From contig CAJWYM010000020.1 of the NCBI GenBank assembly GCA_913049555.1, forward strand, positions 1-44,948: a stretch of 44,948 nt of DNA, written 5' to 3'. Every line of letters starts with the position of its first letter. The stretch's first letter is position 1. This DNA is from an uncultured Opitutia bacterium (lineage in GTDB: Bacteria; Verrucomicrobiota; Verrucomicrobiia; Opitutales; CAJWYM01). This document shows, piece after piece, positions 1 through 44,948 of this stretch. The position numbers and the translations under genes were made by a program. The notes under the pieces were generated by a model. It ran no database searches, was not told where the DNA came from, and worked only from the letters and a program-made list of their open reading frames with translations.

Positions 1-1183
1 GTGATTTCAACTGAAGGATATCTTAATAAAGATTGAAGCTCTTGAGAATACTATCCGAAATGAGTGTGAAGGACTATTGCCATTTATATTATGCCCAAGT
101 GTAAATGGAGAATTACTAAGTTTAATCAAAGAAGAGGAAACTTTTGAGAAAGGTCAATTGGTAAATACTCAATTAGATAAAGTAAAGCTTTCGATATCAG
201 AGAACCTTTCCAATAAATTTTCTTTAGACTCAACTATAGGTTCAGAATTTTCACAGCTAATAAATGAATGTTTTGAAAGTCAGAAATTTACAACAAAACT
301 AGGAGATGATTTTACTCCTAAATTATCATTGTCTCGAAATGATCAAAATATTATTCAATCTCAACTAAGTAATGCCTCTACAAATACATTAACTAGAATA
401 AAGAATGCTTCTGATCATCTAGAAGCCTTATATCGAGGTTTACAGAAAGCTCGTAAGAATCTTAATAGAGCACCGGACGAGGATGTTGTAAAACCATTAT
501 TTAATGAGATTATGGAGCTGAATCAAGATCTGGGTAAATATGAAAAAGAAATGGAAGGATATGAGGATAATCTAAAGTCATTAATTTTTCAAATAAGTGA
601 AGTAGAAAGAGAGCTTATGAAATTGGAGCTTGTTGATCAGAAGAATCTGGAATTAGCAACGAAAATGGCTTATGTGCAGCGAACTAGAAAAGCACTGAAA
701 GAATATCACAAAAACATCACTCATGATAAAATCATGGAACTTCGCCAGAATGTAGCCGAATGTTTTAATTTGTTAGCTAGAAAAGATGATTTTGTAAAAA
801 GTGTCGATATTGATGAAGATACGTTCCAAGTAACCATTTATAATTCAGACGAACAAACTATATCGAAAGAAGAACTTTCATCAGGAGAAAAGCAGATTTT
901 ATCAATCTCTATGTTGTGGGGACTTGCAAAGTCATCAGGAAGACCACTTCCTGTGATTATTGATACTCCACTGGGTAGATTGGACAGTGATCATCGTATG
1001 AAGTTGATTGATAAGTATTTCCCTAATGCTTCTCATCAAGTGATAATGCTTTCTACAGATACAGAAGTTGATAATTCTTTATATAAAAGACTAAATCCAA
1101 GTATTTCTCATTGTTATCACTTGAGTTATGACAAACGAACTCGCAAAACGAATGCAGAGGAACAGTATTTTTGGAAGGAGTAG
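1..1183 (+). CDS. dndD: DndD, DNA phosphorothioation ATPase (3' part only)
   Basis: This is the C-terminal part of an SMC/Rad50-like ATPase of the DNA phosphorothioation system; the family is usually about 650-700 aa, so the N-terminal half with its Walker A lies left of the window. A long charged helical stretch (roughly the first 230 residues of the visible part) fits the coiled-coil arm. It is followed by an ABC signature (SSGEKQ, near base 880), a Walker B with catalytic acidic region (VIIDTPLGRLD, near 955) and a terminal LSTDTEV motif. DndD works with DndC and DndE when sulfur replaces a non-bridging backbone oxygen; its ATPase may remodel DNA. The stop lies 3 nt before the dndE start. 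Oddity: the coding frame (5 onwards) meets TGA at 2-4, while frame 1 is open only to a TGA at 34-36, so the true frame shifts near the edge or is broken. Family call sure; gene integrity not. Confidence 0.85.
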
Positions 1184-1186
1184 CTC

Positions 1187-1570
1187 ATGCATAAAATAAC
1201 ATTAAAGAAAATTCCATTTTCACAAGACGCTGATAATCGGTTAAGAGCCCTAAAAGGCAGAATTGGAATTACTCCCAATCTGATTTGTAGAATTGGTTTT
1301 TGTTTATCTATTGAGGAATCAGGCTTACCGCGAGAGATGGAGAAAATTGAGAACATTGAGAGAGAAATAAATAGATATACATTACTTGGGGAATACGACC
1401 TCACTATTTCAAGCCTATTACAAGCATGGCTCGTTAAGCATAAAATAGATGTAGAGAATGATAACGAGATGAACCATTGGTTCCTTGCACATATGGTTAG
1501 AGGAATTGACCTGTTTAACTCACGAGTTAAAAATATTAGTGATATAGGTAAGCTTGTAGCTAAATATTAA
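1187..1570 (+). CDS. dndE: DndE, DNA phosphorothioation protein
   Basis: A 127-aa protein with the DndE family pattern: an N-terminal basic helix (RLRALKGRIGITPNLICR), then FCLSIEESG and the conserved block EINRYTLLGEYD near residues 64-75, and a C-terminal AHMVRGIDLFNSRVK segment. Length agrees with the family (about 110-130 aa). DndE is a small helical protein described as binding nicked DNA; it is essential for phosphorothioation together with DndC and DndD. The start ATG is preceded by a good Shine-Dalgarno (GGAAGGAG), placed over the last codons of dndD, so translation is coupled. Its stop overlaps the dndA start (TAATG). The family call rests on recognised motifs, the role on published family knowledge. 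Confidence 0.92.
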   Translation: MHKITLKKIPFSQDADNRLRALKGRIGITPNLICRIGFCLSIEESGLPREMEKIENIEREINRYTLLGEYDLTISSLLQAWLVKHKIDVENDNEMNHWFLAHMVRGIDLFNSRVKNISDIGKLVAKY

Positions 1571-2718
1571 TGAATAAGCCTCTTTATTTAGACTCACATT
1601 CCACAACACCAGTAGATCCTCAAGTCTTAGAGGCAATGCTTCCTTATTTCACTGAGGAGTATGGAAATGCTGCGTCGAAAAGTCATATTTATGGGGTAAA
1701 TGCTTTCCAAGCAGTTGAGACTGGTCGAGAAATCATCGCTAAGTCCATAAATGCAAAATCACAAGAAATAATTTTTACATCTGGTGCTACTGAAGCAATT
1801 AATTTAGCTATAAAAGGGTTAGCGTTTAAAAATAAGGAGAAAAAACATTTTATAACAATTAAAACAGAGCATAAGGCTGTTCTGGACTGTTATGAGTGGA
1901 TTCAGTCTCTCGGTCATGAAATTACATTAATTGATGTTAATGCATTTGGAGAAATTGATTTAGAAAAGCTAAGTTTAAATATCCAAGAGAATACTATTCT
2001 TGTTTCAGTAATGCATGCGAATAATGAAACGGGCATTATACATCCAATTAAAAAAATCGGAGAAATTTGTCGAGAAAATGGAGTATTCTTTTTTACAGAT
2101 GCTACTCAAACTATGGGTAAAGAACACCTTGATGTGGAAAGTATGAAGATTGATATGCTCGCTTGTTCTGCACACAAGTTAAATGGTCCAAAAGGAATTG
2201 GTGTTCTTTATGTTAGAAGAAGTAGACCTAGAATTAAATTAGACGCTATAATCCACGGCGGAGGCCATGAAAAAGGTTTACGGTCAGGAACACTAAATGT
2301 TCCTGGTATCGTTGGGTTTGCGGAAGCTATACGGATATTAAGCAAAGACAGAGAGAAAAAGCAGGTGCAACTTCGGGAAATTAGAGATACTTTTTGGAAT
2401 GAAATAAAGACTAATATTCCAACCGCTCAATTAAATGGAAAATTAGAAAATCGCTTAGCAGCTAATTTAAATATTTCTTTCCAAGGAGTCGAAAGCGAAG
2501 CTTTGATCATAGCTCTCAAGAATGATGTAGCTGTTTCCAGTGGGTCTGCTTGTACTAGTGACGCTGTTTACCCTTCGCATGTTTTAAAAGCTATGGGCTT
2601 TGATGAGGATAGGATTTATTCTTCGATTAGGTTTGGAATAGATAATGTGAACCATAATGAAGAGACTGGAAAAAAAATAATAACCATTAGCGAGCAATTT
2701 AATAGACTCAATTTTTGA
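1570..2718 (+). CDS. dndA: DndA, cysteine desulfurase for DNA phosphorothioation
   Basis: This 382-aa PLP-dependent class V aminotransferase is of the IscS/NifS type. The PLP lysine is K203 in SAHKLNG; H101 (TEHKAV) and D177/Q180 (TDATQ) match cofactor contacts; the catalytic persulfide cysteine is C328 in SSGSACTS. The C-terminus is complete. It takes sulfur from cysteine, yielding alanine, and would pass the persulfide to DndC, the PAPS-reductase-like sulfurtransferase expected upstream. By sequence alone it could be an ordinary IscS; the dnd assignment comes from its position, joined to dndE by a 1-nt TAATG overlap. dndA is often divergent from dndBCDE or missing with IscS taking over, so a dndE-dndA order inside the operon is noteworthy. 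Family sure, dnd role very likely. Confidence 0.9.
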   Translation: MNKPLYLDSHSTTPVDPQVLEAMLPYFTEEYGNAASKSHIYGVNAFQAVETGREIIAKSINAKSQEIIFTSGATEAINLAIKGLAFKNKEKKHFITIKTEHKAVLDCYEWIQSLGHEITLIDVNAFGEIDLEKLSLNIQENTILVSVMHANNETGIIHPIKKIGEICRENGVFFFTDATQTMGKEHLDVESMKIDMLACSAHKLNGPKGIGVLYVRRSRPRIKLDAIIHGGGHEKGLRSGTLNVPGIVGFAEAIRILSKDREKKQVQLREIRDTFWNEIKTNIPTAQLNGKLENRLAANLNISFQGVESEALIIALKNDVAVSSGSACTSDAVYPSHVLKAMGFDEDRIYSSIRFGIDNVNHNEETGKKIITISEQFNRLNF

Positions 2719-2736
2719 ATAGAAACAAAGGACTAT

Positions 2737-3273
2737 ATGGGAAATATTGAACTAACACATAATTTAGAACCCAATGCATTCAAATGGTTATGGGCAAAAT
2801 ATGTATGTGAAACAAACTTAACTAAGCATTGTCAAGCATGCTTGAAGGGAACTCAAATTAAAGACGACAAAGGACGAGGAACTCCCTATAGCCAATTGTT
2901 TTCTAAGGCATCAAACCCCGAAATGCTTAATATGAAAACCCTGATTCTTAGTGAAATCGATAATGGAGATTTTAAGGCGATTTACTTATGCGGAGTAGTT
3001 TCAAAAGGATATTCAGTGAAAAAGAACTACCCGCATAATTTACATGCTGCTATAGTCCCTAAAATTGGAACTTCTGATGTCTACAGCTTTGAAAAATGGA
3101 AATTAGAAGTGAAAAATGGTTTTTTTACCAAAATACCAGAAGAGTCTGAATTACCGATGAAATACAAAAGTCTTCCGGATGCTTACACAACTTGCAGAAT
3201 ATTTAGGTGGGCATGTTGCATTTTCCCATTATTAAATGAGAAATCAAAAACCAGTGAATATGCTTTAAACTAG
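2737..3273 (+). CDS. Unrecognised 178-aa protein, last gene of the dnd arm
   Basis: I do not recognise this family. It starts 18 nt after dndA with a plausible ribosome site (AAAGGA) and reads in the same direction, so it is probably the last gene of the dnd operon. There is no signal peptide or membrane segment. It has a cysteine/histidine cluster at about residues 29-40 (C-x7-C-x2-C, preceded by H) that could bind metal or carry sulfur, a hydrophobic beta-like stretch (FKAIYLCGVVSKG) near 90, and further cysteines near 156-165 (TCRIFRWACCIF). Codon use and AT content match its dnd neighbours, suggesting it travels with the island. It could be an accessory sulfur-handling or regulatory factor or an unrelated cargo gene; the sequence does not decide. 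The CDS itself looks real because the length, ribosome site and placement are orderly. Confidence 0.7.
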   Translation: MGNIELTHNLEPNAFKWLWAKYVCETNLTKHCQACLKGTQIKDDKGRGTPYSQLFSKASNPEMLNMKTLILSEIDNGDFKAIYLCGVVSKGYSVKKNYPHNLHAAIVPKIGTSDVYSFEKWKLEVKNGFFTKIPEESELPMKYKSLPDAYTTCRIFRWACCIFPLLNEKSKTSEYALN

Positions 3274-3356
3274 TATTCTAAAATAATAATAGATTACGGT
3301 CATCAGGTTTAATTTTTGTGTAATCAATTATTTCAAATTCAGCCTTATTAATTATT
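3274..3356. other. Convergent junction between dnd and dpt arms
   Basis: This 83-nt AT-rich spacer separates the stops of the 178-aa gene (+) and dptH (-). A weak inverted repeat (GATTAC ... GTAATC, loop over 20 nt) is present, but there is no clear stem followed by a T-run in either direction. Transcripts from the two arms may therefore overlap. Confidence 0.4.
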
Positions 3357-6300
3357 CTACATGTCCTTCTCAATTAATGCCCAAAAAGCTCTGTCTTTCA
3401 TCAAAATCGGTTCACTGCCCGCCAAATTCACAATACTATGATGTTTCTCTAATCCTTTTATTACATTCATCAATTCATCTTTTTCACTGGCAGAGTTTAA
3501 ACTAAAGAGAGATTCTATATCTTTCTTTCTAAGCTCACTAACTCTATGAATGATCCATGTTAGTATATAATTTGAATACTCGTTATCACTCGTTGAGAAA
3601 TGATTTAAAAATTGTGTAGATAGGATTGTCCCAACACCAAATTCTCTACCTTCTTTGAGGATTTTACGGAGCGTTCCAAAATTTTTACTTAGAAAGTTAT
3701 CTGCTTCATCAACCAAAATTAGTTTGGTGAGTTGGCGGAAATTTCCATCGATTTCACTATGACCGTGCGCTTGCATCTGGGAGTAAAAAAGGTCTAATGT
3801 AATGGCGACTACAAGATTTTGAATGTCTTCCTCATAACCATTAAGGTTAATAATGGTTACTCCATTTAAAAGATCGAAAAACGGTTTAGTTTTATCTGGT
3901 TCAGGTTCGAATATTTCGAACTCGTTAAGCTTATAGATTGCAGAGTACAAACTATCTTTATCCTTATCAGAGACTTCATCTAGAAGAATTGAGTATACAT
4001 CAGCTAAAGTAGGAGCCTGTTTATCCCATGTATTCTTGTTGCCTTTGTTGATTCCTCTGTATTCGTATGCTTGCATGATTGCTTCGTGCAAGCGATTTTC
4101 TTGCTTGTTACCTAAGTGAAAAGCATTAACAATTGTTTCCTTTATTGTATTCCCTGTGTGTAAGGGAAGCATAGGTTTAAATGCCTTAGGTATCGACAGA
4201 GCCAAGGGATTAAATGGCAGATGATAGAGGTCGTAAACCTTAGCATCATTCATTTTCATGAAATCCTCCTTAATATAATCTCCCTTATAGTCGAAAATCA
4301 AAATACCTAAATCTATAGATTTAACATTTCTCTCTTTTTGCTGATAAAGTTGGGTAATCAATGATTTGGTAAACTGTGTTTTACCAGTTCCCATTGTGCC
4401 TATGATTCCTGTATTGGTATGCATTACCTTATCGGTAGATGTTGGATACCATAACACAGGGTCGTTATTCTGGATCTTATGACCAAATAAGATTTCCATC
4501 GGTTCTATTGGCTCTACAGATTCTGGAGCCGTTATGTATTCAGATGGGTCCTCTTCATTAGGTAGTGTCCCATCATTCGCAGCAAGATTGGGCTCTGGGT
4601 TTATTGGTCTATAAGTATAATCTTCTTCACCGTATGAGTCCTGTTCTGAATTAAAAAGACGCATACTTCCTATGCGTTCGGATATATCAGAAAATGGAGA
4701 ATGCGCCCAATTCAAACCATCATTATCATACAAGCGAATCAGCAAGTGGTCCTCTTTCTTATCGATACTCCTTTGGATAAATGATTCGTTTTTATCAAAG
4801 GCTAGGATAGAAAATTTCCCAATTTTGTTTTCCAAGTAGTCTGAAATTTGAAATTCATCATTATTTAATCTTTTGCGGAAATCTTGAATGACTCTTTGAA
4901 AGTTCTTCTTGTTCTCAGGCCAAATTTCATAGATAAGGAATTTCTCAGCAAAAGTGATTGCTTGTTTTGCAAAAAAGTTACGATAAATCTTACTTTTGAA
5001 ACCATCTCCATTAAGATGCTTCTTTAATAATTCGACGGTTTTAGTCCCTTGAAGTCTCGCTTTTTCTATAACATTAGAATGGACACCACCTATTTTTACC
5101 TCTACCGGGTGCAAATACATCTTAAGCTCTTCACCCTCTGTCCAGGAAAACCCAACCATTAAAAGATCATCGCTGATATTTTCTAATTTATTCTCACAAA
5201 GATTCTTTTTGGAAAAGAATCCCTCATTTTGCGGTAAACCCGCACTGCCAGAAACTCTTAGGATTTCTTCCATTGATAATGGAACCCACGCAATATTGTC
5301 ATCTTCAAATAAGGTAAGCATTGCCTTCATTGCTGATAGGACACTTATCTTTTCTCTGGCTTTCTCATCTTTCTGGATATTATGTCTTAGTAACCAATCA
5401 CCATTGACCGCATTATAGAGGTTAAGAATGCAAGAGGCTTGTTCTGAATCGATTTCCTGGGCTCCAGTTCTATCTCTGAGGAATTCCTTAATTATGAATT
5501 CATACTCATTTGATTTCTTAGTAACAGTAATGGCATCATAGCCACTTGCATTATTATACTGGTCACTATAGTGAATGATTATTACTTCATCATTACTCTT
5601 GAAAAACGAAAGGTCTACTTTGGGCGAAATAAAGGTAACCCATCTTGATTTTTTGTATACGGAATCCAATGATTGATTAATACTTCGGTCAATTACAGTG
5701 GAAACAACATTTTTCCGATCATAAGGGTCTTGCGTAAGTGCAACATTATAAAATGGATTAATGGTCTTTGCTAAATCTAGCAACAAGTTGCTTTCCGTAG
5801 GGTAATCCTTAGTGCCAAAACAACTTCGGTAGGATTCTTTAATATATGTAGATGGGGTATCAGCAACTAAACCATTTAAACCAACTCCAGAGTTCACTTC
5901 ATCCATATCGTAATAAGAATAAGAAACTTCACTCGATGGAATTTCAGAGGAGTTTGTAAATTGGTAAAAAGAAATATGAGAATACTCAAACTCTTCAGAG
6001 TTTGTTCTTATATATGAGAAATGAACTTTCTCATGGTATATAAGAAGCATATCTTGTGGTTCAATTTTATTAGAATTAAAGTCTAAGTTAAAATGCTGTT
6101 TAATGAAATTAGTATCTTCATAAAGAGAGATTTCTTCGAATTTTGTCACATAATCTGAGGATCCATATATCCTAATCTCAATAGGTCTAATTTTGTTTTC
6201 AGATAGTTTTTCTGTAATTTCCTTTTTTAGGTATTTAAAGACCCCTTCCAGCACTTCTCCGCAATCTCCGCAATTAAATAAATTAATCTTGAGTGGATTA

Positions 6301-8528
6301 TTTGGTGTAGGAAATAAAAATGAAAAATGCTTTAAGAATTCATCTATTTTTTGAGAAACCAAGCTACTAACGAAGCGTTTTGAAGTATGCTGACTATTAA
6401 CTGAATTACTTTCGAAGTATAACCACTCTGGTGAGTGCTCTTGCTCTATTGGAGTATAAACTGACTTATCTCTGCACTTTATGAAAGGGACTAAGTTTAA
6501 GGGTGAGAGCTTTTTTAAGATACTCTCATGTAAAGCTTCGTTTTCTAACTCTTCATTAACTTTTATGTTATAGGCTATATTTAAGGGATGAAGAGGGGTG
6601 AATAATAATCTTTTGTAACTAGTAGATTCTTCTAAGGTGCCCAGTCTAAATAGAGCAATATCTTCTTGGTTTAATGGTGTTCCTTCTTCAATAGATTCAA
6701 ACTCTTTTATGTAAAGTTTAACGAACTTCGTATTAAGCTCTGTTAGTTCTTCGTCCCACTTAGTTAAGCTGGGTAAAGCATTTCGGTTCTTGTAGAAATT
6801 AAGTATATCAGAATAAGCCTTCTTTAAAGTTGGATTAATGTCTAATCGAACTTCTGCTATGGTATTGTCTCTTTGGGTTTGTCCGCAATATATACCATTT
6901 TCTATAATTTGCTTTTCTAGAAATAGATTATTTCTAAACACTTCCCTAACAAAATATCGGCTATTTTTATGTTCTAAAACCAGAGTATCTAAGTTTTTTA
7001 CTCCATCTCTTTTTATCTTATGAATGTATGAGGACTTTTTCTCTCTTTTGTTCTTCCAGACCTCTAGGCCTGATATTGATACAGGCTTTTGCGTTTCTAC
7101 ATTGATTCGGCAGCGAGTTTCAGAACTATTGATTCTTAAAGCGAATTCCAGATGGTTGTTATCATTTTCTTCATCTAGTAGAGTGTTCTTAATTACTGAT
7201 TTTTCAGATGTTGTAATTTCAAGCATTTGACCATCTTCAGCTTTAAGCTCTATCTCCTTTTCAGCATTGGGATTAAAAATGAGATATTCATCATTTGTAT
7301 TAAATACTAAAGTTTTCCTATTAAGATAAAATGTAGAACGAAAGTCTGAAAGTATATTCTCAGAGAATGGGACCACTAAGATTTTAAATTTAAACTTAGT
7401 TCCTGTTTCTTTATGGGAATAGACGATATTGAAAAAATAAGAACATTTTGTGTCATTGATCTGGAATTTACAATGAACTTCCTTGTGTCCTTTGGAATCT
7501 ATATTATCTGCACTAATACCAGTAAAGTTTTTTACTGAAATTCTTTCAGTGAATTTTAGTGGCAGAACAAAACCATCCTCTTCGTCAGGATTAAAGACAA
7601 TTATATTTCTGTTACGCTTTCCTCTATCTGAATCGCTATCTGCTTTATCCCAGAATGTAATATTTGAAAGAGGGAGCTCTTGCTGTCCTTCTAGGTATTC
7701 TGGAACAATATTTTTCTCTTTTTCTTCAATCCACTTGAGTATTTGTCCATAATCAACATTTTTCCAATCTTCGTCTAATAATTCTTTGACGCCCTTTTCT
7801 GTGAATTTTTTCTCCAAATAAGTATCTAAGCCACCATATAAATGTCGTTTTGCTATTTCTTCAAAAAGGGAATGGTTTTCTGCAACCCTCTTTGGTGCTC
7901 TATCGATATTAACACCTAAATCCTTATCCCCAAATAATCCAAGATGCTCCAGATCTATCGGTTCAATTTCCTCCTTGGGCAGGATTTCTAATATCGGAGC
8001 ATAATCAAATAAATTTCGGTAGGAGTCATTTAACCCTTCTTCTCTAGACTTCAGAACCGTTTGAAGAACTATTTTTTCATGAGATTCAAATTTCGAACTA
8101 TCTATTTCATTATCAAGATTACTCTTAATGTCGTTTAAATGAAGGGGCATACCTTCTTTGAATAAACTCCCAGAACCACCATTTAAACTATCTAGAGAGG
8201 AATTATGAATGGAAAGTAGTGAAGTTTTTGCAAAGATAGGATCATCAGTGCCAACCTTATTGCGAAGATATGTCAAATAATCATCTTTTATCCCATCGAC
8301 ATTTGCCGCAACGATGAGAGTGACTTCATCCATAACGAAGGCATATGTTTGGTATTTCTCTAATTTAAAGGTAACTACCTTGGTTGCATATTCAGAACGT
8401 AGTGACTCATACAAAAACCGAACATCCTCTTCTTTGTCTAAACGAATAGAAAACCTCTGCCCGTATGACACACCAACTTGATCAAAATACTTGTAAACTC
8501 TTTGACTAATATACTTGTAAATATTCAT
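3357..8528 (-). CDS. dptH: DptH, HerA-like ATPase/helicase of Dnd restriction
   Basis: A 1723-aa protein ending in a HerA/FtsK-like P-loop ATPase domain. Walker A is GTMGTGKT at about residues 1377-1384; Walker B is ILVDEAD with the aspartate near 1607; a sensor-like ILSTQF follows, and a terminal RAFWALIEKDM resembles the ends of HerA-type translocases. The first ~1300 residues show no motif I can name. Size and architecture match DptH, the largest subunit of DptFGH, which restricts DNA lacking phosphorothioates and damages the host if modification is lost. It starts 13 nt after the dptG stop, so the three dpt genes form one leftward operon starting beside tRNA-Phe. It is full length with no internal stop, so the restriction side looks intact. 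The catalytic site for DNA cleavage is not apparent to me. Confidence 0.9.
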   Translation of the reverse strand: MNIYKYISQRVYKYFDQVGVSYGQRFSIRLDKEEDVRFLYESLRSEYATKVVTFKLEKYQTYAFVMDEVTLIVAANVDGIKDDYLTYLRNKVGTDDPIFAKTSLLSIHNSSLDSLNGGSGSLFKEGMPLHLNDIKSNLDNEIDSSKFESHEKIVLQTVLKSREEGLNDSYRNLFDYAPILEILPKEEIEPIDLEHLGLFGDKDLGVNIDRAPKRVAENHSLFEEIAKRHLYGGLDTYLEKKFTEKGVKELLDEDWKNVDYGQILKWIEEKEKNIVPEYLEGQQELPLSNITFWDKADSDSDRGKRNRNIIVFNPDEEDGFVLPLKFTERISVKNFTGISADNIDSKGHKEVHCKFQINDTKCSYFFNIVYSHKETGTKFKFKILVVPFSENILSDFRSTFYLNRKTLVFNTNDEYLIFNPNAEKEIELKAEDGQMLEITTSEKSVIKNTLLDEENDNNHLEFALRINSSETRCRINVETQKPVSISGLEVWKNKREKKSSYIHKIKRDGVKNLDTLVLEHKNSRYFVREVFRNNLFLEKQIIENGIYCGQTQRDNTIAEVRLDINPTLKKAYSDILNFYKNRNALPSLTKWDEELTELNTKFVKLYIKEFESIEEGTPLNQEDIALFRLGTLEESTSYKRLLFTPLHPLNIAYNIKVNEELENEALHESILKKLSPLNLVPFIKCRDKSVYTPIEQEHSPEWLYFESNSVNSQHTSKRFVSSLVSQKIDEFLKHFSFLFPTPNNPLKINLFNCGDCGEVLEGVFKYLKKEITEKLSENKIRPIEIRIYGSSDYVTKFEEISLYEDTNFIKQHFNLDFNSNKIEPQDMLLIYHEKVHFSYIRTNSEEFEYSHISFYQFTNSSEIPSSEVSYSYYDMDEVNSGVGLNGLVADTPSTYIKESYRSCFGTKDYPTESNLLLDLAKTINPFYNVALTQDPYDRKNVVSTVIDRSINQSLDSVYKKSRWVTFISPKVDLSFFKSNDEVIIIHYSDQYNNASGYDAITVTKKSNEYEFIIKEFLRDRTGAQEIDSEQASCILNLYNAVNGDWLLRHNIQKDEKAREKISVLSAMKAMLTLFEDDNIAWVPLSMEEILRVSGSAGLPQNEGFFSKKNLCENKLENISDDLLMVGFSWTEGEELKMYLHPVEVKIGGVHSNVIEKARLQGTKTVELLKKHLNGDGFKSKIYRNFFAKQAITFAEKFLIYEIWPENKKNFQRVIQDFRKRLNNDEFQISDYLENKIGKFSILAFDKNESFIQRSIDKKEDHLLIRLYDNDGLNWAHSPFSDISERIGSMRLFNSEQDSYGEEDYTYRPINPEPNLAANDGTLPNEEDPSEYITAPESVEPIEPMEILFGHKIQNNDPVLWYPTSTDKVMHTNTGIIGTMGTGKTQFTKSLITQLYQQKERNVKSIDLGILIFDYKGDYIKEDFMKMNDAKVYDLYHLPFNPLALSIPKAFKPMLPLHTGNTIKETIVNAFHLGNKQENRLHEAIMQAYEYRGINKGNKNTWDKQAPTLADVYSILLDEVSDKDKDSLYSAIYKLNEFEIFEPEPDKTKPFFDLLNGVTIINLNGYEEDIQNLVVAITLDLFYSQMQAHGHSEIDGNFRQLTKLILVDEADNFLSKNFGTLRKILKEGREFGVGTILSTQFLNHFSTSDNEYSNYILTWIIHRVSELRKKDIESLFSLNSASEKDELMNVIKGLEKHHSIVNLAGSEPILMKDRAFWALIEKDM

Positions 8529-8541
8529 TCAATGTCTTTAC

Positions 8542-9984
8542 CTAAAGAATTTGTTTAACATATTGAGCATCTCCGCTGTCACTTTTGGTCTCTAATAAAT
8601 TAATTTTTGCAAGAAATTCTGTCATCTCATCACGAGTGCTATGGTCTAGAAAAATACCTCTCTTCTCTATTTCTTCCCATAGATCATTTAATTTAATCTT
8701 ATGGTCAGGTTTATTTCCAATGCATATTAATACGAGAAATAATAGGTAATCTTGGGTAATAGAAATTGTTTGTCCAAGTCTTCCTCGATTTCTATTAAAG
8801 TTCTCTTTGCAGAATGCTTTGAACCAATTTCCATAGGCAGAATATGCTCGATTTCTTCCCTTCTTATCTTTTTGGAATTGAAGATCGATTAAATGCCAAA
8901 CCTTCCAAATCGAATTTTTAAGTTCATCATTTGGATATTTGTTCTTTTTAACTTCTTCTTCAAAGTTTGCCCAAGTGAAATTCAGTTTATCAAGTTCAGA
9001 TTTATAAAATACCGTAAGTTTATATACTTCGTCTTGATAGGATTTCTGGTCTTCTTCGCTGAAATTGCTTAGAAAAGCATATAATTCAGTATAATCAAAG
9101 ACGTTTGGTAATATATTGTCACGATCTTCAATAAAATGTAACAGATCAAGAGCATTTGCATGAGAAAACAAGTTTTCGATCTTAGTCTCTAACATTTTCC
9201 AACCGTTTAAGTAGGGATCTCTTGATTGTGATAAGCTTTCAGTATCAAAACTTGCATAAATTCTATGCTGAATCTTCGTATCAAAAAACTGGTTTAGTTG
9301 TAATGAATAGTTCGAGATATATGAAAAGAAATAATATTTGAGAAGTTTATCAAAATTTTCAGTAAAAACCCGATCATCAGACATGAGGAATTTTAGATCA
9401 TTTTGGAAAACCTGAATAAGACTTGAGAGCGAACTGTGATAACCAACAGTATCTTTTTTCTTATTTTTTTCTAATTCAGGAAGGCAGGATGTAACTAAAT
9501 CATATAAGGCATTTTGAGTGTTATTGCCACGTATAATGGATTCAATTTCAACATCCTTATTTATAAATAAGGATGTATACAAATCTGCAATTCCATTTAG
9601 GACGGATGCATCACCATTATTTTTTAAGTAGGGATATACTTGTTTGCTGAATATCACAAGATTGCCATTCTCTTGGAAAATAACTTGTCTTAGAATATCC
9701 TCTAATGACTCTTCTGAGTCTGTTTGGGTTTTCTCTATTGCTTTCTCTATAAGATCCTTAGCGGGCTTGAAATTATTTGGAAGTTTTGTCCCACTCATAA
9801 TGCGAGTGATAGAACCAATGACTCCATGAAATGATTTTAGATCTTCTTTTGCATCATTGAGCTTTTTATCATTTGCAGTAAACGGGAATAATTTGATCTT
9901 AGACCCTGACTTATGAGCAAATTGATTTCCATTCTTATAAGTCTTTCTGACCGCTTCCTCATTAAATTGAAATCTATCACTCAT
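8542..9984 (-). CDS. dptG: DptG, Dnd restriction subunit
   Basis: A 480-aa soluble protein between dptF and dptH. It has no signal peptide, membrane segment or nucleotide-binding loop that I can see; it is rich in Lys, Asn and Phe and appears largely helical. Its size, the fixed order dptF-dptG-dptH, and very short spacers (6 nt from the dptF stop, 13 nt to the dptH start) identify it as DptG, the middle subunit of the phosphorothioate-dependent restriction complex. The identification leans on context more than motifs. Family members are thought to bridge the two ATPases DptF and DptH; no enzymatic role can be read from the sequence. Confidence 0.83.
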   Translation of the reverse strand: MSDRFQFNEEAVRKTYKNGNQFAHKSGSKIKLFPFTANDKKLNDAKEDLKSFHGVIGSITRIMSGTKLPNNFKPAKDLIEKAIEKTQTDSEESLEDILRQVIFQENGNLVIFSKQVYPYLKNNGDASVLNGIADLYTSLFINKDVEIESIIRGNNTQNALYDLVTSCLPELEKNKKKDTVGYHSSLSSLIQVFQNDLKFLMSDDRVFTENFDKLLKYYFFSYISNYSLQLNQFFDTKIQHRIYASFDTESLSQSRDPYLNGWKMLETKIENLFSHANALDLLHFIEDRDNILPNVFDYTELYAFLSNFSEEDQKSYQDEVYKLTVFYKSELDKLNFTWANFEEEVKKNKYPNDELKNSIWKVWHLIDLQFQKDKKGRNRAYSAYGNWFKAFCKENFNRNRGRLGQTISITQDYLLFLVLICIGNKPDHKIKLNDLWEEIEKRGIFLDHSTRDEMTEFLAKINLLETKSDSGDAQYVKQIL

Positions 9985-9990
9985 ATTCGA

Positions 9991-11778
9991 TTAATCTCTC
10001 TTATTAAAAGTGTAGCTATCAAACTCATCATCATATTCTAGAAGATAACTGTCCTTAACTTGGGCATTAAATTCATAAACTTCGAGTTGGTTTGCTTTAT
10101 AGGCTCCAGAAGTTAGATTTTGAACAAATCTATCAAAGTCTACGTGTCTATTCTTGTCTTGTCTATTTGGGCTGTAGCCTTCTTCGATGCGCTGGATTAA
10201 ATAAAATAGATTAAAGTCAATGGATAAGACCACTCCATCTGGATTATCTGTAGTTTTAAATCTTAAATTTATTGAGTTTGGAAATTTATGTATTTCTTTT
10301 TGGTACTTCTGCTTTAAGTTTGAAATGTCAGCTTTAAGATCAATCTCCTTACTGAAGCGGTACTTGTTTTGCGGTTTCCCTGCTGTTATAAATACTTTCT
10401 CTTCGTCACGATGAAAACCATGCCATGCCATTGCCGCTCTTTTTACTTGGCCATATAGAGGTTTTAATTTTGCTTTATCACCATTTAGGTAAAAAAAGAG
10501 GTTTTTGAGGAATATGTTGTATAAGTGATCAAACCTGTGAAGGACTTTACCTGGTTCATTTGCTTTTTTCAAACGAACAAATAGTTTAACTAGCTGTAAG
10601 TTGGTTTCCTTGGTGTTCAACTTAGCTAAATTTGATAACCATACCTTCAATTGAGAGTCGTTTTTCAATAAATCGCTCGCTTCCAATTCTTCAATGGGTT
10701 TGTTTGAATTTAATATCTTAATGATCTCAACTTCAATTGATTCATTGAATTTATGAGAAGGATCAAATTCATTTATAGCTTCATGTATAAAAGATATATC
10801 AGGGTGTTCGAATATCTCATTCAATAGGAAAGAATCATAACGCATTTGTAGGGTGAAATTTTTTAATGCATCTACAATATCACTTTCATTGACTGAATCT
10901 AATGAAATAGGTACGACTAATTCATATATGAAATTTAACAAAGACCGGAACGAAACTATAATTTTTCTCTCTACTATAGCTCGAACTAGCAGTGAACAGA
11001 TATAGTCTTGAACTGAAGTGTCGCAGAAATAATCATAGTTTACCCTCATGGGACAACTAGCATCCTTAAGTGGTGCAGATTTATTAATATAAGTTTCTAG
11101 GTATGACTTATAAAAAGGGTTCTGTTTTGTCTGACTCGTTACTTTTTGAAAGATTTCACGTATTAGCCCACCATTAATGACACCATCTGCCAATTGAAAG
11201 AATTTGTAATCAGCTAAATTTATAACTTGGAAAGATGAGCCTTCCTCAAAATTCTGACTTTGGTATTGTTCAGGATTATAATCTCCCCTTAAAATTCTAT
11301 GACTTTTTATAAAGGCTCCTAATTTGGTGAATCTTGAAAATCTTTCATCATCAATTAAGTTAGAAAGCATTCCCAGATTGATAGCTAGAATCATCTTATC
11401 AACTCCCCGTCCTGAATTCAAACGATCATCGGAAAAGCCTTCGAGTGAACTGAATAAATAATCAAGGCTTGTTTGCTCTGGATCTCTGCTTTCCGTTGCA
11501 TCATTATGTATCTTGTAGTTACGGACTTTATCATCATGATATTTTATTAACCATGAGATTAAATGTGATTTTCCATCTCCAACATTTCCGCAAATTAAAA
11601 TTAATTGAGAAGAAGGTGTTGCTGAAGATGCTTCAATGATTTTTCTCAAATCAATTTCAACATGTCGACTTACATGTAAATAATTCTTAAATACATCAAG
11701 TTCCTTCTCTCCATCAGAAATGGCTTCCCGGGATGAGATTCTAAGCTTAGTGAGTGCTTCTTTAAATGGATGTGACAT
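9991..11778 (-). CDS. dptF: DptF, P-loop ATPase of Dnd restriction
   Basis: A 595-aa protein with an N-terminal P-loop (GNVGDGKS, residues 64-71) after a hydrophobic strand (SQLILIC), typical of DptF, an AAA/STAND-like ATPase. A likely Walker B region (KMILAINLGML) lies near residue 130. The rest is helical without membrane segments. It is the first gene of the leftward dptFGH operon; its promoter must lie in the ~150 nt between it and tRNA-Phe, where an inverted repeat is found. DptF acts with DptG and DptH to recognise and restrict DNA not protected by phosphorothioation. The ATG start at 11778 has only a poor ribosome site. Confidence 0.88.
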   Translation of the reverse strand: MSHPFKEALTKLRISSREAISDGEKELDVFKNYLHVSRHVEIDLRKIIEASSATPSSQLILICGNVGDGKSHLISWLIKYHDDKVRNYKIHNDATESRDPEQTSLDYLFSSLEGFSDDRLNSGRGVDKMILAINLGMLSNLIDDERFSRFTKLGAFIKSHRILRGDYNPEQYQSQNFEEGSSFQVINLADYKFFQLADGVINGGLIREIFQKVTSQTKQNPFYKSYLETYINKSAPLKDASCPMRVNYDYFCDTSVQDYICSLLVRAIVERKIIVSFRSLLNFIYELVVPISLDSVNESDIVDALKNFTLQMRYDSFLLNEIFEHPDISFIHEAINEFDPSHKFNESIEVEIIKILNSNKPIEELEASDLLKNDSQLKVWLSNLAKLNTKETNLQLVKLFVRLKKANEPGKVLHRFDHLYNIFLKNLFFYLNGDKAKLKPLYGQVKRAAMAWHGFHRDEEKVFITAGKPQNKYRFSKEIDLKADISNLKQKYQKEIHKFPNSINLRFKTTDNPDGVVLSIDFNLFYLIQRIEEGYSPNRQDKNRHVDFDRFVQNLTSGAYKANQLEVYEFNAQVKDSYLLEYDDEFDSYTFNKRD

Positions 11779-11825
11779 AAAAAATTACCAGTTACTAAAT
11801 CTCAGATAATCTTATCTTTAAGGAG

Positions 11826-11866
11826 TGTGCAAGGTTCGTTGTCTTCTAGAACAAAATTTTTGCACA
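11826..11866. promoter_or_regulatory. Inverted repeat upstream of dptF
   Basis: TGTGCAA (11826-11832) and TTGCACA (11860-11866) form a 7-bp inverted repeat, with an inner GTTC/GAAC pair, and a further TGCACA copy follows at 11874-11879. It lies 48-88 nt upstream of dptF and 63 nt from tRNA-Phe. It could be an operator for the restriction operon, a recombination site linked to the island, or a weak tRNA terminator hairpin. Only the repeat itself is seen; the role is a guess. Confidence 0.4.
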
Positions 11867-11924
11867 AATATTATGCACATGCCTAAAACAAAAAAGCACC
11901 TACATTTCTCTAACTCCTTAATTT

Positions 11925-12004
<80 letters not shown>

Positions 12005-12005
12005 G

Positions 12006-12020
12006 TTTCGTTGAACGAAA
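12006..12020. repeat. Perfect short palindrome at tRNA-Phe 5' flank
   Basis: TTTCGTT-G-AACGAAA sits one base from the mature 5' end of tRNA-Phe. In the precursor it could form a hairpin next to the RNase P cleavage site, or serve as a protein-binding site. A weak minus-strand promoter (-35 TTGCCC, -10 around TTTATC) can be placed at about 12025-12055, which would put this hairpin in the 5' leader of the tRNA. Confidence 0.4.
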
Positions 12021-12084
12021 TGTAGATAAAAGACTTTATTGGGGCTTAGGGCAATAAAAAAATGAGTAATTTATGAATTAATTT

Positions 12085-12114
12085 GGGGAGCGGGTGGGGG
12101 GATTTATTTGGGGG
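12085..12114 (+). other. Potential G-quadruplex sequence between genes
   Basis: Four G-runs (12085-12088, 12092-12094, 12096-12101, 12110-12114) are separated by loops of 3, 1 and 8 bases. This meets a relaxed G-quadruplex rule and stands out in an AT-rich stretch. It lies in the ~276-nt spacer (12005-12280) upstream of tRNA-Phe; the rest of that spacer holds only the palindrome at the tRNA edge and the terminator at 12244-12271. Confidence 0.4.
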
Positions 12115-12243
12115 CTAGATCAGAATCTGTGTGTGCGTTTAAATCCATTCAAGTGGAATGATTTGCAAATTTTGTAAGGGTTTTTGGAAGTATTTTTTGA
12201 AGGATGGATTTGGACATAAAAGAGTATTGTTATGGGTCTACAA

Positions 12244-12271
12244 AAAAGGCTCCTTTTTGAAGGAGCCTTTT
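12244..12271 (-). terminator. Rho-independent terminator of the tyrS-Gld operon
   Basis: A perfect 12-bp stem (AAAAGGCTCCTT with AAGGAGCCTTTT) has a 4-nt loop and is followed on the minus strand by a T-run. It lies 9 nt past the stop of the GldG-like gene. The A/T ends make it usable in both directions. Confidence 0.85.
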
Positions 12272-12280
12272 AGAGATGAG

Positions 12281-14191
12281 TTAGCGGAAGGCGTATCGTT
12301 TTCGGAAGAAGTTGACTCCGAAAATCCCAATGATAAGTGGAACTACCAATAGGTTGACGCCGGCCAGCATGGAATCGAGTCTCTCGATGTCTTCGCGGAG
12401 CTCCTTGCGGATCTCGCGTCTACGAGACATGATTTGTGCTTCTTGCTCCTTGAATTTTAAGAGTTGTTTGCGAACTTCTGGAGTGAGCACTATGGAGCTT
12501 GTGTCTGTATTGCTTCTTTGAAGTTCACTGATGGATTGACGAATGTTGCTTAACTCGGTGTTGACTTGTTCGAGCTCATTTTGGAAGTTTTGTTCTGCTA
12601 CCATTTTGATCTCGTTTACGAGGGTGAAGGGTCGGGTGGAACTTCCTTTTCCTCGGATTCCGATCAAGTCATCACTTCCTGCCAGTGAGTCGAGTACATT
12701 TCGGAAGAAGGCAACATTGCTGTTTAGGGGCTCGATTGCATTCATGCCTAGTATGTTGATCCTCTGGACGGTGAAGGGATCTGCCAAGAAGTCGGTGTCT
12801 GCGAGGACAAAGAGTTTGGCGTTTTCAGAGGAGTTTTCTTTGTGTTGGTCCGATTTGCTGAAGGTTTGTTCTTTGGGCTCTTCTCCTTCTTTGGGGGCTT
12901 CCATTGGGTCTGGTTTTCCTTCTGGAAAGGCTGTTTTGAAGGTGCCTCTGACGAAGCCGGCGAGGGTTTTGGGGTCTCCTATGCCAACGGATTGCATGAG
13001 GTTCTCGGGGGTACCGTAGGGGAGCATGGTGGTATCGAGATCGGAGCTTTGCTCGGAACTTTCTGCATAGGCTTCAATTTTCATTTTATTAATGACGCTG
13101 CTATGGATGGAGAAACTCCCGGTTTCTGCAAATACTAGGGTGTCTAGATTGGCGGTGATTGGGGAGTTCTTGTCTAAATTACCGATGGTGATCCAGGCAG
13201 GATGGCGGGTGGGCTGGCCGTTGCGTCCTCCGACCAGAGAGGCTTTTTGGCGATCTCCGACAAATTTGGATTGGTCAAATACAATTCCGTAGGCTTTGAA
13301 GAGGGTTTCGAGGTCGCTTGCGGTTCCTTGAGGGCCCATGAACATTCCGCCTCGGGACTGTTGCTGGCTTCTTTCTATGTAGCTGGAGGAGTCCACGGAG
13401 ATAAAGGCGGGATTGTCCTCCATGATGTATTGATCGATCTCGTATTGCAGTTGTTGCGACAAGCCTTTGGGGTGGACGATGACGAGGGCATTCAGGTCTT
13501 TGGGGAGGGTGGTTTCGTTTCCTTGAATCTCTACTATATCGTAGTGGGCTTCTAGTTCTTCGACGAAGTACCATTTGGGGTCGGGTCGTAAGTTGGGGTT
13601 TTGCATCATGGCCATGGGGGGAATTTCACTTCCCATTACCGGGAGCGAGGTGATGAGTCCTACTTTTGGTTTGTCGATTTGTTGCACCTTATAGATCACT
13701 TGTGCGATGTCATACTCGATGAGTGCTTCTCTTTGTGGGTTGAAGATCGTGATGGTTTCTTCTTGGTCGGCCTGGATGGCTAAGAGACCGAGAAAGAGGG
13801 ATTCTCCTGTGGGGAGTTCTTGTGATTGAAGTCCAGCGCGTGTGGCTTCTTCTTCTTCCTTAGTATCAGGTCGGGGATCAATCTTTTCCAATACAATATT
13901 TCCGTTTGATGCACGGACGAATTGATTGAGCAATCCTTCTATTCTTGCTGCATAGTTCTTGAAGAAAATCGTGGTCGATTCGTCCATGATTTGTTCTACG
14001 CTGGAACTGAAGTAGAATTGTAAGGTGATGGGTTCTTCAATCTTTTCTAGGAGCTTTTCACTTCCTTCTGAAAGCGTATACATCTTGTTGATTGTAAAGT
14101 CGCCTTGTCCTGGGATCCATTGGATCAGGACAGAGGAGAATATTAGTCCGACGACTAAGATGATAAATGTGAGCCATTTCATGTTTTTCAT
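12281..14191 (-). CDS. GldG-like ABC-transporter auxiliary protein
   Basis: A 636-aa membrane-anchored protein of the GldG / ABC-type uncharacterised auxiliary family. One membrane segment lies near residues 6-26, a long extracytoplasmic region follows, and a second segment is near 606-626 just before the basic C-terminus RKRYAFR. Segments such as YTLSEGSEKLLEKIEEPITLQ near the N-terminus and FVLADTDFLAD near residue 465 are typical of this family. A coiled-coil stretch (about 540-600) precedes the last membrane segment. A ribosome site (AAGGA) sits before ATG 14191. It follows the permease by 16 nt and the ATPase before that, giving the GldA-GldF-GldG arrangement. In Bacteroidota this set supports gliding; in other phyla similar sets occur without gliding, so the substrate is unknown. 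Confidence 0.85.
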   Translation of the reverse strand: MKNMKWLTFIILVVGLIFSSVLIQWIPGQGDFTINKMYTLSEGSEKLLEKIEEPITLQFYFSSSVEQIMDESTTIFFKNYAARIEGLLNQFVRASNGNIVLEKIDPRPDTKEEEEATRAGLQSQELPTGESLFLGLLAIQADQEETITIFNPQREALIEYDIAQVIYKVQQIDKPKVGLITSLPVMGSEIPPMAMMQNPNLRPDPKWYFVEELEAHYDIVEIQGNETTLPKDLNALVIVHPKGLSQQLQYEIDQYIMEDNPAFISVDSSSYIERSQQQSRGGMFMGPQGTASDLETLFKAYGIVFDQSKFVGDRQKASLVGGRNGQPTRHPAWITIGNLDKNSPITANLDTLVFAETGSFSIHSSVINKMKIEAYAESSEQSSDLDTTMLPYGTPENLMQSVGIGDPKTLAGFVRGTFKTAFPEGKPDPMEAPKEGEEPKEQTFSKSDQHKENSSENAKLFVLADTDFLADPFTVQRINILGMNAIEPLNSNVAFFRNVLDSLAGSDDLIGIRGKGSSTRPFTLVNEIKMVAEQNFQNELEQVNTELSNIRQSISELQRSNTDTSSIVLTPEVRKQLLKFKEQEAQIMSRRREIRKELREDIERLDSMLAGVNLLVVPLIIGIFGVNFFRKRYAFR

Positions 14192-14207
14192 ATTATTTGT
14201 ATTCCTT

Positions 14208-14933
14208 TTATCTTTCTAATATTAGAACATTGGTGAGTAAGCAGAATCCTCCAAAGAGGATAAAGTAGGCAATGTCTTTGAGGGCGATTAAGCCGTCAGT
14301 CATGGTTTGGTAATGGGGGAGGAAGCTGAAGTTTGCAATGCCTTCAACGATTTCTCTGGCCAATCCTATGGAGTAGAGGAGTTGGCTTGCTTGACCCCAG
14401 CCCATGAGTAAAATGGTCATGCAGAGGATGACACCAATGACAAAGGAGACTACTTGGTTCTTCGTTAGGGAAGAGGCTAGGGAGCAAACGCTGAGGTAGG
14501 CTCCTGCGATTAGGATGGATCCTATGTATCCAGAGATGATGGGTCCCCAGTCTGGATCTCCAAGGATGGAGATGGTTATGGGCATCGTGAGGGTGCAGAG
14601 AATGGCAATGGATATAAAAGCCCATCCTGCTAAAAATTTGGCAATGACCGCCTCTGTGACCGAGATGGGGAGGGTGAAAAGTAATTCCCAAGTGCCGCTT
14701 CTTTTTTCTTCTGCCCATAGTCGCATGCCAACGGCGGGAACTAGCAGGAGAAAGATCCATGGGAAAAAGGTGAAAAGAATTGCCAAACTGGCTTGATCGG
14801 AGTCAAAGAAGTTGCCTGGGAACCAGGTCAATCCTATGGAGGCTATGACAAAAACGACCATGACTACATAGGCCACAGGGGAACGAAAATAGCCAAAGAA
14901 TTCTCTTTTAAAAACTTGTTGGATAGCATTCAT
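14208..14933 (-). CDS. GldF-like ABC-2 type permease
   Basis: A 241-aa integral membrane protein with six hydrophobic segments spread over the length, beginning near residues 18-38, with the ABC-2 permease hallmark MRLWAEEKRSGTWELLFTLPIS around residues 66-87. The length fits GldF-like and NosY-like half-size permeases. It begins 14 nt after the ATPase stop, and the GldG-like gene follows 16 nt later, so all three are cotranscribed. It would form the membrane channel of the exporter with the neighbouring ATPase. The gene looks complete. Confidence 0.88.
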   Translation of the reverse strand: MNAIQQVFKREFFGYFRSPVAYVVMVVFVIASIGLTWFPGNFFDSDQASLAILFTFFPWIFLLLVPAVGMRLWAEEKRSGTWELLFTLPISVTEAVIAKFLAGWAFISIAILCTLTMPITISILGDPDWGPIISGYIGSILIAGAYLSVCSLASSLTKNQVVSFVIGVILCMTILLMGWGQASQLLYSIGLAREIVEGIANFSFLPHYQTMTDGLIALKDIAYFILFGGFCLLTNVLILER

Positions 14934-14947
14934 TTTTATAAAAGTGA

Positions 14948-15865
14948 TTAGTTGTTTGTAAGTTGTTTGAAGACGTGGTCCAGTGCCGTTGGTTGGCTAG
15001 ACACGGAGCGCACATCGAGATTTTTCTCTTTTATGAGGGAGAGTATGAGTGCATCGATGGGCTTTTTGTCTTTGGGCAAAACGAGGAGCACTTTGTCTTC
15101 CTCTATGATTTTCTGGATCATTTTTTCAGTGCCTAAGATGTCTTTTATTTTTTTGGCACTTTCGGAGTTTTCGACTTCGAGTCGGACCCCTCCAAAATGA
15201 GGGTGTCTTTTTCGGAATTCCTCGGGTTTTTCGTCAGCAAGAATTTTACCGTTGTCAATTACGATGATCCGGTTGCACATGGCATCCACTTCTTCGAGAA
15301 TGTGAGTGGATAGAATTATGGCTTTTTCCTCAGCCATGGAGGCAATGAGGTTTCGAACTCCGTGTTTTTGATTGGGGTCCAATCCGTCTGTGGGTTCGTC
15401 TAAAACTAGGATGTTGGGATCATGAATCAATGCTTGGGCCATGCCCACTCGTTGACGATATCCTTTACTGAGGGTTTCTATGGGTTGATCGATGACTTCT
15501 TGTATATGACAGGTTTCGGAGACTCTTTGGATGGCGTTGGCTTTCTCTTCAGGCTTTAGGCGGAGTCCAGCTATAAAGTCTAAAAACTCATAAACAGTCA
15601 TTTCTTCGTAGAGGGGTCCATTTTCAGGGAGGTAGCCAAAGAGTTCTTTGGCTTGTTTTGGGCTTTTTCGGATGTCATGTTCTCCAACAGTGGCGGTTCC
15701 CGAGCTTGGCACGAGGAAACCGGTTATCATTTTCATGGTGGTTGATTTTCCGGCCCCATTGGGTCCGAGAAAACCGAGAACATCTCCTTTGTGAACGGTA
15801 AAACTGACGTTGTCGACTGCCAGTTTGTTTCCATAATATTTGGATAGATTTTTTACTTCGATCAT
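14948..15865 (-). CDS. GldA-like ABC transporter ATPase
   Basis: A 305-aa ATP-binding subunit. Walker A is GPNGAGKS (34-41), signature LSKGYRQR (132-139), Walker B ILVLDEP (152-158), H-loop STHILEE near 181-187. A C-terminal ~80-residue extension is typical of the GldA/CcmA-like group that pairs with ABC-2 permeases. It lies 43 nt after tyrS and 14 nt before the permease. It powers export by the GldA-F-G-like complex; the substrate is not evident. Confidence 0.92.
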   Translation of the reverse strand: MIEVKNLSKYYGNKLAVDNVSFTVHKGDVLGFLGPNGAGKSTTMKMITGFLVPSSGTATVGEHDIRKSPKQAKELFGYLPENGPLYEEMTVYEFLDFIAGLRLKPEEKANAIQRVSETCHIQEVIDQPIETLSKGYRQRVGMAQALIHDPNILVLDEPTDGLDPNQKHGVRNLIASMAEEKAIILSTHILEEVDAMCNRIIVIDNGKILADEKPEEFRKRHPHFGGVRLEVENSESAKKIKDILGTEKMIQKIIEEDKVLLVLPKDKKPIDALILSLIKEKNLDVRSVSSQPTALDHVFKQLTNN

Positions 15866-15908
15866 AGTTGTTGTAGTATGGAATCTTTGGTTGTGTGATA
15901 GATTGAAT

Positions 15909-17087
15909 TTATTCAGTGATTTTGAAGAACTTTCTTTTCCCTGCTTGAACGACGGTTTCTCCTTGGATCTGAATATTAGTATTTTCGTCCATGCATTTTT
16001 CTGAATTTACTTTTATGCCCCCTTGTTTGATCAGTCTTCGGATTTCGCCTTTGGAGCCAAAGGCGTTGGTATGTGAGAGGAACTGAAGGAGGGTACATTC
16101 TGGGATTTGTGCAGAGAGTTCTTTGTAGGAGAAAGTGGGCATGTCGTCGGGCAATTTGTTTTTTGAAAAAACTTGCTCGAACTGAGCTTTTTCATGAGCG
16201 GCTTCATCTGGGGAGTGGAATTCAGCAGTCAATTGATGGGCTAGCTGCTTTTTGACGGCCATTGGATGCTCTTCCTTGAGGACTTCTATCTCTGTATCCG
16301 ATTTAGAGAGGAGCAATTTGTAATATTCCCACATTCCCTCGTCTGATACAGACATGATTTTACCAAACATTTCTTTGGGTGAATCGTTGAAAGAGATGTA
16401 ATTGTCGTAGCTTTTGGACATTTTCTTTTCGCCATCGAGTCCGACTAAAAGAGGCATTGTAATGACTATTTGCTCTGGATCTCCGGCATCTTTTTGCAGG
16501 TTTCTGCCCACTAGCATATTAAAAAGCTGGTCGCTCCCGCCTAATTCTACATCGGATTTGAGGTATACGCTGTCATAGCCTTGAACGAGGGGATAGAGGA
16601 ATTCGACTATGGATATGGGGGTATTGGAGGTGTATCTTTTGGAGAAGTCATCTCGCTCTAGCATCCGAGCGACCGTCATTTTTCTGGTGAGGTTTAAGCT
16701 GTCTGCAAAACTCATTTTGTCAAACCAATCACTGTTGTAAACGATGGTGGTTTTTTCTTTGTCCAAAATTTTGTAGGCCTGTTGCAAGTAGGTTTCAGCA
16801 TTGATCTGAACGTCTTCGTCGGTCAAGGCGGGTCGTGTGGCAGACTTGCCACTTGGATCGCCTATTTTTGCTGTGTAGTCTCCTATAATGAGGATCGCTT
16901 CGTGACCCATTTCTTGAAATTGGCGTAGTTTGTTAAAAACGACTAAATGACCAAAAGTGAGGTCGGGTCTCGTTGGATCCACTCCGAGTTTGACCCGTAG
17001 TTTTTTTCCAGCTTGTAGCCTTTCTTCTAGTTGGTCTTGTCCTATGATTGTGTCAATTCCGTGGAGGATAGTAGCGAGGTCACTCAT
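15909..17087 (-). CDS. tyrS: Tyrosyl-tRNA synthetase
   Basis: A 392-aa class I aminoacyl-tRNA synthetase that charges tRNA-Tyr. The HIGH-like motif is FGHL (45-48, inside PTRPDLTFGHL), the KMSKS loop is at 222-226, and the tyrosine/ATP pocket includes GDYTAKIGDPSGKS (69-82) and QGYDSVYLKSDVELGGSDQLFN (169-190). A C-terminal S4-like RNA-binding domain (GGIKVNSEK) ends the protein. The length and motifs match the longer TyrS clade. It is the first gene of a leftward series with the Gld-like transporter and diverges from rpmG across a 116-nt spacer that must hold both promoters. Confidence 0.96.
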   Translation of the reverse strand: MSDLATILHGIDTIIGQDQLEERLQAGKKLRVKLGVDPTRPDLTFGHLVVFNKLRQFQEMGHEAILIIGDYTAKIGDPSGKSATRPALTDEDVQINAETYLQQAYKILDKEKTTIVYNSDWFDKMSFADSLNLTRKMTVARMLERDDFSKRYTSNTPISIVEFLYPLVQGYDSVYLKSDVELGGSDQLFNMLVGRNLQKDAGDPEQIVITMPLLVGLDGEKKMSKSYDNYISFNDSPKEMFGKIMSVSDEGMWEYYKLLLSKSDTEIEVLKEEHPMAVKKQLAHQLTAEFHSPDEAAHEKAQFEQVFSKNKLPDDMPTFSYKELSAQIPECTLLQFLSHTNAFGSKGEIRRLIKQGGIKVNSEKCMDENTNIQIQGETVVQAGKRKFFKITE

Positions 17088-17203
17088 AAATGTATGTTCA
17101 GATAAAAAACTCCTATTAAAAAGAGTCTCCGTTATAGGTAAAGAAGAATTTTATTGATTTTTCTATTGCCAAAATATTTTTTTATGTCCACTTTTGTTTG
17201 CTT

Positions 17204-17377
17204 ATGGCTAGAGATCACATCATTTTAGAATGCACAGAAGCACGTGGGGAAGGGAAACCAGTTTCTCGATACATGTCCACACGCAACAAAAAATTGCAGA
17301 CAGAGCGGGTTGAAAAGAAAAAATACAACCCTAACTTGAAGCGTCATACCCTACATAGAGAGATCAAGGGTAAATAA
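17204..17377 (+). CDS. rpmG: 50S ribosomal protein L33
   Basis: A 57-aa basic protein starting [10 protein letters not shown] and containing [20 protein letters not shown] and the terminal block [13 protein letters not shown], the L33 pattern. Only one cysteine remains, so it is the zinc-free form, as in Bacteroidota and Verrucomicrobiota. It belongs to the large ribosomal subunit near the E site. It is too short for usual ORF cut-offs. It stands alone, is followed after 9 nt by a terminator, and diverges from tyrS. Confidence 0.95.
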
Positions 17378-17386
17378 ACTCTTTCG

Positions 17387-17416
17387 AAAAACCACTTTTT
17401 ATTAAGTGGTTTTTTT
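17387..17416 (+). terminator. Terminator of rpmG
   Basis: The stem AACCACTT / AAGTGGTT, extended by A:T pairs, has a 6-nt loop and is followed by a run of seven or more T. It lies directly after the rpmG stop. Confidence 0.85.
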
Positions 17417-17808
17417 GTGTCTGGAGCTTTGAAAGGATCGCATTTGCTGATCCGTTCTCCAGTGATTTTAAAAACTTTTTTTCTATTGCCTCTGATCTTT
17501 AGGATTGGGTTTTTGGTAGATAGGGATTTTTGCAACCCCATTCAGTCGTTTTCTTTTGTTGAATTTTCAATCTTCTATTGGGGAAGGGGATCTGACAATT
17601 GAGATTTTCAGGGTTTAAAAGTTTTTTGAACGGATCTCATTATTCTAATTTTATAGGCACTGTATCTTTTGGAAAGGAATCCTTAAGATTCTGCTTGGTG
17701 AACCTTCAAAGGCTTTTTATCCTAAAATCCGATCCTTGCCGAATGGATCAAGATTCGTTAAAGTTCTCTTGCTCCTAGGATAAATGAATTTTTAGACTCT
17801 ATTAGATT
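17417..17808. other. Intergenic leader of the MFS gene
   Basis: This 392-nt stretch has no convincing gene. Its last part (17716-17784) holds a 9-bp inverted repeat, TTTATCCTA / TAGGATAAA, closing about 50 nt that contain a second pair GATCC / GGATC. The outer stem ends 24 nt before the MFS start codon, so it may be a structured 5' leader. I could not match it by eye to a known riboswitch. Confidence 0.35.
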
Positions 17809-19215
17809 ATGGCAAACCCCTCTCTATTTTCTCCGCTCTCGAATAGGAATTATAGATTTTTGTTTGTCGCCCAATTGATCTCTTTATTGGGGACTGGGAT
17901 CTCTACGCTTGCACTTGGATTGTTGGCTTTCAAAATATCTGGGGAAGAAGCTCCCCTTGTTTTAGGAACCGCTTTGACTATCAAAATGATCGCCTATCTC
18001 TTTGGGGTGCCTGTAGTGAATGGATTTGTTCATAAGTTTCCTCGGAAATCCTGTATGATTGCCCTGGATTTATTGCGGTCTATTCTATTGTTGTCCTTCC
18101 CTTGGATTTCTGAAAATTGGCACTTGTATGGTTTGGTATTTTTATTGCAGCTTTGCTCTGCTGGATTCACCCCACTGTTTCAATCGACAATCCCCGATGT
18201 GATCAAAGAGGAAAATGAATATACGAAAGCTTTGTCTTTATCTAGAATCGCTTACGACTTGGAGAATCTTTTAAGTCCTATGTTGGCCACGGCGATTCTT
18301 TTTTCAGCGGTGCCTTTTACTTCCTTGTTTTATTTGGATAGCTTGACTTTTCTGGTGTCTGCAATGTTTGTGGCCTTTGCAGTGATTCCAAAGTCTCAAT
18401 CCTTATCAAAAGCAGGATCTGCATTTGATCATTATACCTATGGGATAAAAAGTTATTTGAAAACTCCTAGGCTTCGTGGATTGCTTTCTCTTTACATGGT
18501 GGTTGCATTAGCGAGCTCTATGGTAATTGTAAACAGCATCACTTATGTAAAGACTCTTTTGAATGAATCGGATCGCCATTTGACAGTGGCTTTTTGTGCT
18601 GTTGGGGTCGGCTCTATTCTTGTGGCTTTTTGTTTGCCTAAATTTTTAACGCAAAGAAATATTAGAAAAACCATGATGGTTGGAGCCCTCTGCTTGTTGG
18701 TTGGATTGTCTTTAGGGATCTGGCTTCCCTCTTATCCTTTCTTTTTGGGTTTATGGTTTCTTTTGGGGATTGGGCTTTCAATGGTCCAAACTCCAGCAGG
18801 AAAATTGGTCGCGTTCTCCAGCTCTGAAGGCAACCGATCTTCCTATTTTGCAGCTCATTTTTCTTTGACGCATGCTTGTTGGTTGATTTCTTATTTGCTT
18901 TCTGGATATCTTGCAAATCGATACGGTTTGCAGCTTACATTTACAGTTTTTGCAATTTTAGGGGCTTTCTTTGTATTGCTAGCTCCAATTTTTTGGCCTT
19001 TTAAGGACTCTTTGGAGGGGTCAGACAGTCCAGAGGGGCTCATAGAATTGAAGTCCCAAATAAGGGATGCTTCCTCTAATTCGAATCATTCGCTAAAAAT
19101 CCCCTATCCGAATCCTTTCCATGAGCCCCGAGAAAATCCAGTTTATAAAGATTCTAAAAATAAAAAGAGGGATGAATCCGAGGACGAAAAGGGGGAGTCC
19201 CATTCGAATTTTTAA
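17809..19215 (+). CDS. MFS transporter, NreB-like
   Basis: A 468-aa major facilitator with about 11-12 membrane segments up to residue ~410. The N-terminal pattern (NRNYRFLFVAQLISLLGTGIST), the GFTPLFQSTIPDV segment near 124-136 and SLSRIAYDLENLLSP near 146-160 resemble the NreB/NrsD nickel-exporter branch of the family. The last ~60 residues form a charged, hydrophilic cytoplasmic tail with a few histidines; NrsD-type proteins have His-rich tails, but this one is only mildly so. It probably exports a small compound or metal ion; the substrate assignment is weak. It stands alone, with a possible structured leader upstream. Confidence 0.8.
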   Translation: MANPSLFSPLSNRNYRFLFVAQLISLLGTGISTLALGLLAFKISGEEAPLVLGTALTIKMIAYLFGVPVVNGFVHKFPRKSCMIALDLLRSILLLSFPWISENWHLYGLVFLLQLCSAGFTPLFQSTIPDVIKEENEYTKALSLSRIAYDLENLLSPMLATAILFSAVPFTSLFYLDSLTFLVSAMFVAFAVIPKSQSLSKAGSAFDHYTYGIKSYLKTPRLRGLLSLYMVVALASSMVIVNSITYVKTLLNESDRHLTVAFCAVGVGSILVAFCLPKFLTQRNIRKTMMVGALCLLVGLSLGIWLPSYPFFLGLWFLLGIGLSMVQTPAGKLVAFSSSEGNRSSYFAAHFSLTHACWLISYLLSGYLANRYGLQLTFTVFAILGAFFVLLAPIFWPFKDSLEGSDSPEGLIELKSQIRDASSNSNHSLKIPYPNPFHEPRENPVYKDSKNKKRDESEDEKGESHSNF

Positions 19216-19469
19216 AAGGAAGGGAAGAACTTTAAAAAAAATAGAATTTTCATTGAAAAATGGATCCAAACTGGATGTAAATTAGAAATCACTAATACTG
19301 TCAAGTAGCCGTTAGATATGGTTTGGGCTTGGATTTAAAATTCAATAAGGATGTTCTTAAAAACAATTAGATGGTTTCCTTGCTTGCCAAAGTGTGAGAG
19401 TAAAAATTGTGTAAAAGATTTGTGAATTTCTGTTGATATAACTGGATTCAACACTATTGTATACAAACG

Positions 19470-19703
19470 ATGAGTCAGGAAGATATTAAAATAGTGGGCT
19501 TAGGCTTGGATTCTAAAGACGGTCACAAACGAATTACTCAGGGAGATCGTTTCACCCTTGTTGGCGGTTCTGAGGAGACTCACTCAAAGATGACAGAGAC
19601 AGTCTGCAAAACTTTCGAAGATCTCGACAGCCGTGGAAAAAATTTAAAGACCATTGAACAAAAAGAATTGGTTGATTTAATAGAAAAAAATACTCCTTCC
19701 TGA
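19470..19703 (+). CDS. Small conserved-looking protein, unknown
   Basis: A 77-aa soluble acidic/basic protein that I do not recognise. It has no signal peptide, membrane segment or cysteine cluster apart from a single Cys. Segments VGLGLDSKDGHKRITQGDRFTLVGGSEETH read like a short beta-rich domain, followed by a helix (KTIEQKELVDLIEKNT). It precedes the Lys/Pro-rich membrane protein by 70 nt in the same direction and may be cotranscribed with it. The DNA just upstream (TTGATA, then TATTGT ending 15 nt before the ATG) could be a promoter giving a very short leader. The coding call rests on compact length, orderly codons and placement. Confidence 0.6.
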   Translation: MSQEDIKIVGLGLDSKDGHKRITQGDRFTLVGGSEETHSKMTETVCKTFEDLDSRGKNLKTIEQKELVDLIEKNTPS

Positions 19704-19773
19704 ATACACAGTCTTATAACTTTTATTTGAGGAGCTTGACTAAACTAAATTTCCATTTTTAAATTATTAAAAT

Positions 19774-21300
19774 ATGAGCAACCCCAGTGATACTGATTCC
19801 GGTGCCCCAAAGCCACCAACTCGTTTTACTCTTAAAAAGCCAGCGCTTAAAAAGCCGGCACTAAAAAAGCCAAGCATCCCGATCGGTAAGCCAATAAAGA
19901 AACCTGTTAAGACTGATGTTGCTAAGCCCAGTATCCCAACCACAGGGAAACCTCCTGCACCTTCTGCAAATAAACTTACGCCTCCTTCTTTGAGTAAGCC
20001 TCAAAGCACTCCAGCGCCTCCAAAACCTTCAGCCCCATCAAAACCTTCAAGCCCTACAATTCCTAACAAGCCAAAGTCTCCAGCTCCCACAGTTTCAGCG
20101 CCTCCTGCACCTTCCGCAGACAAGCCTAAGGCACCTAAGCCTGTAATTAAAAAACCTCTTACAGGGAAAGCTCCAGTTGAAAGCGGGGTTTCAGGGGCTC
20201 TCAAACCCAAGACCGCGGATGGGAAAATGAAATCAGGGTTGCCTCCCAAACCGACGGAGGTCAAAAAAGTGACGCCTGCTCGTCTCGACCCAGTATTGGA
20301 AAAAAGTGAGGAATCTCCTGAGACTAAACTTCCCAAACCTCCTCAATCAGCACCTTCCAAATCCCCAACTCCGACTACAGTCAAAGAGGTAGCTAAAGTC
20401 TCTCCTCCCACTTTTTCAGCCCCAAAGCCTAAAAAAGGACCTACTTTACTCAAAAAGCCAGATCTTCAAAAGTTGTCTGCGCCAAAACCTGCGCTTACTC
20501 CTGACTCTTCAGGAAAGCCTGCACCTTCGAAGCCCTCCCTCAAGAGGCCCGGAGTGCCTGGGGTTCCAAGTTCTGTTCCGGCGACACCTGCTCCTATTCC
20601 TAAGCCCAATGCGAAGCCCAATTTAGCCAAGGCCGAGGATGTAAAATCCGCTCAGTCCGAAAAACCTTCCATTCCTTCTAAACCTTCCGTTCCCACAAAG
20701 GAGCCTAGTGCTGCAAAGCCAGCCCCTGTTTCTGTTGATAAACCTTCTTCAGGACCTATTCTCAAAAAACCTGGACTTTCAATCCGAGCTTCTGAACCTT
20801 CTGTTGCCAAAACATCGGGGGTTCCCTCTAAACCTGAAAAACCTGGCATTGCAAAGAAGTCTGACTCAAGAGTTGCCAAACCCACCCCCATGAAGGCAGT
20901 TGCAGTCACTGCTAAAAAACCAGAATCTTCTGACCCGGTTAAAACTAAGATTGCCTCAGAGGGACCTAAGAAAAACCAAGCTGTTAAAAAGAGCCTTTCT
21001 AAAAATGTAACAGCCCCACCTTTCAAAAAAAGCTTAGGGCAAACCTCTACAAAAACGAATTCCGATTCCTCGGGTGAGGTTACTGAGGCCGATGATGGTG
21101 CTTCAGAAGCTAAAACCAAAATATTCAAAGCGACCGATACCAAAAAACTTAAAAAAGCGAAAAAGAAAAAAAGTGCTGATGTGAAATCCGCCAATTTAAT
21201 TACTGGGATTTCTTTTCTTGTTGTGGACATTGCCTCGATGGCTGCCACAGGCTTGTTTGCTTTTTGGATTTATAAACAATTGGCCCCGTTTTGGAAGTAG
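19774..21300 (+). CDS. Lys/Pro-rich, tail-anchored membrane protein
   Basis: A 508-aa protein dominated by Pro, Lys, Ala and Ser in short irregular KP/PxxP repeats, beginning with near-perfect copies of ALKKP. There is no signal peptide. The only hydrophobic stretch is at about residues 475-503 (ITGISFLVVDIASMAATGLFAFWIYKQL), so it is likely a tail-anchored inner-membrane protein with a long disordered, basic cytoplasmic (or, if inverted, periplasmic) arm. A basic KKLKKAKKKK segment precedes the anchor. The function is unknown; such arms can bind nucleic acid, envelope polymers or SH3-like partners. It lies between the 77-aa gene and trxA (45 nt before its ATG). Long reading frames on the opposite strand here are by-products of the biased composition. 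Confidence 0.75.
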   Translation: MSNPSDTDSGAPKPPTRFTLKKPALKKPALKKPSIPIGKPIKKPVKTDVAKPSIPTTGKPPAPSANKLTPPSLSKPQSTPAPPKPSAPSKPSSPTIPNKPKSPAPTVSAPPAPSADKPKAPKPVIKKPLTGKAPVESGVSGALKPKTADGKMKSGLPPKPTEVKKVTPARLDPVLEKSEESPETKLPKPPQSAPSKSPTPTTVKEVAKVSPPTFSAPKPKKGPTLLKKPDLQKLSAPKPALTPDSSGKPAPSKPSLKRPGVPGVPSSVPATPAPIPKPNAKPNLAKAEDVKSAQSEKPSIPSKPSVPTKEPSAAKPAPVSVDKPSSGPILKKPGLSIRASEPSVAKTSGVPSKPEKPGIAKKSDSRVAKPTPMKAVAVTAKKPESSDPVKTKIASEGPKKNQAVKKSLSKNVTAPPFKKSLGQTSTKTNSDSSGEVTEADDGASEAKTKIFKATDTKKLKKAKKKKSADVKSANLITGISFLVVDIASMAATGLFAFWIYKQLAPFWK

Positions 21301-21345
21301 TTTCCTTTTCAATTCATAATTTATTTAAACCACAAATTACATTCA

Positions 21346-21675
21346 ATGTCTGAAAAAATCCTAGAATTAAATGAAGCTTCATTTGAAGATGCTATCTCCT
21401 CTGGAGAGGCACCCGTAGTCGTTGACTTTTGGGCACCTTGGTGTGGCCCTTGTAAAGCAATCGCTCCAATATTGGAGGAAATTGCCGAAGAACAAGGCGA
21501 TAAAGTTAAAATATGCAAAGTCAATGTGGATGAGGAATCTGGAATTGCAGGAAAATACAGTATCCGTGCGATTCCTACATTGTTGATTTTTAATGGGGGA
21601 GAAATGGTGGAACAGGTCGTAGGTTTGTCCTCTAAAGATGATTTGGTTGCTAAATTGAATCAGCTCTCTGTTTAA
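21346..21675 (+). CDS. trxA: Thioredoxin
   Basis: A 109-aa classic thioredoxin: VVVDFWAPWCGPCK with the redox pair C33/C36 (WCGPC 32-36), the conserved aspartate in VVDFWA, and the cis-proline loop IRAIPTLLIF. It reduces disulfides in cytoplasmic proteins such as ribonucleotide reductase and PAPS/APS reductase. It is followed by a good terminator, so its transcription ends here. It may have its own promoter or read on from the preceding Lys/Pro-rich gene. Confidence 0.97.
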   Translation: MSEKILELNEASFEDAISSGEAPVVVDFWAPWCGPCKAIAPILEEIAEEQGDKVKICKVNVDEESGIAGKYSIRAIPTLLIFNGGEMVEQVVGLSSKDDLVAKLNQLSV

Positions 21676-21700
21676 TTTACTTTTTTATTACTTTAAATGG

Positions 21701-21732
21701 GTCGTTTCTTTAACCGGAAGCGGCTTTTTTTT
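21701..21732 (+). terminator. Terminator after trxA
   Basis: The stem GTCGTTTC / GAAGCGGC (with G:U pairs) is followed by eight T. It lies 25 nt after the trxA stop. The rest of the gap to 22016 holds no gene I can support; a small TTTTGT-AAT-ACAAAA hairpin lies at 21965-21979. Confidence 0.75.
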
Positions 21733-22016
21733 GCAAAATATGGGGTTTGAATTGGATTTCGTTGGCTCCCAAGTTTCTAATCAGAGGAAGAGGTATCCTT
21801 TAGACCCATTCTTTCAATGATTTAGAGAATTTATTAATTACTTAGGTTTCATAGAATCTTTTATCTATAATCATGTTAGCCATCCCCATATCTGAATGAA
21901 TTGCGACTGAAGTCGATTTTGTAAGGCCGATTGGATTTGTTAAAAAGTTTTTTTGAGGCTCGAATTTTGTAATACAAAACTTTTTAGTTTACTCGTTGAG
22001 ATTCCGTCTTTCGTTT

Positions 22017-22574
22017 ATGAAGTTTATCGTTATAGATCATCAGGATTCATTTACTTACAATTTAGTTCATCTTTTATCGAGAGAGTGCGAAGTGGAGGTT
22101 CTTGAGTATGGTCCAAGTATTTTGAATCCTAGGGATTGGAGTTCGAGTCATCTTGTTTTTTCTCCGGGTCCTGGATCTCCTGCTGATTATTCTTTTTCTA
22201 TTGATTTATACCAGCAAATGAAAGGAAAATTAAAAATCCTCGGAGTTTGTCTAGGTTTTCAAATGATTGTTTACGCTGAAGGCGGTCCTATTGTTCGGCA
22301 GAATAAAGTGATGCATGGGGTTGAAACTCCTTTAACCGTTGTCAACAACGCCCCTATGTATCAAGGATTGGAGGATATTCGCGTGGGAAGGTATCACTCA
22401 CTTCAAGTGGATTCCAGTCGGTTTCCACCGGATCTAAAGGTAACTGGATTGGATGCGGAAAATGATGTCATTTTGTCCTTCAAACATCAGCATCTTCCAA
22501 TTTACGGCTTCCAGTTTCATCCAGAGTCTTTTTTAACGAATTTAGGAGAGAGAATCATTGGAAATATTTTTTGA
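22017..22574 (+). CDS. pabA: Aminodeoxychorismate/anthranilate synthase glutaminase subunit
   Basis: A 185-aa class I glutamine amidotransferase. The catalytic triad is C78 (GVCLGFQ) with H168 and E170 (FHPES), and the oxyanion region is SPGPGSP (49-55). The ATG at 22017 (MKFIVIDHQDSF) is the family start; an upstream TTG is unlikely. It releases ammonia from glutamine for a PabB/TrpE partner. Because pabC overlaps it by 17 nt, the p-aminobenzoate (folate) role is preferred over tryptophan. No pabB gene is present in the window. Confidence 0.88.
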   Translation: MKFIVIDHQDSFTYNLVHLLSRECEVEVLEYGPSILNPRDWSSSHLVFSPGPGSPADYSFSIDLYQQMKGKLKILGVCLGFQMIVYAEGGPIVRQNKVMHGVETPLTVVNNAPMYQGLEDIRVGRYHSLQVDSSRFPPDLKVTGLDAENDVILSFKHQHLPIYGFQFHPESFLTNLGERIIGNIF

Positions 22575-23346
22575 TAAGCAATTAAAACCCGACTTGTCCA
22601 GAGAGGTTTGGGGGGTCGAGGGGTTCTACACTACGATCTGTCTAGAGTTGGATCCTATTGGCAATCCGCACCCATATTTTTGGTCCCATCATTGGGAACG
22701 ATTGAAAAATACGGCTTCAAGGGTAAGGATGCCTATTCCTGATGAAGATTGGGTGCTCCAACAAGTGAAGAAAGTGGGTTGGGAATTTCTAGAAAAATAC
22801 CCTCAATTACCTAGTTGTTTAGTAAGATTTGCAACCACTGTTGTAGGCTTTTCTTTTTATGCTTTTTATTCAAAGCCTGCCCAAGATTCTTTGGTGGGTG
22901 TTTTGAGTTCTGTCTCTAGAATGGATCCTGAGTGGAAGCTCTTAAGGGATCTAGAGTTTTATAAAGTTTTATGTTCTCTGGATCGACAAAGAGAGGAACT
23001 GTTACTTTTAAATCAAGAGGGTAGAATTCTTGAGGGTGCGACTACAAATCTAATTTTTAAAAGAGGAAATGTAGTCTACTTATCAGAAAAACAAAATTTA
23101 CGAGGCATCACTCGAAAGTTGTTGGAATCAAGTTTGCTGAAATGGGCCGACAAGGTTGAAGATCAATCCATTTTTTTGGATCAATTGTCTTCGATCGATG
23201 AGATTGTCTGCTTAGGATCTGGTAAAGAGGTCATCGGTCTTAAATCGATTGCGGAATTCGATTGGAAGTGTGGAGAGGAAAGGTTGTGTCAGTATTTAAA
23301 AAAACAATATTCTGAGATAAAGAGATCGGATTTAATGGGTAAATAA
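22558..23346 (+). CDS. pabC: Aminodeoxychorismate lyase (PabC-like, class IV aminotransferase fold)
   Basis: A 262-aa PLP enzyme of fold type IV. Family marks are an N-terminal GFYTTICLE, the ILEGATTNLIF block near 158-168 and LRGITRKLLE near 181-190. It would split 4-amino-4-deoxychorismate into p-aminobenzoate and pyruvate. The start is a TTG at 22558, supported by a strong Shine-Dalgarno (AGGAGAGAG) 6-8 nt upstream; it lies within the end of pabA, so translation is coupled. A branched-chain or D-amino-acid aminotransferase is the main alternative, but pairing with pabA favours PabC. Confidence 0.8.
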   Translation: MEIFFDKQLKPDLSREVWGVEGFYTTICLELDPIGNPHPYFWSHHWERLKNTASRVRMPIPDEDWVLQQVKKVGWEFLEKYPQLPSCLVRFATTVVGFSFYAFYSKPAQDSLVGVLSSVSRMDPEWKLLRDLEFYKVLCSLDRQREELLLLNQEGRILEGATTNLIFKRGNVVYLSEKQNLRGITRKLLESSLLKWADKVEDQSIFLDQLSSIDEIVCLGSGKEVIGLKSIAEFDWKCGEERLCQYLKKQYSEIKRSDLMGK

Positions 23347-23373
23347 GTAGAAAAACGGGATTGATTGGGTTGA

Positions 23374-23399
23374 AAATCACTTTTTTTTAAAAAAGGTGA
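23374..23399 (+). terminator. Weak hairpin after pabC
   Basis: A TCAC-T-run / A-run-GGTGA inverted repeat lies about 30 nt after the pabC stop. It is A/T-rich, so the stem is weak, and the T-run is inside the stem, not after it. It may act as a weak terminator in either direction. Confidence 0.3.
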
Positions 23400-23585
23400 A
23401 TTTATTTTCTATTCATGAAGTATTACTGTTGTAATTTTTGAACGAAGTTGTTTTTATTAATAATCAATTAGATTTTAGATGTTCAATCCTTGAACTTCCT
23501 TAAGGTTTAGTCGTAAAGCAAATTAAATCATGTAAGTTATCCCTTTTGATTTCTTATGTGATATCAATAACAAATACAATATAAT

Positions 23586-23789
23586 ATGAGTACAGGTACA
23601 GTTAAATGGTTCGATTCTGAAAAAGGATATGGTTTTATTACACCCAATGATGGTGGAAAAGATCTATTCGTTCACCATTCAGAAATCGAGTGTGATGGTT
23701 ATGCATCCTTAGATGAAGGTGAAAATGTAACTTTTGAAGTAGGACAAGGTAAAAAAGGTCCATGCGCACAAAAAGTGCAAGCGGGATAA
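23586..23789 (+). CDS. Cold-shock domain protein
   Basis: A 67-aa single cold-shock domain with RNP1 (KGYGFI, residues 14-19) and RNP2 (DLFVHHSEI). It binds single-stranded RNA/DNA and acts as an RNA chaperone. The 239-nt upstream spacer holds an AT-rich leader, as is common for csp genes whose 5' UTR responds to temperature, but no specific element is proven. A strong terminator follows. It is a monocistronic unit. Confidence 0.95.
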
Positions 23790-23816
23790 TCGATTATTCG
23801 AATATTTTAGAGGAAG

Positions 23817-23843
23817 GCCTACTTGAAAAAGTAGGCTTTTTTT
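23817..23843 (+). terminator. Terminator after the cold-shock gene
   Basis: The perfect 8-bp stem GCCTACTT / AAGTAGGC has a GAAA tetraloop and a run of seven T. It lies 28 nt past the stop. Confidence 0.92.
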
Positions 23844-23916
23844 ATGGGCACTTCATAGAAATTGAAATTCTCATGAAGAATTTAGATTTTATAATTGTAT
23901 CAATCATTTTTAGATT

Positions 23917-24843
23917 TTGAATAAGAAATTGTTTCTTTTGACGGGGCCAACGGCAGTAGGTAAAACCGAATTGTCGATAAGGTGGGCTGAGCAGAATAAT
24001 GCTGAAATTTTATCTTGTGATTCATTGCTTTTTTACAAAGGCATGGATATAGGCACTGCAAAACCCTCCGCCAAGGAAAGAAGCCGAGTCACTCATCATG
24101 GCATTGATTTGGTAGAATCCTGCGAACAGTTTGATATTGGTCGCTACCTTGAATATTCTAAAAAAGTGGTTGAAGATATCTGGTCTAGGGAAAAAAAAGT
24201 CTTAATTACCGGAGGAAGTGGTTTTTATTTAAAATCTTTTTTTGCCCCTGTTGTGGATACCATTGTAATTGAAGATTCAGTAAAAAATAAAGTGGACCAA
24301 ATTTTTAAGTTTGAGGGCTTGGATGGATTGGTTCAGGAATTGAAAAGGAGAAATCAAGGAGAAGATTTTCAAATAGATCTTAACAATCCTCGTCGTGTTA
24401 TTCCCAGCTTAGAACGCTGTATTCAGACGGGTAAATCGATTCGAGCTCTGCGTGCAGAATTTGAATCTTCGGATTTTCCGTTTAAAGAAACTCCCTGTTG
24501 CTCTTGCTTGCTGTCCCGTTCAAAATCTCTTTTACACAAAAGAGTCTCTAAAAGAGCTCAAGAAATGCTTGAAAATGGCCTTGTTGAGGAAGTTGAAAAA
24601 TTAATAGAACTTGGTATTAAGCAAAACCCTAGTGCTGCAAATTCGATTGGTTATAGAGAAAGCATAGAATTTTTAGAAAATTCTGAAATGGATGAAATGC
24701 AACTTTATGAGAAGATTGTTACAAACACAAATCGACTTATCAAAAAACAAGGAACTTGGTTTAGGACCCAGATTCAATGGGACCAATTTGTGGATCTTGA
24801 TACGGGCGTTGAAGTCGTGGATCTTTTATTTGGATCTCCTTGA
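23917..24843 (+). CDS. miaA: tRNA dimethylallyltransferase
   Basis: A 308-aa enzyme that adds a dimethylallyl group to A37 of tRNAs reading codons that begin with U. P-loop GPTAVGKT (10-17), then DSLLFYKGMDIGTAKP (37-52), GGSGFYLKSFF near 101-111 and a C-terminal RLIKKQGTWFR block fit MiaA. The usual DSMQ/DSRQ is DSLL here, a mild deviation. The start is a TTG at 23917; no in-frame ATG is close, and the ribosome site is poor, so the exact start is uncertain. The P-loop kinase gene follows 41 nt later. Confidence 0.93.
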   Translation: MNKKLFLLTGPTAVGKTELSIRWAEQNNAEILSCDSLLFYKGMDIGTAKPSAKERSRVTHHGIDLVESCEQFDIGRYLEYSKKVVEDIWSREKKVLITGGSGFYLKSFFAPVVDTIVIEDSVKNKVDQIFKFEGLDGLVQELKRRNQGEDFQIDLNNPRRVIPSLERCIQTGKSIRALRAEFESSDFPFKETPCCSCLLSRSKSLLHKRVSKRAQEMLENGLVEEVEKLIELGIKQNPSAANSIGYRESIEFLENSEMDEMQLYEKIVTNTNRLIKKQGTWFRTQIQWDQFVDLDTGVEVVDLLFGSP

Positions 24844-24884
24844 GAATTGTGAACACATTCCAAATTTGAATTATTGATTGCATT

Positions 24885-25400
24885 ATGGGAATTGTTCATA
24901 TCGTTACCGGAAGTCCAGGAGTTGGAAAAACTACCTATGGTTTAAAGTTGGCAAGGGATCGATCGGCTTGCTTTCTAGACATTGATACAGTGAGTGAAAC
25001 TTTCGTTCGAAAAACTTTGAAAATATTAGGCAGAGACCCAGAAGATCGTGACAGTTCTTTTTTCAAAGAAAATTTTCGCTCTGACATTTATAAAGCTACC
25101 TTTAAAATCGCAAAAGAAAATTGCAGTTGGCAAGAGGTTGTTGTTGTGGGCCCCTTTACTCAAGAAATTCGGCAAGAAGATTGGTTGTTGCAATTGAGAA
25201 ATTTTTTTGATTGCGAGGTGAAAGTTTATTATATCTATTGTCAGCCTTATGAAAGGAAGGCTCGAATCTTAGGGCGTGGGAACCCCCGAGATGAAAACAA
25301 GATCAAAGATTGGGATCGATCGTTGGATTATTATGGGGAGGAATCCCGTCCTGAATTTCAGCATGAATTTATTGATACGAGTTCTGAGACCCCCTCCTGA
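24885..25400 (+). CDS. Small P-loop (AAA_33-like) kinase, unknown substrate
   Basis: A 171-aa soluble P-loop protein: IVTGSPGVGKTTYG at 7-20 (Walker A GSPGVGKT), a DIDT motif near 33-36 where small-molecule kinases place an acidic residue, VVVVGPF near 87-93, and a lid-like basic segment RKARILGRGNPRDENK near 124-139. This resembles adenylate-kinase-like and zeta-toxin/chloramphenicol-phosphotransferase-like small kinases, but no specific family is clear. It lies downstream of miaA in the same direction. There is no antitoxin-like partner, so a toxin role is not supported. Confidence 0.75.
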   Translation: MGIVHIVTGSPGVGKTTYGLKLARDRSACFLDIDTVSETFVRKTLKILGRDPEDRDSSFFKENFRSDIYKATFKIAKENCSWQEVVVVGPFTQEIRQEDWLLQLRNFFDCEVKVYYIYCQPYERKARILGRGNPRDENKIKDWDRSLDYYGEESRPEFQHEFIDTSSETPS

Positions 25401-25559
25401 AAGCTTTAATCCCTGATTAAAAATGGCCGCTCACACAACACATTTAGTAACCTTCGTTTGTAAAGATTTTCAGAATGTAATTGGGATCTCCTTGAAATTC
25501 TTTAGAAGGTTTTATTTTCGAATCGATTTTCTGGGTTCAATCCTTCGGAGCCAACCTGG

Positions 25560-26441
25560 ATGATTGATAAGAAACATCTGGAGGTTGCTCAAAAAATTCG
25601 CGAGCTTGTCGATTGTGGTTTTTCTTTGGTAGAAGTTCGTTCTGTTACTGGAGGGTGTATTCATGAAGCTTACTTATATACTTCATCTTCTGGTGAAATA
25701 TTCTTTATTAAATTGAATCAAGTTTCATTTTTAGAGCATTTTAAGCAGGAGGCTTTTGCTCTAAAAGCTATACAAAAGACTCAAACGATTCGGACGCCGG
25801 TGGTTCTTGGCTGGGGTTCGACTTTAAAGAACAGTTTTTTGGCTTTGGAGTATATTGATATGAATTCTACTTCTAAAAAAAGGGGTCAAAGTATTTTAGG
25901 GGAGCATTTGGCAGCCATGCATCAAACTCTTTCAGATCGCTTTGGATGGTTTGATAATAACTTCATTGGTGCGACTCCCCAGATCAATCCTTGGAGCCCG
26001 GATTGGGTTGAATTTTATACCATTCATCGCTTGGAATATCAGTTTCGATTCGCCCAAAATAGTAGAGGCTATTCATTTAAAAAATCGGACGATTTACTTT
26101 CCTCAGTTCCTGATTACTTTAAATCTTATAAACCGGTCGCATCTTTGTTACATGGAGATCTGTGGTCTGGCAATGTTGCATTTCAAAAAGAGGAAACTCC
26201 TGTGATTTATGATCCGGCTTGTTTTTATGGAGACCGGGAATGCGAGATTGCATTTACTAAAATGTTTGGGGGTTTTGATTCTTCATTTTATCTCGCCTAT
26301 GAAAATAGATGGCCCTTAGATTCTGGATTCAAAAGGCGCATAAATCTTTACAACTTATACCATTATTTGAATCATTTTAATTTATTCGGCCCTTCTTATT
26401 TGGATGAAACCGAGCAAATAATTTCAATTTTGATAAACTAA
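25560..26441 (+). CDS. Fructosamine-kinase family protein
   Basis: A 293-aa protein with the aminoglycoside-phosphotransferase-like kinase fold of the fructosamine-3-kinase family. The nucleotide-binding Lys is likely in IFFIKLN (near 46-52), the catalytic loop is LLHGDLWSGN (about 197-206) and the metal-binding stretch is YDPACFYGDRECEIA (about 217-231), with the family's WxxFYxxHRLEYQ. It would phosphorylate ketoamine adducts on proteins so that they fall off (deglycation). The gene is complete and follows a 159-nt spacer without clear signals. Substrate specificity is inferred from the family. Confidence 0.88.
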   Translation: MIDKKHLEVAQKIRELVDCGFSLVEVRSVTGGCIHEAYLYTSSSGEIFFIKLNQVSFLEHFKQEAFALKAIQKTQTIRTPVVLGWGSTLKNSFLALEYIDMNSTSKKRGQSILGEHLAAMHQTLSDRFGWFDNNFIGATPQINPWSPDWVEFYTIHRLEYQFRFAQNSRGYSFKKSDDLLSSVPDYFKSYKPVASLLHGDLWSGNVAFQKEETPVIYDPACFYGDRECEIAFTKMFGGFDSSFYLAYENRWPLDSGFKRRINLYNLYHYLNHFNLFGPSYLDETEQIISILIN

Positions 26442-26455
26442 TTAATCCTCTTTAT

Positions 26456-26484
26456 TTGACTATCTAATAATGTGCATTTATGAG
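26456..26484 (+). promoter_or_regulatory. Possible sigma-70 promoter for sdhCAB-thrH
   Basis: TTGACT (26456-26461) and TATGAG (26479-26484) are separated by 17 nt. The -35 is good and the -10 moderate. It lies about 65 nt upstream of the sdhC start. Purely a pattern match. Confidence 0.35.
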
Positions 26485-26549
26485 CTGTGGTTTGTTGAAT
26501 TTATAATAAATTCCTTGTTTAGTACGTATATCTATCACCCATCTGGATT

Positions 26550-27344
26550 ATGAGTTCAAAAAGCTGTATTTGTATATCTTCTCTACAAAAGAAGTTTCTA
26601 ATGGCAATCACCGGAGTACTTTTGTTCGGTTTTGTTATTGTTCACATGCTAGGAAACTTGCAAGTCTTTCTCGGTCCAGATGCCATTAATCTTTACGCCT
26701 ACAAACTCCATTCTTTGCCTGCTTTTGTAATGTGGGGAGCTCGATTGTCTTTGCTCTTGATGGTTGGTGTTCATATTTTGATGGCTGTTAAGCTCACCAT
26801 TGAGAATAAAAAATCAAGGCCAAGGGAGTATGACAACGAAGGCACGGTCCAAGCCTCTTACTCTTCACGAACGATGCCCATGACCGGATTGATCGTCTTG
26901 TCTTTCATTATTTTTCATATTCTCCATTACACTTCTAGGGTTGTTCCTGGTATGGAATACGATGATAAAATTCCAAGTTATTCCCTAGAGTTTGAGGATG
27001 GTTCTGTGAAACAAGTTTTTGATGTGTATGCAATGATAGTCGAAGGCTTTTCAAATTATTTCGTTTCCTTCTTTTACATTCTTTCAATGGGTTTGTTGTG
27101 TATGCACTTATCTCACGGTCTTTCTAGTATGTTTCAAACCCTAGGTTTAAGAAATAAAGTGTGGCGACCGCGACTCAATAATGTAGCTCGTGCAACGGCT
27201 CTATTCATATTTATTGGTTTTGCTGCCATTCCTATAAGCGTTTTTTCTGGGGTTTTGCATCACAATGACAGCAACACTTACAGCTCTTTAAATTCAGTAA
27301 ACGATGTTCAAAATGATAATATAACAAGCGAAGGTACTCAATGA
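26550..27344 (+). CDS. sdhC: Succinate dehydrogenase cytochrome b558 subunit
   Basis: A 264-aa integral membrane protein with five hydrophobic segments: [18 protein letters not shown], the [20 protein letters not shown] region, [37 protein letters not shown] and [19 protein letters not shown]. Histidines in the first four (VHML, GVHIL, FHILH, MHLSH) are placed as the two-heme ligands of type-B SDH/FRD cytochromes. It anchors SdhA and SdhB and exchanges electrons with quinone. The C-terminal ~30 residues are a hydrophilic, Asn/Ser-rich tail. The sdhA ATG overlaps the sdhC stop by 4 nt (ATGA). Confidence 0.93.
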
Positions 27345-29257
27345 AACTCGACTCCAAAATTCCTGATGGTCCGATCTCAGATAAGTGGAAAAACCACAAA
27401 TTTGCGCTTAAATTAGTCAATCCAGCGAACAAGAGAAAATACAACATTATTGTAGTGGGTTCGGGTTTGGCGGGCGGGTCTTGTGCAGCCAGTCTCGGTG
27501 AGTTGGGTTACAACGTTCAGTGTTTTTGTTATCAAGACAGTGCTCGAAGGGCTCACTCAATAGCGGCTCAAGGAGGAATCAATTCGGCAAAGAATTATCA
27601 AAATGATGGGGACAGTGCCTATCGACTGTTTTATGATACCGTTAAAGGCGGAGATTTTCGCTCTCGCGAAGCCAATGTCCATCGTTTAGCGGAGGTCAGT
27701 GAAAACATCATTGACCAATGTGTTGCTCAAGGGGTTCCTTTTGCCAGAGAGTATGGTGGTTTGTTAGCAAATCGTTCTTTTGGAGGTGCTCAAGTCTCAA
27801 GAACTTTCTATGCGAGGGGTCAAACGGGCCAACAGTTATTATTGGGTGCTTATTCTTCGTTAAGTAAGCAAGTTTCTGTAGGAACTGTGAAAATGTATCC
27901 TAGGACTGAAATGTTGGATATTGTTAAAGAAAATGGCAGTGCTGTCGGAATCATTACTCGCGATTTAGTCACTGGCGAAATTAAAAGTTGGGCGGCTGAC
28001 TGCGTTGTTCTTGCTACTGGTGGCTATGGAACGGTTTTCAATTTATCTACCAATGCGATTGGTTGCAACGTAACTGCCACTTTTAAGGCTTACAAAAAAG
28101 GGGCTGGTTTTGCTAACCCTTGTTACACACAGATCCACCCCACTTGTATCCCACAGGAAGGGGAACACCAGTCCAAGTTGACACTTATGTCTGAATCTCT
28201 TCGAAATGATGGTCGTGTATGGGTTCCAAAGTTTAAAGAGGACGCCGACAAACATCCGAGTGAGATTGCAGAAGATCGAAGAGATTACTATTTGGAAAGA
28301 AAATATCCCAGTTTTGGTAATTTGGCTCCTCGTGATATTTCTAGTCGCTCGGCTAAAGAAGCTTGTGATGACGGTCGAGGTATTGGAACAACGGGTCTGG
28401 GAGTTTATCTGGATTTTGAGGATGCGATCAAGCGTTTGGGTGAGAGCGCCATTCGTGAGCGATATGGCAATCTTTTTGATATGTATGAGTGTATTACGGG
28501 TGAAAATGCTTACCAGCGTCCTATGAGAATCTACCCAGCAGTTCATTATACCATGGGTGGTCTTTGGGTGGACTACAACCTTATGACTACTATTGATGGT
28601 TGTTTCGCCCTTGGGGAAGCCAACTTTTCAGACCATGGTGCCAATCGCTTGGGAGCCAGTGCGCTTATGCAAGGTTTGTCTGATGGTTACTTTGTTTCTC
28701 CTTATACAATTAGCGGCTACCTGGCTGACAACGGTGTCAAAGACCCAGACCCAGAATCGGATGCTTTCAAACAAGCGGAGTCTGAGGTTAAGGAGAGAAT
28801 TTCTACTCTAATGAGTATCAAAGGAAAAAAATCGGCTCGCCACTTTCATGTCCAACTAGGTAAAATTATGTGGGAGTATTGTGGAATGGCTCGCAATGAG
28901 AAAGGCTTGAAAAAGGCATTGGATTTGATCCCTCAACTCAGAGAAGATTTTTATAAGGACTTATCGGTTCCTGGTTCTTCAGACAGCCTGAATAATGAAT
29001 TGGAAAGAGCGGGCCGAGTTGCTGATCATTTAGAATTTGGGGAGCTTTTGTGCCGAGACGCTCTTGAAAGAAGAGAATCTTGTGGCGGTCATTTTAGAGA
29101 GGAATACCAAACCGACGAAGGGGAGGCTCAACGGGACGACGAGAATTTTGCTCATGCTGCCGTTTGGGAATATAAAGGCAAAGACCAAGTTCCTGCTCGC
29201 CATCAAGAAGAGCTTCAGTTTGACAACGTGAAATTGGCTGTTCGAAGCTATAAATAA
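27341..29257 (+). CDS. sdhA: Succinate dehydrogenase flavoprotein subunit
   Basis: A 638-aa FAD protein. Dinucleotide-binding GSGLAGGS (40-47), the covalent flavin histidine H72 in [13 protein letters not shown], the substrate-site block QIHPTCIPQ and the [11 protein letters not shown] segment near the succinate-binding region are present. It oxidises succinate to fumarate in the TCA cycle (or runs in reverse) and passes electrons to SdhB. It is full length for the type-B (Bacteroidota/epsilon/Verrucomicrobia-like) group. sdhB begins 3 nt after its stop, so all three subunits are coupled. Confidence 0.97.
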
Positions 29258-29260
29258 ACC

Positions 29261-30022
29261 ATGAAATTGAAACTAAGAATATGGCGACAGGAGTCCTCTG
29301 GTTGCAAAGGGCGAATGGTTGAGTATGAAGTAGACAACATTTCCGAAAATTCATCTTTTCTTGAGATGATGGATTTACTCAACGAAGATTTGGTGAGTGA
29401 AGGCAAGGAGGCGGTTGCATTCGATCATGATTGTCGCGAGGGGATTTGTGGGAGTTGTTCCTTAACCATCAATGGGATTCCTCATGGTCCCCAAAAAGCT
29501 ACCACTGCTTGTCAATTGCACATGCGTCATTTTGATGATGGACAAACTATATCCATTGAACCTTGGAATGCTCGACCTTTTCCAGTGATTAAGGATCTTG
29601 TGGTCAATCGATCTGCTTTTGATAAGATTATCCAATCTGGAGGATATATTTCTGTGCGAGCAGGGAGTGCTCAGGATGCAAATGCAATCCCAATTCCCAA
29701 ACAAGACGCTGATTTTGCTATGGATGCAGCGGCTTGCATCGGGTGTGGGGCTTGTGTTGCTGCTTGTAAAAACGCATCTGCGATGCTTTTTACATCTGCC
29801 AAGGTCTCTCAACTCAATACTTTACCTCAGGGCAAGCCAGAAAAAGATCGTAGGGTTTTAAATATGGTAAAAACAATGGATCAGGCTGGTTTTGGAAATT
29901 GCACCAATTATGGAGAGTGCGAAGCAGTTTGCCCGAAGGAAATCTCTTTAGATATGATTGCTAAAATGAATCGCGATTATGCAGTTGCATCTGTAAAGAA
30001 TTTCTTTGGTACTGTTGCTTGA
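29261..30022 (+). CDS. sdhB: Succinate dehydrogenase iron-sulfur subunit
   Basis: A 253-aa electron-transfer subunit with three clusters visible: 2Fe-2S ligands C58, C63, C66 and C84; 4Fe-4S motif C159-x2-C162-x2-C165 with C169; and a third set C214, C220, C224 for the 3Fe-4S centre. It links the flavin in SdhA to the heme/quinone site in SdhC. The stop TGA overlaps the next ATG (TGATG), joining it to thrH. Confidence 0.96.
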
Positions 30023-30624
30023 TGAATTTTTTATGTTTAGACCTAGAGGGTGTCCTCATCCCAGAAATTTGGATTGCTTTTGCTGAAAAAACAGGCCTTG
30101 AGAGCTTGAAAAGAACCACTCGTGATGAGCCAGATTATGACAGGCTCATGCAATATCGTTTGGATATTCTGGATGAGAATGGTTTTACTCTTTCTCAGAT
30201 TCATGATGTCATCGACAGTTTGGATCCGCTTCCGGGGGCTCAAGAATTTGTCGAGTGGGCAAAAAGTGAAAGTCGCTTAGTGATCCTTTCGGATACCTTT
30301 CAAGAGTTTGCAGGCCCTTTAATGGCAAAGTTGGGATACCCAACTTTATTTTGTCACAACCTTGAGGTCGATAGCAAGGATCGCATCACAGGTTATCAAT
30401 TGCGATTGAAAGATCATAAGAAGAAGGCTGTTGAGGCTTTTCAGGCTTTGAACTTTGAGGTTTGTGCCGCCGGTGATTCCTACAATGATCTGAGCATGTT
30501 AAAAACTGCGAACAGTGGAATCTTCTTTATGCCTCCAGATTCTATTGTGGAAGAAAATCCTGAAATTCCTGTTGCCAGAACGCATCCTGAACTCCGAGAG
30601 ATTTTAACAAGTATTTGGAAGTAG
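30022..30624 (+). CDS. thrH: ThrH, phosphoserine phosphatase / homoserine phosphotransferase
   Basis: A 200-aa HAD-family phosphatase. The nucleophile motif is CLDLEGVLIPE (D7), with LSDTFQEF near 91-98 (motif II), a lysine in the DHKKKAVEAF region, and GDSYNDLSML near 153-162 for magnesium. This pattern (DLEG in place of DxDGT) is typical of ThrH, described in Pseudomonas as bifunctional for phosphoserine and homoserine. The start ATG overlaps the sdhB stop, so it is translated with the sdh operon, an unusual neighbour. A terminator lies about 230 nt downstream. Confidence 0.88.
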   Translation: MNFLCLDLEGVLIPEIWIAFAEKTGLESLKRTTRDEPDYDRLMQYRLDILDENGFTLSQIHDVIDSLDPLPGAQEFVEWAKSESRLVILSDTFQEFAGPLMAKLGYPTLFCHNLEVDSKDRITGYQLRLKDHKKKAVEAFQALNFEVCAAGDSYNDLSMLKTANSGIFFMPPDSIVEENPEIPVARTHPELREILTSIWK

Positions 30625-30850
30625 TATTTTTTAGTATTTTACAACGACTCTATCGATTGGGCTAAAAGCTCTCTCTAACAATTCTCCAACTCATCTTCCA
30701 TATTCAAGATGGCTTGTAAGTTTTCTTGTAATTTTTTAATACTATTAAGAGTGTCCGTTTTTGTTCATTCTATAAGTCACTGGTCTGAACGCAGAATTCC
30801 TTACTAGCACTTTGATTTCAAACTTCAAAGATTGGGCTTCAATAAATTAT

Positions 30851-30891
30851 AAAAACCTGTATGGAACCAAATGGTTCCATTTCAGGTTTTT
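30851..30891. terminator. Bidirectional terminator (thrH / exported protein gene)
   Basis: AAAAACCTG and ATGGAACC pair with GGTTCCAT and CAGGTTTTT; the arms are separated by a 4-nt loop and a small internal bulge. T-runs stand at both ends, so it serves the sdh-thrH operon (+) and the leftward gene ending at 30915. The 226 nt between thrH and this hairpin show no gene. Confidence 0.9.
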
Positions 30892-30914
30892 GAATGGATC
30901 TCACAAACAGAAAA

Positions 30915-31448
30915 TTATAGCAGCTGGATACTTTCAATCGTTTTAATTTCATTATTTTTTACTGTTCCAACAATTTCTACTTTTTTCCAAGAGTAGGATT
31001 TAATAGGCTCTTTGAGGCTGTTGATAGCTGGCCAACTCAATTTGATTTTAAATCCGGAAAGAGTTTCGAGGTACCAGTTATATTTACCTCCATCATTTTT
31101 ACCTTTTACTTTTCCTAGCAATGGACTTCCCTCAGGCAAAGATGTTAAATTTACAGATCTTATCCAATCGAGCGTGTTAATAATTTCAGTTTGATCGACC
31201 GTGGAGATTTGAGCTGAGAGGATTACTTCCTTGTTTAGGTTTTCTTTGAAAGTTTCTTTGAAATGTTGAAAGCCGTTCCATTTATATTCATAAGTTTTAC
31301 CCTCCTTACTTTCTAGGAAGTAGATGAAATTCCCGTTCATAGTTTTACCAGTAAGTTTCCCTGAAATTATTTGAGAGGCATTCATTGACAACGAGATACA
31401 ACTAAGTAACAAGAAAGACAGTAATTTGATTGATTTATTTATTTTCAT
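30915..31448 (-). CDS. Exported protein with two similar halves, unknown
   Basis: A 177-aa protein with a Sec signal peptide (basic KINKSIK, then hydrophobic LLSFLLLSCISLSMNA, likely cleaved near residue 25). ATG 31448 is preferred to a TTG three codons upstream. The mature part contains two related ~65-residue units: GKLTGKTMNGNFIYFLESKEG... and GKVKGKNDGGKYNWYLETLSG..., each followed by a W/F-x-lysine-rich strand and a KEVIL/KKVEIVG strand. This suggests a duplicated small beta-barrel (OB/SH3-like) domain. I do not recognise the family. A terminator closes the gene; the cysC gene lies on the other side of a long spacer. Confidence 0.72.
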   Translation of the reverse strand: MKINKSIKLLSFLLLSCISLSMNASQIISGKLTGKTMNGNFIYFLESKEGKTYEYKWNGFQHFKETFKENLNKEVILSAQISTVDQTEIINTLDWIRSVNLTSLPEGSPLLGKVKGKNDGGKYNWYLETLSGFKIKLSWPAINSLKEPIKSYSWKKVEIVGTVKNNEIKTIESIQLL

Positions 31449-31941
31449 ATTTAACAAGATTCATTTTAGATAAATTAAAGTTTTAAAATTAGATTTTTAT
31501 ATGAACCGTTATCATTAGGACGTATTGAAATCTTGTAAGGTTAACAAAAATTTAAAAATTTTTGAGAATTTATTTTTATTGTGTCCATCTACATTAAATC
31601 TACAAGCTGTAGGGGAAGGATTCTTAAAATTTAGATTCGCTCCCATCATTTTTGAATCTCATTTTCTATTGCATCCATCGGGTTGAATTCTTTCCAACCA
31701 TGTATGTTCCTTTGCCCATTAATTATTTTCTGTAAGAAAGATTTTTGAAATGAATTGAATCAGTAGATGCTTCAAATATAAAACAGATGCTGATTGATGG
31801 ACGAGTTTCAGTCATAAATCTAATTAGAGCTTCATCCATCTCTTTTAGGATTCTCATTTTTACTCTTTAAATTTAGCTTGAGATAAAACGAAAGTTTGGC
31901 ATATTCAGAATCTTTTAACTTTAAATATTGAATAAGAGGTA
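31449..31941. other. Long AT-rich spacer upstream of cysC
   Basis: About 490 nt without a supported gene. It must hold the divergent promoters for the exported protein and the cysC operon. A near-perfect A/T palindrome (CAAAAATTT-AA-AAATTTTTG, 31545-31564) is the only clear repeat. No known cysteine or SAM-responsive riboswitch was recognised by eye. Confidence 0.4.
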
Positions 31942-32541
31942 ATGAGTGCAGACAACCTATATACGGTTTTTGATCGTATGATGTCCCGAGAGGAGAAAGA
32001 GACTGTTTTAAAACAAAAATCGCATGTATTTTGGTTTTATGGTCTTTCTGGTTCCGGCAAAAGCACTTTAGCAATTAAATTGGAGCGCTTCATAAGTTCG
32101 AATGAGAAACATTGTGTTCTCTTAGATGGAGACAATATTCGTTCTGGTTTGAACAACAATCTTGGTTTTTCAGAGGAGGATCGCGCTGAAAATATCAGAA
32201 GAATTTCAGAAGTTACTAAGTTGTTTTTAAACAACGGGACTATTGCCTTAGCCTCTTTTATTACACCCTTCAATCATTTGAGAGAAACTGCCAAAAAGAT
32301 TGTTGGCGATCAAGACCTTTCATTGATCTATGTGAAAGCAAGTTTTGAAGAATGTGCTCAAAGAGATGTCAAAGGGTTGTATGGAAAAGCTAAGGCGGGA
32401 AAAGTGAAAAATTTTACCGGACAGCAATCTGCATTTGAGGAACCTTCCAGCTCGGATCTTGTTTTGGACACTGAAAAAGAAACTGAAGAGGAATCCTTTA
32501 ACAAGTTACTTCAGTATATGAAAGCTAAGATTGCTTTTTAA
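31942..32541 (+). CDS. cysC: Adenylylsulfate kinase
   Basis: A 199-aa stand-alone APS kinase that makes PAPS from APS and ATP. Walker A is GLSGSGKS (34-41); DGDNIRSGL near 60-68 and the IRRISEVTKLF helix are the APS-binding family marks; FITPF near 111-115 and the KGLYGKAKAGKVKNFTG lid follow. A ~25-residue N-terminal extension precedes the kinase core. It begins the sulfate-activation operon; cysD follows 17 nt later. No reductase gene (cysH/cysI) is present in this window. Confidence 0.94.
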   Translation: MSADNLYTVFDRMMSREEKETVLKQKSHVFWFYGLSGSGKSTLAIKLERFISSNEKHCVLLDGDNIRSGLNNNLGFSEEDRAENIRRISEVTKLFLNNGTIALASFITPFNHLRETAKKIVGDQDLSLIYVKASFEECAQRDVKGLYGKAKAGKVKNFTGQQSAFEEPSSSDLVLDTEKETEEESFNKLLQYMKAKIAF

Positions 32542-32558
32542 TTTATTATTTTGGAAAT

Positions 32559-33464
32559 ATGAAACAATACACAATCACCCATATCCGCCAACTTGAAGCT
32601 GAGTCTATTTTCATTATGAGAGAGACCGCGGCACAATTTGAGAAACCTGTTCTTATGTTTTCTGGGGGCAAAGATTCCATCGTGATGGTTCACCTTGCAA
32701 TGAAAGCTTTCCATCCAGCGAAGATCCCTTTCCCTTTGTTGCATGTTGACACAGGTCATAACTTTGAGGAGACGATCGAATATCGGGATCAATTAGTCCA
32801 GAAAACGGGGGCAGAATTGATTGTTGGTTCTGTTCAAAAATCGATTGACGAAGGACGCGCTATTGAAGAAACGGGTCTCAATGCATCTCGGAATGCGCTG
32901 CAAACGATTACGCTTTTAGACAGCCTAGAGACTCATAAGTTTGACGCAGCCCTTGGGGGAGCAAGAAGAGATGAAGAAAAAGCTCGCGCAAAAGAGCGTT
33001 TTTTCTCGCATCGCAATGAGTTTGGTGAGTGGGATCCCAAAAATCAACGTCCAGAGCTTTGGAATATTTTTAACGGCAGCAAAAATCATGGGGAACATTT
33101 CCGAGTTTTTCCAATTAGTAATTGGACTGAGATGGATATTTGGCAGTACATACGAATGGAAAATATTGAGATGCCGAGTCTTTATTTCACCCATCGTCGC
33201 AAAGTGATTGAGAGAAATGGAACTCTTCTAGCATTGACTGACTTTATACAACCTCAAGCTGGAGAAAAAGTACAAGAGCTAGATGTCCGGTTTAGAACCA
33301 TAGGGGATGCCACTTGCACAGGGGCTGTTTTATCAAAAGCATCTGATATGGATGATATCATTGGAGAAGTTGCTGCTGCTCGCCAAACAGAGCGTGGAAC
33401 TCGAGCCGATGACAAACGCTCAGAATCAGCGATGGAAGATCGCAAAAAAGCAGGATATTTTTAA
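32559..33464 (+). CDS. cysD: Sulfate adenylyltransferase subunit 2
   Basis: A 301-aa N-type ATP pyrophosphatase with the PP-loop SGGKDS (35-40), plus GGARRDEEKARAKERFFS near 138-155 and WTEMDIWQYI near 189-198. It forms APS and pyrophosphate from ATP and sulfate, driven by the CysN GTPase. Length and motifs match the family. cysN begins 52 nt after its stop. Confidence 0.97.
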   Translation: MKQYTITHIRQLEAESIFIMRETAAQFEKPVLMFSGGKDSIVMVHLAMKAFHPAKIPFPLLHVDTGHNFEETIEYRDQLVQKTGAELIVGSVQKSIDEGRAIEETGLNASRNALQTITLLDSLETHKFDAALGGARRDEEKARAKERFFSHRNEFGEWDPKNQRPELWNIFNGSKNHGEHFRVFPISNWTEMDIWQYIRMENIEMPSLYFTHRRKVIERNGTLLALTDFIQPQAGEKVQELDVRFRTIGDATCTGAVLSKASDMDDIIGEVAAARQTERGTRADDKRSESAMEDRKKAGYF

Positions 33465-33516
33465 TCGGTAAGAACTAAAGCCAAACCAAACTGAGAAACA
33501 CAAAAATAAAGAAAAA

Positions 33517-34800
33517 ATGAGTTCTGAAACCGAAAAAGGATATTTGAATATGGACTTGCTTCGTTTTACAACAGCGGGAAGTGTAGACGATGGCAAAAGT
33601 ACATTGATTGGTAGATTGCTGTATGACAGCAAAGGAATCTTCGAAGACCAATTAGAAGCGATTGAAAAATCGAGCAAACAGAGGGGAGATGAGAATGTAA
33701 ATCTGGCTCTTTTAACAGACGGTTTGAAGTCTGAGAGAGAACAGGGAATCACGATCGATGTTGCCTATCGTTATTTTGCAACTCCAAAAAGAAAGTTTAT
33801 CATAGCGGATACCCCTGGACATATTCAGTATACGCGCAATATGGTCACGGGAGCCTCCACTGCCAATCTTGCAATTATTTTAGTGGATGCTAGAAATGGG
33901 GTTGTCGAGCAAACCTGCCGCCATTCCTTTATAGCAAATCTTCTTCGTATACAGCACGTAGTGGTTGCTGTCAACAAGATGGATCTTGTTGATTTTAAAG
34001 AAGAAGCTTATGAGAAAATCAAGAAAGATTTTTCAGATTTTGCCTCTCGTTTGGACAATATTATTGATGTTACATTTATACCTATCAGTGCCTTAAAAGG
34101 GGACAATGTTGTTAAAAAATCGGAACAAATGGACTGGTATGCTGGCCCCTCTTTGCTTTACCATCTAGAGACTGTTTATATAGGATCCGATGCCAATCAT
34201 GTGGATGCTCGTTTTCCTGTGCAGTGGGTGATTCGACCTCATTCCGATGAATATCATGATTTTCGAGGATATGCAGGACGGGTTGCCGGGGGTGTATTCA
34301 AACCTGGAGATGAGGTTACGGTTCAGCCATCTGGTTTTTCTTCAAAAATCAAAGCCATCCATTCCATGGATGATCCGGATGTCAAAGAAGCCTACTATCC
34401 AATGTCGGTATCTATCACTTTGGAAGATGAAATTGATATTGGTCGTGGGGATATGATTGTGAAGCAGAACAACCCACCAAAGGTTGAGCAGGATCTTGAA
34501 GCGATGATTTGTTGGTTTTCTCGTGAGAAGTCCCTCCAAGAACGAGGCAAGTATTACATCCGACAGACATCAAGAAGTACAAAAGCAATGGTCAAGCAAA
34601 TTTGTTACAAGGTAAATATCAATACACTCCATAAAGTAGAAGATGATTTGGATGTTAAGTTGAATGATATTGCTCGTATTAAATTAAGAACGGCCAGCCC
34701 GGTCATCTATGACAGTTACCGCAGAAACCGTAATACAGGGAGTTTTGTCCTTGTAGATGAACAGACCAATCAGACCGTCGCTGCGGGAATGATTTTGTAA
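33517..34800 (+). CDS. cysN: Sulfate adenylyltransferase subunit 1 (GTPase)
   Basis: A 427-aa EF-Tu-like GTPase. G1 is GSVDDGKS (21-28), G3 DTPGH, G4 NKMD, and beta-barrel domains follow to the end. GTP hydrolysis here drives sulfate activation by CysD. There is no fused CysC domain, in agreement with the separate cysC gene upstream. panD starts 9 nt after its stop. Confidence 0.96.
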
Positions 34801-34808
34801 TAGATTTC

Positions 34809-35171
34809 ATGCAACTTCATATTTTAAAAGCAAAAATTCTTCGCGCAACAGCCACGGATGCTCAACGTGATTACGAGGGAAGTTTAGCCATTGATTCCAA
34901 ATTTATGGAGAAAATTGGTTTGCTTCCTTATGAAAAAATCCTTGTGGGGAATATAACAAACGGGGAAAGATTTGAAACGTATGCAATCCCTGCTCCAGCA
35001 GATTCCTTGACTTTTTCTCTCAATGGTGCCGCTGCTCATAAAGGATCTAAAGGGGATTTGCTAGTAATTATGGTTTTTGCCCAAATGGATGAAGAAAAAG
35101 CCAAACATTGGCAGCCGAATGTTCTAGTATTGGGGGATGGTAATAGAACGATTGTCCGTCACGATCGTTGA
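34809..35171 (+). CDS. panD: Aspartate 1-decarboxylase
   Basis: A 120-aa proenzyme of the PanD family. The self-processing site YEGS is at 22-25; cleavage between G24 and S25 would create the pyruvoyl cofactor. Catalytic-pocket elements [10 protein letters not shown] and NGAAAHKG are present. It makes beta-alanine from aspartate for pantothenate and CoA. It is joined closely to cysN, an unusual operon partner; no other pan gene is in the window. Confidence 0.93.
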
Positions 35172-35612
35172 TCCTCCGTTCTCTCAAAGTATTTTGATTT
35201 CTCAAAATAAATACTCAATAGATCTTAATAGATGAATTCTATAAAAGGGTAAAATTTGGAGGTTCAAATTTTCTCACAGGGATAAAATTTAAATCTACAT
35301 TTAAATCGATGTTTTTCGAATCTGTTCTTAGATGTTGTAGATAGAACTTAGATTTTTACCAATAAATCACTCTTTAGTCTAAAAGATTGCTTGTAATTTC
35401 ATGTTAAAATTACAGATCTAAGATTTGAGTTCCTTAAAAATTTTATCAATCCGAATCCTTCAATCTGTAGGTTAATTTTCTACATTATAATTCATTCTTT
35501 TGATTCTAGATCCCTCTCCTTTTTTATTAAATTCAACTTGACTGAAAGAGCGATTAACGATTAATATTACCCTTTACACAACAGTTTTTACAAAAATTAA
35601 AATTTAAGAACC
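35172..35612. other. AT-rich spacer with inverted repeats before rpmF
   Basis: 441 nt with no supported gene. A bulged hairpin (AGTAT..TTTGA / TCAAA..ATACT) lies at about 35188-35211, just after panD. A perfect 8-bp inverted repeat (TGTAATTT / AAATTACA) lies at 35392-35414. The rpmF promoter is at its right end. Confidence 0.4.
35538..35567 (+). promoter_or_regulatory. Sigma-70-like promoter for rpmF-plsX-fabH
   Basis: TTGACT (35538-35543) and TAATAT (35562-35567) are separated by 18 nt, with the rpmF start codon about 45 nt downstream. This is one of the closest consensus matches in the window. Confidence 0.55.
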
Positions 35613-35792
35613 ATGGGACAGCCAAAACGTAAGCAGTCAAAACAAAGAAGCAGAAAACGTCGTGGAGCCAATCGCTTCTCGTTGCCAATCCTTGCTAAAG
35701 ATCCAACTGACGGAAGCACTTTTCGTCCTCACAGAGTGAATCCAGCAAATGGTATGTATCGGGGTCGACAGGTCCTGGACGTTGAACTCTAA
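35613..35792 (+). CDS. rpmF: 50S ribosomal protein L32
   Basis: A 59-aa very basic protein: MGQPKRKQSKQRSRKRRGAN, then a short core with PHRVNP and the terminal YRGRQVLDVEL. It is the L32 family in its zinc-free form (no cysteine pairs). The rpmF-plsX-fabH order is a widely conserved cluster that links ribosome and fatty-acid/phospholipid synthesis. It is too short for usual ORF cut-offs; the plsX start follows 33 nt after its stop. Confidence 0.95.
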   Translation: MGQPKRKQSKQRSRKRRGANRFSLPILAKDPTDGSTFRPHRVNPANGMYRGRQVLDVEL

Positions 35793-35825
35793 AATTTAAT
35801 AACAAAAAGTATAGATTCATTGATC

Positions 35826-36857
35826 ATGGTTAAGCGAAGTTTAGCCATCGATGCAATGGGCGGTGATAAGGGACCTTCAGAGATCATTGAAGGAGTTTCC
35901 CTTGCTTTGAAAGGGTGTCTCAAAGAGGACACCTTTTTTATTGTTGGGAATGAACAAGTTCTCACGCCCTTGCTTCGGGAAAAATCCTTGCTTCAGAACG
36001 AACACATTCAAGTGGTTCACGCTTCTGAAATTATTGAAATGGATGAAAATCCTCTCAAGGCTATCAAGCGCAAAAAAGATTCTTCTATGATGCGCGCCTT
36101 AGATCTTGTAAAGAGTGGTGCAGCCAATGCTCTCATAAGTTGCGGGAATACTGGTAGCTTAATGGCAGGAGGCACGATCAAGGTTCGAACATTGCCTGGT
36201 GTCGAGAGGCCCGCCATTGGAAGTATCATTCCCTCAAATGGTTGCCAGTACGTATTGATTGATGCGGGTGCCAATCCGGATCCAAAACCAGAGCATCTAG
36301 TTCAAAATGCGATTATGGGTTCTTGCTACGCGGAAGCAACTTTGGGAATCCAAAACCCCAGAGTCGGTCTGTTATCCACTGGAACCGAAGAAGGCAAAGG
36401 AACCGACTTTATTCGGATGGTTCATGGATCTCTCAAAAATCTGCCCCTTGGTGTCATTGATTATCGTGGACCCGTTGAAGGATTTCAATTGTTTGAAAAT
36501 CATGTGGATGTGGTTGTTTGTGATGGGTTTGTTGGAAACATTTTACTTAAAACTTCCGAATCCTTGTTTGAAATGATTAAGTCTGTTTTGAAGGAAGAAA
36601 TGACAGCTACTCCGATCCGTAAACTTGGTGCATTTCTTGCTCGTGGAGCTTTTATCGGGATGAAAAAAAAGTTAAACCCTGTTGCCTTTTCAGGGGCTCC
36701 TTTTTTAGGCCTTAAAGGAAATGTTTTAAAAGCCCATGGATCTTCGGATCGTTTTTACATTGCTGGAGCTATAGGAATGGCTCGAGAAGTTTTAAAGAAG
36801 GATATGCTGTCCGAGATTCAACGCAAAGTAGAACTCGCAAATAATAAAAATTTATGA
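35826..36857 (+). CDS. plsX: Phosphate acyltransferase PlsX
   Basis: A 343-aa enzyme that converts acyl-ACP to acyl-phosphate, the first step to phosphatidic acid with PlsY. Family marks are [10 protein letters not shown] at the start, [16 protein letters not shown] near 68-84, [28 protein letters not shown] and [18 protein letters not shown] 35826 is preferred over the TTG two codons earlier. The stop overlaps the fabH start (ATGA). Confidence 0.96.
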
Positions 36858-37852
36858 GTAATAAGATGCCATCTGTAGTAATAAAGGGTATGGGTGCATA
36901 TGCCCCTAAAAATGTGGTAACAAATGAAGATTTGAGTCAGATCGTGGATACTTCTGACGAGTGGATTCGCACTCGAACGGGAATTGGAGAGAGACATTTA
37001 GCCGACGAATCTGAGACGGTCAGTTTTATGGCTTCTGAGGCCGCGAAAGAGGCTTTGGAGAATTCTGGATTGTCTATTGAGGAGATCGACTTATTGATCG
37101 TTGCTACCATGACGCCGGATATGTTGTTTCCTTCTACTGCTTGTTTGGTTCAATCTAAACTGGGTCTTAAAAAGGTAGCTAGTTTTGACATTGAGGCAGC
37201 TTGTTCTGGATTTCTTTATGCATTAGAAGTGGGTAGTTCAATGTTGAAGGCTGGAGCTTACAAAAACGCTCTTATTATTGGTTCAGAAAAAATTTCAGGA
37301 ATCGTTGACTGGCAAGATCGAACCACTTGTGTTCTTTTCGGTGACGGTGCCGGCGCTGCTGTTTTGAGTAAGTCTGAGGAGCCGGACATCGGAGTTTTAG
37401 GCGCTCTTTTGAGAGCAGACGGAGATGCGGCGCATCTTCTTCACATGCCTGGAGGTGGGTCCAATATTCCAGCTTCTAGCGAATCATTGGACGATCGCCA
37501 ACATTTTTTGAAAATGAATGGCAAAGAGATTTTTAAAGTCGCGGTTCGATATATGGAGCAAGCTACGCTGGATCTTTTAGAGTCTAAAGGCTTGACCATT
37601 GAAGAGATTGATTGCGTGATCCCTCACCAAGCGAATATGAGAATTATTGATAGCTTGGGGGAACGTCTTGGAGTTCCGAAAGAAAAGTTTGTCAACAATT
37701 TAGTTCGCTACGGTAACACCTCAGCTGCATCCATTCCAATTGCTCTCACAGAGGCTGTAAAGCTTGGTAAGTTAAAGAAGGGAGATCATCTTTTATTAAT
37801 TGCCTTTGGTGCAGGGTTGACCTGGGGAGCATCTCTTATAAAATGGACTTAA
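36854..37852 (+). CDS. fabH: 3-oxoacyl-ACP synthase III
   Basis: A 332-aa thiolase-fold enzyme that starts fatty-acid synthesis by joining acetyl-CoA (or another acyl-CoA) with malonyl-ACP. The catalytic triad is C117 (EAACSGFLY), the histidine of IPHQANMRI and the asparagine of YGNTSAAS. The terminal [14 protein letters not shown] is typical. It overlaps plsX by 4 nt and is followed 3 nt later by the TPR gene. Confidence 0.96.
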
Positions 37853-37855
37853 ATC

Positions 37856-38917
37856 ATGAAATTTTTCCTTTTAAAAATAGTTGTTCTTTTTTTCTCTCTT
37901 AGTTCTTTTTCCATCTACGGTGATCTTGTCTGGTCTCCAGTTCGGGGGTGGTATGCAGAGGGAGGACTTCTTGAGGATTATCTTGGAGATGAGGGTTATG
38001 GACAAACCGCACTGAATCTAATGAACGAAGCTCGCGAGGCCCAAGAGAGTGGAAGTTTTAGAAAAGCAATTAAGTTGTATAAATCAGTAGTGAAGAAATT
38101 TGAGGATTCCTTGCTTGTCCCCGAGGCGATTTATCAAATGGGGATTTTACACAAAAGTAGAAAGCAATGGGATAAATCATTTGAGACCCTTCAGCGGATT
38201 ATTACTTATCACCCTGAGTATGAAAAGTTCAACAATGTAATTGCTGCTCAATTTGAGATTGCCTCTTCACTTAAGGATGGAGCTCGGACTCGAATCTTTT
38301 TTACTCTGCCAGGTTTGAAAAATTACAATCTCGCCCAAGATTTGTTTGAAAGTGTCATTAGGAACGCTCCTTACAGCGATTTTGCTTCTCTTTCTCTTAT
38401 GAATATTGCTACTTTAGCAAAGAACGCTGGTGATAAAGAGATCTCTATTGACGCCTTGGATCGGCTTGTCAACAACTACCCAGACAGCTCTTTGGCTCCG
38501 GATGCATACTACCTGTTAGCGGAAATCTATTCTTCCATTGTTGATGGTCCTGCCTATGATCAAGGGGCAACTCGTGAAGCCATGTCCTATTATCAAGATT
38601 TTTTAATTCTATATCCTAACAATTCTCAAGTATCTCTTGCTGAAATGGGCTTACAAGAAATGACTGAAGTCAATGCTCAGAGTAAATTATACATCGCTGA
38701 CTTTTACTTCCACAAGAAAAGGAACTTGAAAGCCGCATTGATTTTCTACAACGAGACGATCACAATTGCTCCCAAGTCTCAGTCTGCAATCCAAGCTAGA
38801 AAAATGGCGCATAAAATAAGGGATCTTTTAAAAATTCCAGATAAGGAATATGAGGAGATTACAAATCCTAGGAAAAGTGTCATCAAGAGAATTCTTCCCT
38901 CTTTTATGATTAAATAG
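37856..38917 (+). CDS. TPR protein, BamD/YbgF-like, exported
   Basis: A 353-aa protein with a Sec signal peptide (KFFLLKIVVLFFSLSSFSIYG, about 22 residues). Several tetratricopeptide-like helix pairs follow: residues ~50-115 (ALNLMNEAREAQESGSFRKA...), ~160-215 and ~215-320. The layout resembles BamD, which feeds outer-membrane proteins to the BAM complex, but there is no lipobox, so it is not a lipoprotein by sequence. It sits between fabH and an LptE-like lipoprotein gene (7 nt gap), which supports an envelope-assembly role. BamD-like scaffold is the likely label; a general TPR periplasmic protein is the alternative. Confidence 0.75.
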   Translation: MKFFLLKIVVLFFSLSSFSIYGDLVWSPVRGWYAEGGLLEDYLGDEGYGQTALNLMNEAREAQESGSFRKAIKLYKSVVKKFEDSLLVPEAIYQMGILHKSRKQWDKSFETLQRIITYHPEYEKFNNVIAAQFEIASSLKDGARTRIFFTLPGLKNYNLAQDLFESVIRNAPYSDFASLSLMNIATLAKNAGDKEISIDALDRLVNNYPDSSLAPDAYYLLAEIYSSIVDGPAYDQGATREAMSYYQDFLILYPNNSQVSLAEMGLQEMTEVNAQSKLYIADFYFHKKRNLKAALIFYNETITIAPKSQSAIQARKMAHKIRDLLKIPDKEYEEITNPRKSVIKRILPSFMIK

Positions 38918-38924
38918 TGACCCT

Positions 38925-39422
38925 ATGCGCGTAGTTTTCTCATTTATATTTTCTATTTTATTTACTTCCTGTAGTTCCTATCATCTGGGGATGGATCAAG
39001 AGCTTCCTTTTAGTTCCATTTATATTACACCTGTGGTTAACAATACCCAGGCTCCTCAGACTCAAGCACTCTTTTCAAAAGTATTGAGAGATCAGTTTGT
39101 TCAAGAGCCCTCTCTAGTGCTCGTTGGTTCTGAACAGAATGCAGGAGCTGTCCTGAATGTTGAGATTTCTAGTTATGATCGGATTATGTCTGCACATGAT
39201 GAGGATACAGATTTGGCTCGTTCTTACCAATTGAAGATTGTTGCGAGTTGCTCATTATTAGACGCCCGTAGTGGTCAGGTTTATTTTCGAAATCGTTCTT
39301 TAGATATAAAAACAACCGCTTACAATGAGGATCATATCAGTCGAGCTCAGAATCAGAATTTCCCTTCTATCTTAGATGCCTTGGCCAAAAAGATTGTCGA
39401 AGAGGTTGTAGGCGTCTGGTAG
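38925..39422 (+). CDS. LptE-like outer-membrane lipoprotein
   Basis: A 165-aa lipoprotein with signal peptide and lipobox LFTSC (Cys about residue 16). The mature part matches the LptE/RlpB-like pattern: a short YHLG start, SIYITPVVNNTQAP with the conserved asparagine-rich turn, FSKVLRDQFVQEPSLVLV, and strands LNVEISSYDR and YQLKIVASCSLLDARSGQVYFRNRS. LptE forms the plug of the LPS translocon LptD at the outer membrane. It is fairly diverged, so the family is likely but not certain. It follows the TPR gene and precedes rpe by 17 nt. Confidence 0.75.
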   Translation: MRVVFSFIFSILFTSCSSYHLGMDQELPFSSIYITPVVNNTQAPQTQALFSKVLRDQFVQEPSLVLVGSEQNAGAVLNVEISSYDRIMSAHDEDTDLARSYQLKIVASCSLLDARSGQVYFRNRSLDIKTTAYNEDHISRAQNQNFPSILDALAKKIVEEVVGVW

Positions 39423-39439
39423 CGCTTGCTAATTTCATT

Positions 39440-40096
39440 ATGAAAACTCATAAAAATATTTTAGCCCCTTCTTTACTTGCTGGAGACCACAGTTCTTTAC
39501 TATCTGCTTTGAAGGAGGTGGAAACTGCTGGCGCTCAATGGATTCATCTCGATATAATGGATGGTCATTTTGTTCCAAATTTGAGCTTTGGTCCCCAAAC
39601 AGTTGCAGATCTCAGGCCTAAAAGTAGTCTTTTTTTTGATGTTCATCTTATGCTTTCCCAGCCTCATAAATATATTGACGCTTTTTTAAAAGCGGGGTCT
39701 GAATTGATAACCATTCATGTGGAACCTGATTATCCAATACAGCAGACACTCGATAAAATCAAGGAAGCGAATTGTCAATGTGGGATTGCCTTGAATCCGA
39801 ATGTATCTGCAGCAGAAGTGGAGCCTTTTTTGCCGAGTGTTGATTTGGTTTTAGCAATGACAGTTTTTCCGGGTTTTGGGGGTCAATCTTTTCATGAAGA
39901 AGTCTTACCTAAGCTTAAAGAATTGAACGAATTGAGGAAAAAAAATAATTATCACTATCGTTTGGAGGTGGATGGTGGTATTGATTTAAAGACCGCAGAA
40001 TTATGCAAAGAGATGGGTGTAGATACATTGGTTGCAGGAACTGCTTTCTTTAAAGCCTCAGATCGATTGAATTTTATAAATAAAATAGAAAGTTAA
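39440..40096 (+). CDS. rpe: Ribulose-phosphate 3-epimerase
   Basis: A 218-aa TIM-barrel enzyme interconverting ribulose-5-phosphate and xylulose-5-phosphate in the pentose phosphate pathway. APSLLAGDHSSL at the start, HLDIMDGHFVPNLSFGP near 33-49, DVHLMLSQP, MTVFPGFGGQSF near 134-145 and VDGGIDLKTA near 178-187 give the catalytic Asp/His set and phosphate site. manC follows 4 nt later. Confidence 0.97.
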   Translation: MKTHKNILAPSLLAGDHSSLLSALKEVETAGAQWIHLDIMDGHFVPNLSFGPQTVADLRPKSSLFFDVHLMLSQPHKYIDAFLKAGSELITIHVEPDYPIQQTLDKIKEANCQCGIALNPNVSAAEVEPFLPSVDLVLAMTVFPGFGGQSFHEEVLPKLKELNELRKKNNYHYRLEVDGGIDLKTAELCKEMGVDTLVAGTAFFKASDRLNFINKIES

Positions 40097-40100
40097 AAGA

Positions 40101-41195
40101 ATGAGCTTAGCATCTAGATACGTGGTCATTATGGCAGGTGGAAAAGGGGAACGTTTTTGGCCTCAAAGCCGAATTAGAAGACCCAAGCATTTATTGCCCA
40201 TTGTTGGAAACAAACCTATGCTTACTCAAACAACAGACCGTTTGGAGGGTCTGGTTCCTGTTGAGAATGTTCTAATCATAACGAACATTGAACAACGTGA
40301 AGCGGTCATAGAGGTTTGTCCCAAAATACCTGTTGAGAATATAATTGGGGAGCCGGTGGGAAGAGACACAGCTGCAGCAGTTGGACTGGCTGCAACTCTT
40401 GTTTCGATCAGAGATCCAAAGGGTGTTTTCGCAATCATACCTGCAGATCATGTCATTCATGACTTTGCTTCCTTCCAATCTGTTTTAGATGCAGCCCTTG
40501 ATACGGCTTCTAATTCGAATGCAATCGTTACCGTTGGTATCAAACCGATTTCACCGGCAACCGGTTATGGATATATTCATCGAGGAAATTTAGAGGGTGA
40601 AAGTCGAGGCCAATCCGTTTATTCCGTGCAGAAATTTGTTGAAAAACCGGACTTAGAAACTGCTAAGACCTACTTGGAATCTGGAGAATATCTTTGGAAT
40701 GGAGGTATGTTCATTTGGAAATCATCGGTCGTTGAAGCTTCTTTAGAAGCCTATGTTCCTCAGTTGAAAGCGGCTCTTGATGAAATTAAGAAGCGCTTAC
40801 AATCTGGAGAGGATATGCAGGAATGCTTGGCTTCTCAATACCCATCATTAGAAAAGGTATCTATCGATTATGCTGTGATTGAAAAAGCAGAAAATGTCAA
40901 AACATTGGAAGCTACCTTCGATTGGGACGATGTTGGGGAATGGCCTGCCATAGAACGTCATTTTCCTAAAGATGAAAGTGGCAATGTAGCCAGAGGTGTG
41001 GTTGAAATAATGGATGCTCAAAACAATATTGTTTTTGCTGAGGAAGACCATACGATTGCTGTTCTTGGAGTTCAGGACCTGATTATTGTAAACAGTCCGG
41101 ATGCAACTCTAATTTCTCATAAAGATCGAGCTCAAGATATCAAAAAGATTGTTCAGAAAATTGCGGGAACAGATGCCGGCAAAAATTTAATGTAA
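40101..41195 (+). CDS. manC: Mannose-1-phosphate guanylyltransferase
   Basis: A 364-aa nucleotidyltransferase of the ManC type without the C-terminal isomerase domain (two-domain fusions are ~470 aa). The signature is MAGGKGERFWPQSR near 11-24 with PKHLLPI; EPVGRDTAAAVGLAA near 84-98; the metal site in IPADHVIH; KFVEKPD near 176-182; and LWNGGMFIW near 193-201. It makes GDP-mannose from mannose-1-phosphate and GTP for glycans or polysaccharide. It lies between rpe and ruvX with gaps of only a few nucleotides. Confidence 0.92.
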   Translation: MSLASRYVVIMAGGKGERFWPQSRIRRPKHLLPIVGNKPMLTQTTDRLEGLVPVENVLIITNIEQREAVIEVCPKIPVENIIGEPVGRDTAAAVGLAATLVSIRDPKGVFAIIPADHVIHDFASFQSVLDAALDTASNSNAIVTVGIKPISPATGYGYIHRGNLEGESRGQSVYSVQKFVEKPDLETAKTYLESGEYLWNGGMFIWKSSVVEASLEAYVPQLKAALDEIKKRLQSGEDMQECLASQYPSLEKVSIDYAVIEKAENVKTLEATFDWDDVGEWPAIERHFPKDESGNVARGVVEIMDAQNNIVFAEEDHTIAVLGVQDLIIVNSPDATLISHKDRAQDIKKIVQKIAGTDAGKNLM

Positions 41196-41200
41196 TTTTC

Positions 41201-41650
41201 GTGCCTCATTATTTAGGAATTGATTTTGGTGAGAAGCGAATTGGTCTTGCCTTTGGAGATGATCTTGGAGTTGCAATTCCAATTGATCCCTCTATTGGAA
41301 ATTCTCAGGAGGTTCGCATTCAGATCATAGCCGATACTATTACTAAAAGAAAAATAGATGAATTGGTTGTGGGTTATCCTTTAAATATGAACGGGACTAA
41401 AGGACCTAGAGTTCGCCAAGTGGATCGTTTTATCAATAAGTTAGAGGTTCGATTTAAGTTGCCGGTTCATAGGGTAGATGAGAGGCTCTCCAGTCATCAA
41501 GTAGAGTCCGAGTTGAAACAGATGAAGCAAAAATTGGATCGTGCATCGGGTGAATTGGATTCAAGAGCAGCGTCCTTGTTTTTACAAGAGTTTTTAGACC
41601 AGAATCTGTCTTTGACTTATTTGCCGGATGACCTTGAAGAAGGGGATTAA
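41201..41650 (+). CDS. ruvX: RuvX/YqgF, putative Holliday junction or rRNA-processing nuclease
   Basis: A 149-aa RNase H-fold protein starting with LGIDFGEKRIGLA (first catalytic Asp), followed by VVGYPLNMNG, VHRVDERLSS near 94-103 and a terminal DSRAASLFLQEFL (last Asp). Members are called Holliday junction resolvase or 16S rRNA pre-processing nuclease; the exact role differs among bacteria. The start is GTG at 41201, 5 nt after the manC stop. It ends the long rightward housekeeping run. Confidence 0.92.
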   Translation: MPHYLGIDFGEKRIGLAFGDDLGVAIPIDPSIGNSQEVRIQIIADTITKRKIDELVVGYPLNMNGTKGPRVRQVDRFINKLEVRFKLPVHRVDERLSSHQVESELKQMKQKLDRASGELDSRAASLFLQEFLDQNLSLTYLPDDLEEGD

Positions 41651-41664
41651 AGGCAGATTTGTAA

Positions 41665-41690
41665 TTTTGAAATAAATGTTCAAATTTTTT
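41665..41690 (+). terminator. Weak terminator after ruvX
   Basis: TTTGAA / TTCAAA forms a short stem with a 7-nt loop and is followed by a T-run. It lies about 15 nt past ruvX. The rest of the spacer to 41913 holds nothing else I recognise except a small CACCT-A-AGGTG palindrome at 41900-41910 near the end of the ABC gene. Confidence 0.45.
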
Positions 41691-41913
41691 GTTTAAAAAG
41701 GCATTCAGTGTTTACCAATTTAAAAGGATGTGTTCATTCAAATTCTTCAACCCTCCTTACCTAAATCCAGTCTGTTAAATTTCCGTTTTCGAGTGGTTTC
41801 TTTTGGGTTGCTTCTTTTGGCTTGGAATCAAAGGTAAGACTTCTTTTGTTGATTCATTTTTAAATCTCAACATTTCGTCTTTAGTATGATTTTTACTGGC
41901 ACCTAAGGTGGAT

Positions 41914-43665
41914 TTAGGCGTTCATCTCAATCAATTGTTCTGTCATTTCGATTTGACTGGTTAATAGCTTTTTAAAATGAATGCTTTCTTTCGCCAGATT
42001 TTTAAAGGTCCCTTGTTCCAAAATTTTTCCATGTCCCATAACTATGATTCTATCTGCGTTTCGAATTGTGCTTAGTCTGTGTGCAATAGAAACAACCGTT
42101 CTGCCATTGGCTAATTTATCCATCGCCTCTTGGATCATACGTTCACTTTCGTTGTCCAAGGCTGAGGTGGCTTCATCGAGAATTAATATTTTTGGATTTC
42201 GTAAAATAGCTCTAGCTATTGAGATTCTTTGTCTTTGTCCTCCAGATAGAGAAACCCCTCTTTCTCCCATGAGGGTTTCGAAACCGTTTGGCAGTTGATC
42301 TATAAACTCATCTGCATTGGCTGCAATGGCTGCTTCTCGGATCTCTTTATCTGTTGCATCTGCTTTTGCAATCCGAAGATTATCAATAACGGATCCCGAT
42401 AAAATCAGATTGTCTTGCATTACGATTGCGCAATTTTTCCTAAATTCTCTCATATTTAGAGAATGATGCGATTGGTTGTCTATTTTGATCGTTCCGCTGG
42501 ATATGTCATAGAGTCCAAGAATTAGATTCGCAATTGTACTTTTTCCAGATCCAGACTCCCCAACCAATGCTATGTGTTCACCCGGCCTGATATGTAGATT
42601 AAAGTCGGAGAGAACGATGCTTTCTTTTTTAGATGGGTAAGAGAAGTGGACCCGCTCAAATTTTACGTCCCCCTGCATCGGGTGAAGTAAAACAGATCCG
42701 TGCCAATTTTCCACCAAGTCTGTTTCCAGCACTTCACAGATACTCTCATAAGATTCTTGCCCCGTAAAGTATTGTTCGCTGAATTGGGTGATCATGTTGA
42801 TGGGCATCATGACTGTTGGGAGTGCTATTACAAATGCAAATAGGGTGCCTAAGGAGACACTGCCTTGTAAGACTAGATAGGACCCTCCGGCTATAACTGT
42901 GAGTTGTATGACATTGGTAAATACAAACATAGAGGTTCCAAATATAGAAGAGGCAACCGTTAGATTTATCAACGATTCTCCGAAATTATGGTTGTGGTTG
43001 TCTATTTTCTTTTCAGCTTTTTCTTCCTCCCCCAAACTTCTAAATAGACGGACTGCAGACAACAATTCATTTGCATTGCCTGTCAAGGTCTCTTGAGCCA
43101 ATCGGGCTCTATTATTTTCCCGAATAAGCATTTGTTTAAAATAGAGCTTGATGATTAAAAACACAGGAATTACGAAAAGAAGTAATAAAGCAAGTCTCCA
43201 ATCCATGAATATTAAAAGAGTAAAGACGGAAAGGCCTAAAATCATATTGGGCATACATTGATTCATAATTAAAAGCATGGTGTCTTGAATCTTTCTGGAA
43301 TCGAACGAATATTTTGAAAGTAACTTTCCCGTGGATTCTTGGTCAAGGTAAGCAAAGCTTAAAAACTGAATTTTATGAAAAAGGCGACTTCTTAAACTCA
43401 CAAGGGTTTTGGAAACACTAGTTACAATTGCATTGGCACCTGCTATAGAAAATGCATAGTGCATCAGTAGGCAACCTACGCAGAGAATGCAGATGGATAC
43501 AATGCCTATCTGATTGTTCGAGGGTATATAATCATCAATAATGACTCTAAATAACCAAGGAAGAGGAATAATTGCAATGACTCTGAAGATTACAAGAAAG
43601 AGTCCTTTCGAAAAACTGGATCGGTTATCATAAATAAGACTGAGAATATCTTTGGATTGTTTCAT
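41914..43665 (-). CDS. ABC exporter, fused membrane and ATPase domains
   Basis: A 583-aa half-transporter: six membrane segments within the first ~300 residues, then an ATPase domain with Walker A GESGSGKS (369-376), signature LSGGQ (473-477), Walker B ILILDEA (493-499) and switch H529. It is of the MsbA / LipA-type exporter fold without an N-terminal C39 peptidase domain. Its start overlaps the stop of the HlyD-like gene (TAATG), so the two work as a type-I-like export pair. The substrate is unknown: no toxin, bacteriocin or peptide gene is visible in the window. An outer-membrane partner is not nearby. Confidence 0.9.
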   Translation of the reverse strand: MKQSKDILSLIYDNRSSFSKGLFLVIFRVIAIIPLPWLFRVIIDDYIPSNNQIGIVSICILCVGCLLMHYAFSIAGANAIVTSVSKTLVSLRSRLFHKIQFLSFAYLDQESTGKLLSKYSFDSRKIQDTMLLIMNQCMPNMILGLSVFTLLIFMDWRLALLLLFVIPVFLIIKLYFKQMLIRENNRARLAQETLTGNANELLSAVRLFRSLGEEEKAEKKIDNHNHNFGESLINLTVASSIFGTSMFVFTNVIQLTVIAGGSYLVLQGSVSLGTLFAFVIALPTVMMPINMITQFSEQYFTGQESYESICEVLETDLVENWHGSVLLHPMQGDVKFERVHFSYPSKKESIVLSDFNLHIRPGEHIALVGESGSGKSTIANLILGLYDISSGTIKIDNQSHHSLNMREFRKNCAIVMQDNLILSGSVIDNLRIAKADATDKEIREAAIAANADEFIDQLPNGFETLMGERGVSLSGGQRQRISIARAILRNPKILILDEATSALDNESERMIQEAMDKLANGRTVVSIAHRLSTIRNADRIIVMGHGKILEQGTFKNLAKESIHFKKLLTSQIEMTEQLIEMNA

Positions 43666-44759
43666 TAGGATTTGTTGCTTCTGTAGGGTCGTCCAAGTAT
43701 GGAGTTGATTAAGTTTTCCTTACCTATAATCACCTCCACTTCAACTCCAGTTGCTGGAACGGGAGTACCTGGGTAGGATGTCATTTCAATCCATATTTTA
43801 AAAGTTCCTTCATTCAGTCCATTTTGTTGGTAACTGTTCGGTCGGACAATTCGATCTACTTTTCCATGAATGTATCCGACGATTTCAGATTTAAATACTT
43901 TGGATTTCATGCGAACTGTCATCTCTTTTTGAATCAAATCAATGTTGGATTCGTTGATCTCTGCAACCACCCTAAATCCTTCACTTACATCCTCAATCCT
44001 GAGTAGGGGTTGCCCTTTTTTGGCCAGTTGTGCACTGAAATCTATATACGATTCTGTTACTACGCCATCGAATGGAGCTTTTATAATCAGTTTGTTGAGG
44101 AAATCTTCACTTCGGTTTAATTCAGCCATCAAATAGTTGCGAGTTTGTTCCATGTGGATTCTTTTTTGTAGATGTGCTGCCTTTTTGAGCGCTTCCATAT
44201 TAGAGCTTTTCCAGTAAAGCCATTGGTCAATTTTTAGCTTCTCTTCAGACGCATGGATTTCCTTTAGTTGATGGTTTAAGTAAGTGATTTCCGAAATCAG
44301 TTTGCTTGTGGCTAATTTGCCATATATATCCCGAATTTTATCAATCGTTTTTGTCTTTTTGGCGTGAATCTTTGCAAGTGAATCCACGCTTTGGATTTCT
44401 GGGATGAATCCTGTAATTTTACAAATTTCTTCTGTTGTTAGATTTTGTTGGATAAGATGATTGATGTCTAAGAGCTGTTTTTTGAGTTCATTATTTTTTG
44501 AAATGACATCCTCATTATGAAGAGTCATAAGAACCTGTCCTTGTTTTACGATTTCCCCTGGTTTCAAAGAAATAGAGACGACTTGAGCCTCTACGGGTGA
44601 GAAAAGCAATGTGTGTTTTTTTGCTTCAATTGTCCCGTTACCATAGGAAATAATTTCAGTTCTAAAGAGGAACGCACCGAGAATAAATAAGAGCAGGCCC
44701 GCTCCAAAAACATAATTGAGAGAGGCAAAGGGTCTTGGACTTTTTTCTGAATGATTCAT
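43665..44759 (-). CDS. HlyD-family membrane fusion protein
   Basis: A 364-aa adaptor from ATG 44759 (a TTG five codons upstream is less likely). It has one membrane segment near 11-32, a lipoyl-like half near 45-78 (LFSPVEAQVVSISLKPGEIV), a long coiled-coil hairpin to about 205, the second half near 225-256 (IKAPFDGVVTESYIDFS), and a C-terminal beta domain. It links the inner-membrane ABC exporter to the outer membrane. It is translated together with the ABC gene (TAATG). A palindromic site lies 37-54 nt upstream of the ATG and could control the pair. Confidence 0.88.
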   Translation of the reverse strand: MNHSEKSPRPFASLNYVFGAGLLLFILGAFLFRTEIISYGNGTIEAKKHTLLFSPVEAQVVSISLKPGEIVKQGQVLMTLHNEDVISKNNELKKQLLDINHLIQQNLTTEEICKITGFIPEIQSVDSLAKIHAKKTKTIDKIRDIYGKLATSKLISEITYLNHQLKEIHASEEKLKIDQWLYWKSSNMEALKKAAHLQKRIHMEQTRNYLMAELNRSEDFLNKLIIKAPFDGVVTESYIDFSAQLAKKGQPLLRIEDVSEGFRVVAEINESNIDLIQKEMTVRMKSKVFKSEIVGYIHGKVDRIVRPNSYQQNGLNEGTFKIWIEMTSYPGTPVPATGVEVEVIIGKENLINSILGRPYRSNKS

Positions 44760-44795
44760 ATATATAGATTGCAAGCTGTTAAATTTTTGATTCTA

Positions 44796-44813
44796 AGAAT
44801 CATATATGATTCT
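44796..44813. promoter_or_regulatory. Perfect 18-bp palindrome upstream of the HlyD-ABC operon
   Basis: AGAATC-ATATAT-GATTCT is fully self-complementary, and a third half-site GATTCT (44789-44794) stands two bases outside it, making GATTCT-A-AGAATC as well. Its place just before the HlyD-like gene fits an operator for a dimeric repressor or a hairpin in the 5' leader. The regulator itself is not in the window. Confidence 0.5.
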
Positions 44814-44948
44814 AGGTGAGATTTTGATGAAACAATTTTTCATCACTCAATCCTTTCAATTAAAATAACAAGCTAAAGATAAAGATCCCTCAGTATATCA
44901 AAGAATTCTATTTGATTAAATAGTGAAAATTGATTTTTATATGTATAA

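Follow-up and report, generated by a model that had tools for sequence, protein, structure and literature searches.

The end of a contig from an uncultured Opitutia bacterium carries a dnd-dpt locus with a 178-aa gene of no known family between dndA and dptH, which raises the question of what such a gene does among genes of DNA phosphorothioation (PT). The window, that is, the whole analyzed stretch of 44,948 nucleotides, is a contig end starting inside dndD. Searches of its assembly found neither dndB nor dndC, and the upstream part of the operon is thus missing from view.

The 178-aa gene in its locus

The three dpt genes, located on the minus strand, run toward the 178-aa gene. The features of this part of the window are as follows.

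1..1183, plus strand: dndD, C-terminal part only, as the contig begins within the gene (TIGR03185, 3.4e-84, to the profile end; PADLOC DndD)
1187..1570, plus strand: dndE (PF08870, 1.4e-20; TIGR03184 above cut-off)
1570..2718, plus strand: dndA, an IscS/DndA-type cysteine desulfurase (PADLOC DndA, 8e-155; TIGR03235, 7e-131)
2727..2732, plus strand: AAAGGA, probable ribosome site of the 178-aa gene (from the sequence; ATG 4 nt downstream)
2737..3273, plus strand: small gene of an undescribed family, window's branch (ORF, homologs, 37-row alignment, AlphaFold2 model)
2827..2841, plus strand: codons of H31-C32-x-x-C35 (H31 and C32 invariant, C35 Cys or Ser in the alignment)
2854..2886, plus strand: insert of 11 residues (40-50), unique to the window protein in the alignment
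3357..8528, minus strand: dptH, restriction module (TIGR03237, 7.7e-206)
8542..9984, minus strand: dptG (TIGR03236)
9991..11778, minus strand: dptF (TIGR03238)

The GC content is 0.31-0.36 (about 0.33) up to approximately 12 kb and 0.37-0.49 (about 0.45) beyond it, and because of this step the dnd-dpt part of the window is probably an acquired island with its edge near 12 kb. Sulfate-activation genes resembling cysC, cysD and cysN are found at 31942-34800, distant from the dnd genes.

An earlier note, made from the sequence alone, had described the 178-aa gene as co-directional with dndA, preceded by a ribosome site and sealed inside the locus. All this is borne out: the ORF starts with ATG after a spacer of 18 nt from the TGA stop of dndA, and its own stop is 84 nt from the stop of the convergent dptH. 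A simple scan of positions 2400 to 3600 found no terminator-like sites. The gene probably shares an mRNA with dndD, dndE and dndA, from which it would be translated. Judged by sequence comparison, it is coding beyond doubt, since homologs 38-55% identical to it occur in phages as well as in other phyla, and since the differences between two Clostridiaceae copies concentrate at the third codon positions (13, 13 and 44 differences at positions 1, 2 and 3, respectively). The earlier statement that the gene lacks a known Dnd/Dpt counterpart also holds. As a single query, the window protein had no match in Pfam, NCBIfam or PDB and no meaningful one in PADLOC or PHROG, the sole PADLOC match being JAB (0.027, spanning 21 residues).

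The family and its two branches

A single scan of 84,980 species genomes identified three relatives with 43-53% identity, one from Clostridium N3C and two from MAGs (Bacteroidales and rumen Prevotella); scans of viral contigs added further relatives at 38-43% identity and, with more distant seeds, 21 loci. The genome and viral scans combined gave an alignment of 37 members; seed-based scans of this kind miss distant members, the profile searches covered about 2,000 genomes, and the surveyed loci are few, many of them being MAG-derived. An Enterococcus plasmid match was dropped as having no ORF with the family motifs, the G771 match (L041) was a chance one within a secreted-peptidase-like protein, and the G684 candidate (L042) was rejected as a degraded remnant. 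In G684, a Bacteroidales genome, a degraded family remnant with a stop codon occupies L050:7731-7967.

Eleven residues (W19, H31, C32, G38, Y83, C85, V87, N101, H103, C153 and R154) are invariant in all 37 rows, and two further positions each allow two residues, K21 being Lys or Arg and C35 being Cys or Ser (Ser in 5 of the 37). Of the cluster of one His and three Cys that had been noted earlier at residues 29-40, the His stands, but only two Cys (C32 and C35) lie there; the third is C24, which is not conserved across the family. A strict CxxC zinc pair formed by C32 and C35 was rejected because of the Ser residues at position 35.

AlphaFold2 produced confident models for both the window protein (pLDDT 90.4, pTM 0.86) and a phage member (pLDDT 96.8), featuring a beta-rich core with C-terminal helices. 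For neither model did Foldseek find a PDB match at E 0.001, which does not imply a novel fold; VIA returned only weak C2-like beta-sandwich rows below the trust level (Z 3.7, rmsd 4.9, 112 aligned; Z 4.4, rmsd 2.9, 78 aligned), and BFVD two uncharacterized phage proteins that are presumably family members. At the sequence level, 23 members and their profile had no family match in Pfam and PDB, and a single member matched one PHROG with no assigned function at 0.00095. The profile search and structure prediction that the earlier note had proposed have thus yielded confident models, but neither a known family nor a confident PDB fold. No HNH profile matched any of the 23 members, and the PDB fold search was empty too, a divergent HNH domain being still possible; no nuclease motif or fold emerged in any profile or structure search of the family. 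Similarly, no NCBIfam match to a SAM-methyltransferase domain was found among the members tested, and no sulfur-binding domain in the window protein itself.

In the tree, the window's branch (13 rows, support 100/100) stands apart from the 24 other rows, nearly all of which come from phages or prophages. This is an undescribed family of small, globular, ordered proteins with two branches, one phage-borne and the other, that of the window, rare in cells. Sequence comparison indicates that the window protein is homologous to the product of the small phage gene downstream of a ParB-methyltransferase gene: the identity with the phage-branch member L010 is 27% (E 9.5e-6, in a small database), the profile match is at 1.2e-7, and the invariant residues are in common.

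Genomic neighbors of the two branches

In 20 of the 21 viral loci, which include near-copies and represent fewer than 20 independent cases, the start of the gene falls in the interval from 37 nt upstream to 98 nt downstream of the point where a ParB_N-methyltransferase match on the same strand ends, and the gene often overlaps the ParB_N-methyltransferase gene by 3-9 nt; in L024, the exception, two copies lie in tandem at 2-3 kb from that gene. By inspection, the genes that follow are often terminase or terminase-like. Copies in prophages and genomes (L010, L043, L044, L047, L069 and L070) are paired with ParB-methyltransferase likewise, and L048 is not. That ParB domains occur fused to phage DNA methyltransferases has been noted before, the role of such fusions being called unknown (PMC12783734). 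Of all the clues to what the family does, this coupling is the strongest, and it points to joint action with an enzyme of the SAM type that binds DNA. No ParB-methyltransferase gene was found in the window or beside members of the window's branch, save one located 13 kb away in a prophage.

The recurrent phage cassette (L012-L032, L043, L044, L047, L069 and L070; for example, L012:3962-6420) consists of a ParB-like gene, the ParB_N-methyltransferase fusion and the small gene, often followed by terminase genes. The L047 prophage, which carries this cassette, also encodes its own methionine adenosyltransferase-like protein (L047:11479-12648; TIGR01034, 5e-54, below cut-off), which hints that much SAM is consumed. 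Two phages (L006 and L008; G425 and G427) and the L069 prophage hold both branches separately, the second copy lying away from the ParB-methyltransferase cassette.

The window's branch comprises five viral contigs (L006, L007, L008, L063 and L065), one prophage (L069) and seven other cellular loci. The proposed neighborhood survey has shown that PT genes adjoin six of these seven loci: dnd genes in four (the window, L002, L067 and L068), ssp genes in L003, and a free-standing relative of the sulfur-binding domain in L004. All three species-genome matches outside the window's genome (L002, L003 and L004) are among these six. In L002, the homolog and dndB of the adjoining dndBCDEA operon diverge, and in the Clostridiaceae loci L067 and L068, with dndBCDE(A), it lies about 1.5 kb and about 3.6 kb from dndB, respectively. 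In L003, it comes after genes for SspC, SspD, PbeA and a PbeC-like ATPase, and ahead of these is a gene resembling DUF4007 that we take by eye to be SspB-like; just upstream of the homolog start, at L003:9689-9999, identical direct repeats of approximately 60 nt flank a stretch of masked N (9749-9939). In L004, a stand-alone gene of 170 aa without a nuclease domain (L004:9462-9974) ends 12 nt before the homolog and matches the PT-reading sulfur-binding domain SBDHga1 (PDB 8h0l_A) at 2.4e-15. In L066, no dnd gene was found within 19 kb of the homolog, and DndE is absent from its genome.

HTH-WYL regulators are encoded on the strand of the homolog in L066 (8082-9026, adjacent), L067 (8141-9094) and L068 (10524-11471); defense genes are often under the control of WYL proteins. 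L067 and L068 also hold other defense genes, namely an HNH gene, a helicase gene and one with a weak SIR2-like match, and clustering in defense islands may explain a part of the link to PT.

Among Clostridiaceae, the gene was found in 4 of 207 genomes, and three of the four carriers have dnd nearby, compared with DndE in 8 of 162 genomes (Fisher p about 5e-4, which is approximate, as the samples overlap and kinship is ignored). Six of the eight dnd-positive Clostridiaceae do not have the gene, which is therefore dispensable. Together with the dnd, ssp and sulfur-binding-domain neighbors listed above, these counts support the view that close relatives of the window gene have PT genes as neighbors much more frequently than expected. 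Taken together, the members of the family, the larger branch of which is phage-borne and coupled to ParB-methyltransferase, lie mostly away from dnd loci, which the earlier note would have counted against its proposal; this does not apply to the window's branch in cellular genomes. Hence the proposed role as a PT accessory stands as regards the neighbors of this branch, but not as regards specificity for dnd.

The gene seems to have moved separately from its neighbors. Between the window and the Clostridium locus, in which it is found at opposite ends of the operon, identity is 52% for the 178-aa gene but 40% for DndA and 27% for DndD, and DndE cannot be aligned by BLASTP; the dnd-linked copies and that of L066 form one clade (support 97/97). 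As the gene is better conserved than DndA and DndD, it did not simply ride along with dnd, and these values fit poorly with co-inheritance from an ancestral dnd locus. The simplest reading of the sequences is that a dnd-adapted version was passed among dnd loci; alternatively, stronger constraint on the 178-aa gene than on its neighbors could produce the same pattern.

Possible functions of the family

The coupling to ParB-methyltransferase in phages, together with the PT-gene neighbors in bacteria, suggests a borrowed accessory of DNA modification and not a sulfur enzyme. We give about an even chance to the reading that the product of the 178-aa gene is a small globular protein assisting in DNA modification, originating from a mainly phage family of which one branch has been kept in PT loci. 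In phages, the gene is coupled to the ParB_N-methyltransferase fusion just upstream of the terminase genes; according to this proposal, one branch would have entered bacterial PT loci (dnd, ssp and sulfur-binding-domain) and been retained there. H31, C32, C85, N101, H103, C153 and R154 may form one metal or thiol center on a beta-sandwich, and the protein, together with a DNA-bound partner, would act on, or mark, DNA in a modification step. The partner would be the ParB-methyltransferase in phages. In bacteria, it could be DndB, described as formerly placed in the ParB superfamily (PMC10853773), or some other protein bound to PT; the candidate in L004 is the sulfur-binding-domain protein. The small number of cellular non-prophage loci of the window's branch, only seven, the L066 locus without dnd, the absence of the gene from six of the eight dnd-positive Clostridiaceae and the other defense genes of L067 and L068 count against an accessory of modification. 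The undescribed and strongly conserved family links phage ParB-methyltransferase cassettes to bacterial PT defense, and if this link is functional, dnd loci exist as a variant with a further component.

A regulated defense effector, such as a nuclease or a toxin-like back-up directed to or released by PT-DNA and acting outside the modification step, seems rather unlikely. It would fit the apparent operon of the L004 homolog with the stand-alone sulfur-binding-domain protein, and the same-strand WYL regulators of L066, L067 and L068. Elsewhere, the sulfur-binding domain guides HNH nucleases to PT-DNA (PMC7461809), and the edges of Dnd loci are reported to hold nucleases (PMC10853773). However, the searches for a nuclease motif or fold were all empty, the gene is coupled in phages to a modification-type gene and not to nucleases, and a nuclease directed to PT-DNA would cut the own DNA of a dnd host.

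It is also doubtful that the gene is a passenger, that is, a phage-derived or mobile gene lodging in defense islands with no functional link to PT. The presence of the window's branch in phages and a prophage, the L066 copy without dnd, the absence of the gene from most dnd loci and the low GC content of the window locus (0.33 against 0.45 just past 12 kb) all agree with this explanation, but PT genes of three kinds accompany six of the seven cellular loci, the dnd-linked copies of distant hosts are sisters and better conserved than the surrounding dnd genes, and the window gene closely follows dndA in the same direction.

To the same degree we doubt a reading in which members of the family are small enzymes that modify DNA, or obligate subunits of such enzymes, and make an undescribed DNA mark with a ParB-type DNA-binding partner; many phages would mark their own genomes in this way before packaging, and bacteria would have adopted the mark as a second layer on PT.

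Handling of sulfur or of an iron-sulfur cluster for PT, suggested in the earlier note and consistent with the invariant Cys/His set and the adjoining cysteine desulfurase gene, is very improbable, since phage members without adjoining dnd or ssp genes keep identical invariant residues, C35 is replaced in some members, and no copy other than that of the window is next to dndA, those of Clostridiaceae being on the dndB side.

Relation to described systems

The gene is embedded in a Dnd/Dpt locus (DndABCDE, DptFGH/DndFGH) and shares the direction of dndDEA, but it matches none of the DndA-DndE and DptF-DptH profiles. The homolog in L003 follows a locus resembling the CxC ABC-ATPase/PbeABCD system, whose small protein PbeB has been characterized as largely disordered and rapidly evolving (PMC10853773), whereas the present family is ordered and strongly constrained. 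The pairing in L004 resembles PT-dependent SBD-HNH restriction enzymes of the ScoMcrA and SprMcrA type, from which the family differs in having no detected HNH or other nuclease motif. The larger branch shares the phage ParB_N-methyltransferase neighborhood, which the window does not have. In the literature searched, we found no published system naming this small protein. The most complete survey of Dnd neighborhoods consulted records nucleases and methylases as well as DndB and one small protein that is disordered, with nothing like this family in the sections covered (PMC10853773). On sequence grounds, the window locus is a dnd system with an undescribed component, the gene being neither a Dnd/Dpt core gene nor PbeB nor a methyltransferase.

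The PT-associated putative methyltransferase TIGR04096 comes close to the family in one place: a member on a Synechococcus plasmid lies beside an annotated gene with an N-terminal-half match to TIGR04096 (144 bits, cut-off 150). The family itself, however, has no methyltransferase domain, and TIGR04096 was rejected as the identity of the phage ParB-methyltransferase, as the phage fusions gave no meaningful match (a single one, 17.7 bits). The Synechococcus member (NC_019691.1, L011, positions 834-1277, minus strand) is unannotated and partly antisense to that annotated gene.
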